NCBI RefSeq assembly: GCF_002160865.1
Contig: NZ_NFLJ01000011.1
Coordinates: forward strand, 1 to 64,000
Source: Massiliimicrobium timonense
GTDB lineage: Bacteria; Bacillota_I; Bacilli_A; Erysipelotrichales; Coprobacillaceae
Length of the DNA stretch: 64,000 nt
Direction of reading: 5' to 3'
Position 1 is the first letter of the stretch, and every line of letters begins with the position of its first letter. The translations under genes were made by a program, and so were the position numbers. Below, in pieces: positions 1 to 64,000 of this stretch. The notes under the pieces were generated by a model that saw only the letters and a list, made by a program, of their open reading frames with translations, made no database searches and had not been told where the DNA came from.

Positions 1-523
1 TAACGAGTGTGATGTCTTAATATCAAAAGTCAAATGCTTAATAACAACATATGATGTATTGAAATTAAATTAATTTGCTATCGTTTGGAAAGAAATTATT
101 AGCTTAATAACAACATATGATGTATTGAAATATCATTTTCATTCACCTTTTAATCTATAGTTATTTTGCTTAATAACAACATATGATGTATTGAAATAAG
201 TTTTCATTCCCACTGCATGACGAGACTATCATGCTTAATAACAACATATGATGTATTGAAATATGTAGTAATATTGTGGTTCTAAACTATCCTTAACAGC
301 TTAATAACAACATATGATGTATTGAAATATAGTTTTAGTGTGTTTTTATACTATTTTTATGTGCTTAATAACAACATATGATGTATTGAAATCTGACTTT
401 TATGCTGCCTTCTTCCTTTCGTTCTGTAGCTTAATAACAATATATGATGTATTGAAATATATGAATATGCATGCCACAGGAGGAATTCGCTTTGTTTAAT
501 AACAACATGAGATGTTTTGAAAT
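1..523 (+). CRISPR. CRISPR array 1 (left part outside the window)
   Basis: Eight 30-nt repeats start at 36, 102, 168, 233, 299, 363, 429 and 494, separated by seven spacers of 34-36 nt. The first 35 bases of the window have spacer length, so the array continues to the left. The repeat begins GCTTAATAAC and ends GTATTGAAAT; an ATTGAAA-type 3' end is usual for type I-B. The copy at 429 has one change and the copy at 494 has several, so the right end is the old, leader-distal end and the leader lies outside the window. Transcription is therefore inferred to run rightward, towards cas6. This repeat differs from that of array 2 at four positions. Confidence 0.97.
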
Positions 524-808
524 TATGGAAATGTAAAAGTTCATATGAACCTGAATAACAATTTACTTTATCAAAACAACTTATATAAGCATGTTAAAAA
601 GTGATTTATATGTTTTAATAGTAGTAAGCTTATTGATGATTGTTACATTTGATATTTGTATTAATCAATTTTATTTACAGATAAGGAAGTGAGAGATATA
701 TGAAATATGTTTATAAATGGTTAATCATTTTACATTAGTATTAGATATGAGAATGTTTTGATATAGTATCTTTACTCAAAAAAATTACAAATGAAGTGAG
801 GTTGAAAA
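524..808. other. Intergenic region between array 1 and cas6
   Basis: AT-rich stretch of 285 bases that should hold the cas operon promoter. I could not choose a convincing -35/-10 pair. It contains a 12-codon reading frame (700-738) with a good Shine-Dalgarno sequence (AAGGAAGTGAG at 682-692), which could be a leader peptide or chance. No further intact CRISPR repeat is visible. Confidence 0.5.
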
Positions 809-1504
809 ATGAAAGTATATGAATACAAAGTTAAATTAGTATTGAAATGTGATATTCATTATGAGCAATTAGTCAATGTACTTAACTATTTCATCGACAG
901 TGCTTTAACCAAAGATGAAAAACTAAAAGAATATCATAATGCTCATCATTATAAAGGCTACGTGCATGATTTTCTGTATCCTATAGAAAAGGATGGAATT
1001 TATAAAAAGAATCATCATTATACGATGAGAATAAGATCTGTAGAACAGGATTTGATTCAATATTTTTTGTCTCGTTTATCTTTTTATGAAACTAATGAAA
1101 TAGAGGCATTGGGTGGAGAAGTGAGGATTATTTCCAACAAATTAATAAAGAGAATATATAGCATTACTCCAATTATTGTTAAAAATGATGAAAAAGGTTA
1201 TTGGAAAAACTACATGTCCCTAGAAGAATTTGAGAAAAGAATAAAAGATAATCTAATGAAAAAATACAAACTATTTGTAGATGAAAATTTAGATGAGAAC
1301 TTTATGATTTATGACTGTATAGAATTCAAGAACAAAGTTCCAGTAAAAGTTCCATACAAAAATATTCATCTTTTAGGAGATAAAATAAGTATAGAAATTG
1401 CTCAAAATGAAAGAGCACAAAAAATAGCATATTTAGCATTAGGAACAGGCGTTCTCGAAAATAATTCTAGAGGATTTGGATTTATGAATTATGAATATTT
1501 ATAA
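809..1504 (+). CDS. cas6: CRISPR pre-crRNA endoribonuclease Cas6 (type I-B)
   Basis: 231 aa. Cas6 cuts the long CRISPR transcript inside each repeat and leaves the 8-nt 5' handle on the crRNA. The C-terminus carries the glycine-rich loop of the family (NNSRGFGFMNYEYL, residues about 218-231). A histidine cluster near residues 44-71 may supply the catalytic base. The length is normal for type I-B. It is the first gene of the cas operon, preceded by GTGAGG, and its stop is 18 nt before the cas8b start. One Cas6 must process two arrays whose repeats differ at four positions. The family call is firm; the catalytic residue is inference. Confidence 0.93.
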   Translation: MKVYEYKVKLVLKCDIHYEQLVNVLNYFIDSALTKDEKLKEYHNAHHYKGYVHDFLYPIEKDGIYKKNHHYTMRIRSVEQDLIQYFLSRLSFYETNEIEALGGEVRIISNKLIKRIYSITPIIVKNDEKGYWKNYMSLEEFEKRIKDNLMKKYKLFVDENLDENFMIYDCIEFKNKVPVKVPYKNIHLLGDKISIEIAQNERAQKIAYLALGTGVLENNSRGFGFMNYEYL

Positions 1505-1522
1505 AGGAAGGAGGTAAGGAAG

Positions 1523-3313
1523 TTGCTTCAAGAAATTTTAGAAGTGTTTGGTGAAGTTGTTCAACAAGATAGTAGAATTGTGACAGATTCATATAGTCTT
1601 AAAGATGGTACATATCGCCTTATTGAAATGAATAATCAAGATGGCTGGAAAATCAAAGAAACGATAGATATTTTCTATGATAAAAAAATGAAACAAATAA
1701 ATGGTTCACAAAATACAAATTACACTTATATACAAGAGTTAGATTATTATAGTAAGCTTTTGGATATGAATAAACCCATTGATCCTAAAAAAGTCATTCA
1801 TTCTTGCCATTATTTTGCTTTGTCTGTAAAAAAAGAGAGCGTTCTTTCAGGAAAACTCAATAAGGATATTATAAAAAAGTATTATGCTATTCTTAAAAAT
1901 CCAATGTCTAAGTATGAGAAAAAATCAAATTCAAAAAAACTTTATGAAAATGTAGAAAAAGAAATTGGCCCAGTTGATAAAAAAATTATTGAGAGTATTG
2001 AAGAATATGTTTTACATACAAATATATTTGAAGGAATTGCTTTAGATAAAAAAGACTATATAAAAATCTTCTTTGTGTTTAGTGATCAAGATAAAACCTT
2101 GGATTATTATAAACAAGAAAATAAAAGGTATCTTTTACCAAATCTCTATAATAGCAATGATTATAACATTGAAGATGGTAATGAAATATTAGGTTTACCT
2201 AATAACAATATGAATCTTAATTCTAAGAAGCCATTTTTACTAAATAAGACAAGAAAAGTAAAGACACCCTATTTAGTTAATCAGGGACAAGCATTATTAC
2301 AAGCACAATTCTTTGATTATTTATGGGGTCAAGTTTCTAAAGGATGCTATGATTTTTATATCAATACGTTTGGAAATGAAAATGAAATATTAGCTATTGC
2401 TGATGATAAAGACTTAAAGGGAAAAAATATTCAGGGTTATTATATACGCTGTCAAAAAGGAAAGAATGAGGCTGAAATTATAGATAGTCAAGTTGTTTCA
2501 TCTTTTTCATACAGCTTAAAGAAATCTTTTTACTTAGAAAATTATATGGAAATATCTGATGAATATATAGAAAAAAGTGATATTCGCTATGAAGAATATT
2601 TAGACAATATGGTATCAATGTTTAACATAATTGATCAAGTATTCTTTGATGGTAAATTGAAAAGAAATCTCTATATGAATGCTAGTGATATGCAAATAAA
2701 CAATGATTATTTAAAAAAATGTCTACTAACATATAGGGATCAGTTAAAATTGTTTAAAAATACAGGTGATTTGTTAATTTTAAAAAAGATTATAGATAAA
2801 ATGTCATGGTATATAATCATCAATAGTATAAGTCAAAGTAGTCAGTTGATGTTAGTACATAAATTAAATTTGAGATGGTCTTTATTAGATTATTTTGATG
2901 ATGAAAGGAAGATAGGTGAAAAAATGATGGATGTAAAAAATCAGTTAAGATTGCATATTAACCTTCCAAAAGAAAAAGATTGGGAGTTTAATGATGATAA
3001 GGAATTTAATTATGCAGTAGGACAGCTAGTAAAATATTTTGTGTATTTAAGCAAATCGTCAAAAAAGACGCATGTGTTCATTAATCAATATTTAAATTGT
3101 AAAGATATTGAACAATTGAAACAAAAATTAATACAGATGTATAAAAAATATAATTATGCAATTGATTTTTATTTGGAAAGTAGATGTTCTAAATTAGTAG
3201 AACATATTATGAAATATGATACAAACAACATTTTGTGTGAGTTTATAGTTGCAGGATTTAATGGACCACTATTAATTTTAGAAAAAAACAAGGAGGAAGA
3301 TGAAGATGAATAA
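1523..3313 (+). CDS. cas8b: Type I-B Cascade large subunit Cas8b (Csh1-like)
   Basis: 596 aa. Cas8b is the large subunit of the I-B Cascade complex and normally reads the PAM and recruits Cas3. Sequence identity is weak across this family. The call rests on its position between cas6 and cas7, its length, and a Csh1-like N-terminal half (for example KPIDPKKVIHS near residues 84-94 and ILKNPMSKYEKK near 124-135). The start is TTG at 1523, placed 8 nt behind GGAGG (1510-1514); no ATG fits as well. The 3' end overlaps cas7 by 8 nt, which suggests translational coupling. A separate small subunit gene is not seen; in I-B it is usually made by internal initiation within cas8b, which I cannot test here. 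Confidence 0.85.
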   Translation: MLQEILEVFGEVVQQDSRIVTDSYSLKDGTYRLIEMNNQDGWKIKETIDIFYDKKMKQINGSQNTNYTYIQELDYYSKLLDMNKPIDPKKVIHSCHYFALSVKKESVLSGKLNKDIIKKYYAILKNPMSKYEKKSNSKKLYENVEKEIGPVDKKIIESIEEYVLHTNIFEGIALDKKDYIKIFFVFSDQDKTLDYYKQENKRYLLPNLYNSNDYNIEDGNEILGLPNNNMNLNSKKPFLLNKTRKVKTPYLVNQGQALLQAQFFDYLWGQVSKGCYDFYINTFGNENEILAIADDKDLKGKNIQGYYIRCQKGKNEAEIIDSQVVSSFSYSLKKSFYLENYMEISDEYIEKSDIRYEEYLDNMVSMFNIIDQVFFDGKLKRNLYMNASDMQINNDYLKKCLLTYRDQLKLFKNTGDLLILKKIIDKMSWYIIINSISQSSQLMLVHKLNLRWSLLDYFDDERKIGEKMMDVKNQLRLHINLPKEKDWEFNDDKEFNYAVGQLVKYFVYLSKSSKKTHVFINQYLNCKDIEQLKQKLIQMYKKYNYAIDFYLESRCSKLVEHIMKYDTNNILCEFIVAGFNGPLLILEKNKEEDEDE

Positions 3314-4232
3314 AAGGGTATATGGTGTTTTAGGTATCAGTTCAATTATGGCAAACTGGAATGCTGATTTTACAGGTTATCCAAAGACAATTTCTACAGG
3401 GGAAATTTTTGGAAGTGATAAAGCATTCAAATATCCTATGAAAAAACAATGGGATAATAATGGAGAAAAAGTTTTGTATATTAAATCAATGATATTGTCT
3501 AAAGATAAAGATGCAGTATCACTTGTTCCAAGAACATTAAAAGAAAGATATGAATATTTATTTGGAATTGAAGATTTATCAAAATGTAAAGATGTTTCTG
3601 AAGTATTGAAAAACTTATTTACAGCTGTTGATGTTAAAAATTTTGGAGCGACATTTGCAGAAGCAAAAATGAATATTTCTATAACAGGTGCTGTTCAATT
3701 TGGACAAGGATTTAATAAATATCCTGAAAGTGAAGCACAGGAACAACAAATTTTATCACCATTTAAAGATGGAACTGATGCTGATGCAAAAAATTCTACT
3801 TTAGGAACGAAGATTGTCAGCGATGAAGCTCATTATTTCTATCCTTTTGTTATTAATCCTCATGCTTATGATGAATTTGTTAAGCTGGGTGTTACAGACG
3901 GATATACAGAAGGAGATTATCTCCAATTTAAAGATACATCTTTATCTAGTGCGACAGCATTTGCTACAAATTCAAAAGAAGGTTGTGAAAATGAGTTTGG
4001 ATTATTTGTAGAAACTGAACCAACATTATATTTACCTAATTTAACCGAATATATTGAATTTAAAAAAGGAAAAGATAAAAACACTATTTCTATTCATTTA
4101 AGAGATCTTTTGGAAGATGTAAAATCAAAAGTATTGAATATTGAAGTGTACTATAATCCTCATACAACTATGATTGATTGTGACTTGTCTGATGTTCATT
4201 ATTATCATATTGTAACAAGAAAAGAGGTTTAA
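3306..4232 (+). CDS. cas7: Type I-B Cascade backbone Cas7 (Csh2-like)
   Basis: 308 aa. Cas7 polymerises along the crRNA to form the Cascade backbone. The N-terminus (MNKRVYGVLGISSIMANWN, residues 1-19) and the following STGEIFGSDKAFKYP stretch are typical of the Csh2/Cas7b RAMP family. ATG 3306 is preferred over ATG 3300 because it lies 9 nt behind AGGAGG (3291-3296), while 3300 is only 3 nt away. It overlaps the end of cas8b and ends 2 nt before cas5, so the Cascade genes are tightly packed in one transcript. Confidence 0.92.
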   Translation: MNKRVYGVLGISSIMANWNADFTGYPKTISTGEIFGSDKAFKYPMKKQWDNNGEKVLYIKSMILSKDKDAVSLVPRTLKERYEYLFGIEDLSKCKDVSEVLKNLFTAVDVKNFGATFAEAKMNISITGAVQFGQGFNKYPESEAQEQQILSPFKDGTDADAKNSTLGTKIVSDEAHYFYPFVINPHAYDEFVKLGVTDGYTEGDYLQFKDTSLSSATAFATNSKEGCENEFGLFVETEPTLYLPNLTEYIEFKKGKDKNTISIHLRDLLEDVKSKVLNIEVYYNPHTTMIDCDLSDVHYYHIVTRKEV

Positions 4233-4234
4233 GT

Positions 4235-4939
4235 ATGAAGGCGGTTAAGTTTACTCTGAAAGGAAAAACTGCATTCTTTAAAAATCCTGAAGTAAACAGT
4301 TATTTTTACTTTACCTATGGAAATATACATAAACCTGCTCTTTTGGGGATGTTTGGTGCTATTTTAGGCTATAAAGGTTATGAAAGCTCATTTGAAGTGT
4401 ATCCAGAATATTATGATAAATTGAAAGAATTAAAAGTCGCTATTATTCCTCATCAAGAACATGGATGCTTTGCTAGAAAAGTTCAAGTGTTTAATAATTC
4501 AGTTGGATATGCATCTCAAGAACAAGGTGGTAATCTGATTGTCAAAGAACAATGGTTAGAAAATCCAAGCTGGATGATATATGTTTTAATTGACGACGAT
4601 GAAAGTCAAAAGTTAAGTGAGTATTTGCTTGAAAGAAAAGCTGTTTATATACCTTATCTTGGTAAAAATGATCATCCTGCTATTATTGAAAATGTGGGTG
4701 TTGTTGATCTACAAATGAATAATTCTAAAAATATTCGTATTGATAGTCTTGCTAAAGCGGATGATTTTCAATTTGACTTCTTTCATATCCAATTTAAATA
4801 TGAAGAATATTTACCTATATCTTTGAAAGAAAGTACAAATCATTATGAATTAGCAAAAATGATTTTTACTGATGCGACAATGATAGAAAGTCAAAAGGAA
4901 GTTTATAATGATGGAGAAAAAAACATTATCTTTTATTGA
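4235..4939 (+). CDS. cas5: Type I-B Cascade subunit Cas5 (Cas5b/Cas5h)
   Basis: 234 aa. Cas5 caps the 5' handle of the crRNA in Cascade. The opening (KAVKFTLKGKTAFFKNPEVN) and the glycine-rich HKPALLGMFGAILGYKGY segment near residues 32-49 are characteristic of the Cas5h branch of the RAMP superfamily. Type I-B Cas5 is generally non-catalytic because Cas6 does the processing. The gene starts 2 nt after cas7 and overlaps cas3 by 32 nt. Confidence 0.92.
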   Translation: MKAVKFTLKGKTAFFKNPEVNSYFYFTYGNIHKPALLGMFGAILGYKGYESSFEVYPEYYDKLKELKVAIIPHQEHGCFARKVQVFNNSVGYASQEQGGNLIVKEQWLENPSWMIYVLIDDDESQKLSEYLLERKAVYIPYLGKNDHPAIIENVGVVDLQMNNSKNIRIDSLAKADDFQFDFFHIQFKYEEYLPISLKESTNHYELAKMIFTDATMIESQKEVYNDGEKNIIFY

Positions 4940-7448
4940 TTATAATGATATTATTGATGATCAATATACATTCTATGCTCATAACATAGATAATCGAAAA
5001 GAGTTATTACACAATCACATTCATTTAAGTCAAGAGTACTTTATGAAACTGTATGATTATAAAGATATTGAAAAAATCGTTTATAAATTTTACGAAGTCA
5101 TGGGATTTCAAAATTTTAAAGTGTCTTTTGAGTTTCTCAATAGTTTATTCGTGAATATAGTGACTTTTCATGATTTTGGTAAAATTAATCCAATGTTTCA
5201 AAAGTTGAAAATGAATAACAATATTGGAAATAAATATAAAGGACTTACCAAAAGTCATCATTCGTTTTTATCATCTTTGATATATCTAGATTACTTTTTA
5301 AATAAACTTGATAAAATGACAAATCTTTCTCATGAAGATAGATGTTTTATTGAAAGAACGATATTAGAACATGCTTATCTTATATCAAAACATCATAGTC
5401 ATTTGGATTCTTTTTATGAATTTATTGAGAAATTAAAAAGTTCGAATACTCAAAACTTAATTGAACATTTAACGTATAAACCGCTTAAAGGATATAAGGG
5501 ATTGAAATATTTGACCAAAGAGAAAATAAAATCTATATGTGATTATTTAGATTATTTTCAAGAAAAAGATTGTCTTACTAACCATCGACATTATAAATAT
5601 TTTTATTATCGTTTAATTTATTCTATGTTGGTCATGAGTGATTACTATGCAACAAGTGAATTCCAATATAAACGACCTGTACGACTTTCTGGCAATTTAA
5701 CAGATATTAAAGAGTTTGAAAAAGAATACTGTCGTTCAGGTTTGATGCAAGGAATTTATGAGTATGAAAGAGAAAAATATCATGAAAATGATAAAACGCT
5801 CAGCCATGTTCAAACAATGAATGATTTAAGATGTGAAATATTTTTGGATGCTGATAGAAATTTAAAGAAACATCATACGGATCCTATTTTCTTCCTTCAG
5901 GCTCCTACAGGTAGTGGAAAAAGCAATATAGCACTTCATTTAAGTTTTCAATTAATGAAAGGACGAAAAAAATTATTTTACATCTATCCATTTAATACCC
6001 TTGTAGAACAAAATAAACATAATTTAGAGTTATCATTTGATCATAAGGAATTAATGAAACAAATTGTTGTGGTCAATTCTATAACACCTCCGCCAGATTT
6101 GCATGATGAGGAAGATGAAGCGTATAAATATCAACAAATGTTGCTGGATAGACAGTTTCTAAATTATCCATTTATATTATCAACACATGTCAGTTTCTTT
6201 CAATTATTATTTGGGAATCAAAAAGAAAATATTATTGGTTTTCACCAATTAGCTGATTCAGTTATTGTTCTAGATGAAATACAGAGTTATAAAAATTATA
6301 TCTGGGCAGAAATGATTGAAATGTTAAAAGCATGTGCCAACCTTATGAATATGAAAATTATTATTATGTCAGCAACATTACCTGATTTAGATCATCTTCT
6401 TCATTTGAATGATGGTGTGACAAGATTGCTACCAAATGCAAAGTTATATTATCAACACGAATTTTTTAAGGGAAGGGTTCATTATCATTATGATTTGTTA
6501 AAGTCTGAAATTACATTAGATGATTTGCAAAAACATGTTTTAAAGAATGTTTTTCCTCATACAAAGATACTTGTTGAATTTATAACAAAAAAGTCTGCTT
6601 ATCAATTTTATCGTTTGCTTTTAAAATCAGGAAGAAATGACATTGATATTGAATGTTTAACAGGTGATGATTCAGCTATTGAAAGAAAGAGAATTATTTC
6701 AAAAATACGTGGTAAGGTTACAAAACCCATTATTCTCGTTGCAACACAAGTTATAGAAGCCGGTGTCGATATTGATATGGATATAGGTTATAAAAATATT
6801 TCTTTATTAGATAATGAAGAACAGTTTGCTGGAAGAATTAATAGATCAAATATGGAAAGTGGAGATATATACTTTTTTGATATTGATAATTTTCATGTGA
6901 TTTATCGTCATGATTATAGATCGGATGATTTATTAACGCTTAAAAACCAGGAGATGAGAGAAATTTTAGAAGAAAAGGATTTTTCTTGTTATTATGAAAA
7001 GGTTTTAAAGGCATTAAAAGTCAATCGAAATCAAAATACTGATAAAGAAGGATTAAGTTATTTTTATAATGATATTGTCTATAAACTTAATTATCTAGAG
7101 GTTGCTAAAAGAATGATGCTTATAGATGATAACCAATGGATGGTAGATGTTGTTTTATGTAGACAAATTAAAAATAATGATGGTGAAATTATTGATGGTT
7201 TAGAAGTATGGAATCGTTATAAAGAATTGTTGGAAAATAATGCTATGAACTACAATAAAAAGCAGATAGAATTAATGGATGTGCGAAGCCAGCTTCATGA
7301 TTTTACCTATCAATTTCCTAAAAAAACATTTATTCATTATAACGATTATATAGGAGATCTTCTTTGTGTTTTTGATGCTGATGACTATTTTGTTGATGGT
7401 AAATTGGATAGAGAACGTTTCGAACAAATTGAATATGACATTCTTTAA
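4908..7448 (+). CDS. cas3: CRISPR nuclease-helicase Cas3 (HD + SF2 helicase)
   Basis: 846 aa. Cas3 is recruited by target-bound Cascade, nicks DNA with its HD domain and unwinds it with its helicase. The HD nuclease domain is at the N-terminus (HDFGK at about 88-92, then SHHSF and KHHSH). The helicase motifs follow in order: Walker A APTGSGKS near 332-339, DEIQ box near 456, SATLPD near 488, QVIEAGVD near 614 and QFAGRINR near 639. All key motifs are present, so the enzyme looks intact. The start at 4908 lies inside cas5 and has AAAGGAA 8 nt upstream; ATG 4911 is an alternative. Confidence 0.97.
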   Translation: MMEKKTLSFIDYNDIIDDQYTFYAHNIDNRKELLHNHIHLSQEYFMKLYDYKDIEKIVYKFYEVMGFQNFKVSFEFLNSLFVNIVTFHDFGKINPMFQKLKMNNNIGNKYKGLTKSHHSFLSSLIYLDYFLNKLDKMTNLSHEDRCFIERTILEHAYLISKHHSHLDSFYEFIEKLKSSNTQNLIEHLTYKPLKGYKGLKYLTKEKIKSICDYLDYFQEKDCLTNHRHYKYFYYRLIYSMLVMSDYYATSEFQYKRPVRLSGNLTDIKEFEKEYCRSGLMQGIYEYEREKYHENDKTLSHVQTMNDLRCEIFLDADRNLKKHHTDPIFFLQAPTGSGKSNIALHLSFQLMKGRKKLFYIYPFNTLVEQNKHNLELSFDHKELMKQIVVVNSITPPPDLHDEEDEAYKYQQMLLDRQFLNYPFILSTHVSFFQLLFGNQKENIIGFHQLADSVIVLDEIQSYKNYIWAEMIEMLKACANLMNMKIIIMSATLPDLDHLLHLNDGVTRLLPNAKLYYQHEFFKGRVHYHYDLLKSEITLDDLQKHVLKNVFPHTKILVEFITKKSAYQFYRLLLKSGRNDIDIECLTGDDSAIERKRIISKIRGKVTKPIILVATQVIEAGVDIDMDIGYKNISLLDNEEQFAGRINRSNMESGDIYFFDIDNFHVIYRHDYRSDDLLTLKNQEMREILEEKDFSCYYEKVLKALKVNRNQNTDKEGLSYFYNDIVYKLNYLEVAKRMMLIDDNQWMVDVVLCRQIKNNDGEIIDGLEVWNRYKELLENNAMNYNKKQIELMDVRSQLHDFTYQFPKKTFIHYNDYIGDLLCVFDADDYFVDGKLDRERFEQIEYDIL

Positions 7449-7476
7449 TATTTGATTTATAAAGGAAGTGTTGATT

Positions 7477-7968
7477 ATGAAAATAAATGGAACATTAATG
7501 AATTATTATATTCATTGTCCTAGACAATGTTATCTTCATGCAAATAGATTAAACATGGAAAATAATAGTGAAGATGTGAAGATTGGTAAAGCATTGCATG
7601 AAGAAAAATATAAAGATGATGATAGTAGTGAAATAGCAATTGACAATATTAAATTAGATAAATTAACAAAAGATTATTTAACTGAAACAAAGAAAAGTGA
7701 TGCCGATGTTGAGGCTAGTCGATGGCAACTTATTTATTATTTATATGTGTTAAAAGAAAAAGGGATTAATCGAAAAGGAAAACTGGAGTTTATTCAAAAA
7801 AATAAAGAGAAAAAAGTTATGGTTGTAGAACTTAATGATGAAGTAGAAGTAGAGTTATTGAATAAAATGAATGAAATACAAAAGCTGATACAAAATCAAA
7901 AGGTTCCCGATGTTGTAGAAAGAAAACACTGTAAAAAATGTGCTTATTATGATTATTGTTTTATATAA
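7477..7968 (+). CDS. cas4: Cas4 RecB-like exonuclease (spacer acquisition)
   Basis: 163 aa. Cas4 trims prespacers and helps choose PAM-adjacent ends during adaptation with Cas1-Cas2. It shows the Fe-S cysteines (HCPRQC near the N-terminus, HCKKCAYYDYC at the C-terminus) and RecB-nuclease residues (GKALHEE, a D in AIDNIKLD, E-x-K in TETKKSD, WQLIYYLY). ATG 7477 is chosen because AAAGGAAG (7461-7468) lies 8 nt upstream; an in-frame GTG at 7468 would sit inside that site. It is the first gene of the adaptation module cas4-cas1-cas2. Confidence 0.95.
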   Translation: MKINGTLMNYYIHCPRQCYLHANRLNMENNSEDVKIGKALHEEKYKDDDSSEIAIDNIKLDKLTKDYLTETKKSDADVEASRWQLIYYLYVLKEKGINRKGKLEFIQKNKEKKVMVVELNDEVEVELLNKMNEIQKLIQNQKVPDVVERKHCKKCAYYDYCFI

Positions 7969-7983
7969 AATAAGGTGAAGTGT

Positions 7984-8985
7984 ATGGGAAAAACAAAATA
8001 TATTACAAGTATGGGTGAATTAAGTCGAAAAGATAATTCATTGTGCTTTAGAAAAAATAATAAAAACATATATTTACCAATAGAAAATATTCATGAAATA
8101 TATTGCATGAATGAAGTATCTATCAATACAAAACTGCTAGATTATCTTTCTACAAAACATATCGTTATTCATTTCTTTAATTATTATGGAAACTATTCTG
8201 GAACTTTTTATCCTAAAGATCAGTATAAAAGCGGGAGATTACTGATTAAAGAAGTTGAGTGTTATAATTCAATGAAAAGAATAGTGATTGCTAAGAAGAT
8301 TGTTATTGCTATTGCAAAAAATCTTGATTATGTGTTATATCATTATTATAAACATGGGCGTAAAGAAGTTAAAAAAATCATAGACTGGATCAGACATGAA
8401 TTTTATAAACAGTTGGAAGAAATTCAAGACATACAATCATTAATGCTTTTAGAGGGTACTTTATGGCAAATGTTTTATTCGTCATTTCAATATATCTTAC
8501 CTGAAGATTTTATGATGAATAAACGTGTAAGGAGACCTCCTGATAATCCTATGAATGCACTTATCTCTTTTGGAAATTCTCTTTTATACACGAAATGTAT
8601 TTCTGTTATTTACCAAACACATTTAAATCAAACAATTAGTTATTTACATGAACCAAGTGAAGCTAGATTTTCTTTGAGTTTAGATTTAAGTGAAACCTTT
8701 AAACCTGTAATTGTATTTAAAACTATCTTTGATCTTGTGAATAATAAAAAATTAAAAGTTAATGAACATTTTGAAAAGAAAGTTAATTATTGTATTCTAA
8801 ATGATAAGGGTAGACAAATTTTTATTGAAGCGTTTGAAGAAAGATTAAATAGAGTTTTTTTGAATAAAAAGTTAAAACGTAAAATGACTTATCAAACAGC
8901 TATGAAAATGGATTGCTATAAGTTGATTAAATATCTTCTTGAAGATAAAGACTTTGAATTTTTCTCATTGAAGGAAGGATATTAA
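7984..8985 (+). CDS. cas1: Cas1 integrase (type I-B)
   Basis: 333 aa. Cas1 inserts new spacers at the leader end of the array. The expected metal ligands are visible: the Glu of LLEGTLWQ, the His of YLHEPSEARF and the acidic SLDLSETF motif. ATG 7984 is preferred to GTG 7975 because AAGGTG (7972-7977) sits 6 nt before it. The stop overlaps the cas2 start by one base (TAATG). The length is normal for Cas1b. Confidence 0.97.
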   Translation: MGKTKYITSMGELSRKDNSLCFRKNNKNIYLPIENIHEIYCMNEVSINTKLLDYLSTKHIVIHFFNYYGNYSGTFYPKDQYKSGRLLIKEVECYNSMKRIVIAKKIVIAIAKNLDYVLYHYYKHGRKEVKKIIDWIRHEFYKQLEEIQDIQSLMLLEGTLWQMFYSSFQYILPEDFMMNKRVRRPPDNPMNALISFGNSLLYTKCISVIYQTHLNQTISYLHEPSEARFSLSLDLSETFKPVIVFKTIFDLVNNKKLKVNEHFEKKVNYCILNDKGRQIFIEAFEERLNRVFLNKKLKRKMTYQTAMKMDCYKLIKYLLEDKDFEFFSLKEGY

Positions 8986-9269
8986 TGAAAAAGTATAATT
9001 ATAACTACGCTATTGTTTTTTATGACATAAAGGAAAAAAGAGTACAAAAAGTTTTTAAGATATGTAAAAAGTATTTATCACATTATCAATATTCAGTTTT
9101 TAGAGGTGATATTACTCCATCTAAACTTATATCATTAAAAAGAGAATTGAATAAAGTTATTAATAAAGAAGAAGATTTTGTTTGCATTATTAAAACATTT
9201 AATGATAATGTATTTGATGAAGAAATTCTTGGAAACAAAAAAACTGAGAGTGACAATCTTATTATCTAA
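8985..9269 (+). CDS. cas2: Cas2 adaptation protein
   Basis: 94 aa. Cas2 bridges two Cas1 dimers in the integration complex. The ferredoxin-like fold is recognisable from the first strand AIVFYDIKEKRVQKVFKIC (Asp in FYDI) and the QYSVFRGD segment. It overlaps cas1 by one base (TAATG) and is the last gene of the operon. The leader and array 2 follow directly. Confidence 0.97.
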   Translation: MKKYNYNYAIVFYDIKEKRVQKVFKICKKYLSHYQYSVFRGDITPSKLISLKRELNKVINKEEDFVCIIKTFNDNVFDEEILGNKKTESDNLII

Positions 9270-9441
9270 ATTTACCAAGTATTATTTTAGAAAAAATGAA
9301 AAAACGCTGATTATATCAATATAAATTGTAATTTTTGATAAAGATTAAATTTTATAGTTTTAGCTGGTAAAAAATTAAAAAAATATTGTTATAATCAGTA
9401 TAATTTCATTTTAGTAAATAAAAAAGCATTGATTTTATTGG
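9270..9441 (+). promoter_or_regulatory. Leader of CRISPR array 2
   Basis: 172 AT-rich bases between the cas2 stop and the first perfect repeat of array 2. It includes a -10-like TATAAT near 9400. It is placed at the end where repeats are identical, as expected for the leader and the integration site of new spacers. The exact promoter is not resolved by eye. Confidence 0.75.
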
Positions 9442-11236
9442 GTTTAATATCAACATATGGTGTTTTGAAATACATAATTAATCGTTGTCTTTCTAAGATT
9501 TCAAAAGTTTAATATCAACATATGGTGTTTTGAAATTTCTTCCTTTTGCATTAGCTTTTGTTACCTTGGTTGTTTAATATCAACATATGGTGTTTTGAAA
9601 TCTATTGTTGTATCTAACAATGACAGTGTCTTCCGTGTTTAATATCAACATATGGTGTTTTGAAATTAATCTGTTTTTATCATTGACAGTTTTTCCTGCG
9701 TTGTTTAATATCAACATATGGTGTTTTGAAATATGAATACTGTCAATAACTATATTGCAGAAGTTAAGTTTAATATCAACATATGGTGTTTTGAAATATA
9801 TATTAACATCAAAATTAATGGAAAATGATCTCTGTTTAATATCAACATATGGTGTTTTGAAATGCAGCTTCATTAGCCGTAGCAGCATCTTGTTGAGCTG
9901 TTTAATATCAACATATGGTGTTTTGAAATTGATACGCTTCATACATTTCTATGAAGTTTTCGTAGGTTTAATATCAACATATGGTGTTTTGAAATAATTG
10001 GAAATGAAAAAGAGTTTGTGATTGGGGTAGGGTTTAATATCAACATATGGTGTTTTGAAATATGAAAGATGTGAATTGATAGGTGCTATCCGTTTACGTT
10101 TAATATCAACATATGGTGTTTTGAAATATGTTTAATGTATTAGAGTTCTTAGCAACACCATAGTTTAATATCAACATATGGTGTTTTGAAATCCAGTAGC
10201 TTGAAAATCAATCTTATCACCATTATCGTTTAATATCAACATATGGTGTTTTGAAATTTAGGTGGAGGTCCAGCACTTGCAGGAGGTATTTTGTTTAATA
10301 CCAACATATGGTGTTTTGAAATTCAACTCCTTCGACTTCAACATCTCCCATTTCATCGTTTAATATCAACATATGGTGTTTTGAAATTATACCTCCACCT
10401 TCTCTATAATTTTATTCCTTCGATGTTTAATATCAACATATGGTGTTTTGAAATTCTATCCATGTATCGCTTGATTTATCCCACAGAACGTTTAATATCA
10501 ACATATGGTGTTTTGAAATTTCAAGGAACAAATTACAAAGAAGATATTAAGAGCAGTTTAATATCAACATATGGTGTTTTGAAATCTATAGTTAGTGTCA
10601 TACGCTTGTTGAGCAGTTTCTGTTTAATATCAACATATGGTGTTTTGAAATTCCTTTTTGATAACTGGATTTGTCACTTCTCCCTGATTAATATCAACAT
10701 ATGGTGTTTTGAAATATGTTTTTTGCAAAAGCAAAAATGATTTTATGCTCTAATCAATATCAACATATAATGTTTTGAAATATGACAACCTGTGCAATCA
10801 CAAAACACAGTTCTTGATCAATATCAATATATAATGTTTTGAAATGAAGATATGTATACAATCACAAAGGATAAAGAAAGTGATCAATATCAACATATAA
10901 TGTTTTGAAATATGTATTCTTAGACACAAAAAAATAGAAACAACTCTGATTAATATCAACATATGGTGTTTTGAAATTCAACTCCTTTATAAAAGGTATT
11001 TCCAACTTTCCAGGATTAATATCAACATATGGTGTTTTGAAATACAAAGAGTTCAATTCCTAAGTCTTTTGCAGTTTTGATTAATATCAACATATAATGT
11101 TTTGAAATGCCATTGAACTTGCACCAGAGGGAACGGGATATCAATCAATATCAACATATAATGTTTTGAAATTTAGCCTGAGTAGCATTTTCTTTTGCTT
11201 CGTCCAAATCAATATCAACATATAATGTTTTAAAAT
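9442..11236 (+). CRISPR. CRISPR array 2 (28 repeats, 27 spacers)
   Basis: 28 repeats of 30 nt with 27 spacers of 34-37 nt. The repeat begins GTTTAATATC and ends GTTTTGAAAT. The first 19 copies (9442-10651) are identical except for one base in the copy at 10293. From 10686 onward the copies change: they begin GATTAAT, GATCAAT or AATCAAT, and the middle reads TATAATG instead of TATGGTG in several. The last copy (11207) also ends TAAAAT. This gradient shows that the leader is on the left, next to cas2, and that spacers on the right are older. No spacer is shared with array 1 by eye. Apparent reading frames across the array are artefacts of the 65-66 nt period. Confidence 0.99.
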
Positions 11237-11404
11237 TATACCGTCTTTATTTTGTTTCAGTAAATAACTATTAATTAATAACAATCCCAAATGACCAAAA
11301 ATAAAAATATTATTTATACAAAACCTTAATTATTCATGAGATTATAATATAATCATGAAATATCCTTATTTCATAGGCATTTTCTGCTTTTATTTATTCT
11401 TTTT
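11237..11404. other. AT-rich spacer after array 2 with two small hairpins
   Basis: 168 bases without a gene. They contain an interrupted inverted repeat around 11333-11359 (TTCATG ... CATGAA) and a perfect 8-bp stem, ATGAAATA at 11355-11362 with TATTTCAT at 11367-11374. Their function is unknown. Confidence 0.4.
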
Positions 11405-11434
11405 CTATTCACCCGTTGGGTGAATAGTTTTCTT
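11405..11434 (+). terminator. Intrinsic terminator used as group IIC intron insertion site
   Basis: Perfect 10-bp stem CTATTCACCC / GGGTGAATAG with loop GTT, followed by TTTTCTT. It lies past the end of array 2 and directly against the 5' end of the group II intron. It may end the array 2 transcript. Confidence 0.85.
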
Positions 11435-11965
11435 GTGTGCCGGGCATGGCATGGATTCAGTTGGAGATAAACCAACCACAGGTAGTTGCCGCCAAGTGTA
11501 GTGAACCACAAGCCGTTGATAGTGATGTCATGGGTGAAGGAAGTGGTGTAGCGATTCTTTCGAACGTACGAACAGAAACCTGATATAAGGCTAAATGGTG
11601 GATAAGGTTGCAAGACAAACCGAAGTCCAAATGGTAAACGTAAAACCAAGACAGTAAATCAGGGCGTTGTGAAAGAAATAGGATTCATGAATTACCCCGG
11701 GAGGTCTTATGGACGAGGAAGTCTAATAAACTTTAAAATCAGTGATAGTACCCTCGGTCGAAAAAGGTTTATCATAAGAAGTCAGATGAAGTCATAGTAG
11801 GTAGAAATACTGAAGGACTGAAACGTTTATAGAGTGCAAATCACTATAAGCAATGTTTGGATAATCCGAATATGAGGATAGCCTAGAACTATGAATCGTA
11901 ATCATAGATGGTAAAAGTAATTGGGATGGTTCCAAATAAATTTACAAATAGAGGAGGAGCAGCAA

Positions 11966-13264
11966 ATGAAATTAATGGAAAAGATACTTAGTCAAGAGAA
12001 TTTAGAAATGGCTATCAGAAAGGTCAAACAGAATAAAGGAGCACCTGGAATAGACAGAATGACAGTGCAAGAAATTGAATACTGGTTTGAAAAATATCAA
12101 GATGAACTTATCACAAAGATAATGAACAAACAGTATCGACCAATGCCTGTCAAGAGAGTTTACATTCCAAAACCTAATGGAAAGCAAAGACCATTAGGGA
12201 TTCCAACAGTCATAGACCGAGTCATTCAACAAGCCATAGCACAGGTATTAAGTACAATCTATGAGCCAATATTCAGTGAACATAGTTTTGGATTCCGACC
12301 AAGACGTAGTGCACGTATGGCAATGGAAGAAGTGCTATATTATTTGAATGAAGGCTATGAATGGATAGTTGATTTGGACATTGAGAAGTTCTTTGATACG
12401 GTTAATCATGACAAGTTAATTTCAATCTTAAGAGAGCATGTCAATGATGCAGCAACATTACATCTTATACGAGCATATCTAAGAGCAGGTGTACTAGAGG
12501 ACGGACTTATTAGAAGCACAACAGTTGGTACACCTCAAGGCGGACCTATCAGTGTTGTACTATCAAATATCTATTTAGATAAATTTGATAAGGAACTAGA
12601 ATCAAGAGGGCTAAGATTCGTAAGATATGCAGATGATTGCATTATCTTCGTAAAAAGTGAAATGAGTGCAAATAGAGTAATGAAGTCGGTGATATCATGG
12701 CTGGAAAGGAAACTATTCTTGAAGGTTAGTGCCACGAAAACAAAAGTCATACGTCCAGTGAAAGGACAATTCCTAGGATTTACCTTTTATAAAGACAGAC
12801 AGGTATGGAAATGCAGACCTACAGAAGATAGAAAGAAACGCTTATATAAAAAGATAAAAGTCATTTTAACAAGGAAACAAGCTGTTTCAAGACCATTATC
12901 CATAACATTTACGAAAGTCAATCAAGTAGTAAGGGGATGGATAAACTATTTTAAGATAGGGTGCGTAAAGAAATTCCTTGAAAAATTTGGACAATGGTTA
13001 CGCCACAAGATACGATGTATCATCATTAAGCAGTGGAAGAAACCAATGACAATTTATGGAAATTTGATGAAACTCAACAAAGCATGTAAGTGCAACTTTA
13101 GTGATGAAGATATTTATAAATGTGCTAACACAAGACTAGGGTGGTATAGAAGAAGTGGACTCATTATAGTCAACAGCATTTTATCACCAATAATTCTAGG
13201 CATAAGAAAAGGGAATCGACCAGGTTTGGTCAATCCCCTTAGCTACTATCTTAAGAGCTTGTGA
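11966..13264 (+). CDS. ltrA: Group IIC intron reverse transcriptase/maturase
   Basis: 432 aa. Reverse transcriptase and maturase of the surrounding intron; it assists splicing and copies the intron RNA at the target. RT blocks are in order: NKGAPGIDRMT near residues 25-35, YIPKPNGKQRPLGIP, HSFGFRPRRSA, VDLDIEKFFDTVNH, GTPQGGPIS, and the catalytic FVRYADD near residue 221. A maturase domain follows (VRGWINYF, ANTRLGWYRRSG). There is no HNH endonuclease domain, as usual for class C. ATG 11966 follows GAGGAGGAG (11951-11959); an upstream in-frame start lacks such a site. Confidence 0.95.
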   Translation: MKLMEKILSQENLEMAIRKVKQNKGAPGIDRMTVQEIEYWFEKYQDELITKIMNKQYRPMPVKRVYIPKPNGKQRPLGIPTVIDRVIQQAIAQVLSTIYEPIFSEHSFGFRPRRSARMAMEEVLYYLNEGYEWIVDLDIEKFFDTVNHDKLISILREHVNDAATLHLIRAYLRAGVLEDGLIRSTTVGTPQGGPISVVLSNIYLDKFDKELESRGLRFVRYADDCIIFVKSEMSANRVMKSVISWLERKLFLKVSATKTKVIRPVKGQFLGFTFYKDRQVWKCRPTEDRKKRLYKKIKVILTRKQAVSRPLSITFTKVNQVVRGWINYFKIGCVKKFLEKFGQWLRHKIRCIIIKQWKKPMTIYGNLMKLNKACKCNFSDEDIYKCANTRLGWYRRSGLIIVNSILSPIILGIRKGNRPGLVNPLSYYLKSL

Positions 13265-13279
13265 TTCGATATAAATGTA

Positions 13280-13352
13280 GAGCCGTATACGAGAACCGTA
13301 CGTACGGTTCAACGGGAGGGGCAATAAAACTTGATTCTATTCCTCTACCCTA
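13280..13352 (+). ncRNA. Group II intron domains V and VI
   Basis: Domain V is a hairpin with arms GAGCCGTA (13280-13287) and TACGGTTC (13303-13310), including the AGC-type catalytic triad expected in the 5' arm. Domain VI follows (about 13314-13352), with the probable branch-point A in the 3' arm near CCTCTACCC. These form the catalytic 3' part of the ribozyme. Confidence 0.85.
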
Positions 13353-13415
13353 TTATATATAATAAAAGCTCCTGTATAATGTAAGTGACCAAACTACAAT
13401 ACAAGGAGCACTTAT

Positions 13416-14693
13416 ATGATACAATCTATTTTCAATTTTGACAACATAAATTTTAACGGTGGCAACATTTCCTGTGATGGTGGCAGCATCTTGCTTCTTT
13501 CATTTCTTAAAAAGTACAATCTGCTATCTTCATTAGATGACATTCCTTTCAATGATACAAGAAGATTGCCTAAGTATTCCAATTCTGACATTGTCACTCA
13601 AATTGTTTTACGTAACCTTTTAGGCTACTTCAATCAGGCTGATCAAATGACACTTGTTGATGATCCACTTTTATCACAATGCATCAATGCCTGTTCACAG
13701 CCTACTTTATCAAGATTCTTTGATAGAGTCAACATGAAAACCAACATGACCATTAAGGAACATATTCAAAGATTAGGTTGCGACTATGTCAATAGGCATG
13801 TTGAGAATATCATTCTTGACGTCGATTCAACAAAAACACAAACTCATGGACATCAGGAAGCTTCTGCATATATCTACCATTATGGTGTCAATGGATACCA
13901 TCCAATGATGATTAATGAATATAATACCAAACTATTGTTAAGTTCCAACTTTAGAACAGGAGCAGCATACTCATCTAATGGATTCATCAATGAACTCAAG
14001 AAAGTACTGGCACATCTTGATAGAAAAGGCAAGACTGTTTCCATGAGGGGTGACAGTGCATTCTACAATACTGAATTCATGGATTATATGCATCATGAAG
14101 ATATTCAATACTACATTAGAGCCAAAAGCTATGAAAAGATTCAAAATATGATCATTGAACATCTGGAAGACAATGGAATTGATTATTTGAATTACACAAA
14201 TCAGGAATCCTATTATGGAGAGATAGAATACTCACCTAAAAGTCTATCCACACCATGCCGATATGTTTTTAAGGTATTTCCAGCACAGGATAAACAGTTG
14301 ACAATGTTCCCAGTTATCTATTGCATCATAACAAATGACATGAAAAGATCATGCGAAGACATCTGTGACTTCTATGAGGAGAGAGGAAACTCAGAGAACT
14401 TCACAAAAGAACTGAAAGATGATTTCAATGGAGATAATGTAGGACATCATGATTTTGAAAAGAACTGTTTCCAGTTCATGATATCATCACTGTGTTATAA
14501 CTTCTATCATCTATTTAGGATTCTTGTATTAGAAGGCAAAGATCAGAAGATACGAATGAATACATTTAGAAACAAGTATCAAAAGATAGCAGTAAAGGTC
14601 ATACGACATGCAAGAAGAATCATATTGTCATTTAGCAGTGCATATAGATATAAGAAGAAATTCTTAAAATACTATCAAAAACTGCAGAATTAA
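13416..14693 (+). CDS. IS1380-family transposase
   Basis: 425 aa, full length. DDE transposase of the IS1380 family. Likely catalytic residues lie in DVDSTKTQTHG, MRGDSAFYN and YEERGNSENFTKELK; the last matches the family's E-x-R-G-N-x-E-N-x-x-K-x-L-K pattern. ATG 13416 follows AAGGAGC at 13402-13408. It sits 62 nt after the intron 3' end. I could not find clear terminal inverted repeats or a target duplication, so the limits of the element are not given. The reading frame is intact, so it may be mobile. Confidence 0.92.
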   Translation: MIQSIFNFDNINFNGGNISCDGGSILLLSFLKKYNLLSSLDDIPFNDTRRLPKYSNSDIVTQIVLRNLLGYFNQADQMTLVDDPLLSQCINACSQPTLSRFFDRVNMKTNMTIKEHIQRLGCDYVNRHVENIILDVDSTKTQTHGHQEASAYIYHYGVNGYHPMMINEYNTKLLLSSNFRTGAAYSSNGFINELKKVLAHLDRKGKTVSMRGDSAFYNTEFMDYMHHEDIQYYIRAKSYEKIQNMIIEHLEDNGIDYLNYTNQESYYGEIEYSPKSLSTPCRYVFKVFPAQDKQLTMFPVIYCIITNDMKRSCEDICDFYEERGNSENFTKELKDDFNGDNVGHHDFEKNCFQFMISSLCYNFYHLFRILVLEGKDQKIRMNTFRNKYQKIAVKVIRHARRIILSFSSAYRYKKKFLKYYQKLQN

Positions 14694-14719
14694 AACATAA
14701 AATCCATAGTTTATTGAAA

Positions 14720-14743
14720 GTAGTTGAAAAACTACACTTTTTT
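14720..14743 (+). terminator. Terminator after the transposase
   Basis: Stem GTAGTT / AACTAC with loop GAAA, followed by ACTTTTTT. Confidence 0.7.
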
Positions 14744-14750
14744 AGCTACG

Positions 14751-14785
14751 GTTATTCACAATTTTACGGTGGATAACATTTTTTA
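14751..14785 (+). terminator. Second terminator-like hairpin before jetA
   Basis: Nine-bp stem GTTATTCAC / GTGGATAAC with one G-T pair and a 9-nt loop, followed by ATTTTTT. It would insulate the Wadjet operon from the IS. It could instead belong to the right end of the IS. Confidence 0.6.
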
Positions 14786-14868
14786 AGCTAGAAAATAGAC
14801 ATGATTTATAAGTTTTTCATCACAAATTTGCTTTCATGAATAATTTGGGCAAAATATGTAAAAGATTG

Positions 14869-14898
14869 TTGCGATACATGATATTGAAAGAGTATAAT
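14869..14898 (+). promoter_or_regulatory. Probable promoter of the jetABCD operon
   Basis: -35 TTGCGA at 14869-14874 and -10 TATAAT at 14893-14898, 18-bp spacer. The start codon of jetA follows 30 nt later with GGAGGAAG between. Confidence 0.6.
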
Positions 14899-14927
14899 GA
14901 TTTCAAGTGAAAATATGGAGGAAGTTC

Positions 14928-16415
14928 ATGAAAGTTTATGATAAATTACTTAAACCAATTAAAGAAGTCAATTATCTAAGAGCAGATAATGTTGATAGGT
15001 ATCGTTTGATTATTAGATACTTCTTTTTGGAATACGAAAAGATTCATTATTGGATTCATAAAGAAGAAGTTTATGAAGAAATTAGACAGATAGAAGGCTA
15101 TCAAGATTATACATTAGAACAATGTCAACAAGATCTTCAACAGCTTACACAATGGCAAAATTTAACAGCAAGTCAAGATAGTAATAAAGTCAGAACAATA
15201 GATGATTTTAAAAATAAAAAATATCGTTATCAGCTAAGTGAATATACTGTTGAGATTGAAAGAATGACACTAAGATTAGAGAACTTAGAAATTGAAGGGG
15301 CATCATTAGAACCGACTTTACTGGAAAGAATTTATCATCAATTAACTCAAGTGAAAGACATAAGTCAAAAAGAAAATAGTGATGTGAATGGATGGCTGAA
15401 TTTGCTCATGAACGATTTTGTCAGATTAAATCAAAATTATCAGGATTATATCAAAACATTAAATAGTGCAAAAGCAGAAGAACTCATGAAGACAACAGAA
15501 TTTCTTGTTTATAAAGATAAAATCATTATGTATTTAAGAGAATTTGTCATGACCATGCAAAATACAGGAGCTTTAATTTCCAGTCTTATGAGAAATATTG
15601 ATGAAAATGATTTAGAATTAATTTTTCAAAAAGCAACAGACTACGAATTGTCTATTCCACGTATTGGACGAGCATTAAAGAGAGAAGATGTTTATCAAAA
15701 TTTTAAAGATAAATGGTTGAGTCTATATTATTGGTTTGTAGGTCAGGATGGTTATAATGAAGTTGATCATTTATATGATATATCTAATGAAATCATACGT
15801 AAAATGACGCGTTATGCACAACAAATATCTGAAATGATAAATCGTGGATCACATCGTAAAGAACAATATATACACATTGCTGAAATTTTTGAGAAATGTC
15901 AGGATATTAATGAAGCTCATTGCATGAGTGCTTATATTTTTGGGGTAGAAGATTGCCTACATCTTAACTATATTACACCTCGTTTAAGTGAAGACATACA
16001 TATGGGTGTTTATCAGGATCATCCTTCATATATTCAATTTGATCCTCATTCACGTATTGTTAGAAAAAAGACAGTCAGAAAACCTGCTGAAGACCATACT
16101 TTTGAACGTATGGAACAACAATTAATGATTGAAGCTGAATATGCAAAACAGATGGAAAAAATACAGGAACTCATTGTGAATAATCAAATTGATTTTTCGT
16201 CCTTACCAGTTATTGATGCGAATACAAGAAAAACATTGCTTATGTGGTTGTCAAAAGCTTTAGGTCAGGAATCTTTATCATCTAAAACAGACGATGGACG
16301 AGTTTATATGATTGATAAAAGTGAAGCTAATCAAATGTGTGAAGTTGAGTGTATAGATGGGCATTTTATCATGCCAAAATTTAAAATTATATTTAAGGAG
16401 AAAGTTCATGAATAA
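14928..16415 (+). CDS. jetA: Wadjet type II subunit JetA (DUF2397/TIGR02677-like)
   Basis: 495 aa. By analogy with MukF/MksF, JetA is the kleisin that links the SMC heads in Wadjet, a condensin-like complex that detects and cleaves small circular DNA. Its N-terminal half follows the TIGR02677 pattern (VNYLRADNVDRYRLIIRYFF near residues 15-34, LQQLTQWQNLTASQD near 73-87, KKYRYQLSEYTVEIERM). ATG 14928 is chosen because GGAGGAAG (14917-14924) precedes it; an in-frame GTG at 14907 does not fit. It is the first gene of four overlapping genes and overlaps jetB by 8 nt. I assign type II because all four proteins match the DUF2397/2398/SMC/DUF2399 set in size and order. Confidence 0.9.
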   Translation: MKVYDKLLKPIKEVNYLRADNVDRYRLIIRYFFLEYEKIHYWIHKEEVYEEIRQIEGYQDYTLEQCQQDLQQLTQWQNLTASQDSNKVRTIDDFKNKKYRYQLSEYTVEIERMTLRLENLEIEGASLEPTLLERIYHQLTQVKDISQKENSDVNGWLNLLMNDFVRLNQNYQDYIKTLNSAKAEELMKTTEFLVYKDKIIMYLREFVMTMQNTGALISSLMRNIDENDLELIFQKATDYELSIPRIGRALKREDVYQNFKDKWLSLYYWFVGQDGYNEVDHLYDISNEIIRKMTRYAQQISEMINRGSHRKEQYIHIAEIFEKCQDINEAHCMSAYIFGVEDCLHLNYITPRLSEDIHMGVYQDHPSYIQFDPHSRIVRKKTVRKPAEDHTFERMEQQLMIEAEYAKQMEKIQELIVNNQIDFSSLPVIDANTRKTLLMWLSKALGQESLSSKTDDGRVYMIDKSEANQMCEVECIDGHFIMPKFKIIFKEKVHE

Positions 16416-17529
16416 TAAAGAAGTTTTACTTTCGCAAAGATGGGTCTTAAAGCGTAATGATCGAGAACGTTATTACCAAATTAAAGATCATATCAAAGAA
16501 TTAAGAAATCTTTTTCAAGAAAAAGCAGGTTTTTCACTCATTTCACATCCTCAGTTTATAAGACTTGATAAAACACCTGGAAAAGCTGAACCCTGGATGG
16601 GAATTACTCAGTTTCAACATGTAGAAGAATATCAAATTCTATGTTATATACTTACATTTCTTGAGGATAAAGAAATTGAGGAGCAATTTATTTTATCCCA
16701 TTTATGCGAATTTGTACAAATTCAATTAGGTGTTGATGAAGAATATTGGCTACAATTTAAACATCGAAAAATGCTTGTCAATGTTTTAAAGTATTGTATA
16801 AAAGAACAACTTATTATTCAAGATGATGGAAACAGTGACCAGTTCATGCAAGATCAGTTTGTAGAAGTTTTATTTGAAAATACTGGATTATCAAGATATT
16901 TTATGCGTAATTTTACAGCTGATGTTTTTGAATGGGTAGATCCTCAAGATGTGATGGAAAATGAATGGGTTTCTAATGACAGTCAAGATCGAGGACTTAT
17001 TCGTATACAACGTGTCTATCGTCGTCTTTTACTGTCATGTGGTATTTATAGAGAAGATGATGAAAATGATGATTTTTCATATATTCGCAGATATAGAAAA
17101 AGCATTGAAAAAGATTTACAGCAATTTTTTCCATGTGATTTACAAGTTTATGAGTCCAGTGCTTTTTTAATTTTGGATGATGATGTGAAGGTAGGACAAA
17201 TGTTTCCTAAATCAAATGCTTTAGATGAGTTGGTTGTTTTATGCTGTAGTCAGATTCGTAAAGGTATTAAAAATAGAGATTACAAAATTGATGAAAGAGA
17301 AATTTATATCGATCAAAAAGAAAGAATTTTGAAAAGATTTAAACTTGTCATACAAAAACAAATATCTTATTTACCCGCTACTTATCGACAAAAAAGTATT
17401 GATCAACTTGTAGACATGGTTTATCAGCGTTTTATGGAAATTGGTTTTATGTCTTGTCAAAATGATGATGTTATATTTTATCCAGTTGTTGCGAAACTGA
17501 CTGGGGAATTTGAGGAGGGTCAATCATGA
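16408..17529 (+). CDS. jetB: Wadjet type II subunit JetB (DUF2398/TIGR02678-like)
   Basis: 373 aa. By analogy with MukE/MksE, JetB is the winged-helix partner that binds the JetA kleisin. It has the usual length and position for TIGR02678 and no enzymatic motif I can recognise. ATG 16408 has AAGGAG at 16395-16400 and lies inside the 3' end of jetA. The 3' end overlaps jetC in an ATGA, so translation is probably coupled through the whole operon. Confidence 0.87.
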   Translation: MNNKEVLLSQRWVLKRNDRERYYQIKDHIKELRNLFQEKAGFSLISHPQFIRLDKTPGKAEPWMGITQFQHVEEYQILCYILTFLEDKEIEEQFILSHLCEFVQIQLGVDEEYWLQFKHRKMLVNVLKYCIKEQLIIQDDGNSDQFMQDQFVEVLFENTGLSRYFMRNFTADVFEWVDPQDVMENEWVSNDSQDRGLIRIQRVYRRLLLSCGIYREDDENDDFSYIRRYRKSIEKDLQQFFPCDLQVYESSAFLILDDDVKVGQMFPKSNALDELVVLCCSQIRKGIKNRDYKIDEREIYIDQKERILKRFKLVIQKQISYLPATYRQKSIDQLVDMVYQRFMEIGFMSCQNDDVIFYPVVAKLTGEFEEGQS

Positions 17530-20500
17530 GTTTAAGTCGTTGGCACATGAATAAAATGGGACTGGTTGATTTCTGGTGTTACGAAAATGAAGTATTTGAA
17601 TTTGAAAATGGACATATGTTGTTACGTGGAAGTAATGGAAGTGGAAAATCTGTAACGATGCAAAGTTTTATTCCTTTGTTATTGGATGGAAATAAAAGCA
17701 GTGAAAGACTGGACCCATTTGGAACACGTTCAAGAAAAATAGAAACTTATCTGATTGATGAAAATTCATCACGTGAAGAACGTATTGGTTATTTATATCT
17801 AGAATTTAAAAGAGAAGATAGTGAACTTTATAAAACAATTGGAATGGGACTTCGTGCTAGAAAAGGAAAACCATTAGACTCATGGTATTTTGTGATTGAA
17901 GATAATCGTCGTATTGGTATAGATTTTGCTTTAATGGAAAATCAGCTGACGTTAAGTGAAAAACAGCTTAAAAATATTTTAGGAGATCAGGTCATTGAGT
18001 CACAAAAAGAATATATGAAACGTGTCAATGAAGCATTATTTGGCTTTGAAAGTTTGCAGGATTATGGTGATGCCATTGGTTTATTATTACAGCTTCGTTC
18101 ACCTAAATTAAGCAATTCTTTATCACCACAAAAAATTAATGAAATCTTAGCTTCCTCTTTACAACCATTAAGCGATGAAGATTTAAGACCAATGAGTGAA
18201 GCCATTATGAATATGGATAATCTTCAAGATCAGTTAGAATTGCTGAAACAAAGCTTACAGGCAGCTCAGAAATTAAAAAATATTTATCAAACTTACAATC
18301 AAGTTCTTTTGTTAGAAAAATGGACAAAATATATCAAAGAACAACGTTTATATCAACAAATTAATCAAAATATCAAACAAAAAGATAAAGAGAAAAAACA
18401 TTTTTATCAAAATTTATTAGATAATCATCAAAAATTAGATACCAATAGAATTCAATATGAAGTTAAGACAAATGAACTTTCTTCTATGAAAACGCATGAT
18501 ATTGAAGCATGGATAGAATCTATTAGTGAATACAATCAGGAACTGACTCAATATCAAAAAGAATTAGATAAGAAAATACATATTTGTGAACAAAAAGAAG
18601 AAGTCTATCAAGATTTAAATCAGAGTATTGAAGAATACCAAAATCTCATTGATCAAAAAGAATATGAATGCCAAAAGTTGATTCAAGAAATGAACGCTTT
18701 TAATGAAATTTTATCTTTAACTGAGCATTTAGCTATTAAAGAATGTTTTGAACAACGCAAGAAAAATTTTGAATTTTCATATACACGACAAGTTTTACAA
18801 AATGATATGAAACAAATTCAAGATGGTTTAGCAATGTGGAAAGATTATGAAACACAATCTCAATTAATTGCATTTTATGAAAATGATGAAAGTCAAAAGC
18901 AGGAACAATACATTGTTTTACAAACACAAATGGAACATTTACAAAAAGAATATCAACAAGTGATAGAAGAATATTTAGAAGATTATCATCGTTTTAATGA
19001 AAACAATGAGATTTTAAAAATATCTCAACAAGATATGGAAAAAATAAGAGAACATTTGATTGATTATGAAATGACTCATGATTACTTTGTGATTCAAAAA
19101 GTGATAGATGATATTTATCAGCATATGTCAAGACAATTGATAGAAGAACAGATGCGTTATGAAAGATTGATTCAAGAAAATGAAAATGAATTATCAAAAC
19201 TCTACCATGAAAAAGAATATTTGGAATCTTTGGAAGATATTGAACCACAACAAACACCTGAAAATCAGTTGAATCGTCAATATTTAGATGAACATCATAT
19301 TGACTATGTTCCATTTTATCGCTTACTTGAATTTGATGCATCATTGACAGATCTTCAAAAACAAAGAATTGAAGAAATCTTATCTCAAATGCAATTATTG
19401 AATGCTTTGGTTGTGCATAAAAATGATCAATATCGTATTCAAGAACTGCCTCAAGGATGTCAAGATTTTTATCTTTGGACAAATCAAGATGTTAATCAGC
19501 TTCAAACTCTGACAATCTCTCAATTCAATAATCAAAATGATTTGTTGTTTATTTTAGAATGTTTAGGTATCGAAACAAATCAACAAGTTGTCATTCAAGA
19601 TAAATATTTCCAATCTGGAATTATTGAAGGGAGTCTTTCCTTAAATCAAGAAGCCATTTATATTGGTTATGAAAGTCGTATGAAAATGAAACAGGACAAG
19701 ATTGAATCTTGTTTACTTCAAATTCAAGAACTGGAAACTTTCAAAGAAGAAAATATGCAAAAAGAAAAGTTGACTAAAGAAAAGCAGCAAACGCTTTTAT
19801 TGGAATATCAAAGTTTTCGTGATGAAAAACAATTAAAAGAAAGTCTTGATAATGTGGAAATGCTAAGAAAAGAGCAGGCAACATTAGAACGAAAGATTCA
19901 AGAGCTGCAACAATTGATTTTATTAGAAAATCAAAAATTAACAGACATACATAATCAGATAAAAGTTGTAGCATCCAAATTGTTATTGCCAGTACAAAAA
20001 GGAGTGTTTCAAGCTTATAAAGATGATTTACAAGATTATCAGGAAACTTTTGAATCTTTTAAAGATAGTTATACTCAGATGCTACAAACGATGGATTTAA
20101 AAGCTATACAAGATGAAAAAGCCAGTCAGCTCGTTGATGATTTAGATGAGTTGCATTATGAAATTGAACAGTACCAGCATAAAATCAGTGTGGTCACACA
20201 AAAGCGTGATTTATTACAGGAAAAATTAAATGAGTCTGGTTATCAGGATATTGCGCAAAAAATTCAAGATCTGCAAAATGAAATCAAAAGATTAGAAGAT
20301 GAAAAAACAGCTTTAGAAAAAGAAAAATCCGTTTTAGAAACAAAGATAGAACAAGTAGACATAGATATACAAAATTTATCTGATCAAAAGTTGGAACAAG
20401 AAAATCATATGCTTATCTATAAAGATATTTTTATGCAGGAAAAAGATTTACATTTTATTATTAAAGAAGATATGTCTGATGAGGATATAGGAAAAATAAT

Positions 20501-21533
20501 GCGTGATTTGAATCAGGAATTTTCACATAAAAAATCTATTGCTGATTATCAAAATCAGTTACAGCGTGTTTATTTTGAACAAAATATATATTTAAATCAA
20601 TATAATGTTGTACAAGAAAATGTACCATTATGCCATGATGTTGATGATGTCCCATCTAGACTTATTTTAAAAGCGACAAATCAAGGGAAAAGGATCTCAT
20701 TTCTAGAACTGACAGATATATTAGAACAAAATATAGAAATGCAGGAGTTATTAATTGTTGATGAGGATCGTCATATCTTTGAGGATATTCTTGTGAATAC
20801 CATCAGCAAGAAAATAAGAGAACGCATCCATGCCAGTCGTCAATGGGTAGATAAAATTCAAAGTTATATGAATGATATGAATACAAGTAGTGGTTTACAA
20901 TTAAGTTTAAAATGGAAAAGTCGTAAGGCAACAGATGATGGTCAATTGGATACACAAAAATTAGTTGAGTTATTAGAAATGGATTATCATGTGTTAAAAG
21001 ACAGTGATCGTAAGAAAATATCTAACCATTTCCGCTCTAAAATCAATAGTGCCAGAAAAATGAGTCAGGATGAAAATACGACAGCTTCTTTCCATCAACT
21101 CATGAAAGATGTCATGGATTATCGTCAATGGTTTGATTTTACATTATATGCGAAAAAACCTAATGAAAATCGTAAAGAATTAACTTCTCATGTGTTCTAT
21201 GCTTATAGTGGTGGAGAAAAAGCATTATCTATGTATGTTCCATTATTTTCAGCAGTGGCTGCTAAATTTGAAAGTGCCAGAAAAGATGCTCCATTATTGA
21301 TTGCTTTGGATGAAGCCTTTGCAGGAGTTGATGAAAACAACATTGATAATATGTTTGCCTTGATTACAAAATTTGGTTTTGATTATATTATGAATTCACA
21401 GGTATTATGGGGAGATTATCCTTCTTGTTTATCATTAGCTATTTATGAGTTATTTAGACCTAATAATGCACCATTTGTGACGGTCATTGCCTATATATGG
21501 AATGGAAAGAATAAGAGGCTGAAATATTCATGA
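17526..21533 (+). CDS. jetC: Wadjet type II SMC-like ATPase JetC (TIGR02680-like)
   Basis: 1335 aa. SMC-type motor of the Wadjet complex that extrudes DNA loops. Walker A GSNGSGKS is at residues 35-42. Long coiled-coil arms rich in Gln, Glu and Lys fill the middle. Near the C-terminus are the ABC signature YSGGEKALS (about 1226-1234) and the Walker B segment LLIALDEAFAGVD (about 1257-1269), so both halves of the ATPase are intact. It overlaps jetB and jetD by 4 nt each (ATGA). The length matches TIGR02680. Short frames on the other strand inside it are shadows. Confidence 0.96.
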   Translation: MSLSRWHMNKMGLVDFWCYENEVFEFENGHMLLRGSNGSGKSVTMQSFIPLLLDGNKSSERLDPFGTRSRKIETYLIDENSSREERIGYLYLEFKREDSELYKTIGMGLRARKGKPLDSWYFVIEDNRRIGIDFALMENQLTLSEKQLKNILGDQVIESQKEYMKRVNEALFGFESLQDYGDAIGLLLQLRSPKLSNSLSPQKINEILASSLQPLSDEDLRPMSEAIMNMDNLQDQLELLKQSLQAAQKLKNIYQTYNQVLLLEKWTKYIKEQRLYQQINQNIKQKDKEKKHFYQNLLDNHQKLDTNRIQYEVKTNELSSMKTHDIEAWIESISEYNQELTQYQKELDKKIHICEQKEEVYQDLNQSIEEYQNLIDQKEYECQKLIQEMNAFNEILSLTEHLAIKECFEQRKKNFEFSYTRQVLQNDMKQIQDGLAMWKDYETQSQLIAFYENDESQKQEQYIVLQTQMEHLQKEYQQVIEEYLEDYHRFNENNEILKISQQDMEKIREHLIDYEMTHDYFVIQKVIDDIYQHMSRQLIEEQMRYERLIQENENELSKLYHEKEYLESLEDIEPQQTPENQLNRQYLDEHHIDYVPFYRLLEFDASLTDLQKQRIEEILSQMQLLNALVVHKNDQYRIQELPQGCQDFYLWTNQDVNQLQTLTISQFNNQNDLLFILECLGIETNQQVVIQDKYFQSGIIEGSLSLNQEAIYIGYESRMKMKQDKIESCLLQIQELETFKEENMQKEKLTKEKQQTLLLEYQSFRDEKQLKESLDNVEMLRKEQATLERKIQELQQLILLENQKLTDIHNQIKVVASKLLLPVQKGVFQAYKDDLQDYQETFESFKDSYTQMLQTMDLKAIQDEKASQLVDDLDELHYEIEQYQHKISVVTQKRDLLQEKLNESGYQDIAQKIQDLQNEIKRLEDEKTALEKEKSVLETKIEQVDIDIQNLSDQKLEQENHMLIYKDIFMQEKDLHFIIKEDMSDEDIGKIMRDLNQEFSHKKSIADYQNQLQRVYFEQNIYLNQYNVVQENVPLCHDVDDVPSRLILKATNQGKRISFLELTDILEQNIEMQELLIVDEDRHIFEDILVNTISKKIRERIHASRQWVDKIQSYMNDMNTSSGLQLSLKWKSRKATDDGQLDTQKLVELLEMDYHVLKDSDRKKISNHFRSKINSARKMSQDENTTASFHQLMKDVMDYRQWFDFTLYAKKPNENRKELTSHVFYAYSGGEKALSMYVPLFSAVAAKFESARKDAPLLIALDEAFAGVDENNIDNMFALITKFGFDYIMNSQVLWGDYPSCLSLAIYELFRPNNAPFVTVIAYIWNGKNKRLKYS

Positions 21534-22795
21534 GTGTAGAACAAGAGTTGGCTGATTATTTAAATCAATCAGGATTTCAACGATTTGTACAGGCATGGAT
21601 TAGACAATATCAGCGTTTAGGACATTTAGGTGGTAAAATTGTTTTAGAAAATTTAACTGATGATGAAAAACAATGTTTAGGTGGTTTAGGATGGGATTTA
21701 TCTCAAAACAGATTGGAATTAACTTATGCACAGTTTCTTAAAAAATTAAAGAAAACACGTTATGGAGAAGCTGATTTTTTGAAAACGTTAGAAATTTTAA
21801 ATCAGTCTTTGATTTATAGTCGAAAGGAAATCAAGGAATTAAAGATTTTGGCATTTGATGAATTCAAAGAAAATTTGTTTCATATCTTTCAAGATACCAA
21901 ATCTTATGCGTGGTTAAAGACATATCTATCGACAGATAGATATGTCAAAAGATATTTTGAACAGAATCAACATATGTTTCAGTCAGTTCTTGAAAATGTT
22001 TGTCGTGCTTTAAATCAATTACCAGTTTATCAATTGAGCTTTGAATTATTACCTGTCTTTTCACAAAATATTACAAAAAATCCGCATTATTTTGATGAAG
22101 ATTTACCAAGAGAACTCTTATTAAAAGGAATAGTCTATGATTTATATCATGAAGATATGTCTTTAGATTCATTCAAAATGATAGATGTTTTGTATAGTGC
22201 TGGTATTTTAAAAGATGATTTATCTAATTATTGTTATATATGTCATATTCAGCCACAAAAGGCTTATCCCTCATGGCAGGGATTTTATGAAGCTTATGAA
22301 CCTTGGAATATGAATCTTTATAATATCAATGTAATGAAAGATTTGTTTATCCCTTTGGATATTTTTATCTTTGAAAATCCATCTGTTTTTCGTATGATGT
22401 GTAATTTTATTAAACATCATAAAATGGATGTCGGACTTGTTTGTAGTAATGGGCAAATTAATTTTTGTACATATCTATTATTAGATAAACTTGTTGATAG
22501 TGGCTGTTCATTATATTATGCAGGAGATTATGATCCTGAGGGATTAGTGATTGCTGAAAAATTAAAACAAAGATACCAGGATTTACATTTGTTTTGTTAT
22601 AGTGTGTCATTATTTGAAAAAATTAAAATCAAACAAATAGATATCTCATCAAAGAGATTACAAATGTTAAATCAAATCAAAACTGATAATCTCAAAATCA
22701 TAGCTCAAGCTATTCAACAAGAACAGGCATTTGGTTATCAGGAAGGACTTATTGATGTTTATCAAAGAGAACTCAAAAAGATGAAAATTATATAA
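21530..22795 (+). CDS. jetD: Wadjet type II nuclease JetD (DUF3323 + DUF2399 TOPRIM)
   Basis: 421 aa. JetD is the topoisomerase-VI-like nuclease of Wadjet that cuts the DNA once JetABC has extruded it. The N-terminal part (RLGHLGGKIVLENLTDDEK, near residues 30-48) resembles DUF3323. The C-terminal TOPRIM domain shows the D-x-D motif in AGDYDPEGLVIAEKL at about 331-345. Last gene of the operon; it is followed within 6 nt by a strong bidirectional terminator. All four Jet genes are intact, so the system is likely functional. Confidence 0.93.
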   Translation: MSVEQELADYLNQSGFQRFVQAWIRQYQRLGHLGGKIVLENLTDDEKQCLGGLGWDLSQNRLELTYAQFLKKLKKTRYGEADFLKTLEILNQSLIYSRKEIKELKILAFDEFKENLFHIFQDTKSYAWLKTYLSTDRYVKRYFEQNQHMFQSVLENVCRALNQLPVYQLSFELLPVFSQNITKNPHYFDEDLPRELLLKGIVYDLYHEDMSLDSFKMIDVLYSAGILKDDLSNYCYICHIQPQKAYPSWQGFYEAYEPWNMNLYNINVMKDLFIPLDIFIFENPSVFRMMCNFIKHHKMDVGLVCSNGQINFCTYLLLDKLVDSGCSLYYAGDYDPEGLVIAEKLKQRYQDLHLFCYSVSLFEKIKIKQIDISSKRLQMLNQIKTDNLKIIAQAIQQEQAFGYQEGLIDVYQRELKKMKII

Positions 22796-22800
22796 AATCA

Positions 22801-22839
22801 ACATAAAAGAGTCTAAACAGTGCATAGACTCTTTTATGT
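22801..22839. terminator. Strong bidirectional terminator between jetD and the 58-aa gene
   Basis: Perfect 15-bp stem, ACATAAAAGAGTCTA (22801-22815) with TAGACTCTTTTATGT (22825-22839), loop of 9 nt. The A/T-rich arms give a U-rich tail in both directions. Confidence 0.88.
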
Positions 22840-22844
22840 TGGGC

Positions 22845-23021
22845 TTAACGGTTGATGACTTTATCAAGAATATTTGACAGCATATTGATAGAATTTTTTC
22901 TATCAGATAATGCAACGGCAAGACTTGTGTGACCATAGATATCCATGACTTGATCAATGGTCCAATCATCACCAATACTTTTCATTTCATCAATAAATAG
23001 CTGAGCATCTTTTTGGTTCAT
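22845..23021 (-). CDS. Small hypothetical protein, 58 aa
   Basis: Reads MNQKDAQLFIDEMKS... and ends NILDKVINR. It is acidic-to-neutral, soluble and probably helical; no family is recognised. Evidence that it is real: a perfect GAGGAGG site 9 nt before the ATG, a promoter further upstream (-35 TTGAAT 23067-23072, -10 TATAAT 23045-23050, 16-bp spacer, minus strand), and a terminator just after the stop. It converges on jetD. Its lone promoter suggests independent expression. Whether it has any link to Wadjet is unknown. Confidence 0.75.
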   Translation of the reverse strand: MNQKDAQLFIDEMKSIGDDWTIDQVMDIYGHTSLAVALSDRKNSINMLSNILDKVINR

Positions 23022-23044
23022 ATATATTTCCTCCTCGTTCTTTC

Positions 23045-23072
23045 ATTATATAAAAGTAGTTTTAAAATTCAA
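23045..23072 (-). promoter_or_regulatory. Promoter of the 58-aa gene
   Basis: Minus-strand -35 TTGAAT (23072-23067) and -10 TATAAT (23050-23045) with a 16-bp spacer. GAGGAGG follows downstream. Confidence 0.6.
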
Positions 23073-23233
23073 GAAGATTTGATGTTTCTCCAGTAATGAA
23101 ATCATCAGTAATAGAAAATCACTTTCAAGAAAACATATATTATTTTTTGAATGATTCCAATAAGAAATTTTATCCGGTATTTTACTTTATAAGCTACAAA
23201 AGTAAAAAATATAAATGTATCATCCTTTTGACT

Positions 23234-23980
23234 TTATTCAATTTTCATCTCTTTGAAATCTATTGTTTCATTTTCATGGCATATAAGTTGGATATGCTCG
23301 TTATAAATCAGATAACTTTCTCCATGAATCGTTACACATTCATTGATTAAGACATAACTACCATCAACTAATACAATGAATGGATGATGAATGCTATCTT
23401 TATAAGTGATGTCTTCATATAGTCTTAATCCATCCAAGTATCTATCTTTGACCATCTGATAATGAGGAATGATGTTGAAATGAGTAAGCCCTAGACCTCG
23501 AATCCATCTTTGAAAATGAGAATCTATAGCTTCACCATTTTCTTCAGGCTGACAATAAACAATATCAGCACAATTCATGCTGCCAGCACTGATGCTTATC
23601 ACAATGCCTTGAAAATCTTCAATTTTTTCTCTAAGTTGAATGTCTTGAAAGAATTGATTTTGTGTAGGAACATGACCACCACCTAAGATAATGACATCAT
23701 ATTGTTGGAGATCGTCTCTTGTAAAGTTACTATATCTTTTATCAATCAAATCAAAACATTGCAAAGATAAACCTTCTTTTAAAAAGATTTCTCTAAAGAA
23801 ATCACACATGTCATCATTTTGTTTATAAGCATCTGGACTTGCTGCAATCATGCAACAACGACTATTGTTTTTCCAATATTTTTTTAATTCATCAACAAAA
23901 TGATTTTTCTTATCTAAACCATCAACTTGTCTACTGCCATCTAATGGACCAGTAGGGCTACTCGTTAAAAAAATGACCAT
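23234..23980 (-). CDS. Peptidase E-like serine peptidase (family S51)
   Basis: 248 aa. Members hydrolyse Asp-X dipeptides or related substrates in the cytoplasm (PepE, cyanophycinase group). The protein shows the glutamine-amidotransferase-like fold: ILGGGHVPTQNQF (oxyanion region), the nucleophile elbow ISAGSMN with Ser near residue 135, and IIPHYQ with a possible catalytic His. ATG 23980 is used because GAGGTG lies 6 nt upstream; GTG 23989 overlaps that site. The region 23022-23233 downstream is otherwise empty. The exact substrate is not known. Confidence 0.85.
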   Translation of the reverse strand: MVIFLTSSPTGPLDGSRQVDGLDKKNHFVDELKKYWKNNSRCCMIAASPDAYKQNDDMCDFFREIFLKEGLSLQCFDLIDKRYSNFTRDDLQQYDVIILGGGHVPTQNQFFQDIQLREKIEDFQGIVISISAGSMNCADIVYCQPEENGEAIDSHFQRWIRGLGLTHFNIIPHYQMVKDRYLDGLRLYEDITYKDSIHHPFIVLVDGSYVLINECVTIHGESYLIYNEHIQLICHENETIDFKEMKIE

Positions 23981-24085
23981 ATATTTCACCTCGTGTTTAT
24001 TTTATCACGAAAATAATCGAAACAAGATAAATAGATTAGAAAAATCTGTTATAATAATCATAGAATCAAAAAGGAGTTGATCAAT

Positions 24086-24697
24086 ATGCATTTAAATGAT
24101 GAAGAAAAAAGGGCAATGTTAAGACAAATGCAAGATGGTTTTATTAGGTATCATCAAAGAGAAGAATATATGAAAAATATATCTATTGATGATTTATTAA
24201 AAGAAATCAATCAATTAGGTTTTCAGTATACTGAACAAGACATACTGGATAAGTACCAAGAATATATGAGTGTAACAGACACTGATGATTATTTTTTTAA
24301 AAGAGATCAAATGAGCTGGGAAGCTGTTGACGATAAAGCACAAATGCTGAATTCTGATGCTTTGCTTAAACTTATATGTAAAATAGTCAAAAAACATTAT
24401 GATGTAGAAACAATATGCGACCCATGGTTTATTATGGAAAGAATCGATGCACTGGATGATGTTCCAAAAAATGAAGCACAAGAAAAAATATTAGGAATTA
24501 TTGAATCTATAGTAGAATATGGGAAACTACGACATATCAATAGTGTTGAAGAAATTATGGAAGATTATGATATGAATGCGATTTTAAAAGATCAGATTCG
24601 TCGATGTCATCAAAGAGATGCTCATTTTAAGCAAGTGATCAAAAGTTATTATGATACATTTATAGATGCCGATCATAGCATTTATAAAATAAAGTAG
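24086..24697 (+). CDS. Hypothetical protein, 203 aa
   Basis: Starts MHLNDEEKRAMLRQMQDG and is hydrophilic and mostly helical, with no signal peptide or membrane segment. No family is recognised. ATG 24086 lies 10 nt behind AAGGAG; an in-frame TTG at 24077 overlaps that site. It stands 40 nt upstream of the broken mrr gene in the same direction and may be co-transcribed with it. Confidence 0.75.
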   Translation: MHLNDEEKRAMLRQMQDGFIRYHQREEYMKNISIDDLLKEINQLGFQYTEQDILDKYQEYMSVTDTDDYFFKRDQMSWEAVDDKAQMLNSDALLKLICKIVKKHYDVETICDPWFIMERIDALDDVPKNEAQEKILGIIESIVEYGKLRHINSVEEIMEDYDMNAILKDQIRRCHQRDAHFKQVIKSYYDTFIDADHSIYKIK

Positions 24698-24737
24698 AAA
24701 TGTTATATATTTTGTAAAAAAGTAAAGGAGAGAACAA

Positions 24738-25638
24738 ATGATACCACAATATAATGAAATGTATAATGAAGTGTTACAGGTATTAAACAAACATCATCAG
24801 TTAAGAGTACGTGATATGGTGGAGGAAGTGTCTGATGTATTACATTTAACTGAGGATGAAAGAAATCAAAAGATGGAAAACAGTCATAAAACAGTGATTT
24901 ATCATCGTTTGGGATGGACAAAAACATATTTAACAAAAGCAGGATTGATTCGTTCTGTAGAAAGAGGTGTTTATCAAATTACACCTCAAGGGGAAAATAT
25001 ACTATCTTCTCATATTCATGTTGATGATGATTATTTAATGCAATATGAAGAAGTTAGACAGTTTATGAATCGTCATAATGAACAACCTGAATATCAATCA
25101 AAACCAAAAGAGTCTACACCTTTAGAAAATATTGATCAATCTATTAAGATGATATCATCACGTGTCAGTGATGAACTATTAGATATGATTATATCTAAAG
25201 ATCCAGCTTTTTTTGAAAAACTTGTTTTAGATTTGTTAGAAAAAGGGTTATGCTTATGATAAAGAATCTATCATTTCTACTGATTATAGTGGTGATGAAG
25301 GTATAGATGGAATTATCAATGAAGATCAGTTTGGATTTAATAGTATTTATATTCAAGCTAAGAAATGGAATAGAAGTAGTGTGGGAGGACCAGAAATTCA
25401 GAAGTTTTTAGGCGCAGTAGCTGGTCAAGGTGGTACAAAGGGATTATTTATTACCACATCTACTTTTACAAGGGAAGCCATTGATTATGCAAAAAAACAA
25501 TTACAAGTTAAACTCATTTTAATTGATGGTAAAATGTTAACGGATTTAATGATAAAATATAATTTAGGTGTGAGTGTTGTGCAGACTTATGAAATCAAAC
25601 AATTAGATTTAGATTATTTTGATAGTGAACTTGTTTAA
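24738..25638 (+). pseudogene. mrr: Mrr-type restriction endonuclease, frameshifted
   Basis: Mrr enzymes cut modified foreign DNA. The first frame (24738-25259) carries the N-terminal winged-helix domain and the start of the catalytic domain (PAFFEKLVLDLLEKG). It then stops early. The next frame continues exactly where expected: YAYDKESIISTDYSGDEGIDG, IYIQAKKW (catalytic D ... Q-x-K), GGPEIQKFLGA and FITTSTFTREA, ending at 25638. One extra base in the A5G3 run near 25240-25247 explains the break. Without it the protein would be about 299 aa. The N-terminal half alone lacks the active site, so the gene is probably dead unless this is a sequencing error. Confidence 0.9.
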
Positions 25639-25666
25639 TGTTGATATTTATAAATGATATATAGTG

Positions 25667-25699
25667 ACAATCTCTCAATAAACCGAGATTGTTTTTTTA
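25667..25699 (+). terminator. Terminator after mrr
   Basis: Stem ACAATCTC (25667-25674) / GAGATTGT (25685-25692), loop of 10 nt, followed by a run of T. Confidence 0.85.
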
Positions 25700-25789
25700 T
25701 TGCCTATCTAAAATTAACATTGATATTTTTATAAGAAAGACGATTGTAAACAGAATAATCAAATAATTTAAATTTTATAATAACTCTCA

Positions 25790-25818
25790 TTGAAAAAAAT
25801 AAAATATAGCTTTATAAT
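25790..25818 (+). promoter_or_regulatory. Consensus promoter of a small RNA
   Basis: -35 TTGAAA at 25790-25795 and -10 TATAAT at 25813-25818, exactly 17 bp apart. No reading frame with a ribosome site follows. Confidence 0.75.
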
Positions 25819-25823
25819 GGCAA

Positions 25824-25948
25824 TGTCATGGATGACGTCTTATTGTAGCCTTATAGGCTAGTGCTGCTCCATGATATAAGTTCCCTTATTGTTTTATGGT
25901 AGGCTTTTAGCTGAATCCACGTTTCAACAATGATAGGGAACTTTTATT
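25824..25948 (+). ncRNA. Candidate structured small RNA, about 125 nt, family unknown
   Basis: It lies behind a near-perfect promoter. The first hairpin pairs ATGTCATGGA (25823-25832) with TCCATGATAT (25868-25877), with one G-T pair, and has an inner stem TAGCC/GGCTA around loop TTATA, with a large asymmetric internal loop between the stems. The second pairs AAGTTCCCT (25878-25886) with AGGGAACTT (25935-25943) and ends in a T-rich tail, so it could be the terminator. There is no coding potential and no gene downstream on this strand (the next gene converges). I do not recognise it as 6S RNA, SRP RNA, tmRNA or a T-box. It fills most of the gene-free stretch 25639-25997. Confidence 0.65.
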
Positions 25949-25997
25949 GTATATGTATGCAACTGAAGTGATATATGCATGACAATCTAGAATCTTT

Positions 25998-27008
25998 TTA
26001 AATGAACGAAAATAATCTTGTTAAGTTTATACCATTATCTTGTTTATATAATTCTATGGAGTGAAAAGTTTCTTTGATTTGAGATATGAACTTTTGAATA
26101 TTAAAATGATGAAAACGTTGGTTTATGTAATAAAAATGACAGCGTTGATGATGATATTCATAATCACAAGTGACATAACCAATTCTTTGATTTTTTAATA
26201 AATGATATTGTTCACTCATAAGACCATCACAATCTTTCATTGAACTGAAAAATTCACATAATAAAGCTTCTCTGTATTGATCAGGACAATGAATATAAAA
26301 TAAACATATTTTATTGTCTTCATATTGATGAACTTTATAGAAAACTTGACCTAAACATTCTTGAGAAGGATAAGATATCATTTCAAATGTTTTGATATGA
26401 TTTTTTTCTTTTGTTGAAAAAGAAAATGGGTTTTGAAATATAAATTGACAGTAATCAAAATCAGATTGTTGAAAATATTGACTTGTTAAACAACAATATG
26501 AACCAAATTCTCGTAATAAGTCATAATCATCATCGATGATGATAAAGTAATCAATAAAATGTTGAGATAGATAATGATGAATACATCTTTTTTTATCATT
26601 ATCTTCATTAATAATATCAATAATGAAATTATCTAAATCATAAAGTTTAAATAAAGCAATTATTTGTTTCGTTGTATTATATCTGCCCCATGTAGAATGC
26701 AACACAATATGACTACCTGTTTCTTCTATCAATTCTTTAAGATAGCCTAATGCTATATATGACCAGTCATAATACGCAGCTGCTAAATCATATTTATCAA
26801 ATGTCAAATATATATCATCGCTATATTTATTGGCTAGATAATATTGTAACGCCTCCATATCATGATCAAATCTTCTTTCATAAGAGGGTGGCTGTATAAC
26901 CCCATCAATATCTAAAAAGATAATATTTTTGTCTAAATGATTTTTAATTCTGATATCTTTTTCATAGGCCTTTATAGATTTGTTAATAAATTGTCTTGAT
27001 TTATGCAT
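25998..27008 (-). CDS. HAD-superfamily protein (RNA-repair type HAD) with unknown C-terminal domain
   Basis: 336 aa. The N-terminal half is a HAD phosphohydrolase: nucleophile motif FLDIDGV (Asp near 33 and 35), STWG near 115 and IIIDDDYD near 165. The HSTWGR version is typical of HAD domains found in 'Swiss army knife' RNA-repair proteins (kinase/phosphatase working on RNA ends). The C-terminal half (about 200-336) is unrecognised. ATG 27008 has AAGGAG 9 nt upstream; an upstream in-frame start lacks one. Phosphatase activity is inferred from the motifs; the RNA link is a weak inference, supported only by kptA and a phosphoesterase nearby. Confidence 0.7.
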   Translation of the reverse strand: MHKSRQFINKSIKAYEKDIRIKNHLDKNIIFLDIDGVIQPPSYERRFDHDMEALQYYLANKYSDDIYLTFDKYDLAAAYYDWSYIALGYLKELIEETGSHIVLHSTWGRYNTTKQIIALFKLYDLDNFIIDIINEDNDKKRCIHHYLSQHFIDYFIIIDDDYDLLREFGSYCCLTSQYFQQSDFDYCQFIFQNPFSFSTKEKNHIKTFEMISYPSQECLGQVFYKVHQYEDNKICLFYIHCPDQYREALLCEFFSSMKDCDGLMSEQYHLLKNQRIGYVTCDYEYHHQRCHFYYINQRFHHFNIQKFISQIKETFHSIELYKQDNGINLTRLFSFI

Positions 27009-27135
27009 GTGTGAATCTCCTTTTTTATTTGCTATAAGCAATTATAACACATAATTTTAATTAGGAAAATAACAAGTGATACTGTTTAGAAAAATATTAT
27101 GATATAATAATGAAGAATCAAGAGAGGAATAGAGA

Positions 27136-28110
27136 ATGAAGGTTAAAGAATTAAGAGATTTATTAAAAGACAAAGATAAGAAATTAATCACTGATGCTTT
27201 TGTAGAAGCTTATAAAGCTTTACCAAAATCAAAAAAAGAAGAATTAGATGATGTAATTGAAAGTATTGTAAGTGGCGAAGGAAAGAAAAAAGCAACAAAA
27301 CATGAAGAGGTTTCATTAACTGATTTATTTGTTGAGATTCAGGATTTTTTACAAGATGCTTATCATGGGTATTATATTGCTCCTAACCGCATTGTTCCTA
27401 AAAAAGAAAGACCTAAGTGGCGCTTTAAAGTCAAAAGATACTTAAAAATTTTATTAGATGTTCCATCAGATCATCCTTATTTTTCACAAGTTGTCACATT
27501 GATTCGTGAAATTTATAAGATGTTAAGCTATGGTTGTGGTGTGTATATTTTTTCAAGTGATGATCCCTTTGCATCCATAGGTATGGAACAAGAAAAATTA
27601 TATGGGGAATATGTTGCTCGTCAGCTTCAACTGAATATTGATGAAGCATCAATTATTGAGATGGTTAATGGAGCAACACATTGTTATTTGAGTCGTGAAT
27701 GTTTGCATGTTATGTTATTTGGTGTTTTAGATCATTATATTCAAAAACAGGAATATCGAGATATGGTTTTGAATTATTGTCAAAAATTTATTAAATCACA
27801 GAAAGACTTTATCGCAACGTTAAAGCGTCATGATGATCGTTTGTATGAAGCTAAAGAATTGCTTACCAATATGAATCAACTGGCTTTTATATTTCATAAT
27901 GATACTTTTGAGAAAGCATTACAGTATTATTTTCAAAATGAAATTATAAAAAATCCAGAAATCAGTCTATATACGTTATTGATGGTAATAGACATTTTCT
28001 ATTCCTACAAAGAATGGATTGAAGCTTATGAATATGGAGTTGAAATCAAACATATTCAGCCACGACAAAAACTTATGGATAAATATGAAAGATATAAAAA
28101 TGAGGTGTAA
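27136..28110 (+). CDS. Hypothetical protein, 324 aa
   Basis: I do not recognise a family. The protein is hydrophilic and apparently all-helical, with a Lys/Glu-rich N-terminus (about residues 1-60) and no signal peptide or membrane helix. Segments such as YHGYYIAPNRIVPKKERPKWRFKV (from about residue 79) look conserved-type but give no functional clue. A good ribosome site (GAGAGGAATAGAG) lies before ATG 27136. It ends 3 nt before the next, interrupted gene and probably forms an operon with it and the 40-aa gene. Confidence 0.8.
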   Translation: MKVKELRDLLKDKDKKLITDAFVEAYKALPKSKKEELDDVIESIVSGEGKKKATKHEEVSLTDLFVEIQDFLQDAYHGYYIAPNRIVPKKERPKWRFKVKRYLKILLDVPSDHPYFSQVVTLIREIYKMLSYGCGVYIFSSDDPFASIGMEQEKLYGEYVARQLQLNIDEASIIEMVNGATHCYLSRECLHVMLFGVLDHYIQKQEYRDMVLNYCQKFIKSQKDFIATLKRHDDRLYEAKELLTNMNQLAFIFHNDTFEKALQYYFQNEIIKNPEISLYTLLMVIDIFYSYKEWIEAYEYGVEIKHIQPRQKLMDKYERYKNEV

Positions 28111-28113
28111 ATA

Positions 28114-28908
28114 ATGTCAGAAAGAAAATATATAAGAAGTGCAACAATGGAAGTGATTACTAATCAAATTAAAGATCATTTAGTTGAAAAAACAACAGAG
28201 TTATATTAACAGATGTTAGATCAAGGAATGAGTGAAAAAAGATCTATTGAATTATTAGCGTTTTATTTAGAAATGTATATTAAAGATAATATACAAACTG
28301 ATGATTTCAGTAATGAAAAATGGGAAGCATTTTTAGACGAAATCAATCCTATTTTTCATGTGCCTGGTGAATATGAATTTGATGTACAGGAAGAACGTCG
28401 TAACTTAAGACATATTCAAAAACAATATGGAAAACTGAAATCTGATGTAGGAGCATTAGAAGAAGAACTTTATAGTTTAGAAGCTCATTTTCTTGCGATA
28501 CATACGCTTTATAAAATTGATAGCCGTGAAACGAAGAAGATTATACATATTGTGCTTAATCGTTTATTAGATTTTAAAAATCATTATACAAGTGATTATA
28601 CAGACTATGCTCATGAAGATCTTTTATGTCTGGCAGATGGTTTAGAACAAATGTGCAATCCTTATGTGAATCCACAACTCTATGATTATTTATCAGAGTT
28701 TGTTGATTTAAAGGATGAATCACAGTTTGATTATATTTTTAAAAATGTTTTTCTATGTTTAACAAGAGTATTAGTAAGTATTGATACATTTGATAAAGAA
28801 TTTGGTGTTAATGGATATTTCCGTTTTATTAGTCAGTTTTTGGATGTAAGGGCATGTATTGAAAATGGACCTGATTTCTTCTTTAATGACAAAACATTGG
28901 AGAAATAG
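28114..28908 (+). pseudogene. Unknown helical protein gene interrupted by an in-frame TAA
   Basis: Reading starts at ATG 28114, 6 nt behind GAGGTG. It runs 31 codons to TAA at 28207-28209 and then continues in the same frame for 233 more codons to 28908. The second part (from ATG 28213) has no ribosome site of its own. A single substitution to TAA, for example from CAA or GAA, explains this. The full product would be 264 aa, rich in acidic residues with a coiled-coil-like stretch (EERRNLRHIQKQYGKLKSD). No family is recognised. It could be a true nonsense mutation or a sequencing error; restart at 28213 is also possible. Confidence 0.75.
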
Positions 28909-28919
28909 GAGATAGAACT

Positions 28920-29042
28920 ATGGAATATAAAGATTATATGAATCGGATTCAACAAAGATTAAAAGAAATGAGTGAAGAAGAAAAGAATCGTTGGATCTAT
29001 CACTATACGAGAGTTCATAGAGTAATAAGAACGACATTATAG
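28920..29042 (+). CDS. Small hypothetical protein, 40 aa
   Basis: Reads MEYKDYMNRIQQRLKEMSEE... and ends VIRTTL. It is basic and helical. AGGAG lies 8 nt before the ATG and overlaps the stop of the upstream interrupted gene, which suggests coupling. No family is recognised. Confidence 0.6.
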   Translation: MEYKDYMNRIQQRLKEMSEEEKNRWIYHYTRVHRVIRTTL

Positions 29043-29111
29043 AGGTTACATTTTGTTACCATATGGATTTTGGCTAGGAGAGATTAAAAAAATGAAAAAT
29101 CATTTTCTATT

Positions 29112-29135
29112 AAACCGTTAAAAACGGTTTTTTTG
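29112..29135 (+). terminator. Terminator before the SNF2 helicase gene
   Basis: Stem AACCGT (29113-29118) / ACGGTT (29124-29129), loop TAAAA, followed by seven T including the stem end. Confidence 0.8.
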
Positions 29136-29177
29136 TTGTTGAATATGCTATAATGCAAAAGTAAGGAGAGTTCATAC

Positions 29178-32100
29178 ATGAAAACTGAGTTTAATTTATT
29201 AACATTATTTTCTAATCGCAATAATATATCTATCGCAAGAAGTTATGACCGTTATGATAATGTTTTAAGCATTGATATGAAACAAGAAGATACTTTGTAT
29301 TATGTTCAAGCTATGGTGAAAGTCAGGGGAGAAGAATTTCTGTGTTCTTTTACATTTGATAGCGAATATCATTTACATGAATATCAGTGTGAGTGTACCT
29401 GGTGCACAGATGATAGCCCATGTGCTCATATTGGAGCTGTTTTGTTGAAGTTAAATCAACTGGAGATTCCTTCTTTTCCATATCATTATATTAACACTGA
29501 ATTTGAAGAAGAAAAAAAGCGTCAGGAAAGACGTCATCAACAACAACTTCAACGTGCTTTGGCTATACGTGCTTTGGAAACGAATGATTTGATTAAACAG
29601 AATAAAGAATATTATCATAATCAAGTGAGCTCATCCATTTCACATGAAAAATATAATTTAACAGCTATCTTGAATGAAGATGATGATGTCTTATATCTTG
29701 ATTATAAGATTGGTAATGCTAAAAAATATATTATTAAAGATGTTGATGAATTTTTAGAACATATAGAAAATAAAGATCAAATGAAGTATGGTAAATATTT
29801 ACAGTTTGTACATACACGTGAATCTTTTACAGATGAAGCTTTAAAACAGATTGCATTTCTTGAACGTGCTAAAATTGCAATGAATAAAGTTAATCCTGAA
29901 AATTATTTCTTTAATTTTCGTAGTTTATTGAACTTTGGTAGATATGTCTATATTCGTAGTGAATTTCTTGATGATTTTTATGATGTCTATAAGGAATTAG
30001 GGTTAAACCACTGTCTTTTTAAAGATATCGACTATACAATAAAAGCGAGTTTGGTTAAAGAACAAGAATACTATGTACTTAAAATTATTGATGAAAATCA
30101 ATTTTATTTTGGAAAACAGTATATTTATTTTATTTCTACTTTCAAACATCAGACAACAATTCAACGTATTCAAATGGATTTAAATGAGAAATCATTTGAT
30201 ATTTTACTTGATTTGTTTGAAAATCCAATGTTTATTAAAGAAGAAGACCTTCATGATTTTTATAAATATATATGGGCACCCATGCAAAATTATTTTGATT
30301 TAACATGTGATTTTGATTTTGAACAGTCATCATATACTTTCATTAAAATATATGGAGATATCAATGAAAATGAACAGATTTATTTTAAAGTTTACTATGA
30401 AGATGAAAATCAGAATCATATTCATGCATTCCAAAACGACACAATTACAACAATTGATCAGGATATTGTTGAAGCATATTTACGTCAACAATGTCATCAA
30501 ATTGACGAGAAAAATGGGTGTGTCTATTTTGATAGTTATGATGAAAAAACATATGAATTTATGCATGATGGGATTGAGTTTCTCCAACAATATAGTGAAA
30601 TATATATTTCCGAAGCATTAAAGAAGATGGGAAGACCAGTTCATTATCAGATTCAGGTAGGGGTTAAAGTTGATCATGATCTTTTATCTTTAAATATGGA
30701 AAGTGCTCAAATTCCGCAAATGGAAATTGCTGAAGTTTTGTCAAAATATCGTCGTAAAAAGAAATTTCATCGTTTAAAAAATGGAGAACTATTATATCTT
30801 GAATCACCTGATCTGGAGGAATTATCAAATTTAATGGATGAATATCATATTCAAGCCAATGATATTCAAAATGGAAGTCTGACTTTAAATAAAAATCGTG
30901 TGTTCGCATTGGATAATGATGTAACAGAATTGCAACATATACAAATCGAAAGAGATGCGTCCTTTCAAAAACTCATTCAACAATTTCATCAACATACACA
31001 ACATCTTTATCCCTTAACATCCTACTACAATCAGCTATTGAGAGATTATCAAAAAGAAGGTTATCAGTGGTTACGAACACTTTATGAACTAGGATTTAAC
31101 GGAATATTGGCTGATGATATGGGACTTGGTAAAACATTACAGGTGATTGCTTTATTGGATCAATTAGAAACAAATAAACCAAGCTTAGTTGTTTGTCCTT
31201 CTTCGTTAATTTATAACTGGGAAGATGAAGTGCATAAATTTTCAAAAAGCTTACCTGTGACATGCATTGTATCAGATGCGAAAACAAGAGAAACAATGAT
31301 ACATGCTATTCATGGTAAACATCTTTATGTGACTTCTTATGATTATATGCGTCGTGATGTAGAGTTATATGATTCTATAGAATTTGAATATGTGATTTTG
31401 GATGAATCACAATATATTAAAAATCAAAAAACAAAGAATGCCATTTCTGTCAAGCAGCTTCATGCTTTACATAAACTGGCATTATCTGGAACTCCCATTG
31501 AAAATTCATTGGCTGAATTATGGTCAGTTTTTGATTTTCTAATGCCTCAATATTTATATAACTATCATTATTTTCAAAAAACATTTGAAACAGATATTGT
31601 GAAAAATCAAAATCAAAAGAAAATTCAACAACTTCAAAAAATGGTTTCACCATTTATTTTAAGAAGAAACAAAAAAGATGTCTTATTAGAATTACCTGAT
31701 AAGATAGAAAAAACACAATTGATTCCTTTTACACAACAAGAAAGTGAATTGTATTTTGCTAATCTCGCTCAAATTAATACACAACTTCAAGAAATATTTC
31801 AAATGGAAAAGATTGATAAAATTGCTATTTTAGCGATGTTGACAAAATTAAGACAAATCTGCTGTGAACCTAGAATGATCTACGAAAATATAAATCAAAG
31901 TTCATCTAAGATGAAAGCTTGTATGGATTTGATTTGTAACTATAAAGCTAACCATCAACAAGTCTTATTATTTTCATCTTTTACAAAAGTCTTTGATTTG
32001 ATGGAAGAAGAATTAAAGTTAAATGGAATTCGCTATTTTATTTTAACAGGTGAAACTTCAAAAGAAAAAAGACGAGAACTCGTCCGCCGTTTCCAAGAAG

Positions 32101-32414
32101 GAGAAGCTGATGTCTTTTTGATTTCTTTAAAAGCTGGAGGAACAGGATTGAATTTAACAGCTGCTCAGGCTGTCATTCATTTTGATCCATGGTGGAATCT
32201 TTCAGCACAAAATCAGGCAACAGACCGTGCTTATCGTATTGGACAGCATAACAATGTTATGGTTCATCAATTGATTATGAAAGAGAGTATTGAAGAAAAA
32301 ATTCAAGTTTTACAGGCTAAGAAAAAAGAACTCGCAGATATGTTTGTAGAAAACAGTGAAGGAAATATTTCTTCATTATCAACAGAAGATTTAAAAGAAT
32401 TATTGGCTATGTAG
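29178..32414 (+). CDS. SWIM zinc-finger SNF2-family helicase/ATPase
   Basis: 1078 aa. SNF2 proteins use ATP to move along double-stranded DNA and remodel bound protein. The N-terminus has a SWIM zinc finger (C71-x-C73 ... C82-x-H84). A long bacterial SNF2-associated region follows. The motor occupies the C-terminal 450 residues: Walker A DDMGLGKT near 644-651, DESQ box near 742, SGTPIEN, then the helicase C-terminal motifs LKAGGTGLNLTAA and DRAYRIGQ. All motifs are intact. A -10-like TATAAT (29149-29154) and GGAGAG precede ATG 29178. It is followed after 10 nt by an alpha-CTD-like protein gene, so the two likely act together. RapA-like transcription recycling is one possibility. Confidence 0.92.
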   Translation: MKTEFNLLTLFSNRNNISIARSYDRYDNVLSIDMKQEDTLYYVQAMVKVRGEEFLCSFTFDSEYHLHEYQCECTWCTDDSPCAHIGAVLLKLNQLEIPSFPYHYINTEFEEEKKRQERRHQQQLQRALAIRALETNDLIKQNKEYYHNQVSSSISHEKYNLTAILNEDDDVLYLDYKIGNAKKYIIKDVDEFLEHIENKDQMKYGKYLQFVHTRESFTDEALKQIAFLERAKIAMNKVNPENYFFNFRSLLNFGRYVYIRSEFLDDFYDVYKELGLNHCLFKDIDYTIKASLVKEQEYYVLKIIDENQFYFGKQYIYFISTFKHQTTIQRIQMDLNEKSFDILLDLFENPMFIKEEDLHDFYKYIWAPMQNYFDLTCDFDFEQSSYTFIKIYGDINENEQIYFKVYYEDENQNHIHAFQNDTITTIDQDIVEAYLRQQCHQIDEKNGCVYFDSYDEKTYEFMHDGIEFLQQYSEIYISEALKKMGRPVHYQIQVGVKVDHDLLSLNMESAQIPQMEIAEVLSKYRRKKKFHRLKNGELLYLESPDLEELSNLMDEYHIQANDIQNGSLTLNKNRVFALDNDVTELQHIQIERDASFQKLIQQFHQHTQHLYPLTSYYNQLLRDYQKEGYQWLRTLYELGFNGILADDMGLGKTLQVIALLDQLETNKPSLVVCPSSLIYNWEDEVHKFSKSLPVTCIVSDAKTRETMIHAIHGKHLYVTSYDYMRRDVELYDSIEFEYVILDESQYIKNQKTKNAISVKQLHALHKLALSGTPIENSLAELWSVFDFLMPQYLYNYHYFQKTFETDIVKNQNQKKIQQLQKMVSPFILRRNKKDVLLELPDKIEKTQLIPFTQQESELYFANLAQINTQLQEIFQMEKIDKIAILAMLTKLRQICCEPRMIYENINQSSSKMKACMDLICNYKANHQQVLLFSSFTKVFDLMEEELKLNGIRYFILTGETSKEKRRELVRRFQEGEADVFLISLKAGGTGLNLTAAQAVIHFDPWWNLSAQNQATDRAYRIGQHNNVMVHQLIMKESIEEKIQVLQAKKKELADMFVENSEGNISSLSTEDLKELLAM

Positions 32415-32424
32415 GAGGAAGACT

Positions 32425-33879
32425 ATGAGATATTATATCAAAGAATTATTAAATCACAGTTATGAAATAGCAGCTATGGATGGTTATGACGCCTATGTTA
32501 GCATATATAATCATGAAGATATCCATTTAACTTCTCAACAAAAAGAAGCTTTGTCCTGTTCATCTATTGATAACCAGTATTATTATGGTATTGGTCAAGA
32601 AGAATGTCATGACTACTATCAAATAGCTCAATATTTAGATATGGATCCATTACGATTTTTACAATTCTATCCATCATCACGTGATTATGGAAATTATAAA
32701 AGTTTTTCTCAATTTCAAGACATTCATCATTGTATGGATTTTAGAAAAATTATAGAAGATGAAATCAAAGAGTTTGTCTTAAAAAAACAGTTGCATTCAG
32801 ATTCATTATTGTATACTCTATTAAAAGCAAAAGGCTATGTTTATCAGTCATCTCATGAAAGCATACCTCAAGAATTGCTTCATACGCCTATTGAAAAGTT
32901 AGATTTAAGTGTACGTAGTTATAATTGCTTAAAAAGAGAAGGAATTCATACTTTACATGATTTAAGACAAGTCATGAAAAATGATGGACTCTATAAAATA
33001 AGAAATATGGCTCATAAGCTTGTTAAAGAAATTATTGATGCATATTGTCAGTTTCTGAATCAGAATTTTTCGTATCATTTAGAGTTGCATTTCATGCAAA
33101 AAAAGAGTCCTATCATATTTGTATATGATAAACAAGGTTTTGGATTAAAAAGTATTGTATCTAGTATTTTTCTTGATTTTTTTCCAGACATGAATGAAAG
33201 CTTATTCAACAATCACGATGCCTTGTTTACATCAAAAATTACAAATATTCTTTTATGGATGGGTTACAGCACTATTAAAGATGTTGAACCTCATTTACCA
33301 GAATTCGATAATTATTTCTATAAACTTTCGCTCACATCAAAACCTAATGATCTACAAAAAAGATATGATGACTATCTTCATGCTCATATTATATATCATG
33401 AAATTCCATATTCTCTTTATCAAAAACTTATCCATCAAAAGGCTTCACAAAAAGATATACAAAATGCCTTGCAACAATATAATGCATATATTGATAGTGT
33501 TGTTGAACAAATTAATCGTAAAATATATTATGTTGAAAATGACAAGACAAAAGAGTTCTATCATGATGAACAAAACGATACTTTTGATATATATGATATG
33601 GGTTTCTATGAGTGTATTCAATACGATGATTTAAAAAAGATTATAGATTCATTAGAAGATATTTGTGTTGTCAAAAAGGTAATGAAAAAGATAAGATTAT
33701 CTCATTCTTATCATATTCTTAAGAATCTTGATGAATATAAAGCACAAGTAGATATGATTGTTAAAAATCATTCTCAAATAGAAGCAAATAAACTTATAGA
33801 ACAATTATTAGAAGAACCATTTTTATTAAAACATCAATACAAAGAATTACTTCAGTATATTCAAGAACAAGTGAAATAA
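32425..33879 (+). CDS. Unknown 484-aa protein with an RNA-polymerase alpha-CTD-like domain
   Basis: Residues about 154-207 (TPIEKLDLSVRSYNCLKREG and on) match the helix-hairpin-helix C-terminal domain of RNA polymerase alpha almost signature for signature, including the VRNL-like turn (KIRNMAHKLVKEI). In alpha this domain binds AT-rich UP elements and activators. The flanking regions (1-150 and 210-484) are unrecognised and largely hydrophilic. There is no assembly domain, so this is not an alpha subunit. It lies 10 nt behind the SNF2 helicase with AGGAGGAAG before the ATG. Its function is unknown; DNA or RNA polymerase contact is a plausible inference. Confidence 0.85.
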   Translation: MRYYIKELLNHSYEIAAMDGYDAYVSIYNHEDIHLTSQQKEALSCSSIDNQYYYGIGQEECHDYYQIAQYLDMDPLRFLQFYPSSRDYGNYKSFSQFQDIHHCMDFRKIIEDEIKEFVLKKQLHSDSLLYTLLKAKGYVYQSSHESIPQELLHTPIEKLDLSVRSYNCLKREGIHTLHDLRQVMKNDGLYKIRNMAHKLVKEIIDAYCQFLNQNFSYHLELHFMQKKSPIIFVYDKQGFGLKSIVSSIFLDFFPDMNESLFNNHDALFTSKITNILLWMGYSTIKDVEPHLPEFDNYFYKLSLTSKPNDLQKRYDDYLHAHIIYHEIPYSLYQKLIHQKASQKDIQNALQQYNAYIDSVVEQINRKIYYVENDKTKEFYHDEQNDTFDIYDMGFYECIQYDDLKKIIDSLEDICVVKKVMKKIRLSHSYHILKNLDEYKAQVDMIVKNHSQIEANKLIEQLLEEPFLLKHQYKELLQYIQEQVK

Positions 33880-33885
33880 TGAATT

Positions 33886-34479
33886 TTATACTTGATGATC
33901 ATTTAATAATTCTCGAGCAGTTTTGGGTTGATAATGTATATAAGGCATCATACATCCTACATTAATAGCGATACAATGATAATGATATGTCTGATTCAAT
34001 GTTTGAATAAATGATTGATAGATGGTTTCTTCCAGACTGTTATGAACATGACCATATAAATGAATGTTGATGGGAAGATCATTGTTGAGATGATGCTGGT
34101 GATTCCAGAACATGATAGGATAATGCTGTAAAATAAAGGAATACTTTAAACCATCAATGATTTCATGAACTTCTTTATAGGGTGTGATTTCAACAAATAA
34201 TGAACGATATGCTTCATTTTTAAGTCGATCATGATTTCCAATAATGAGATGCTTTTTTCCTTTTAAAGAGGAAACAAATGCTATAGATTGTTCATTTTCT
34301 TTCCAACAAAAATCACCTAAAATATAAACATCATCATTATCTGTAATATATTCATTCCATTGTTGTTGTATAAAATTCATCATTTCATCCATTGTTTCAA
34401 ATGGACGCTGATCAAAGTTCTTTCCTTCTTTGCACACGTTTTTATGTAAAATATGTAAATCAGAAATATAGTAGTTCAT
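33886..34479 (-). CDS. Calcineurin-like metallophosphoesterase
   Basis: 197 aa. Contains the metal-binding motifs in order: D-x-H in ISDLHILH (N-terminus), GDFCW, GNHDRL and GHVH. It is of the short cytoplasmic type, often annotated as a phosphodiesterase of unknown substrate. ATG 34479 is preferred (AAGGAG 8 nt upstream); the in-frame ATG 34488 lies inside that site. It is divergent from kptA with only 41 nt between start codons, so the two promoters must overlap. It converges on the alpha-CTD-like gene. Confidence 0.88.
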   Translation of the reverse strand: MNYYISDLHILHKNVCKEGKNFDQRPFETMDEMMNFIQQQWNEYITDNDDVYILGDFCWKENEQSIAFVSSLKGKKHLIIGNHDRLKNEAYRSLFVEITPYKEVHEIIDGLKYSFILQHYPIMFWNHQHHLNNDLPINIHLYGHVHNSLEETIYQSFIQTLNQTYHYHCIAINVGCMMPYIHYQPKTARELLNDHQV

Positions 34480-34520
34480 ATGATACATCTCCTTTGTTAT
34501 AATGATGTAGAGGTGAGATT

Positions 34521-35072
34521 ATGAAAACCACAAATATCAGTCGTTATATTGCTTTGCTTTTACGTCATCACCCAGAAAAAGCAGGACTTTGTTTGGATGA
34601 ACATGGATGGGTAGAAGTAGAAGCATTGATTCTAGGCGTCAGACGACGTTATCCAGAATTTAATCGAGCAGTTCTAGATGAAATTGTTGCCCGTGACAGT
34701 AAACAAAGATATGCTTATAATCAGAATAAGACATGTATTCGTGCCAATCAAGGTCACTCTATCCCAGTTGATGTGGAATTAAAACAGGCTTTACCACCAA
34801 CAATTCTCTATCATGGAACGGGTGAAAAATATGTAGAATCAATACAAAAAGTAGGATTGATCCCTAAATCAAGACTCTATGTTCATTTATCGACAGATAT
34901 TCAAACAGCTATTCAAGTAGGAAAAAGGCACGGCCAGCCTGTTGTCTATCAAATTGATACTCAACAGATGCTTCATGATGGCTTTATTTTCTATATTTCA
35001 GCAAATCATATCTGGCTAACTAAAGCTGTTCCAGTACAATATTTAAAAATCATTGAAACGAATCCAGTATAA
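34521..35072 (+). CDS. kptA: RNA 2'-phosphotransferase KptA/Tpt1
   Basis: 183 aa. Tpt1/KptA transfers a 2'-phosphate from RNA to NAD+, giving ADP-ribose 1'',2''-cyclic phosphate. The N-terminal winged-helix part (SRYIALLLRHHPEKAGL) and the ADP-ribosyltransferase half (IRANQGHSI, ILYHGTGEKY, RLYVHLSTDI) carry the family's Arg-His-Arg-Arg pattern. Length is normal. Bacteria usually lack a tRNA ligase that would create its classical substrate, so its role here is open. GAGGTGAG precedes ATG 34521. Confidence 0.95.
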   Translation: MKTTNISRYIALLLRHHPEKAGLCLDEHGWVEVEALILGVRRRYPEFNRAVLDEIVARDSKQRYAYNQNKTCIRANQGHSIPVDVELKQALPPTILYHGTGEKYVESIQKVGLIPKSRLYVHLSTDIQTAIQVGKRHGQPVVYQIDTQQMLHDGFIFYISANHIWLTKAVPVQYLKIIETNPV

Positions 35073-35086
35073 AGATTCGTTTTTTA
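35057..35086 (+). terminator. Terminator after kptA
   Basis: Stem AACGAATC (35057-35064) / GATTCGTT (35074-35081), loop of 9 nt, followed by TTTTTAT. The stem overlaps the kptA stop codon. Confidence 0.85.
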
Positions 35087-36076
35087 TAAAAATTGCTCTT
35101 TTAGAAAGTTTTGAAATCTTTCTATCTGTGATTGACCACCCACAATTTGAATAGCACCTCCAAATCCAATAATCCATGAATAAAAAGTATTATTAATAAA
35201 ATGTTTAACCTGAATGCGATAGTGATTTTCATCAACATAACGTGGTTTGATACCTTTACCAAATTTATCAATCATATTCGCATAAACTGAAGGATGAAAT
35301 TCTAATTCAATACTTTCTAGTTGTCCTTGACCATACATATAAGTTGTATTTTTCACTTTTTCATGAAAGGCCTCTAATTCCATTTGAGAAAATATAACTT
35401 GTGAATCTTCAATGATTTTGACATCTTGAATATAATCAAGTCGATAAAGAATACAATCCATTGCATTTTTAGCACCTTGACAGAGAAGATAATACTCATT
35501 ATTAGAAAAGAGTGTGTCAATTGGAGCTAAGGTTGTTTGTTTACCACAACGAGTTGTTAAGGCTGGTTTTTGATAAGTGAATTGTATCTTTTTATGGCTT
35601 TGAATTGCTTTGGTGATGACTTCTAATTCTTGGTAAAATGACTGTGAATTTTCATTTTTAGTTATATGCGGATTTAAATTTTTATGAAAATAACTTTGAT
35701 AATGAAAGCTAAACATATCTTGAATACGTTTTTGATAATTTTTCTTTGTCTGTAAAGTAAAGAAATCAGAACTATAAACAAGATCAACAATGGCTTTAGC
35801 TTCCATCATATCTAAATGACGATCAGCAAAATAAAAATAAAGATTTCTTCCTTCTTTATACATTTGGATGACATCATCCTCATAATATTCATTATAAAAT
35901 TCAATATATTTTTTAATAGCACGATAATCAATTTGAAAATTCCTTTTTTGTTGATAAAACTTTTCTTTAATTTGATTGACTGTTAAAGGATGTTTTTCAT
36001 CACTGTTTTTCATAATAATATCAATAATTGCAATAAACTTAAGATATTGGTCTTTATCTTTGTTTCGTCTTTGCAT
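35084..36076 (-). CDS. WYL-domain transcriptional regulator
   Basis: 330 aa. The N-terminal winged helix (about residues 1-70, with ITVNQIKEKF-type helix-turn-helix) is followed by a WYL ligand-binding domain (RLDYIQDVKII, then a C-terminal extension ending NFLKEQFL). Such regulators often control defence or DNA-repair genes and sense nucleic acids or nucleotides. ATG 36076 is chosen because AAGGGGATGAG precedes it; longer frames upstream are hydrophobic and unlike the family. It is divergent from the HIRAN gene across a region holding a perfect 10-bp inverted repeat. Confidence 0.87.
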   Translation of the reverse strand: MQRRNKDKDQYLKFIAIIDIIMKNSDEKHPLTVNQIKEKFYQQKRNFQIDYRAIKKYIEFYNEYYEDDVIQMYKEGRNLYFYFADRHLDMMEAKAIVDLVYSSDFFTLQTKKNYQKRIQDMFSFHYQSYFHKNLNPHITKNENSQSFYQELEVITKAIQSHKKIQFTYQKPALTTRCGKQTTLAPIDTLFSNNEYYLLCQGAKNAMDCILYRLDYIQDVKIIEDSQVIFSQMELEAFHEKVKNTTYMYGQGQLESIELEFHPSVYANMIDKFGKGIKPRYVDENHYRIQVKHFINNTFYSWIIGFGGAIQIVGGQSQIERFQNFLKEQFL

Positions 36077-36097
36077 TTTTCTCATCCCCTTAAAAAT

Positions 36098-36166
36098 AGC
36101 ATAACATAGATAATAAAAAATACAAACATATATAAGTCTGTATTTCAAAATAATCAATGTTATGCT
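36098..36166. promoter_or_regulatory. Inverted repeat in the WYL/HIRAN divergent promoter region
   Basis: AGCATAACAT at 36098-36107 is matched by ATGTTATGCT at 36157-36166, a perfect 10-bp inverted repeat with 49 bp between the arms. It is a candidate operator pair for the WYL regulator. Confidence 0.5.
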
Positions 36167-36187
36167 TAAGGTAAGGAGGGACAATTT

Positions 36188-36484
36188 ATGGAAATACTTA
36201 TAACAATGACAGGCTTACAACATTATATTGAACCAGAAGAACTCAATCCCCATCAGGAAGTCATTTTAAAGAAAGAACCAGAAAATAAATATGATCAAGA
36301 AGCTATAGCTATTTATCTAAATGATACAATAAAGATAGGTTATGTAGCCAATTCTGTTCATACACAGGCTAAAGGAACTTATTCAGCAGGACGCTTATAT
36401 GATAAGATACCAGAAATGACCAAAGCGAAGATTCTTGTAATCATGCTTCAATGTGCCATTGGTGTTGTATCAATTGAAAAATAA
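36188..36484 (+). CDS. Stand-alone HIRAN domain protein
   Basis: 98 aa, essentially only a HIRAN domain. HIRAN binds DNA 3' ends in HLTF/Rad5-type remodelers and occurs alone in bacteria. Recognised by VILKKEPENKYDQEAIAIYL, then KIGYVANS. GGAGGG lies before the ATG at 36188. An SNF2 helicase, the usual partner of HIRAN in eukaryotes, lies 4 kb away in the same island, but no direct link is shown. Confidence 0.85.
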   Translation: MEILITMTGLQHYIEPEELNPHQEVILKKEPENKYDQEAIAIYLNDTIKIGYVANSVHTQAKGTYSAGRLYDKIPEMTKAKILVIMLQCAIGVVSIEK

Positions 36485-36560
36485 TTGATGATATGATGGA
36501 AACTTTTAACAAAAGAGTTTAAAATAAAAATATATACAACACAAAAAGGAGAGAAAGCTT

Positions 36561-37361
36561 ATGGGAAAATTAGATGGAAAAGTGGCTATCATTACAGGGG
36601 CAGCTGCTGGTTTAGGTGAAGGAATTGCTGAAGCTTATGTGAAATATGGTGCCAAAATCTGTATGATTGATTTATCAAAAGATGTTGAACAGGTAGCCCA
36701 AAAATTGCGTGATCAATATCATGGTGATATCATCACATATGTGGGTAATGTTGCTGATAAGGGACAAATGAAAGATGCTGTAAAAAAAACAGTGGATACA
36801 TTTGGTGAAGTTAATATTGCCTGCTGTAATGCAGGGGTTTGTCGCTTAGCGCCATTTGAACAAATGATTGATGAAATGAGAGATTTTCATATTGATGTTA
36901 ATATCAAAGGAGTCTGGAATACTTGTCAGGCAGTCATTCCTTATATGTTAAAACAAGGCAAAGGAAGTATTGTTATAGCGTCTTCGGTCACAGGAGATCT
37001 TGTCGCAGATGCCGGAGAAGCAGCCTATGCGATGACAAAAGCGGCTTTGGTTGGACTGACAAAATGTTTAGCTGTTGAATATGCCAGTCGTCATATTCGT
37101 GTCAACTGTTCACAACTTGGTTATGCCAGAACACCAATGGTAGAAAAGATGGCAGTAGAATCTAATCCGGACAATCCAGAAAGTGCAATCCAGGATATCG
37201 CTAAAGGTGTACCAATGGGACGATTAGCAAAACCTATTGAAGTTGGTGAATTATTTGCCTTTTTAGGTAGTGATGAGTCAAGTTATATTACTGGTTCACA
37301 ATTTGTCATTGATGGTGGAAGTACTTTGCCAGAAACAATGAGTATAGGAACAAATGATTAG
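36561..37361 (+). CDS. ucpA: Short-chain dehydrogenase/reductase, UcpA-like
   Basis: 266 aa. NAD(P)-dependent SDR with cofactor motif TGAAAGLGEG (residues about 12-21), NAG motif in CCNAGVC, and catalytic Ser (ASSVTGD) plus Y-x-x-x-K (AYAMTK). The block DFHIDVNIKGVWN and the C-terminus GGSTLPETMSIG are nearly as in Escherichia coli UcpA, an oxidoreductase of unclear substrate linked to stress tolerance. AAAGGAGAG precedes ATG 36561. It stands alone between a short intergenic region and a terminator. Confidence 0.88.
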   Translation: MGKLDGKVAIITGAAAGLGEGIAEAYVKYGAKICMIDLSKDVEQVAQKLRDQYHGDIITYVGNVADKGQMKDAVKKTVDTFGEVNIACCNAGVCRLAPFEQMIDEMRDFHIDVNIKGVWNTCQAVIPYMLKQGKGSIVIASSVTGDLVADAGEAAYAMTKAALVGLTKCLAVEYASRHIRVNCSQLGYARTPMVEKMAVESNPDNPESAIQDIAKGVPMGRLAKPIEVGELFAFLGSDESSYITGSQFVIDGGSTLPETMSIGTND

Positions 37362-37385
37362 AGAGAACAGCGTTTCTCTTTTTTT
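37362..37385 (+). terminator. Terminator after the SDR gene
   Basis: Stem AGAGAA (37362-37367) / TTCTCT (37374-37379), followed by a T run. Confidence 0.8.
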
Positions 37386-37440
37386 GTAGAGTGATGTCAA
37401 GAATTGTGTTACAATATATATCAATATAAAGGGGATATGA

Positions 37441-38154
37441 ATGATGCGTGGAATGGGTACAATTGCTAATGTATTGGCCATTATCATTGGTGGAAGTTTA
37501 GGACTTTTTTGTAAAAATTTATTAAAAGATCGTTATCAGGAAACAATAATGAAAGCTACAGGTATAGCGACAATGTTTTTAGCACTCTCAGGAACTTTAT
37601 CAAAAATGTTTGTGATTCAACAAGTTGGGATTCAGACAACCGGTTCAATGAACGTGATTTTATCATTGGTGATAGGTGCATTAATAGGAGAAATGATTGA
37701 TATTGATCATCTCTTTGAAAAGTTTGGAAACTGGTTAAAGCTGAAAACAAAGAGTCAAGGTGATCATCAGTTTGTCAATGCTTTTGTCACAGCGTCATTG
37801 ACTGTCTGTATTGGGGCTATGGCTATTATGGGAGCAATTCAAGATGGGATTTATGCGAATCCTTCAATTTTGTTTGCTAAAGCTGTTTTGGATTTTGTAA
37901 TTATTCTAGTGATGTCTTCATCAATGGGAAAAGGTTGCTCTTTTGCTTTTATTCCTGTTGCTTTTTTACAAGGAGCATTAACAGCGTTATCAGTTGGTTT
38001 AGCACCGTTTATGACAACATCACTTTTGAATCATTTAGATATGGTGGGAAATATTTTGATTTTTTGTGTAGGAATCAACCTGATATGGCCTCGTACAATC
38101 AGAGTTGCGAATCTGTTACCAGCTTTAGTTATTTCTATAATACTTTCATTTTGA
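37441..38154 (+). CDS. DUF554 family membrane protein
   Basis: 237 aa integral membrane protein with about six to seven hydrophobic helices. The start (MGTIANVLAIIIGGSLGLF) is the signature of DUF554, a family of uncharacterised, possibly transport-related proteins. The first codons are ATGATGCG; ATG 37441 is used with AAGGGG 6 nt upstream. The gene ends 30 nt before the CobW-like gene and the two may be co-transcribed. Confidence 0.88.
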   Translation: MMRGMGTIANVLAIIIGGSLGLFCKNLLKDRYQETIMKATGIATMFLALSGTLSKMFVIQQVGIQTTGSMNVILSLVIGALIGEMIDIDHLFEKFGNWLKLKTKSQGDHQFVNAFVTASLTVCIGAMAIMGAIQDGIYANPSILFAKAVLDFVIILVMSSSMGKGCSFAFIPVAFLQGALTALSVGLAPFMTTSLLNHLDMVGNILIFCVGINLIWPRTIRVANLLPALVISIILSF

Positions 38155-38184
38155 TGATAAAGATTAAAAAAGGAGATGATATTT

Positions 38185-39126
38185 TTGACAAAGATTGATT
38201 TAATTACAGGTTTTTTAGGTTCGGGAAAAACCACCTTTATTAAACATTATGCTTCTTATTTAGTAGCACAGGGTTATAAGGTTGGTATTCTTGAAAATGA
38301 TTTTGGTGCAGTCAATGTAGATATGATGCTTTTACAAGATGCATTAGGACATCAATGTGATTTAGAAATGATTACCGGTGGGGGAGATCAACAAACACAT
38401 CAAAGATGTTTTAAGACAAAGCTCATATCAATGGGGATGTTGAAATATGATTATTTATTAGTTGAACCTTCTGGAATTTATGAAGTTGATGAATTCTTTG
38501 ATGTTCTTCATGAAGAACCTTTAGAAAACTGGTATGAAATAGGTCATGTTTATACTATCGTTAATGCCAAATTGGAACAGAATCTATCAAAATCTTCACG
38601 TTATTTATTGGCTAGTCAGATGGCTCATGCCAGTTGTATTTTGTTAAGCCATTATGATGAAGCCTTACAAGAAGAAATACAACAAACAAAACAATTATTA
38701 CAAAAATATCTCCAGGAGATTCAATGTTCAAGAATTCTTCAGGATTATGATTTTTATACGCATTGGAATCATTGGAATGATGAAGACTTTCAATGGATGA
38801 TGTCAAAACAGATAATCTTTTATGATTATGTGAAATACGATATGGATTATCAAAAGGCATATACATCTCTTTATTTTATGAATACTCATTTGAATCAGGA
38901 AAGTTTAAAGAGAACTGTCCAATATCTTTTCAATGATACAAGATGTGGAGATGTTTTTCGTATCAAGGGCTTTATTTGTGAAAATGATCAGTGGTTTGAA
39001 ATGAATGCGACCAGACAATCTATGTCTTTAACACCTATTTCTATAGGACAGGATGTTATGATTGTGATTGGTGAGCATTTAAATAAAGAAGAAATTCAAT
39101 CCTATTTTCATAAAAAAACATCATGA
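38185..39126 (+). CDS. CobW/COG0523-type G3E GTPase, metal motif missing
   Basis: 313 aa. G3E GTPases such as CobW and ZNG proteins deliver metals to target enzymes. Walker A GFLGSGKTT lies at residues 9-17, NDFGAVNVD follows, and VEPSGI contains the switch region. The family's CxCC metal site (GGCICC) is replaced by GGGDQQTHQRCF, keeping a single Cys. TTG 38185 is chosen because AGGAG (38171-38175) lies 9 nt upstream and the protein then begins MTKIDLITGFLG like its relatives; ATG 38176 overlaps that site. Whether it still handles metal is uncertain. Confidence 0.85.
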   Translation: MTKIDLITGFLGSGKTTFIKHYASYLVAQGYKVGILENDFGAVNVDMMLLQDALGHQCDLEMITGGGDQQTHQRCFKTKLISMGMLKYDYLLVEPSGIYEVDEFFDVLHEEPLENWYEIGHVYTIVNAKLEQNLSKSSRYLLASQMAHASCILLSHYDEALQEEIQQTKQLLQKYLQEIQCSRILQDYDFYTHWNHWNDEDFQWMMSKQIIFYDYVKYDMDYQKAYTSLYFMNTHLNQESLKRTVQYLFNDTRCGDVFRIKGFICENDQWFEMNATRQSMSLTPISIGQDVMIVIGEHLNKEEIQSYFHKKTS

Positions 39127-39133
39127 TGATGTC
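39112..39133 (-). terminator. Terminator of birA (minus strand)
   Basis: Stem ACATCAT (39118-39124) / ATGATGT (39126-39132). On the minus strand it is followed by TTTTTTT. It overlaps the ends of both convergent genes. Confidence 0.7.
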
Positions 39134-40077
39134 CTCTTACGAATAGAAATTTCACCGGAACTGAGGTTTTTAATCCCTTGTTCACTTTGAATTTTTAAAG
39201 AAGCATCATCATTGATGTCTAAAACATAGGCTGGATAGGCTTTATTGTTTTCATAGACTGTAATGTCTTGATGTAAGATATAAGAATGTTGGCGATAGAA
39301 ATCTAACCACGATAAAGTTGACAACATGAGATAATCCTGATAAAAGATATTGAAAAAATCAATCAATAACTGTTCTCTGGAAGCTTTTATAGAGCAGAAA
39401 TCTTCAATACAGGCAGCTATATTTTGAAGATAATCAGGCATAGAATAAGAATGGACATTGATGCCGATTCCTACAATCATCTGCTCAATTTGTGCTGTAT
39501 TCATCTCTAAACTGGCTTCACATAAAATACCAGCAATCTTGAAATCATGAATCATAATGTCATTGACCCATTTGATTTGAGGATGTACAGGATAATTCTT
39601 TTCGATAGCTTTAACGAGTGATACAGCCAGACATGCAGTGATTTTTAAGGAATCATAGATAGTTAAATCTGGTTTTAAAACAAAAGATACATAAATACCC
39701 TTTTGTTGAGGAGAATAAAAGCTTTTTCCATTTCTGCCTTTTCCTTTTGTTTGTGATTGCGCAATCACAATATCTCCCTGTTGATGAGAAGTTCTTTTTA
39801 AATAATCATTCGTTGAATCCATTTCATCAAAATATTTGATATTTTGAAAAAAATCAGGAATTGCTGATTTGATATTTTCAATAAGAATCACATCATTATC
39901 CTCCGTTAGACAATATCCTTTTTTTGTAGATGATATAATATGGTATCCTTTCTCTTTTAATTTTTTAATGCAAGATGATATTGTCATGCGAGAAACACTT
40001 AAACTTTCACTTATTTTTTGTCCAGAAATATATTCATTCTGGTTATTCTTTAAAATTTTTAATATTTCTTTTTCCAT
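39121..40077 (-). CDS. birA: Bifunctional biotin-protein ligase / biotin repressor BirA
   Basis: 318 aa. It activates biotin as biotinyl-AMP, loads it on carboxylase carrier proteins, and can repress biotin genes. The N-terminal winged helix (EILKILKNNQNEYISGQKIS) is followed by the ligase domain with KGKGRNGKSFYSP (biotinyl-AMP loop, GRGRxGR type), KWVNDIM, KIAGILCEA and GIGINV. ATG 40077 (MEKEILK) gives the family N-terminus although the ribosome site is weak. No biotin genes are nearby. A palindrome lies just upstream. Confidence 0.92.
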   Translation of the reverse strand: MEKEILKILKNNQNEYISGQKISESLSVSRMTISSCIKKLKEKGYHIISSTKKGYCLTEDNDVILIENIKSAIPDFFQNIKYFDEMDSTNDYLKRTSHQQGDIVIAQSQTKGKGRNGKSFYSPQQKGIYVSFVLKPDLTIYDSLKITACLAVSLVKAIEKNYPVHPQIKWVNDIMIHDFKIAGILCEASLEMNTAQIEQMIVGIGINVHSYSMPDYLQNIAACIEDFCSIKASREQLLIDFFNIFYQDYLMLSTLSWLDFYRQHSYILHQDITVYENNKAYPAYVLDINDDASLKIQSEQGIKNLSSGEISIRKRTSS

Positions 40078-40092
40078 ATGTCTATTATAATC

Positions 40093-40109
40093 ATCTTTAT
40101 AGTAAAGAT
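40093..40109. promoter_or_regulatory. Palindrome upstream of birA
   Basis: ATCTTTA-TAG-TAAAGAT, a perfect 7-bp inverted repeat 16 bp before the birA start and between two divergent genes. It is a candidate operator, but it does not look like the known long BirA box. Confidence 0.4.
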
Positions 40110-40171
40110 AAAGGGATAATTCTATACTTTTAAGCAAAAAGAGTATACAATAAAAAAGAGGAGGTTTGTTT

Positions 40172-40672
40172 ATGCCGACGGTAGAAGATGTTTTAGATGA
40201 TTTGACCTTTCAAGCAAGTGAAATCATTGCACGTCAAGATCAAAGTCACTTGGTGATAGATTTATACAATATCATTTGTCAAAAATGTGAAAATGGGGAT
40301 TTAATAAATGAACTCAATGGTATTGAAAGAGTCTTCTATTTATGTCAAACTTTTGTCTTGAGAATGTGTGATGGAGGTATTGAATCTTATTATAGTGAAG
40401 CAGCTGGTAATTTTGCTAATGAAACAGTTGAAGCATTATTGGAAATGAAAGCAAAACGTACAGCATTGATTTTAGATCGTGGTAATGGTCTTTTTCAAGA
40501 AGGAATTGTACCAGAAGATCAACAACAAAGAGTTGAAGAATTAAAGAGTCTGGATTATAGTGAAGTTTCATGGTTATTTGATTTGTTGGATCATGAATTT
40601 CAAGAATTAAAAGAAGATTTAGAAGCCTTGAGTTTACAATATGTTCTTTGTCATAAAGAAGCGTTTATGTAA
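40172..40672 (+). CDS. DMP19 family protein (DUF4375)
   Basis: 166 aa. The central IESYYSEAAGNFANETVEALL segment (about residues 70-90) resembles the G-G-(F/I)-x-x-(Y/F) core of DMP19/DUF4375 proteins; the Neisseria member is a DNA mimic, but most members are uncharacterised. It is acidic, which fits the family. ATG 40172 follows GAGGAGG. It is divergent from birA. Confidence 0.65.
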   Translation: MPTVEDVLDDLTFQASEIIARQDQSHLVIDLYNIICQKCENGDLINELNGIERVFYLCQTFVLRMCDGGIESYYSEAAGNFANETVEALLEMKAKRTALILDRGNGLFQEGIVPEDQQQRVEELKSLDYSEVSWLFDLLDHEFQELKEDLEALSLQYVLCHKEAFM

Positions 40673-40730
40673 GAAAAGAGATTGTGTTTTGATAATGTTA
40701 TGATTATAATGAAAATGAGGTGAATACAAA

Positions 40731-40952
40731 ATGGATTATTTTGATAAAATCAAAGAAAGATTATCTTCTAAATTGAAAGATCAGACACTCACAAAAGAAT
40801 CATCATTTAAAGATTTAGGTATTGATTCATTAGATCTTGTTGATCTTGTTTTTGAATTAGAAGAAGAACTGGGTGTGGAATTTCAAGATGATGAATTATT
40901 AAAAATTACGACAGTTCAAGATTTATTAGATTTAATTGATACTAAAAAATAG
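40731..40952 (+). CDS. acpP: Acyl carrier protein
   Basis: 73 aa. Carries growing acyl chains on a 4'-phosphopantetheine arm. The attachment site is Ser in GIDSLDLVDLV (near residue 33). It has the normal ACP length and strongly acidic helix II. No fatty-acid synthesis genes are adjacent, so this may be an additional ACP. GAGGTG lies before the ATG, and a terminator follows at once. Confidence 0.95.
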   Translation: MDYFDKIKERLSSKLKDQTLTKESSFKDLGIDSLDLVDLVFELEEELGVEFQDDELLKITTVQDLLDLIDTKK

Positions 40953-40972
40953 GGGAGAAAACCCTATTTTTT
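40945..40972 (+). terminator. Terminator after acpP
   Basis: Stem AAATAGGG (40947-40954) / CCCTATTT (40962-40969), followed by TTT. It overlaps the stop codon. Confidence 0.85.
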
Positions 40973-40987
40973 CATAGGAGGAAGATT

Positions 40988-41914
40988 ATGATTTATCAGG
41001 TTGATCATCATAAAGTACAAGTGAATATTCAAGATATTCAAGAAAATCATCGTTATATTGGAATGATGAGTTTAGATGAATTAAAATCTTGTTATCAACA
41101 ATTAGGTATTGAACAGACTTCTATTGAACGACTGGAAGATCCATCTTTGTTTCATCAAAATATGATTATTCCTGCCTATCATTATTACTATGGTTTAATA
41201 CATTTAATTAATGCTCGTGACATTTTTGTAAAAAAGGATACCCTAGCCTTATTTATCTTTAAACATTTATTTTTAGTTGTCGTTATTGATGATGAAGATC
41301 AGCATATTCGTGAAGTCTTTCAATCATCAACAGATGATGTCTTACAAAGAGATGTTTCTATTACACGTCTTGTTTATTATTTTTTAAGTGATTTACTGGC
41401 AGCAGATTATCGCTATTTAGAAGAACTTCAAAATGAAATAGAAGAACTAGAATCACACGAAGAAGATGCTATGAGTTTTACCAATCAATTACGACAGTTG
41501 AATAAAGAACTTTTGCTTTTACAAAATTATTATGAAAACCTGATGACTATAGGAGAAGACTTAGAAATGAACCATCATCATATTTTTGAAGATGACGATT
41601 CACGTTATTTTGAAATTTTTACACGTCGCATTGAACGTTTATCTAAAAATGTAGAAATGTTAAGAGAAATCTTGAATCAGGCTCAAACAGCACATCAATC
41701 AAGAGAAGATTACAAATTGAATAAAACAATGCAGTTTTTTACAGTTGTCACAACAATTTTTATGCCATTGACTTTGATTGCTGGATGGTATGGTATGAAT
41801 TTTGAAAATATGCCAGAATTAAAAAGTGTTTATGGTTATCCGGCTATCATTGTTTTGAGTGGCATCATTGTGGTGGGATTGATTATTTTATTTAAGAAAA
41901 AGAAATTTTTATAA
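40988..41914 (+). CDS. corA: CorA-family divalent metal (Mg2+) transporter
   Basis: 308 aa. Inner-membrane channel of the CorA type. A soluble N-terminal domain with a long helix (about 150-240) leads to two C-terminal transmembrane helices. The signature YGMN closes the first, near residue 268, and is followed by MPELKSVYGYPA. ATG 40988 follows AGGAGGAAG. It converges on and overlaps the MocR gene by 6 nt; no terminator is seen between them. Confidence 0.93.
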   Translation: MIYQVDHHKVQVNIQDIQENHRYIGMMSLDELKSCYQQLGIEQTSIERLEDPSLFHQNMIIPAYHYYYGLIHLINARDIFVKKDTLALFIFKHLFLVVVIDDEDQHIREVFQSSTDDVLQRDVSITRLVYYFLSDLLAADYRYLEELQNEIEELESHEEDAMSFTNQLRQLNKELLLLQNYYENLMTIGEDLEMNHHHIFEDDDSRYFEIFTRRIERLSKNVEMLREILNQAQTAHQSREDYKLNKTMQFFTVVTTIFMPLTLIAGWYGMNFENMPELKSVYGYPAIIVLSGIIVVGLIILFKKKKFL

Positions 41915-43246
41915 ACAATCTAAAAAGGTTTGATAAAATAATTCAAGGGCTTTTTTTAAATCCTGATGATCAATTCTAGCTAGACTTAAACGAATAGAAT
42001 TTTGAAAATGTGAAGGATCATAAAAACATCTTTCGTTTCTGGCAATCTCTATATGATTTTCTCTTAGTTTTTGTTGAAGGACATCTAAGTTAATAGGAAC
42101 AAGAAATTGAATCGTGAAATAATAACCTGAATAACTTGAAATCACTTTTAAAAGTTGAGAGTCCCAGCTTTGAGTGATTTTTTTAATGACTTGATAATTT
42201 TTTTTGAGATGATTTTGAAGTTGTTGTGTCTGTTTGTCATAGAGGGAGCTTTTAATATAAGATTCTAATGTTGCCTGAGAAATAAGGGATGGCAACTGAT
42301 AAGAATAATAGTAAGATTGATGAGTCATTTGGTCAAATGTTTCTTGAAAATCCTGATGAACGATTGCGACACCAATACGGATATAAGGAATGGTTTTTGA
42401 AAAGCTTGTTAAATAAATACAGTTTTTTCCTTCCATATAATAAAATAAAGGCAGATAGTGAGAAGTTGAACTGCAATGACCAAAGTAATCATCTTCTATA
42501 ATATAGACATTATATTTTAATGCGAGAGCAGCGATTTTTTGACGTAATTTGGTAGGATAGGTTGTTCCCAGTGGATTATGGTTACGAGCAATAGTGTAAA
42601 AGAATTTAATATCATAATGTTCAAAAAGAAAATGTAACTGTTGTAGATCAATGCCATTTTCATCACGAGAAATTGTTAAAACAGGTAAGGATAAAGATTG
42701 AAGAAAGCGTACATAATAACTATAAGTGGGTTCCTCGATTAAAATATATGAATGATGATTGGGAAAAGTCATGGATGATAAAAAAGAAAGTGTCTGAGTA
42801 ATGCCTTGAATCAGATAAATAGAGCTTTCTTTTGTATAAATACCCATTTGAAAAAAATAATCTGCCAGTGTTTGACGTAATGATTGAACTCCCTGTAAAG
42901 AAAGAATTAAAGACGATTCACGATATTCGTCGATGGCTAAAGAAAGGCAATGTTTGGCATCTTCCAGTGAAGTTGCATGAATAGGTGGATTACCTGTTTC
43001 TAAGGAATAATGATGGGTAGAAGGCGATGGTAAAACAGGGCTACTTAAAACATAATAGCCACTTTGTGCTTTAGCATAAATCAAATGCTGATGCACTAAC
43101 AACTGATAGGCTTTGATGACTGTTTCTTTACTGCAATGATATTGTTTAGATAGCATTTGAATCGAAGGAAGTTTTTCTCCACGTTTATATTTTTGATTGA
43201 TAATATCTTGTTCTAATAATTGGGCTAAGTATTCATATTTTGTCAT
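41909..43246 (-). CDS. MocR-type (GntR + aminotransferase fold) transcriptional regulator
   Basis: 445 aa. Winged-helix GntR domain at the N-terminus (KLPSIQMLSKQYHCSKETVIKAYQ split over residues 25-50), then a type I PLP-aminotransferase fold with the PLP-lysine in TSFSKTIPY. Members sense PLP, amino acids or amino sugars. ATG 43246 has GGTG 6 nt upstream. It is divergent from the GH4 gene, with a palindrome overlapping its own promoter region, so it may control both. Confidence 0.9.
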   Translation of the reverse strand: MTKYEYLAQLLEQDIINQKYKRGEKLPSIQMLSKQYHCSKETVIKAYQLLVHQHLIYAKAQSGYYVLSSPVLPSPSTHHYSLETGNPPIHATSLEDAKHCLSLAIDEYRESSLILSLQGVQSLRQTLADYFFQMGIYTKESSIYLIQGITQTLSFLSSMTFPNHHSYILIEEPTYSYYVRFLQSLSLPVLTISRDENGIDLQQLHFLFEHYDIKFFYTIARNHNPLGTTYPTKLRQKIAALALKYNVYIIEDDYFGHCSSTSHYLPLFYYMEGKNCIYLTSFSKTIPYIRIGVAIVHQDFQETFDQMTHQSYYYSYQLPSLISQATLESYIKSSLYDKQTQQLQNHLKKNYQVIKKITQSWDSQLLKVISSYSGYYFTIQFLVPINLDVLQQKLRENHIEIARNERCFYDPSHFQNSIRLSLARIDHQDLKKALELFYQTFLDCL

Positions 43247-43279
43247 GTCAATCACCATTTTTATTATACCACATAAATA

Positions 43280-43297
43280 ATTATACCGGTATAGTTA
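43280..43297. promoter_or_regulatory. Palindromic operator candidate between mocR-type gene and GH4 gene
   Basis: TATACCGGTATA at 43282-43293 is a perfect 12-bp palindrome, extended with one mismatch to 18 bp. It lies just upstream of the GH4 -35 box (43311) and near the -10 of the regulator (TATAAT on the minus strand, 43269-43264). Confidence 0.6.
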
Positions 43298-43310
43298 ATG
43301 ATATGATGGA

Positions 43311-43338
43311 TTGCATTTTTATATAACTATTTTATAAT
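43311..43338 (+). promoter_or_regulatory. Promoter of the GH4 gene
   Basis: -35 TTGCAT at 43311-43316, -10 TATAAT at 43333-43338, 16-bp spacer. AAAGAGGTG follows before ATG 43367. Confidence 0.6.
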
Positions 43339-43366
43339 GAAGACGTCAAAAAGAAAGAGGTGTCAA

Positions 43367-44698
43367 ATGATGAATAAAGATGGTGTGAAAATTGTAACAA
43401 TTGGAGGAGGAAGTAGCTATACTCCAGAACTTGTGGAAGGATTTATCAAAAGATATGATCACTTACCAGTAAAAGAATTATGGTTAGTAGATATTGAAGC
43501 AGGACGTGAAAAATTAGAAACAGTTGGTGCGTTAGCCAAACGTATGGTTAAAAAAGCAGGAGTACCGATGAAGATTATTTTAAGTTATGATCGTCGTGAA
43601 GCTTTGAAAGATGCTGATTTTGTCACAACACAAATGCGTATTGGACGTTTACCAGCACGTGTTTTAGATGAAAGAATTCCATTAAGTCATGGCATGATTG
43701 GACAAGAAACCAATGGAGCAGGAGGAATGTTTAAGGCTTTTCGTACCATTCCAGTCATCTTAGATATTGTCAAAGATATCGAAGAATTATGTCCAAATGC
43801 ATGGCTGATTAACTTTACTAATCCAGCAGGAATGGTTACAGAAGCTATTTTACGTTATACAAACTTTAAAAAAGCCATTGGACTTTGTAATGTTCCAGTG
43901 AATATGGTTGCTGGTTTTGCAAAGATGTTAAATGTGGACGAAAGTCAAGTGACAATGCAAATTCAAGGTGTTAATCATTTTATTTTTGCGACAGATGTTT
44001 TTGTTGATGGTGTTTCTCGTTTTGATGAATTATTAAATCAATATGCACATTTAAAACCAGAAGATACAATTCAAATGAAAAACTTCGTATCGTTACCATA
44101 TTCTCCATCCTTTATCAAAGGATTAAAAGCTATTCCATGTCCATATCATAATTACTACTTCTTTACAAAAGAACAGTTAGAAGAAGAATTAGAACAATTT
44201 AAAACAGGAACAGTGCGTGGAGAAGTTGTCAGCAAGACTGAAGAAGAATTATTTGAATTATATAGTCATGAAGAACTTCAAGAAAAACCAGAACAGCTGG
44301 CAATGCGTGGTGGAGCAAAATATTCAGATGCTGCATGTAATTTAATTGCTTCTATCTATACAAATAAAGGTGATATTCAATACGTAGATGTACGCAATAA
44401 TGGAGCGATTGCAGATTTACCAATGGATAGTGCTGTAGAAGTGGCTTGTCGCATCACTGCCAATGGACCACAACCAATTGCTACTGGAACTTTGAAATTA
44501 CCAATCAGTGGATATGTACAAATGATGAAAACATTTGAACGTTTAGTTATTGAAGCAGCGATTAAAGGGGATCGTGATTTAGCAGTCACTGCTTTAAATA
44601 TGAATCCATTATGTCCAAGTGACGAAATCGCTAATACTGTTATTGATGAATTATTAGAAGCACATAAAGATTATTTACCACAATTTTTTAACAAGTAG
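43367..44698 (+). CDS. Family 4 glycosidase, 6-phospho-beta-glucosidase type
   Basis: 443 aa. GH4 enzymes use NAD+ and Mn2+ to open 6-phospho-glycosides by an oxidation-elimination route. The NAD-binding start VKIVTIGGGSSYTPELVEG, the metal/substrate motif GLCNVPVN and GVNHFIF are present, as are QTNGAGG and NFTNPAG. Overall it resembles LicH/CelF. It lacks a neighbouring PTS transporter, which usually supplies the phosphorylated sugar. ATG 43367 (ATGATGAAT) follows AGAGGTG. A strong terminator overlaps the stop. Confidence 0.92.
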   Translation: MMNKDGVKIVTIGGGSSYTPELVEGFIKRYDHLPVKELWLVDIEAGREKLETVGALAKRMVKKAGVPMKIILSYDRREALKDADFVTTQMRIGRLPARVLDERIPLSHGMIGQETNGAGGMFKAFRTIPVILDIVKDIEELCPNAWLINFTNPAGMVTEAILRYTNFKKAIGLCNVPVNMVAGFAKMLNVDESQVTMQIQGVNHFIFATDVFVDGVSRFDELLNQYAHLKPEDTIQMKNFVSLPYSPSFIKGLKAIPCPYHNYYFFTKEQLEEELEQFKTGTVRGEVVSKTEEELFELYSHEELQEKPEQLAMRGGAKYSDAACNLIASIYTNKGDIQYVDVRNNGAIADLPMDSAVEVACRITANGPQPIATGTLKLPISGYVQMMKTFERLVIEAAIKGDRDLAVTALNMNPLCPSDEIANTVIDELLEAHKDYLPQFFNK

Positions 44699-44727
44699 GA
44701 GTTGATTTTTCAACTCCCCTTTTTTTA
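44698..44727 (+). terminator. Terminator after the GH4 gene
   Basis: Stem GGAGTTGA (44698-44705) / TCAACTCC (44710-44717), followed by CCTTTTTTT. Confidence 0.9.
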
Positions 44728-44750
44728 TATAAACTTTTTTCATTTTAGTA

Positions 44751-44779
44751 TTGAAATCTTTAAAAAGGTATGTTATTAT
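44751..44779 (+). promoter_or_regulatory. tRNA operon promoter
   Basis: -35 TTGAAA at 44751-44756 and -10 TATTAT at 44774-44779, 17-bp spacer, 15 nt before the first tRNA. Confidence 0.7.
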
Positions 44780-44794
44780 AGTTAGGCAACTGAA

Positions 44795-44885
44795 GGAGAC
44801 ATACTCAAGAGGCTGAAGAGGCGCCCCTGCTAAGGGTGTAGGTCGGGAAACTGGCGCGAGGGTTCAAATCCCTCTGTCTCCGCCA
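44795..44885 (+). tRNA. tRNA-Ser (anticodon GCT)
   Basis: 91 nt class II tRNA. Acceptor GGAGACA pairs with TGTCTCC; anticodon loop CTGCTAA gives GCT, reading AGC/AGT. It has a long variable arm, T-loop GGTTCAAATCC and an encoded CCA end. Confidence 0.98.
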
Positions 44886-44915
44886 TTGAAAAACTCTTGG
44901 CAGTGTATATATATT

Positions 44916-44992
44916 GGTCTGGTAGTTCAGTTGGTTAGAATGCCGCCCTGTCACGGCGGAGGTCGCGGGTTCGAGCCCCGTCCAGACCGCCA
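44916..44992 (+). tRNA. tRNA-Asp (anticodon GTC)
   Basis: 77 nt. Acceptor GGTCTGG pairs with CCAGACC; anticodon loop CTGTCAC gives GTC. T-loop GGTTCGAGCCC; CCA is encoded. It probably shares the transcript of the upstream tRNA-Ser. Confidence 0.98.
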
Positions 44993-45005
44993 ATATAAAA
45001 GTAAG

Positions 45006-45031
45006 GTTATCCATATGGATAACTTTTTTTG
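45006..45031 (+). terminator. Terminator of the tRNA operon
   Basis: Stem GTTATCC (45006-45012) / GGATAAC (45017-45023), loop ATAT, followed by a T run. Confidence 0.88.
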
Positions 45032-45044
45032 TCTTATAAAATAA

Positions 45045-45066
45045 AAAAAGTGGAAAACCACTTTTT
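45045..45066 (-). terminator. Terminator of nudF (minus strand)
   Basis: Stem AAAAAGTGG (45045-45053) / CCACTTTTT (45058-45066), loop AAAA. It overlaps the nudF stop. Confidence 0.8.
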
Positions 45067-45595
45067 AATGATGAACTTGCTGATATGCATACATAATCGC
45101 AATAACTGTTTTCGCATCAACAATTTCTCCACTTAAAACTTTTTGATAAGCCTCATCAATATCTAATTTGATAATATCAATAAATTCATCTTCATCACCC
45201 TCTAAAGCATCATCAACTTCTTCAAAATCAATCGCTTCATAAAGATATAACCATTCACTTGTATAACCGGGAGATGGTAAGACTTTCATAATAAACTTCA
45301 TCTCACGTGCACGATTGTTTGTTTCTTCCTCTAATTCACGAAAAGCACAATCTTTGGGATTTTCATTTGCTTCTAGTTTACCAGCAGGAATTTCTAATGT
45401 TTCTATACGATTAGGATAACGAAACTGTTTTACAAGAAGAATCTGATGATTTTTGATAGCTAAAATGCAGACACCACCATGATGATAAACAACTTCTCGA
45501 TAAGCATGTTCACCATTTTCTAATTCAACTTCTTCACGTGTTACCTGCATAATTTTCCCATCATAAATCACTGTTCTTTGAATTTCTTTTTCCAT
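45065..45595 (-). CDS. nudF: ADP-ribose pyrophosphatase (Nudix hydrolase)
   Basis: 176 aa. Cleaves ADP-ribose and similar nucleoside diphosphate sugars. The Nudix box GKLEANENPKDCAFRELEEE lies around residues 72-91 and is complete (G-x5-E-x7-R-E-x2-E-E). Substrate-side features such as EIPAGKLE and PGYTSEWLYLY match the NudF/ADPRase group. ATG 45595 follows GAGGTG with 6 nt spacing. Its upstream region carries a three-hairpin RNA with a terminator, so expression may be attenuated. Confidence 0.93.
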   Translation of the reverse strand: MEKEIQRTVIYDGKIMQVTREEVELENGEHAYREVVYHHGGVCILAIKNHQILLVKQFRYPNRIETLEIPAGKLEANENPKDCAFRELEEETNNRAREMKFIMKVLPSPGYTSEWLYLYEAIDFEEVDDALEGDEDEFIDIIKLDIDEAYQKVLSGEIVDAKTVIAIMYAYQQVHH

Positions 45596-45619
45596 GATTT
45601 TCACCTCATGCCAATTATA

Positions 45620-45722
45620 ACATAAAAAGAAAGTATGCGGGGGAGCATACTTTCTTTTATCTCTATTATTTTACACGTTAGGGTAATAATAGGGGGTATG
45701 TTTAAGTGAGAACCACTTAACA
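45620..45722 (-). ncRNA. Candidate C-rich small RNA or attenuating leader upstream of nudF
   Basis: On the minus strand a promoter (45756-45729) would start transcription near 45722. The RNA then folds into three hairpins: one pairing 45714-45723 with 45698-45708; a second pairing 45685-45692 with 45663-45670; and a perfect 13-bp stem (45657-45645 with 45638-45626) around loop TCCCCC, ending U-rich like a terminator. C-rich motifs ACCCCC (between hairpins) and TCCCCC (terminal loop) stay unpaired. That is the design of anti-Shine-Dalgarno sRNAs such as RoxS/RsaE. Alternatively it is the 5' leader of nudF, whose start codon lies 31 nt beyond the stem. Family unknown. Confidence 0.6.
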
Positions 45723-45728
45723 TAGATA

Positions 45729-45756
45729 ATTATAACAGAGATTTAAAAGTTGTAAA
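45729..45756 (-). promoter_or_regulatory. Promoter of the candidate RNA upstream of nudF
   Basis: Minus strand -35 TTTACA (45756-45751), -10 TATAAT (45734-45729), 16-bp spacer. Confidence 0.6.
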
Positions 45757-45820
45757 GGCTTTCAATTAAAAATGTATATTTTTTTCTATCAAACTTTGTT
45801 AAAATGAAAGAGGTGATGAC

Positions 45821-46801
45821 ATGAAAACTTTAAGAATAGATGAAAATTATGAAAATCAAAGAATTGATAAGTATTTAAAAAAATTACTTTCTCAAGCACC
45901 ACCTCAAATGATTTATAAGATGTTAAGAAAAAAAGATGTGAAAGTGAATGGTGTCAGAGTAAAAGAAAACTATATTTTAAAAAAAGGAGATCTGGTTGAA
46001 TTATTTTTGTATGAAGATCGTTTTTTAGAATTAACACAACCACAAAGTATTTTTGATTTACCCATCACTTTTGATGTTTTATATGAAGATGATAATGTTT
46101 TGATTGTTAATAAACCAGCCGGATTATTAGTTCATGAAGATATCCATGAAGATGTCAATACATTATCCAATCAAGTTTTAACATATTTATATCAAAAGGG
46201 GGAATATGACCCAAACCAAACTTTAGGTTTTACACCGGGTCCTGTTCATCGTTTGGATCGTAATACAAGTGGAATTGTCATTTTTGGAAAAACAATGAGA
46301 GCTTTACAGGATTTAAATGAAATGATGAAAAAACGTCATTGTATTGATAAAACTTATTTAACGATCTGTAAAGGCTATATGCCTAGTGGTGAGTTAATTG
46401 GATATATGAAAAAAGATAGTGATCGCTCTTTGGCAAGAATGGTATCACCTTCGACTGAAGGCGCATTAAAAATGCATACCATTGTTGAAAATATTCAATC
46501 AAATCAAAAATATTCATTATTAAAAGTGAAAATTATTACAGGAAGAACGCACCAGATACGTTTACATTTATCCAGTGCTGGACATCCTATCATTGGTGAT
46601 AGTAAATATGGAGATTTTGAATTGAATCGTTATTTGAAAAAAACTTATCATTTTCAAAATCAGTTTCTGCATGCTTATTCTATTTGTTTTATTAAACCAA
46701 TAGGTTCTTTAAAATATTTACAGGATCAGGTGATTACTTGTCCTTTACCACATCATTTAGAAGTTTTGAAAAATAAATTGTTTCATGAAAAGAAGCTATG
46801 A
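45821..46801 (+). CDS. RluA-family 23S rRNA/tRNA pseudouridine synthase
   Basis: 326 aa. Isomerises uridine to pseudouridine in structured RNA. An N-terminal S4 RNA-binding domain (about residues 13-70) precedes the catalytic domain with the family motif HRLDRNTSG, whose Asp is the catalytic residue, and GRTHQIRLHL near the C-terminus. It belongs to the RluA/RluC/RluD group; I cannot assign the target site. AGAGGTGATG precedes ATG 45821. Confidence 0.92.
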   Translation: MKTLRIDENYENQRIDKYLKKLLSQAPPQMIYKMLRKKDVKVNGVRVKENYILKKGDLVELFLYEDRFLELTQPQSIFDLPITFDVLYEDDNVLIVNKPAGLLVHEDIHEDVNTLSNQVLTYLYQKGEYDPNQTLGFTPGPVHRLDRNTSGIVIFGKTMRALQDLNEMMKKRHCIDKTYLTICKGYMPSGELIGYMKKDSDRSLARMVSPSTEGALKMHTIVENIQSNQKYSLLKVKIITGRTHQIRLHLSSAGHPIIGDSKYGDFELNRYLKKTYHFQNQFLHAYSICFIKPIGSLKYLQDQVITCPLPHHLEVLKNKLFHEKKL

Positions 46802-46853
46802 AAACGGTTTGTTTTATTGTATAATAAATATAAATGAAGGAAGGAGAACTAGA

Positions 46854-47774
46854 ATGAAATATTATATTGGGATTGATTTAGGTGGAACAAATGTACGTAC
46901 TCTTTTGGTTGACGAAAATGGACAGTCATACAGTGAAGTCAAAGATGCGACTGAAAGAGAAAATGGACCTGACTATGTTTGTTCAAAAATTATCAGACAA
47001 ATTGAAAGTTTAGATTGTTCAGTTTGTGGTGGTATTCAAAATGTTCAAGGAATTGGAATTGGTGTTCCGGGACCAGTTGATACAGAACATGGTGTCATGA
47101 TTATGGCAACAAACTTACCGGGATTTGAAAACTATCCTATCTGTGAAAAACTTTCAACTCGTTTTAATTTACCTGTATTTATTGATAATGATGCCAATGT
47201 TGCTGGATTGGCAGAAGCTTTACTAGGAGCTGGAAAAGGAAAACCAACTTGTTATTATGTGACAATTTCTACAGGAATTGGTGGCGCATTTGTTGTAAAT
47301 GGTCAACTTGTATCTGGAGGACGTGGTCATGCTGGTGAAGTAGGAAACATCATTGTTAAAAATAATGGATATAAATTTGGTGCCTTAAATCCAGGAGCTG
47401 TTGAAGGTGAAGCAAGTGGAACGGCGATTACACGTAAAGGGAAAGAAATTTTAGGTGAAGAACGTGTACATCATGCTGGAGATGTTTTTAGATTGGCTGA
47501 TGAAGGAGATATGAAAGCCAAAGGTATTGTTGATGAATGTATTAGTGAACTGGCAACAATGTTAGCTGATATTGCGCATACTGTTGATCCACATTGCTTT
47601 GTATTAGGTGGCGGTGTCATGAAATCTAAAAAATATTTCTATGATCAATTGGTTGAACAGTTTAATGCAAAAATCCATGTTGGTATGAGAGGACATATTC
47701 CTATTTTAGAAAGAGAATTAGAAGACTGTGGTGCTATCGGTGCTGCGATGCTTCCAATGTCTAAATTGAAATAA
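46854..47774 (+). CDS. ROK-family sugar kinase, glucokinase-like
   Basis: 306 aa. ROK kinases phosphorylate glucose or related sugars with ATP. The N-terminal phosphate motif IGIDLGGTNVRTLL, IGIGVPGPVD, FIDNDANVAGLAE and STGIGGAFVV are intact; the catalytic Asp lies in DNDAN. The usual zinc-binding C-x-C-G-x-x-G-C-x-E motif is absent: after GHAGEVGNI the sequence reads KFGALNPGAVEGEASG. ATG 46854 follows AAGGAAGGAG; an upstream in-frame start would overlap the pseudouridine synthase. A -10-like TATAAT lies near 46821-46826. Confidence 0.88.
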   Translation: MKYYIGIDLGGTNVRTLLVDENGQSYSEVKDATERENGPDYVCSKIIRQIESLDCSVCGGIQNVQGIGIGVPGPVDTEHGVMIMATNLPGFENYPICEKLSTRFNLPVFIDNDANVAGLAEALLGAGKGKPTCYYVTISTGIGGAFVVNGQLVSGGRGHAGEVGNIIVKNNGYKFGALNPGAVEGEASGTAITRKGKEILGEERVHHAGDVFRLADEGDMKAKGIVDECISELATMLADIAHTVDPHCFVLGGGVMKSKKYFYDQLVEQFNAKIHVGMRGHIPILERELEDCGAIGAAMLPMSKLK

Positions 47775-47778
47775 TAAT

Positions 47779-47818
47779 GAAAATCGATAAAGTTGTTTTA
47801 CATCTTTATTGATTTTTC
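47779..47818 (+). terminator. Imperfect terminator after the ROK kinase gene
   Basis: Stem GAAAATCGATAAAG / CTTTATTGATTTTTC with one G-T pair and a loop of 11 nt; the 3' arm is T-rich. Confidence 0.6.
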
Positions 47819-47866
47819 TTTATAATTTGTAAAGAAAATGATAGAATAACCAAGAAGGAGGCGTCT

Positions 47867-49000
47867 ATGAAACAAAGAGTTGTATTAGGTTTAAGTGGTG
47901 GTGTGGATAGTGCAGTTGCTGCTTATGTTTTAAAACAGCAAGGGTATGAAGTCATTGGTGTTTTTATGCGAAACTGGGATTCATCTTTAAATAATGATAT
48001 TTTAGGAAATCCAACGAATAATGATGATATCTGCCCACAGGAAAAAGATTATAATGATGCCAAGAAAGTTGCAGAGCATCTAGGTATTGAGTTAAGACGT
48101 GTAGATTTTATTAAAGAATATTGGGATCATGTTTTTACTTATTTTTTAGAAGAATATGCCAAAGGAAGAACACCGAATCCAGATATTTTATGTAATAAAC
48201 ATATTAAATTTAAGGCATTTTTAGATTATGCCAGATCTATTGAGGCAGATTATATTGCGACAGGTCATTATGCACGTGTAGAACATCATGAAGGTGCAGA
48301 TTCTGTTATGTTAAGAGGGGTTGATTCTAATAAAGATCAGACATACTTTTTATGTCAGTTAAATCAATCTCAACTACAATCTTCACTCTTTCCTATTGGT
48401 CATATGACAAAACCAGAAGTTAGAAAATTGGCAGAAGATTTAAAGCTTCCGGTTGCTCATAAAAAAGATAGTACAGGAATCTGTTTTATTGGAGAAAGAG
48501 ATTTTAGAGAGTTCTTGAAAAATTATATTCCTGCAAAAGCTGGAAAAATGGTAGATATTGAAACAAATCAGGTTGTTGGTCAACATCAGGGGATTATGTA
48601 CTATACAATTGGACAACGTAAAGGTTTAGGCATTGGTGGCGCTGGAGATGCGTGGTTTGTTGTAGGGAAAAAATATGATGAAAATATTTTATATGTGTGT
48701 CAAGGTGATCAAAATCAGTGGTTAATGAGTGAAGGTGCTTTGATTACGGATGTCAATTGGATCAGCAGCCAAAAACCACAAGGTGATTATGATTGTACAG
48801 CAAAATTTAGATATCGTCAAAAAGATAATGATGTGTCTGTCCGTTTTATTGATGAAAATACGCTTTTCGTTACTTTTAAGCAACCTGTTAAAGCCGTTAC
48901 TCCAGGACAAGCAGCAGTTTTTTATGATGGTGATGTTTGCTTGGGTGGTGGCACAATTGAAAAGGTGTATAAAGATGATAAGGAGATTACATACTTATAA
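47867..49000 (+). CDS. mnmA: tRNA 2-thiouridylase MnmA
   Basis: 377 aa. Adds sulfur at position 2 of wobble uridine in tRNAs for Glu, Gln and Lys. The PP-loop ATPase motif GLSGGVDSAVAA is at the N-terminus. Catalytic cysteines are found in NPDILCNKHIKF and STGICFIGERDF. Length is normal. AAGGAGG precedes ATG 47867. The stop overlaps the recD2 start by one base (TAATG). Confidence 0.97.
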   Translation: MKQRVVLGLSGGVDSAVAAYVLKQQGYEVIGVFMRNWDSSLNNDILGNPTNNDDICPQEKDYNDAKKVAEHLGIELRRVDFIKEYWDHVFTYFLEEYAKGRTPNPDILCNKHIKFKAFLDYARSIEADYIATGHYARVEHHEGADSVMLRGVDSNKDQTYFLCQLNQSQLQSSLFPIGHMTKPEVRKLAEDLKLPVAHKKDSTGICFIGERDFREFLKNYIPAKAGKMVDIETNQVVGQHQGIMYYTIGQRKGLGIGGAGDAWFVVGKKYDENILYVCQGDQNQWLMSEGALITDVNWISSQKPQGDYDCTAKFRYRQKDNDVSVRFIDENTLFVTFKQPVKAVTPGQAAVFYDGDVCLGGGTIEKVYKDDKEITYL

Positions 49001-51192
49001 TGTTGACATATACGGGAATTATAAAACGTATTAAATTTTATAGTGAAGATACTAAGTTTATTGTCTGTCTGATTGATAGTGAACAGGAAGATAAACCGAT
49101 TTTAGCGACAGGTTATATGAGTTATGTCAATCTTCAAGATAAATATCATTTTCAGGGAGAATATATTATTCATCCTAAATATGGTAAACAATTTCAAATT
49201 CAATCTTATGAGATTGTTTTAGCGAATGAAGAAAGTGAAATCATTCGCTATTTATCTAGTCCTTTATTTAAAGGCATTGGTGAAAAACAGGCAACAGCTA
49301 TTGTAGAAGTTTTAGGAAAAGATGCATTAACCAAAATCAAAGAAGATAAACATGTTTTAGATCATGTTCGTGGTATGAATGAAACCAAGCGTGAAACCAT
49401 AGCTAGTGTTTTGTCTTCACAGGATTTTGATCAGGAAGTTTTGATGTTTTTTATGGGACATGGCATTTCTACACGTCATCTGGCTTTAATTCAAGCTGTT
49501 TATCAAGAAAAAACATTGGATATTTTACAAAATAATCCTTATCAGCTTATTGATGATATTGATGGAATAGGATTTAAGACAGCGGACGATTTAGCTTTAA
49601 AGATAGGTGTTGATCAATATGATCATCATCGTATACAGGCAGCCATTGTCTATGCTTTAAAAGAAGCCTGTTTTCAAGATGGAAGTACTTATCATAACTA
49701 TGAAACAATTGTCAAAAGATTTCATAGATATATACCTCAAATAGATGATGAGAGTTTTGAAGCAGCATTTACTGATGTTTTAGAACAAAACAAGATTATT
49801 CAAGAAGAAGATCGTTATTATCCTTATGAGTTATATCAAAGTGAAATCAACATATCACAAATCTTTAAAAGATGGCTACATACACCTCTTTATGATATTA
49901 ATTCAAAAGACATAGACAAGATTTTAGAAGATTTAGAAAAAGAACTTTTTATTGAATATGATGATTTTCAAAAAGATGCGATTAAACTTTTTATGGAACA
50001 TTCAGCCATGATTATTACAGGAGGACCGGGAACAGGAAAAACAACAATTGTCAATGCGATGATTAAGATTTATCAACGTTTAAATCCTGATCAGCGATTA
50101 GCCATTGTTGCCCCAACTGGGAGAGCTGCAAAACGTTTAAGTGAAGTCACTGGTGTTGAGGCATGTACAATTCATCGTTTATTAAAATGGGATTTACATA
50201 CCAATACTTTTGCGGTTAATGAAAAAAATCCTTTGGATGTTGATTTACTCATTATTGATGAGTTTTCAATGGTTGATTCGTTGTTATTTTCCCATCTTTT
50301 ATTAGCGTGTCAAAAAGTTAGTCAGATTTTATTAATTGGTGATGATCAGCAATTACCATCTGTTGCACCAGGACATGTTTTAAAAGATTTAATAGAAAGT
50401 GAATGTATTCCTACCATTGCTTTGCATTACATCTATCGTCAATCTAAAGAAAGTGGTATTGTCCAACTGGCACATAGTATTCGTAATGATCAGTATGATG
50501 AAAACTTGTTTTTTCAATATTCAGATATACATTTTCAAACATGTACACCTTATGATGTTGTGAAGTATGTACGTGTTCTTGTATCCAAAGCATTAGAAGA
50601 TGGCTATGATGGACAAGATATCCAAGTTTTAGCACCGATGTATAATGGAGTTGCTGGTATTGATGCTTTAAATGATTGTTTACAGGAATTGTTGAATCCA
50701 TCGGATGGATTTAAAAATGAATTGCGTGTGGGCAAAAGAGTATTTAGAGAAGGAGATAAAATCTTACAGTTAAAAAATCGTGTTGAAGATAATGTTTTTA
50801 ATGGTGATATAGGAACTTTAGTAGAGATTTGTTATAAGGATAATTTTGAATATTTAACAGATAAGATGATTGTAGATTTTGATGGAACGATTGTAGAATA
50901 TACACCACAGGAGTTTTATACTTTAACTCATGCTTACTGTATGAGTGTTCATAAATCACAAGGGAATGAGTTTAAAATTGTGATTATGCCTGTGCTTAAA
51001 GACTATTATATTATGTTGAAGAAAAATCTAATTTATACTGGACTCACACGAGCAAAACAATCTTTATGGTTTTTGGGAAGTCATCAGGCTTTTGTTTATG
51101 GTGTTACACATAAACAGGATGAAAGAAGAAAAACAACATTAATTGAAAGAATGAAAAAAACTCCAGAGATTTCTTTGTATGATTTTGAATAA
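49000..51192 (+). CDS. recD2: RecD2-type SF1B DNA helicase
   Basis: 730 aa. 5'-3' DNA helicase found without RecBC in Firmicutes, where it acts in DNA repair and replication restart. The N-terminal helix-hairpin-helix region (about 75-200, with GIGEKQATAIV and GIGFKTADDLA) is followed by helicase motifs: GGPGTGKTTI near 341-350, VAPTGRAAKRLSE, DEFSMVD, GDDQQLPSV and the C-terminal HKSQGNEF. All are present. It is coupled to mnmA by overlap, as in many Firmicutes. Confidence 0.95.
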   Translation: MLTYTGIIKRIKFYSEDTKFIVCLIDSEQEDKPILATGYMSYVNLQDKYHFQGEYIIHPKYGKQFQIQSYEIVLANEESEIIRYLSSPLFKGIGEKQATAIVEVLGKDALTKIKEDKHVLDHVRGMNETKRETIASVLSSQDFDQEVLMFFMGHGISTRHLALIQAVYQEKTLDILQNNPYQLIDDIDGIGFKTADDLALKIGVDQYDHHRIQAAIVYALKEACFQDGSTYHNYETIVKRFHRYIPQIDDESFEAAFTDVLEQNKIIQEEDRYYPYELYQSEINISQIFKRWLHTPLYDINSKDIDKILEDLEKELFIEYDDFQKDAIKLFMEHSAMIITGGPGTGKTTIVNAMIKIYQRLNPDQRLAIVAPTGRAAKRLSEVTGVEACTIHRLLKWDLHTNTFAVNEKNPLDVDLLIIDEFSMVDSLLFSHLLLACQKVSQILLIGDDQQLPSVAPGHVLKDLIESECIPTIALHYIYRQSKESGIVQLAHSIRNDQYDENLFFQYSDIHFQTCTPYDVVKYVRVLVSKALEDGYDGQDIQVLAPMYNGVAGIDALNDCLQELLNPSDGFKNELRVGKRVFREGDKILQLKNRVEDNVFNGDIGTLVEICYKDNFEYLTDKMIVDFDGTIVEYTPQEFYTLTHAYCMSVHKSQGNEFKIVIMPVLKDYYIMLKKNLIYTGLTRAKQSLWFLGSHQAFVYGVTHKQDERRKTTLIERMKKTPEISLYDFE

Positions 51193-51234
51193 TGAGGACA
51201 TACTAAGAATGTACTTTTAAAGGAGTGAATAATC

Positions 51235-51372
51235 ATGTCAAAATTAGCTGTTGCTTTTTTCTCGGCAGGAATTGTTGCTGCGGCAATGATTATGATGAGT
51301 GATATGCCATGTGCAGATAGCATTGAACATAGTGTTCATAAAGCCAAAAAAGCGATTAAAGAACAACTTTAA
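51235..51372 (+). CDS. Small membrane-anchored protein, 45 aa
   Basis: Reads MSKLAVAFFSAGIVAAAMIM as an N-terminal hydrophobic helix (residues 3-21), then an acidic/polar tail with HKAKKAIKEQL. It has a single Cys and no recognised family; it resembles YtxH-like small proteins in layout only. AAAGGAGTG lies 8 nt before the ATG, and a terminator follows. It lies 42 nt after recD2. Confidence 0.7.
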   Translation: MSKLAVAFFSAGIVAAAMIMMSDMPCADSIEHSVHKAKKAIKEQL

Positions 51373-51380
51373 GAAGTACA

Positions 51381-51406
51381 AAAGGACTGATGAACAGTCC
51401 TTTTCT
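51381..51406 (+). terminator. Terminator after the 45-aa gene
   Basis: Stem AAAGGACTG (51381-51389) / CAGTCCTTT (51395-51403), followed by TCTTC. Confidence 0.8.
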
Positions 51407-51421
51407 TCTCGAGGAGGTTTT

Positions 51422-52459
51422 ATGAAAAAAGAAAATATAGCAAAATCTCTTATTTTATTGAGTCTATGTGCGATTTTATTATACTATGTGTATACATTGT
51501 TTCGTATTGGAGCACTTATCAGCTATCTTTTACGATTGATATTTCCATTGTTAATAGCTTTGTTTTTTCATTTCTTAATTGATCCTATTATTGATTATTT
51601 TACAAATGATCGTTTATCAAGAAAAATCGTTGTTACACATCTTTATTTATCATTTTCATTATTATTTATTCTAAGTTGTTATTTTCTTATTCCTTATTTA
51701 TTAGATCAATGTCTTTTATTTTATCATCGCATTTGTGATAGTCAAATCATGGTTAATCCCATCTTTTCAACATTTATTCATTTTTTAGAAGACTATCAGA
51801 TTATTAATTATTTTATTGATATTTTTAATGGTTGGACACAGGCCGTTATTTATTGGGCAGGTAATATATTAATTGCTTTAGGTATTTCTTTTTATTTATC
51901 TTATGATAATTTACATCTCATTGAAAAAACGATTATCTACTTACCTTTTGAAAAACAAGGTATCTGTATGCAAACACTAAAAAAACTCAAATTAACAACT
52001 TATCAATTTATGAAATCTATGATTTTAGATTTTATCTTTTTCTTTATCATGTGTTTGATACCTTTTTTCTTTATCAATCAAAATTATGCAATCTGGATTG
52101 CTTTATTTTTAGCTTTGACAAATCTGATTCCTTATGTTGGACCTTATATTGGTGGTATTCCTGTGATTATTTATGAGTTTTTTATTGATCAACATTTAGG
52201 TTATGCTTCTTTTGTTGTTGTTATGGTTTTACAATATCTGGAATCCTCCTATTTACAGCCTTATCTTTTTTCTAGAGGCATTCAAATACACCCCATCTAT
52301 CTTATTATAGCATTAACCTTCTTTGGTGATTTATTTGGTATTGTAGGTATGATCTTTTCACCATTATTGTTATCTTATGTGATTTTTCTTGTAGAATTAT
52401 TAAAGAATTTACATATTAGAGAAGATATTCAAAGAATAATGCATCATGAAAATGAATAA
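51422..52459 (+). CDS. AI-2E family transporter (PF01594)
   Basis: 345 aa, very hydrophobic, about eight transmembrane helices. The C-terminal part shows the family's NLIPYVGPYIGGIP motif and the LQYLESSYLQPYLFSRGIQIHP segment. Members export small molecules or act as Na+/H+ antiporters; the substrate cannot be inferred. ATG 51422 has GAGGAGG upstream; longer in-frame reading would run through the upstream terminator. Confidence 0.92.
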   Translation: MKKENIAKSLILLSLCAILLYYVYTLFRIGALISYLLRLIFPLLIALFFHFLIDPIIDYFTNDRLSRKIVVTHLYLSFSLLFILSCYFLIPYLLDQCLLFYHRICDSQIMVNPIFSTFIHFLEDYQIINYFIDIFNGWTQAVIYWAGNILIALGISFYLSYDNLHLIEKTIIYLPFEKQGICMQTLKKLKLTTYQFMKSMILDFIFFFIMCLIPFFFINQNYAIWIALFLALTNLIPYVGPYIGGIPVIIYEFFIDQHLGYASFVVVMVLQYLESSYLQPYLFSRGIQIHPIYLIIALTFFGDLFGIVGMIFSPLLLSYVIFLVELLKNLHIREDIQRIMHHENE

Positions 52460-52515
52460 GAATTTCTCAAATTTTCTTTTTATTATCATATATGATAATA
52501 AAGGGGTGTGAAATC

Positions 52516-53469
52516 ATGACAGCAACACATTATTTGGGTTTATTAGGAGGACTGGCTTTATTTCTTTTGGGAATGAATATGTTGTCACAAGGATTGACAT
52601 CAGGACTGGGAGAAAGATTAGAAATCATTCTTTTAAAATTAACCAATCATCGCATGAAAGCGATAGGAGTGGGTATACTTTTAACAGCTTTGATCCAAAG
52701 TTCTTCAGCTATGAGTGTGATATTGATTGGTTTTTTAAATGCTCATATTATGACTTTAAAAAGAGCAATATGGATTATGATGGGAGCCAACATTGGAACG
52801 ACTATTACTGGACAGATGATAGCCTTAGATATCGGTGCTTTTGCACCGGCATTATCATTTATAGGAGTTTTGTTTTATTTGATTAGTCAAGGTATCAAAC
52901 AGCTTATAGGTCAAGTCATGATGGCTTTAGGTCTTTTGTTTATGGGGTTAGAAATGATGTCACAATCCATGCTGCCATTACAACATTCCTCATGGGTTAT
53001 TGGTCTTTTTATGCAACTTCAAAATCCTTTATTATGTGTTGGTATGGGTATGTTATTTACGGCACTCATTCAAAGTTCATCAGCATCCGTAGGCATTTTA
53101 CAAATTTTAGCGATGCAACAGCTTGTTTCATTTCAACAGTCAGTTTATCTTTTATTAGGTTTTGACTTAGGAACCTGTATCACAGGTTTTTTAGCTTCTT
53201 TATCTGGTTGTCGTAATGGTAAACGTCTGGCTCTTTTTCATTTCCTTTTTAATCTTGTAGGAGCTATGAGTTTTCTTGTTTTATGTCAATGCCTACCTTT
53301 GATTGATATGATTAAAAATATATCACCCTTATCCCCAAACCATCAAATTGCCAATATGCATACTTTCTATAATATACTCACCACATTCATTGTTTTATTG
53401 TGTGAACCTTATTTAATGAAAGTCATTCAATGGATATATCCAAGTCACTATAAAAATCATGGAAAGTAG
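52516..53469 (+). CDS. Na+/phosphate cotransporter-like protein (NptA type, short)
   Basis: 317 aa. Two inverted repeats each contain the family motif QSSSA (ALIQSSSAMSV near residue 60 and ALIQSSSASVG near 187). It lacks the C-terminal PhoU-like domain present in longer relatives. Membrane protein with about eight to nine hydrophobic helices. ATG 52516 follows AAGGGGTG. Sodium-driven phosphate uptake is the family activity; it is not proven here. Confidence 0.9.
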   Translation: MTATHYLGLLGGLALFLLGMNMLSQGLTSGLGERLEIILLKLTNHRMKAIGVGILLTALIQSSSAMSVILIGFLNAHIMTLKRAIWIMMGANIGTTITGQMIALDIGAFAPALSFIGVLFYLISQGIKQLIGQVMMALGLLFMGLEMMSQSMLPLQHSSWVIGLFMQLQNPLLCVGMGMLFTALIQSSSASVGILQILAMQQLVSFQQSVYLLLGFDLGTCITGFLASLSGCRNGKRLALFHFLFNLVGAMSFLVLCQCLPLIDMIKNISPLSPNHQIANMHTFYNILTTFIVLLCEPYLMKVIQWIYPSHYKNHGK

Positions 53470-53475
53470 GAATCA

Positions 53476-54006
53476 ATGATGCGTAAAGTTATTTTATATA
53501 TTGCAATGAGTTTAGATGGATATATGGCTGATCAAGATGGTCGTATTGACTGGTTACATGGTGACAATACTTCATATCCACCAACTGAAAGCTACTATCA
53601 TCTTTTAAAACATGTTGATTGTGTCATTATGAGTGAAAAAGCTTTTCAAATGATGCAAAAGAAACTAGAGCAACAGATTCATCAGGGATTGAAAATTTAT
53701 GTTTTATCATCGATAACACAATTATCTTTTGATAATATTGTCTTTACTTTGGAAGATATCTGCACTTTAGTTAAAAGACTAAAACAAGAAGCTGGAAAGG
53801 ATATCTGGATTTGTGGAGGTCAACAATTTATTACTCCATTAATCCAAGCTAATATGATAGATGAGTATCATATTTCTATGATTCCTGCTTTAATTGGTAA
53901 AGGAGCACGTCTATTTGAAGACTTTGATCATGAAAAAAGATTATCTTTAATCAAGACATATGTTTATAATGGGATTGTTGATATTGAATATGAGAAGAAG
54001 TATTGA
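53476..54006 (+). CDS. Dihydrofolate reductase-like protein (RibD C-terminal family)
   Basis: 176 aa. NADPH-dependent reductase fold: VILYIAMSLDGYMAD at the N-terminus, then WICGGQQFITPLIQANMIDEYHISMIPALIGKG (in pieces, about 114-146), typical of YyaP/RibD_C proteins of unknown substrate. It starts 6 nt after the transporter gene with AGG upstream. Its last codons contain the -35 box of the alaS promoter. Confidence 0.9.
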   Translation: MMRKVILYIAMSLDGYMADQDGRIDWLHGDNTSYPPTESYYHLLKHVDCVIMSEKAFQMMQKKLEQQIHQGLKIYVLSSITQLSFDNIVFTLEDICTLVKRLKQEAGKDIWICGGQQFITPLIQANMIDEYHISMIPALIGKGARLFEDFDHEKRLSLIKTYVYNGIVDIEYEKKY

Positions 54007-54031
54007 TTTTTTATGATAAATTGGATATAAT
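54003..54031 (+). promoter_or_regulatory. Promoter of the T-box-alaS transcript
   Basis: -35 TTGATT at 54003-54008 and -10 TATAAT at 54026-54031, 17-bp spacer. Confidence 0.75.
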
Positions 54032-54037
54032 ATCAAA

Positions 54038-54256
54038 GTCAAATCGTTGAAGAAGAAAAGTATTTATAAGTGAACTTATAGAGAGGAAATGGTTGGTGCA
54101 AATTTCTAGAAGCTTATAAAGAAAGCTACCTTCTAAGAGTGATGAAAACATCAACGTATGTCGGCGTTAACGATTAAAGAGCATAATGAATATTCATTAT
54201 GAATGAGGATGGTACCGCGATAATAGTCGTTCCTTTTCAGGAATGACTTTTTTTAT
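54038..54256 (+). promoter_or_regulatory. T-box riboswitch (alanine) controlling alaS
   Basis: Leader RNA that binds uncharged tRNA-Ala and prevents termination. The conserved T-box core GGATGGTACCGCG lies at 54207-54219. The terminator is stem AGTCGTTCC (54225-54233) / GGAATGACT (54240-54248) followed by a T run. A stem I region spans about 54045-54140; GCT at 54125-54127 followed by A is the likely specifier codon. It ends 17 nt before the alaS start. Confidence 0.93.
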
Positions 54257-54272
54257 TCAAAGGAGGAAAATT

Positions 54273-56882
54273 ATGAAACAATTAACAGGAAATCAAGTAC
54301 GTCAGATGTTTTTGGATTTTTTTAAGTCTAAAGGACATATGATTGAACCAGGGGCATCATTGATTCCCCACAATGATCCTACTTTATTATGGATCAATGC
54401 TGGTGTTGCAGCATTAAAAAAATATTTTGATGGAACAGAAAAACCAGCTTGTAATCGTATTGCAAATGCACAAAAATCTATTCGTACAAATGATATTGAA
54501 AATGTAGGGAAAACTGCCAGACATCATACATTTTTTGAAATGTTAGGAAACTTCTCAATTGGAGATTATTTTAAAGAAGAAGCCATTCCTTTTGCTTGGG
54601 AGTTTTTAACAAGTCCAGAATGGATTGGGTTTGATAAAGACAAATTATATGTCAGTGTTTATACTGATGATGAAGATGCTTATCGTATTTGGACAGAAGT
54701 ATGTCATGTTGATCCAAGTCATATTTTAAAAACATATGATAACTTCTGGGAAATTGGTGAAGGACCAGGTGGACCAGATTCAGAAATTTTCTATGATCGT
54801 GGAGAAAAATATGATCCAGAAGGATTAGGAGAAAAACTATTCTTTGATGAAATGGAAAATGATCGTTACATTGAAGTATGGAATGTTGTCTTTTCACAAT
54901 ATGACTGCAACCCTGCCATTGATCGTAAAGAATATAAAGAATTACCACAAAAAAATATTGATACAGGAATGGGTCTTGAAAGACTTGTCAGCATTATTCA
55001 AGAGGGAGAAACAAACTTTGATACAGACTTGTTCTTGCCTATTATCCATGCGACTGAAAAGCTTGCAAAGGTTCCATATCAAGATAACAAAATGGCTTAT
55101 CGTGTGATTGCTGATCATATCCGTACTGTGACTTTTGCATTAAGCGATGGTGCGTTATTTGATAATGCTGGACGTGGTTATGTTTTAAGAAGAATTTTAA
55201 GACGTGCAGTACGTTATGGTAAAAAGATTGGTATTGATCATTCATTTATGTATGAACTAGTTGGTGTGGTTGCGGATATCATGAAAGATTTCTATGATTA
55301 TCTACCATCAAAAGTAGACTATGTCAGTGGTTTGGTGAAAAAAGAAGAAGAAGCATTCCACAAAACATTATCTAATGGTGAAAAATTATTAAATCAGATG
55401 TTACAAAAGAGTGAGAATTATTTATTAAATGGTCAAGATGCTTTTAAATTATATGATACATATGGTTTCCCATTAGAATTAACTGTAGAAATTGCTCAAG
55501 AATCAGGCTTTGAAGTCGATGAAGAAGGATTTAAAGCAGAAATGAAAGCGCAACAGGAACGTGCCAGAAATGCACGTGGAGATATGGAATCAATGTGTTC
55601 ACAAAAACCAGATTTAATGGCTTTTGATGAACCATCTGAATTTATCTATAATCCTGCACCAATTCAGGCAAAGGTCATTGCGACATTTGTTGATGGAGTC
55701 AAATGTGATGCGATTGATACAAAAGGTGAAATCATTTTAGATCAGACAACCTTCTATGCTGAAATGGGTGGTCAATGTGCTGATACAGGAACAATGAACA
55801 ATGAAAGTACTGATGTTAATGTGACTTATGTTTGTAAAGCTCCACATCAACAACATTTGCATACTATTCATGTGACAAACGGAAGTGTTAAAACAGGTGA
55901 TGTTCTTACACTTCATGTAGATATGAAAAAACGTGCTTTGATTACACATAATCATACAGCAACACATCTTTTACAAAAAGCGCTTAAAAATGTATTAGGA
56001 GATCATGTTTCACAGGCAGGTTCTTATGTTGATGATCAAAGATTGCGTTTTGACTTTACACATCCTCAAAAAGTAACAGATGAAGAATTGAAACAAGTAG
56101 AAGATCAAGTCAATGAACAGATTTTTAATGGTTTAGATGTTTGTATTCAATCTATGAGTAAAGATGAAGCAATGAAATCTGGAGCAATGGCTTTATTTGA
56201 TGAAAAATACGGTGATGTTGTACGTGTTGTCAGTGTCGGTGATTATTCTAAAGAATTATGTGGTGGATGCCATGTTTCTAATAGTATTGAAATTGGTATC
56301 TTTAAAATTGTTGGTGAAGAAAGCATTGGTTCTGGTGTTAGACGTATTGAAGCTGTCACATCTATTCAGGCTTACCGTGCTTTTAAAGAAAGTGAAGCTT
56401 TATTAAATCAGGTTCAAGATTTATTAAAAATTAAAAATAAGAATGAAACAATTGAAAAAGTAACACATTTTATCGAAGAAACAAATGAATTAAGAAAAGA
56501 AAGAAATCAATATTTAGATCAAATCAATGCCTTATCAGCAAAAGAACAGACAAAAAATATTGAAGATATTAATGGTGTTCAATTCCTATTTGTAGAAGAA
56601 AGTAAAGATGTTGCTTCAGCAAAACAAATGGCTTTTGATTTAAGAGATCAATTACAACATGGTTTTGTTGTGATGGTTAATACTTATGAAGGAAAAATCT
56701 CATATTTTGTGGCACTTACAAAATCTATGGTTAAAGATGGTTATAAGGCTGGAGATATGATAAAAACAATCAATCAAGTGACTAATGGTCGTGGTGGTGG
56801 AAAGCCAGACTTTGCTCAAGGTGGATGTCAGGACGCATCACAGATTAAGGAAGCTATTGCACAAATCAAAGCACAATTCTAA
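54273..56882 (+). CDS. alaS: Alanyl-tRNA synthetase
   Basis: 869 aa. Charges tRNA-Ala. Class II catalytic core at the N-terminus (NDPTLLWINAGVAALKKYF), editing domain with HNHTATHLLQKAL and CGGCHV zinc/editing motifs, and a C-terminal DHHA1-type end (GRGGGKPDFAQGG). ATG 54273 follows AAAGGAGG; an upstream in-frame start would lie inside the T-box terminator. It is the first gene of the conserved alaS-ireB-ruvX-DUF1292 group. Confidence 0.98.
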   Translation: MKQLTGNQVRQMFLDFFKSKGHMIEPGASLIPHNDPTLLWINAGVAALKKYFDGTEKPACNRIANAQKSIRTNDIENVGKTARHHTFFEMLGNFSIGDYFKEEAIPFAWEFLTSPEWIGFDKDKLYVSVYTDDEDAYRIWTEVCHVDPSHILKTYDNFWEIGEGPGGPDSEIFYDRGEKYDPEGLGEKLFFDEMENDRYIEVWNVVFSQYDCNPAIDRKEYKELPQKNIDTGMGLERLVSIIQEGETNFDTDLFLPIIHATEKLAKVPYQDNKMAYRVIADHIRTVTFALSDGALFDNAGRGYVLRRILRRAVRYGKKIGIDHSFMYELVGVVADIMKDFYDYLPSKVDYVSGLVKKEEEAFHKTLSNGEKLLNQMLQKSENYLLNGQDAFKLYDTYGFPLELTVEIAQESGFEVDEEGFKAEMKAQQERARNARGDMESMCSQKPDLMAFDEPSEFIYNPAPIQAKVIATFVDGVKCDAIDTKGEIILDQTTFYAEMGGQCADTGTMNNESTDVNVTYVCKAPHQQHLHTIHVTNGSVKTGDVLTLHVDMKKRALITHNHTATHLLQKALKNVLGDHVSQAGSYVDDQRLRFDFTHPQKVTDEELKQVEDQVNEQIFNGLDVCIQSMSKDEAMKSGAMALFDEKYGDVVRVVSVGDYSKELCGGCHVSNSIEIGIFKIVGEESIGSGVRRIEAVTSIQAYRAFKESEALLNQVQDLLKIKNKNETIEKVTHFIEETNELRKERNQYLDQINALSAKEQTKNIEDINGVQFLFVEESKDVASAKQMAFDLRDQLQHGFVVMVNTYEGKISYFVALTKSMVKDGYKAGDMIKTINQVTNGRGGGKPDFAQGGCQDASQIKEAIAQIKAQF

Positions 56883-56945
56883 GTTTTACTAGCAATTTGC
56901 AATTATTTAGTGTAATATAGATTATATAGATGGGAGGTAGTACAA

Positions 56946-57203
56946 ATGGGAAAAGATTTTACTCAAACACGTCTATTTAATTCAGAAGAAATTAAAAGAG
57001 AAGTTATCCATTCTCATTTAATGACAGTTGCTAATGCTTTAGATGAAAGAGGATATAATGCAGTTCATCAAATTGCTGGTTATTTGATTTCTAACGATCC
57101 TGCTTATATCTCAAGCCATAAAGGGGCACGTTCAATTATTCAACAGATTGATCGTGATGAGATTATTGAAGAACTTGTGAAGTTCTATCTGGAGTCTAAA
57201 TAG
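56946..57203 (+). CDS. ireB: IreB family regulatory phosphoprotein (UPF0297)
   Basis: 85 aa. In Enterococcus IreB is phosphorylated by the PASTA kinase IreK and modulates cephalosporin resistance. The N-terminal DFTQTRLF holds the known phosphorylated Thr pair region; the rest (ALDERGYNAVHQIAGYLISNDPAYI) matches the family closely. GGGAGG precedes the ATG, and the stop overlaps ruvX by one base. Confidence 0.96.
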   Translation: MGKDFTQTRLFNSEEIKREVIHSHLMTVANALDERGYNAVHQIAGYLISNDPAYISSHKGARSIIQQIDRDEIIEELVKFYLESK

Positions 57204-57625
57204 TGGAAAAAATATTAGGTTTAGATTTAGGTTCAAGAACTTGTGGGATTGCGATGAGTGATGCTTTGGGAATGATTGCTCATGGTGTTGAAACTTATCG
57301 ATTTGAAGAAAATAATTATAAGAGTGCTGCCAGACATATTCAAAAAATTGTTGAAGAACATCATATTCATACAATTGTTCTTGGTTTACCTAAACATATG
57401 AATGGTGATTTAGGAGAAAGAGCACAAATTTCTATGGCTTTTAAAGAAAGACTGGAAAAGATGATGGATGTTGAAGTTGTTTTGATTGATGAAAGATTAA
57501 CAACGGTGATGGCACAGAATCAATTGATTTTTGCAGATGTTTCTCGTAAAAAAAGAAAAAAAGTCATTGATAAGATGGCAGCTGTACAAATTTTACAAGG
57601 TTACTTAGATGGTCAAAGGAGATAA
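57203..57625 (+). CDS. ruvX: Putative Holliday junction resolvase RuvX (YqgF)
   Basis: 140 aa. RNase H-fold protein; YqgF members resolve Holliday junctions or mature pre-16S rRNA. The motifs GLDLGSRTCGIAMSDALG, VLGLPKHMNG and IDERLTTVMA carry the acidic residues. The start is GTG 57203, overlapping the ireB stop (TAGTG); there is no better start. Confidence 0.95.
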   Translation: MEKILGLDLGSRTCGIAMSDALGMIAHGVETYRFEENNYKSAARHIQKIVEEHHIHTIVLGLPKHMNGDLGERAQISMAFKERLEKMMDVEVVLIDERLTTVMAQNQLIFADVSRKKRKKVIDKMAAVQILQGYLDGQRR

Positions 57626-57627
57626 TC

Positions 57628-57876
57628 ATGGACGTTAATAAAATAAAGGTCATTGATGATGACGGTAATGAATTAGAATTTGATGTACTTTTTACTTTTG
57701 ATAGTGAAGATACTGGAAAAAAATATGTTTTATATTATGATGCAGATGATGAAGATGCACAAGTTTATTCATCTATCTATGATGATGAAGGAAACCTATA
57801 TCCTATTGAAACACCTGATGAATGGGATATGATTGAAGAAGTCTTTAACAGTTTTATGGCTGAAGATGAAGAATAA
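57628..57876 (+). CDS. DUF1292 family protein
   Basis: 82 aa, strongly acidic. Pattern DDDGNELEFDVLFTFDSEDTGKKYVLYYD (in part) is typical of the YrzB/DUF1292 family that follows ruvX in Firmicutes. Its function is unknown. It starts 2 nt after ruvX with AAGGAG upstream. Confidence 0.93.
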   Translation: MDVNKIKVIDDDGNELEFDVLFTFDSEDTGKKYVLYYDADDEDAQVYSSIYDDEGNLYPIETPDEWDMIEEVFNSFMAEDEE

Positions 57877-57896
57877 TAACATGGATTGGTATCACA

Positions 57897-57920
57897 GGGT
57901 AACTGATGTTACCCTTCTTT
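57897..57920 (+). terminator. Terminator after the DUF1292 gene
   Basis: Stem GGGTAAC (57897-57903) / GTTACCC (57908-57914), followed by TTCTTTATT. Confidence 0.75.
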
Positions 57921-57935
57921 ATTAAGGAGGAAAAT

Positions 57936-59009
57936 ATGGGATTATTTTTTAAAAAAAGAAAAGTCAAACCAATATTTGTAGGAAGTTATGGAAATGATCT
58001 AACAAGAGGAATCTATGTTTTTCATTTGGATATTGATAATGGGGAAATTTTAAAAAAGAAGTTTTATAAGTCATTAGCGAATCCTATTGCTATTTCTAAA
58101 CGTGAACGTTTTATTTATGTATGTTATAAAAATAATACAGGTAGACCTACAGATGGTGGATTATGGCAATACGCATCAATGGATTTACAATTTGGTTTAG
58201 TTGCCAAATCAACAGATCATGGAAAAACATATGTCAATAGTTATGTGAATGAAGATCGTACTTATGCTTATGCTGTGGATTACTATAATAGTGAAGTTGT
58301 CGTTATTGCTATTTTAAAACAGAAACTTATTAGAGTTGTTCAAACAATTAAACATACGGGAAGTAGTATTGATCCAAAACGTCAGAGTGAAGCTCATCCA
58401 TGCTTTATAGATATGACACCAGATCATAGAATGGTTGTCTGTGATTTGGGAACAGATGAGGTTGTTTTGTATGATATTGGTGAAAAAGGAAGACTTTATC
58501 GCAATGATGAACTGACTTTAAAATTAGAGGCGGGTTCTGGACCTAAGAAAATCATTTTCTCATCTGATGGACAATTTGCCTATGTTTTAAATGAATTATC
58601 AAGTCAAGTTTTTGTATATCGTTATCAGGATGGACAAATGTCTTTAGTGCAAAAAGTCATGACCTATCCAACAGATGAATATATAGGTCAAAATACAGCA
58701 ACTGATATTTTAATGAATGAAAAAGGAGATTATCTTTTCGTTTCTAACAGTGGTCATGATTCTATTACAACTTTTGAAGTTGATACAACAACAGGTATGT
58801 TGAATACAGTAGATAATACCGATACAGATGAAAAACCTGTACAAATGATTCTCGTTATTGATAAATATGTTGTTGTAGCTTGCCAAAAAGGTGGAACGAT
58901 TGAATCTTTTGAATTAAAACGTGGTGAATCTAAGGGCGTTTTATTTGAAACACATTTCAGTTATATGGTTGGTGAACCTGTTTGTTTGATTGAAGGAAGA
59001 GGATTATAA
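57936..59009 (+). CDS. pgl: Seven-bladed lactonase (6-phosphogluconolactonase-like)
   Basis: 357 aa. Beta-propeller of the YbhE/Pgl lactonase family (HPCFIDMTPDHRMVVCDLGTD, GSGPKKIIFSSDGQFAYVLNE, DYLFVSNSGHDSI repeats). Some members hydrolyse 6-phosphogluconolactone; others have different roles. There is no signal peptide but a basic N-terminus (GLFFKKRKVK). ATG 57936 follows AAGGAGG; no pentose-phosphate gene is adjacent, so the substrate is uncertain. Confidence 0.85.
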   Translation: MGLFFKKRKVKPIFVGSYGNDLTRGIYVFHLDIDNGEILKKKFYKSLANPIAISKRERFIYVCYKNNTGRPTDGGLWQYASMDLQFGLVAKSTDHGKTYVNSYVNEDRTYAYAVDYYNSEVVVIAILKQKLIRVVQTIKHTGSSIDPKRQSEAHPCFIDMTPDHRMVVCDLGTDEVVLYDIGEKGRLYRNDELTLKLEAGSGPKKIIFSSDGQFAYVLNELSSQVFVYRYQDGQMSLVQKVMTYPTDEYIGQNTATDILMNEKGDYLFVSNSGHDSITTFEVDTTTGMLNTVDNTDTDEKPVQMILVIDKYVVVACQKGGTIESFELKRGESKGVLFETHFSYMVGEPVCLIEGRGL

Positions 59010-59030
59010 GAGCAGAAATGCTCTTTTTTG
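59008..59030 (+). terminator. Terminator after the lactonase gene
   Basis: Stem AAGAGCA (59008-59014) / TGCTCTT (59019-59025), loop GAAA, followed by TTTTG. It overlaps the stop codon. Confidence 0.88.
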
Positions 59031-59109
59031 TTGAAATGGATAAAAAATGAGTGAAAGTTGATAATTCCTGCAAAATAACCTATAATAAATAAATGATGGA
59101 GGATGATTT

Positions 59110-60150
59110 ATGAAGAATAAGAAATTAATAGGAATCATTGCGGGTGTTGTCATTGTTTTCATTATAGGTGTTATTATTTTTTATAATGTTGGTATTTCTT
59201 CAGTGTCATCAAAAGATGAAGATGTGATTGTGACAGTTGAACAGGGTTCAACATCTTCTTCGATTCTTGATGCATTGGATGAAGCTGGGCTTGTTAAAAA
59301 TAAATTATGTGGGCAAATTTTCTTGAAATTGAATCGTTATGATCATTTACAGGCAAATACATATATATTGAATAAAAATATGTCATTATCTGATATTTTT
59401 TCATTGATAGAAAACCCTGATATTGATCATATTGTTTTATCTAAATTGACAATTAAAGAAGGAACAACAATTCCGGAGGTTGCCAAAGAATTTGCACAGA
59501 TTTTAAATATTTCTGATGATGAAGTGATTAAACAATGGGAAGATCAAGCATATTTAAAATCATTAATAGATGAATACTGGTTTATAGACGATAGTATTTT
59601 AAATTCAGAGATTCTTTATCCATTAGAAGGATATTTATATCCAGAAACTTACTATATTACTGAAAAAGAGCCGGATTTAAAAAGCATGACAAAATTAGCA
59701 TTAGATATGATGGATGAACAATTATCCGTTTATCGTAGAGATATTGAAAAATTAGGATGGACTCCTCATCAGTTTTTAACATTTGCTTCTATTGTTGAAA
59801 GAGAATCGTTATATGATGAAGATCGTCCTATAATTGCTGGTGTTTTTATGAATCGTTTAAATCAAGATATGTTATTACAAAGTGACATTACTGTTAATTA
59901 TGCATGGCAAAGAACAGGTGTTGATGTCAGTGTGGCTCATACACAAATTGATTCACGTTATAATACATATAAGTATACAGGATTACCTGTTGGACCAATC
60001 AGCACTATTTCTAAGGTGACTTTAGAGTCATGCATTCATTATAAACATCATGATTATCTCTATTTCTTTGCAAAAGAAGATGGAACTGTGATTTATAGTC
60101 GTACATATAAAGAACATAAACAAGTCGTAAAGGAGAATAAATGGTATTAA
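59110..60150 (+). CDS. mltG: Endolytic murein transglycosylase MltG
   Basis: 346 aa. Cuts nascent peptidoglycan and sets glycan length. An N-terminal membrane anchor (about residues 4-27) precedes a LysM-like region and the YceG catalytic domain, with the Glu of FASIVERES near residue 229 and the C-terminal GLPVGPISTISKV. GGAGGA precedes ATG 59110. It heads the group mltG-trmR-trhP1-trhP2-udk-greA. Confidence 0.96.
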   Translation: MKNKKLIGIIAGVVIVFIIGVIIFYNVGISSVSSKDEDVIVTVEQGSTSSSILDALDEAGLVKNKLCGQIFLKLNRYDHLQANTYILNKNMSLSDIFSLIENPDIDHIVLSKLTIKEGTTIPEVAKEFAQILNISDDEVIKQWEDQAYLKSLIDEYWFIDDSILNSEILYPLEGYLYPETYYITEKEPDLKSMTKLALDMMDEQLSVYRRDIEKLGWTPHQFLTFASIVERESLYDEDRPIIAGVFMNRLNQDMLLQSDITVNYAWQRTGVDVSVAHTQIDSRYNTYKYTGLPVGPISTISKVTLESCIHYKHHDYLYFFAKEDGTVIYSRTYKEHKQVVKENKWY

Positions 60151-60151
60151 T

Positions 60152-60751
60152 ATGTTGTCATTAGAAGAATTAGAACAGGATGCTTTAAGACGTCATATTC
60201 CTGTTATGCAAAAAGAAGGCATCTTCTTTTTGATTGAACAGTTAAATAAAAAAGGAGCATCATCATGTTTAGAAATTGGTTCAGCCATTGGTTATTCAGC
60301 TATGATGATGGTCACGCATGTAGATGATTTAAAAGTAGAAACTATTGAATTGGATAACGATCGTTATTTAGAAGCTGTTTGTCATATTCGTGAGCATCAT
60401 CTTGAACAAAGGATTACGATTCATCATCATGATGCTTTGACTTTTGATACACAATTATTACAACATGCTCCTTATGATTGTTTGTTTATTGATGCGGCTA
60501 AGGCTCAATATCAAAAGTTTTTTGAAAAATATGTTCCATTTGTCAAAGAGGATGGTATTATTGTTGTGGATAATTTGGACTTTCATGGGATGGTTTTTGA
60601 TATTGATCATATTAAAAATAGAAATACAAGACAACTTGTTAAAAAAATCAAAAGATTTAAAGATTGGATTTTTCAACATGAGAATTATGATGTTGAATAC
60701 TATGCTGTTGGAGATGGCATATGTGTTATTCAAAGAAAGGATCAAGAATGA
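60152..60751 (+). CDS. trmR: O-methyltransferase, TrmR-like (tRNA 5-hydroxyuridine methyltransferase)
   Basis: 199 aa. SAM-dependent methyltransferase with motif I in CLEIGSAIGYSAMMM, acidic VETIELD and DCLFIDAAKAQY. In Bacillus subtilis the gene at this position (yrrM) is TrmR, which methylates 5-hydroxyuridine at wobble position 34. The assignment rests on family and on identical gene order with trhP1/trhP2. It starts 1 nt after mltG and overlaps the next gene by 4 nt (ATGA). Confidence 0.88.
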   Translation: MLSLEELEQDALRRHIPVMQKEGIFFLIEQLNKKGASSCLEIGSAIGYSAMMMVTHVDDLKVETIELDNDRYLEAVCHIREHHLEQRITIHHHDALTFDTQLLQHAPYDCLFIDAAKAQYQKFFEKYVPFVKEDGIIVVDNLDFHGMVFDIDHIKNRNTRQLVKKIKRFKDWIFQHENYDVEYYAVGDGICVIQRKDQE

Positions 60752-61680
60752 AGTTAATATTATCATTAAATCGTAAAGAAAGACTATATGATTATGTATC
60801 TATGGGTATTGATACATTTATATTAGGGTGTGAATATTCTTTTTATGCTCCTTATTATTATTCATTAGAAGATATCAAGACAATTTGTCAACAATATCCT
60901 CAATGTCATTTTTATGTTGCGCTTAATGCTTTATATGATGAACATGATATAGAAACATTAAAAAATTATATAGATGAATTATCAAAACTTTCTATTTATG
61001 GTATTATTTTTGAAGATTTTGGTGTTTTACAAATCGTGAAAGATAAGCAATATTCATTTGATATGATGTATGCTCCGGAAACATTAAATACCAATGCGAT
61101 GACATTAAATGTTTTAAAAGAACAGGGTGTAACCAGTGCGCAAATCGCACGTGTTATTCCATTAGAAGAACAATTATTAATCCAGCAACAAGTTAATATG
61201 CCTTTAATGTTGCAGGTTCATGGGGTAGAATATATTGCTGCCAGTAAAAGAGCATTATTAAGCAATTATCAAAAAGCTTCAGGACTTGAATTTGATAAAG
61301 AAAGTCAAACACGTTTAACGATTCAAGCAAGAAATTCTGATTATGCTTTTCATATTTATGAAGATCAAAAGGGTACACATATTTTTTCTTTCACACGTTT
61401 ATATATGTTAGATTTATTGAATCAGATTCATCATTTTGATTATTTATATATTGAAACATTAATGATGAGTGAAGAAGAAGCTGTAGAAGTGGCTTCACTT
61501 TATAGTGATGCTTTAAAGAGTTTTGAAAATCATACATATGATCGTGATGTGAAAGCATATATGCGTTTGCTGTATCAATTAAAAACACCATTAGATCGTG
61601 GTTTTCTATTTGATCAGACAGTTTATAAATTAGAAGATGTAAGGAAGATGGATCATGAGAAAAATCAGTCAAATCATTGA
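60748..61680 (+). CDS. trhP1: U32-family tRNA hydroxylation protein P1-like
   Basis: 310 aa. Resembles B. subtilis YrrN (TrhP1), a U32 peptidase-like subunit needed for prephenate-dependent 5-hydroxylation of tRNA uridine 34. It lacks the cysteine-rich U32 signature that the next gene keeps. ATG 60748 lies in an ATGA overlap with trmR. Its 3' end overlaps trhP2 by 26 nt. Confidence 0.85.
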   Translation: MKLILSLNRKERLYDYVSMGIDTFILGCEYSFYAPYYYSLEDIKTICQQYPQCHFYVALNALYDEHDIETLKNYIDELSKLSIYGIIFEDFGVLQIVKDKQYSFDMMYAPETLNTNAMTLNVLKEQGVTSAQIARVIPLEEQLLIQQQVNMPLMLQVHGVEYIAASKRALLSNYQKASGLEFDKESQTRLTIQARNSDYAFHIYEDQKGTHIFSFTRLYMLDLLNQIHHFDYLYIETLMMSEEEAVEVASLYSDALKSFENHTYDRDVKAYMRLLYQLKTPLDRGFLFDQTVYKLEDVRKMDHEKNQSNH

Positions 61681-62902
61681 TGGGAAAAGAAAAATTATAA
61701 AAAAACCAGAATTATTAGCTCCGGCTGGTAATCTTGAAAAGTTAAAAGTAGCGATTATGTATGGCGCCGATGCTGTTTTTGTAGGTGGAAAAGAATTTTC
61801 ATTACGTTCACAGGCTTCTAATTTTACTTTAGAAGATATCCGTGAAGGTGTTGAATTTGCGAAAAAATATGGAGCTCATATTCATGTCACATGCAATATT
61901 ATTTTACATCAGGATAATCTAGAAGGACTGAAAAACTATTTAAAACAATTAGATGATATAGGTGTCACAGCCATTATTGTTGCTGATCCTTATATTATGA
62001 AAATAGCTAAAGATATGCATTTAAATCTTGAAGTTCATGTGTCTACACAACTTTCTACTTTGAATAGTCAAGCAATTGCATTTTATCAAAAGATGGGAAT
62101 GGATCGTGTTGTTTTAGGACGAGAAGTGACTTATGAAGATTTAAGAGCAATTATGGATAAAGTGGATGTAGATATAGAATATTTTATTCATGGAGCAATG
62201 TGTATTCATTATTCTGGTAGATGTATGCTTTCTAACTATTTAAGTCGTCGTGATGCCAATCGTGGTGGTTGTTCACAATCTTGTCGCTGGTATTATGATT
62301 TATATCAGGATGGTGTTCTTGTCAATAAAGAAGATGATATGCCTTTTAGTATGTCAAGTAAAGATATGAGTCTTGTTCATCATATTGGTGAACTGATTGA
62401 ATTAGGAGTTGATTCTTTTAAAATTGAAGGACGTATGAAATCGGTTCATTATATTGCGACAATTGTGTCTACTTATCGTAAATTGATTGATGCCTATTGT
62501 GAAGATCCTGATCATTTTCAACAAGATGATTTTTATGAAAAAGAATTACAAAAAGCAGCCAACCGAGCTTTATGTCATGGATTTTATTTTGATCATCCAG
62601 GTGTTGATGAGCAATTATTTAATATGCGTGATGAACATCCTACACAAGAATTTGTGATGCGTATTGTCGATTACAATCATCAAAATCATTTAGCTAAAAT
62701 AGAACAAAGAAATTATTTTGAAATGGGTGATCAGATTGAAATTTTCTCTCCACATCATGATAATCTTTTCTTTACAGTTGAAAAACTTTATAATGAAGAT
62801 ATGGAAGAAGTCACAAAAGCAAATCATCCAATGGAAATACTCTATGTTGAAATACCTCATCGTGTATTAGCAAATGATATGGGAAGAAAGGTGAGAAAAT
62901 GA
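61655..62902 (+). CDS. trhP2: U32-family tRNA hydroxylation protein P2-like
   Basis: 415 aa. U32 peptidase-family protein corresponding to YrrO/TrhP2. It starts [15 protein letters not shown] and holds the U32 signature [20 protein letters not shown] with downstream GGCSQSCRW, likely Fe-S ligands. With trhP1 it should make 5-hydroxyuridine, which TrmR methylates. The stop overlaps udk in ATGA. Confidence 0.9.
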
Positions 62903-63528
62903 TGAAAAATCAAGCTGTTATTATTGGTATAGCTGGAGGAAGTGCCTCAGGGAAAACCTCAATAGCGAAACAGTTATATGATTATTTTAAAGGACATCAT
63001 AAAGTAAAAATTTTAAAACAAGATGATTATTATAAAGATCAAAGTCATTTAAGTTTTGAAGAACGTGCTAAAACAAATTATGATCATCCTTTTGCATTTG
63101 ATACAGATTTACTGGTAGAACATTTAAAAAAGCTAAAGAAAAAAGAACGTATAGAAAAACCAACATATGATTATACTTTACATACACGTAGTTCTATTAC
63201 TGAAGTCATCGAAAAAAGAGATGTGATTATTTTAGAGGGTATTTTTGTTTTAGCTGAACCTTCAATAAGAGAGTTATGTGATATTCTTGTTTATGTTGAT
63301 ACAGATAGTGATATCCGTTTTATCAGACGTTTAAAAAGAGATATCGAAGAAAGGGGAAGAAGTCTGCAATCTGTTTGTGAACAATATCTGACAACAGTTA
63401 GACCTATGCATGAACAGTTTATTGAACCTTCTAAAAAATATGCACATATCATTATTCCTGAGGGTGGAAGTAATCATGTGGCTGTTGATTTATTAACAAC
63501 AAAAATCAAAAGTATCATTGATGAATAG
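62899..63528 (+). CDS. udk: Uridine kinase
   Basis: 209 aa. Phosphorylates uridine and cytidine with ATP or GTP in pyrimidine salvage. P-loop GGSASGKTS near residues 14-22, [16 protein letters not shown] and the lid region [11 protein letters not shown] are all present. The start ATG 62899 overlaps trhP2 (ATGATG); ATG 62902 is equally possible. The position before greA matches B. subtilis. Confidence 0.96.
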
Positions 63529-63601
63529 AGAAAATTTAAGAGAGAATGCTAGTATTTTCAACATATTTATGTTATAGTATAGTCTGCGAGGTGGATAAAT
63601 T

Positions 63602-64000
63602 ATGGATCATGATGCAGTTTTATTAACCCAAAGTGGGGTTGAAAAACTAAAACAAGAAAAAGAACAGTTAATTAATGTCGAAAGACCAAAAGTTATTGAA
63701 GAATTGCAATTAGCACGTTCTCAAGGTGACTTATCAGAAAATGCGGATTATGATGCAGCTAGAGATAAACAGGCACATATTGAAGCAAGAATCAAAGAAA
63801 TTGATCAAATGCTTTTACATGTGCAAATTATTGATGAATCACAATTAGATAGCACAGTTGCAAAACCAGGAGCAACTGTCACAATTTTAGATTTATCAGA
63901 AGCCAATGCTCAAGAAGAAACTTTTACAATCGTTGGAACATTTGAAACAGATCCATTGAATGGTAAAATTTCAAATGAATCTCCATTAGCGAAAGCTATT
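63602..64000 (+). CDS. greA: Transcription elongation factor GreA (3' end outside the window)
   Basis: 133 codons are visible of about 157 expected. GreA stimulates RNA polymerase to cleave backtracked RNA. The N-terminal coiled coil carries the family tip: LARSQGDLSENADYDAARDKQ (in part) with the acidic residues D and E needed for cleavage. GAGGTGG precedes ATG 63602. The reading frame is open to the window edge. Confidence 0.97.
   Translation, partial: MDHDAVLLTQSGVEKLKQEKEQLINVERPKVIEELQLARSQGDLSENADYDAARDKQAHIEARIKEIDQMLLHVQIIDESQLDSTVAKPGATVTILDLSEANAQEETFTIVGTFETDPLNGKISNESPLAKAI

Follow-up and report, generated by a model that had tools for sequence, protein, structure and literature searches.

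A conserved C-rich small RNA of Massilimicrobiota, Thomasclavelia and related gut bacteria that probably masks the ribosome sites of genes for amino-acid synthesis

Between the divergent genes of an rluD-like pseudouridine synthase (45821-46801, plus strand), the more constant neighbour, and of a nudF-like NUDIX hydrolase (45065-45595, minus strand), the 64,000-nucleotide stretch of DNA analysed here (the window) carries a minus-strand promoter followed by a short, C-rich and strongly folding segment. The question raised by this locus is whether the segment is a leader controlling nudF or a small RNA (sRNA) in its own right and, in the latter case, which messengers it would act on. The promoter, TTTACA-16-TGTTATAAT at 45729-45756 (-35 box TTTACA at 45756-45751, -10 box TATAAT at 45734-45729, preceded by TG), agrees with the consensus at 11 of 12 positions and is conserved in the aligned relatives, which confirms the original prediction of a promoter at 45756-45729 as a near-consensus one.

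The RNA predicted to follow, of about 98 nt and with predicted ends at about 45722 and 45625 (minus strand), has a folding energy of -29.9 kcal/mol, while shuffled versions reach -11.2 +/- 2.4 and none of 200 equals it (z = -7.7); the three hairpins that had been expected within about 100 nt of the promoter are present. Hairpin 1 (TATGTTAAGTG..CACTTAAACATA, 45697-45724) is paired in 98.7% of the alignment cells, three of its pairs being changed on both sides. It is followed by the CCCCC of the anticipated unpaired ACCCCC, which is single-stranded at 45696-45692 within the nearly invariant ACATACCCCCTATTAT and is proposed as the seed for AGGGGG ribosome sites; the predicted mean unpaired probability of this linker C-run is 0.85 over 27 orthologues. 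Hairpin 2 (CTATTAT..ATAATAG, 45663-45692), with a conserved ACCCTWACG in its loop, is paired in 94% of cells and shows few changes. The last element, at 45625-45658, is an intrinsic terminator with the TCCCCC loop that had been described, on a stem of 14 bp instead of the 13 bp first given, and 8 of its 11 aligned pairs are changed on both sides. When the sequence of each relative is folded individually, the three-hairpin fold recurs in nearly all. Across 855 kb from the same genus (the window plus a sample of the relative G004), the terminator of this sRNA is the only one with a C-run loop.

The region was recovered by DNA search in most of the family, which includes Massilimicrobiota, Thomasclavelia, Faecalibacillus, Longibaculum, Stoquefichus and Beduini, and the covariance search in related genomes that had been suggested as a check matched 31 of the 43 family genomes at E < 1e-11. 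More divergent copies were found in G021, G029 and G023 and, by eye, in G007, G012, G020 and G028, while the same model gave no comparable match outside the family among 395 genomes across the class; the sister family f2 is without the sRNA. Common to the 28 aligned sequences are TGWAANCCTTTACA over the -35 box, the TATAAT, hairpin 1 and the stretch ACATACCCCCTATTATCACCCTWACGTG, and the terminator stem drifts in sequence around a loop that is constantly UCCCCC, ACCCCC or GCCCCC. In this alignment 96.3% of the cells are paired and 11 of 24 pairs are changed on both sides, a result reached by none of 500 shuffles, and slid versions of the alignment pair 37 to 57%. The original prediction had staked itself on pairing conserved in relatives, and such pairing exists: hairpins 1 and 3 show compensatory changes, and the double-sided changes are confined to these two helices, helix 2 being kept but nearly invariant and so weakly tested by covariation. 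As judged from sequence comparison, this is a strongly conserved regulatory RNA of about 100 bases, previously undescribed, in gut bacteria of the genera Massilimicrobiota, Thomasclavelia and their relatives; the literature searched held no regulatory sRNA for Massilimicrobiota, Thomasclavelia or Faecalibacillus.

A 40-codon frame (MLSGSHL...) runs open through the RNA in the genome of the window, so that a short peptide gene was also considered. This reading was rejected and deserves practically no credit, since the C-runs vary from 4 to 7 bases among relatives, so that the reading frame is not kept and stop codons interrupt it. Two departures from the common form were observed: in G031 a decayed second copy (L038:1548-1646) that has lost its C-runs (CATACTTCCATTATCACC) lies 1.4 kb from the intact one, and the orthologue L101 (G007:C1:1504691-1504790) has a differing 3' part and terminator (GGGGCTGTAACG..), in which the CCCCC of the terminator loop is gone and ATACCCCCTAT is retained. 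Exact-pattern matches in contigs labelled 'Oscillibacter' and 'Bacteroidia' (L061 and L052), with no promoter or terminator nearby, were judged to be chance.

The RNA ends in a terminator, and in most genomes nudF follows it directly. It could thus be taken for a leader (attenuator or riboswitch) that responds to ADP-ribose or NAD+ and stops transcription before this gene, the alternative which the original prediction had raised. Its description of the terminator as ending just before the nudF ribosome site had, however, left out a conserved nudF promoter lying between the two: nudF has an extended -10 of its own (TGTTATAAT, 45614-45622, minus strand), which marks it as a separate transcription unit. 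A -10 follows the terminator in 22 of 23 nudF-adjacent loci, in 19 of them in the extended form TGnTATAAT or TGnTATACT; its distance from the nudF start codon is mostly 17-24 nt. Moreover, the sRNA is kept in Beduini, whose locus has no nudF; in L010 the two are 0.7 kb apart, other DNA has been inserted before nudF in some relatives, and nudF is absent from the fetched stretch in L011 and L016. Since the -10 of nudF follows the terminator and the gene is absent or displaced in some relatives, the sRNA is read as its own transcription unit. The best conserved bases, too, are the C-runs and the -35 region, structure predictions gave no competing antiterminator fold, and neither a dependence of nudF on readthrough nor a constant association with the gene was seen at the locus. 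Attenuation of nudF is thus unlikely, and a riboswitch answering to ADP-ribose or NAD+ is very improbable. Nor is nudF judged a target in trans: its Shine-Dalgarno sequence, GAGGTG at 45607-45602, is without a G5 run.

An own promoter and terminator, a conserved unpaired C-run and a conserved structure are the marks of a C-rich sRNA acting in trans, of which three, RoxS, FsrA and CsfG, have been described in B. subtilis (PMC8216469, PMC8464778). RoxS/RsaE of Bacillus and Staphylococcus, which are controlled by carbon and redox regulators, are similarly of about 100 nt, with C-rich unpaired regions and a terminator hairpin, and their C-rich regions mask the ribosome sites of metabolic genes (PMC8216469, PMC8464778). 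The original prediction had compared the locus with this type, and its C-rich, masking kind is supported by the conservation, the unpaired C-run and the GGGGG sites described below. Membership of the RsaE/RoxS family fails: to the C-rich single-stranded stretches and terminator can be added a weak match to the whole covariance model (RF01820), but its 15.8 bits stand far under the cut-off of 79, at the background level of chance matches in the window's own genome, and none of 41 family genomes passes, a B. subtilis control being positive. The Rex operator TTGTGAAW4TTCACAA (PMC2883068) is likewise absent from the sRNA promoter, whose palindrome TGWAANCCTTTACA differs from it in spacing. An orthologue of RsaE/RoxS is therefore extremely unlikely; by the covariance model the two are non-homologous, their operators differ, and the apparent targets here belong to amino-acid biosynthesis and not to the TCA and NAD functions targeted by RoxS/RsaE. 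FsrA of B. subtilis, an 84-nt C-rich sRNA, comes nearer in its targets, since the glutamate synthase gltAB and leucine genes are also in the candidate set found here (PMC8464778); it is, however, an iron-sparing RNA under Fur control, whereas the present promoter palindrome is, by eye, not a Fur box. RsaI of S. aureus likewise binds its targets through a C-rich region (PMC8216469), and RosA of B. subtilis differs in being a G-rich sponge. Searches of Rfam 15 at both gathering and permissive thresholds matched no family at the sRNA locus, which sets it apart from FsrA, RsaI and RosA insofar as Rfam 15 includes them. Thus, the kind of RNA, C-rich and masking ribosome sites, is known, while this family, along with the regulon that it seems to have, appears to be new as far as has been searched.

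The nearly constant, single-stranded CCCCCU has AGGGGG as its complement, and few genes carry GGGGG as their ribosome site: in 791 kb sampled from G004, 13 of the 837 genes called do. The statistics are based on this sample of one relative and on the fetched loci. Targets were searched first as AGGGGGTAT-N0-9-ATG, the ribosome-site complement of AUACCCCCU, in 43 genomes. The downstream genes recur across species and many are amino-acid genes. Five genomes, from two genera, have the site before hom, three before ilvE, and two each before argD and citrate synthase; ilvA, gltD, carA and aminotransferases were also found. The intended negative control, AGGGGGATT, gave more sites, in the same gene classes (ilvE, hom, leuC, asnB, argF, argG, gltB and a PII-like protein), and the hypothesis was therefore recast around the G5 core AGGGGG in place of the 9-base site.

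This G5 ribosome site is present in 27 of 30 ilvE orthologues and in 21 of 30 hom orthologues as found by the gene caller (a few extra by direct inspection), AAGGGGG or AGAGGGGG preceding the start in most. It is found in only 13 of 247 other genes of the same loci (Fisher p about 1e-32, with orthologues that are not independent observations), and these comprise eight threonine synthase, two aspartate-semialdehyde dehydrogenase and two citrate synthase genes, named by eye, so that 12 of the 13, nearly all of this background, fall in the same pathway class. G5 sites of several genera also lie on threonine synthase, asd, citrate synthase, argD/F/G, carA, leuC, gltB/D and asnB. Counted as distinct genes, 12 of 78 with an AGGGGG site belong to amino-acid biosynthesis, compared with 1 among 40 genes drawn at random (p = 0.03), a modest enrichment in which the gene classes were assigned after inspection of the lists; argF and argG were identified by eye. 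For the genome of the window, pairing of the linker was predicted at -13.6 kcal/mol with the hom leader (AGAGGGGTATCGTATG) and at -13.3 kcal/mol with the ilvE leader (AAAGGGGGATTTTTATG). Energy-only target prediction over the 837 genes was not used as proof: its top energies fell inside the range given by shuffled linkers or close to it, and were little better than these.

The explanation considered best, and a likely one, is that of a stand-alone, trans-acting sRNA that blocks the AGGGGG ribosome sites of amino-acid biosynthesis messengers under a carbon or redox repressor. RNA polymerase would initiate at about 45722 and halt at the terminator with the C-rich loop; the CCCCCU, conserved and unpaired, would then pair with AGGGGG Shine-Dalgarno sequences, with help from the ACCCU loop and from the UCCCCC of the terminator loop, and translation of the hom, thrC, asd, ilvA/E, leuC, argD/F/G, carA, gltB/D, asnB and citrate synthase messengers would be blocked. 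The RNA, its structure and conservation, the accessibility of its C-run and the conservation of the G5 ribosome sites are computed results; pairing in vivo, repression as its outcome rather than activation, and the regulator of the sRNA are what we infer from them.

A different reading accepts the sRNA as real and lets the GGGGG sites of the amino-acid genes answer elsewhere, to another C-rich sRNA, to a protein or to the tuning of translation, the present RNA having other targets or being a sponge. The core common to the candidates is indeed only six bases, AGGGGG, with varying flanks, and the pattern has exceptions: G016 and G060 possess the sRNA and a hom without the G5 site, and G019 keeps G5 in ilvE with no sRNA detected. 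Other C-rich sRNAs also occur in the family, such as one of Pho-box type, and in G014 two such RNAs have C5 loops. Against this stand the exact complementarity of the invariant CCCCCU to AGGGGG and the lack of a second C-run-loop terminator in the 855 kb of same-genus sequence, and this reading is considered rather unlikely.

Returning to the masking sRNA, its transcription would probably be set by a carbon- or redox-responsive repressor bound over the -35 box. A cre-like palindrome, TGAAAGCCTTTACA (45751-45764, minus strand), has the -35 box as its right half and is found as TGWAANCCTTTACA in 27 of the 28 aligned relatives, a conservation exceeding the needs of a -35 box, which suggests an operator; TGWAANSSNTTWCA occurs once in the window, at this palindrome. 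It fits the canonical cre TGWAANCGNTNWCA at 13 of 14 positions, the centre being CC and not CG in all aligned relatives, and a CcpA-like protein (G000:C20:28978-29973) was found, whose 265 bits fall short of the curated cut-off of 442. RsaI is under CcpA control, and RsaI and RosA are small RNAs of the CcpA regulon; here, such control is indicated only by the cre-like site with its CC centre. Other copies of the TGWAANCCTTTACA motif precede rnfC (in two genera), adhE, gapA, a formate-transporter-like (focA-like) gene, flavin reductase genes and a fructose PTS, named by eye; these are genes of fermentation and redox metabolism, in keeping with the carbon or redox control that is plausible for the sRNA. 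Genome-wide, the cre-like motif has few sites and, once the sRNA loci are subtracted, about as many as a reversed control.

Palindromes of the form TGWAANCCTTTWCA were observed in several genera at L155 and L169 (rnfC), L115 and L129 (adhE), L148 (gapA), L143 (formate-transporter-like) and L167, L168 and L170 (flavin reductase); it is possible that these genes form a regulon of the same regulator as the sRNA.

If the candidate targets are taken together, the GGGGG ribosome site may be a shared address through which one C-rich sRNA co-regulates most of amino-acid biosynthesis (threonine, branched-chain, arginine and glutamate), an RNA-based general amino-acid control tied to the carbon or redox state. 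This wider proposal is tentative, with chances somewhat short of even, and it predicts that the genes with G5 ribosome sites make up one post-transcriptional regulon of amino-acid synthesis. Evolution would then have preserved a rare Shine-Dalgarno variant in front of many genes that are not linked, apparently in the role of an address for an sRNA. For these common gut bacteria, the sRNA itself appears to be a new, strongly conserved family.

Other RNAs were noted in the course of the analysis. In the window, a T-box leader (54038-54237, 126.9 bits) lies directly 5' of an alanyl-tRNA synthetase-like gene and pieces of a group II intron give Rfam matches at 11516-13353, both ordinary. L105, L106 and L107, from the distant family f13 of the same class, are weak matches to the model; these RNAs, too, are C-rich, their linkers and terminator loops holding six to seven C, and are possibly further C-rich sRNAs. 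Finally, a second C-rich type (GACGACCCCTCTCCCTATAT..TTCGTC, terminator loop TTCCCC) was found at G000:C2:38482-38563 (L096) and in L095, L097, L098, L110 and L113, with related RNAs in L099, L100, L102 and L112. Upstream of it lie TTCACA/TTCATA direct repeats about 11 nt apart, like a Pho box, and in G003 it occurs in tandem; a phosphate-starvation sRNA is a possible reading of this type.
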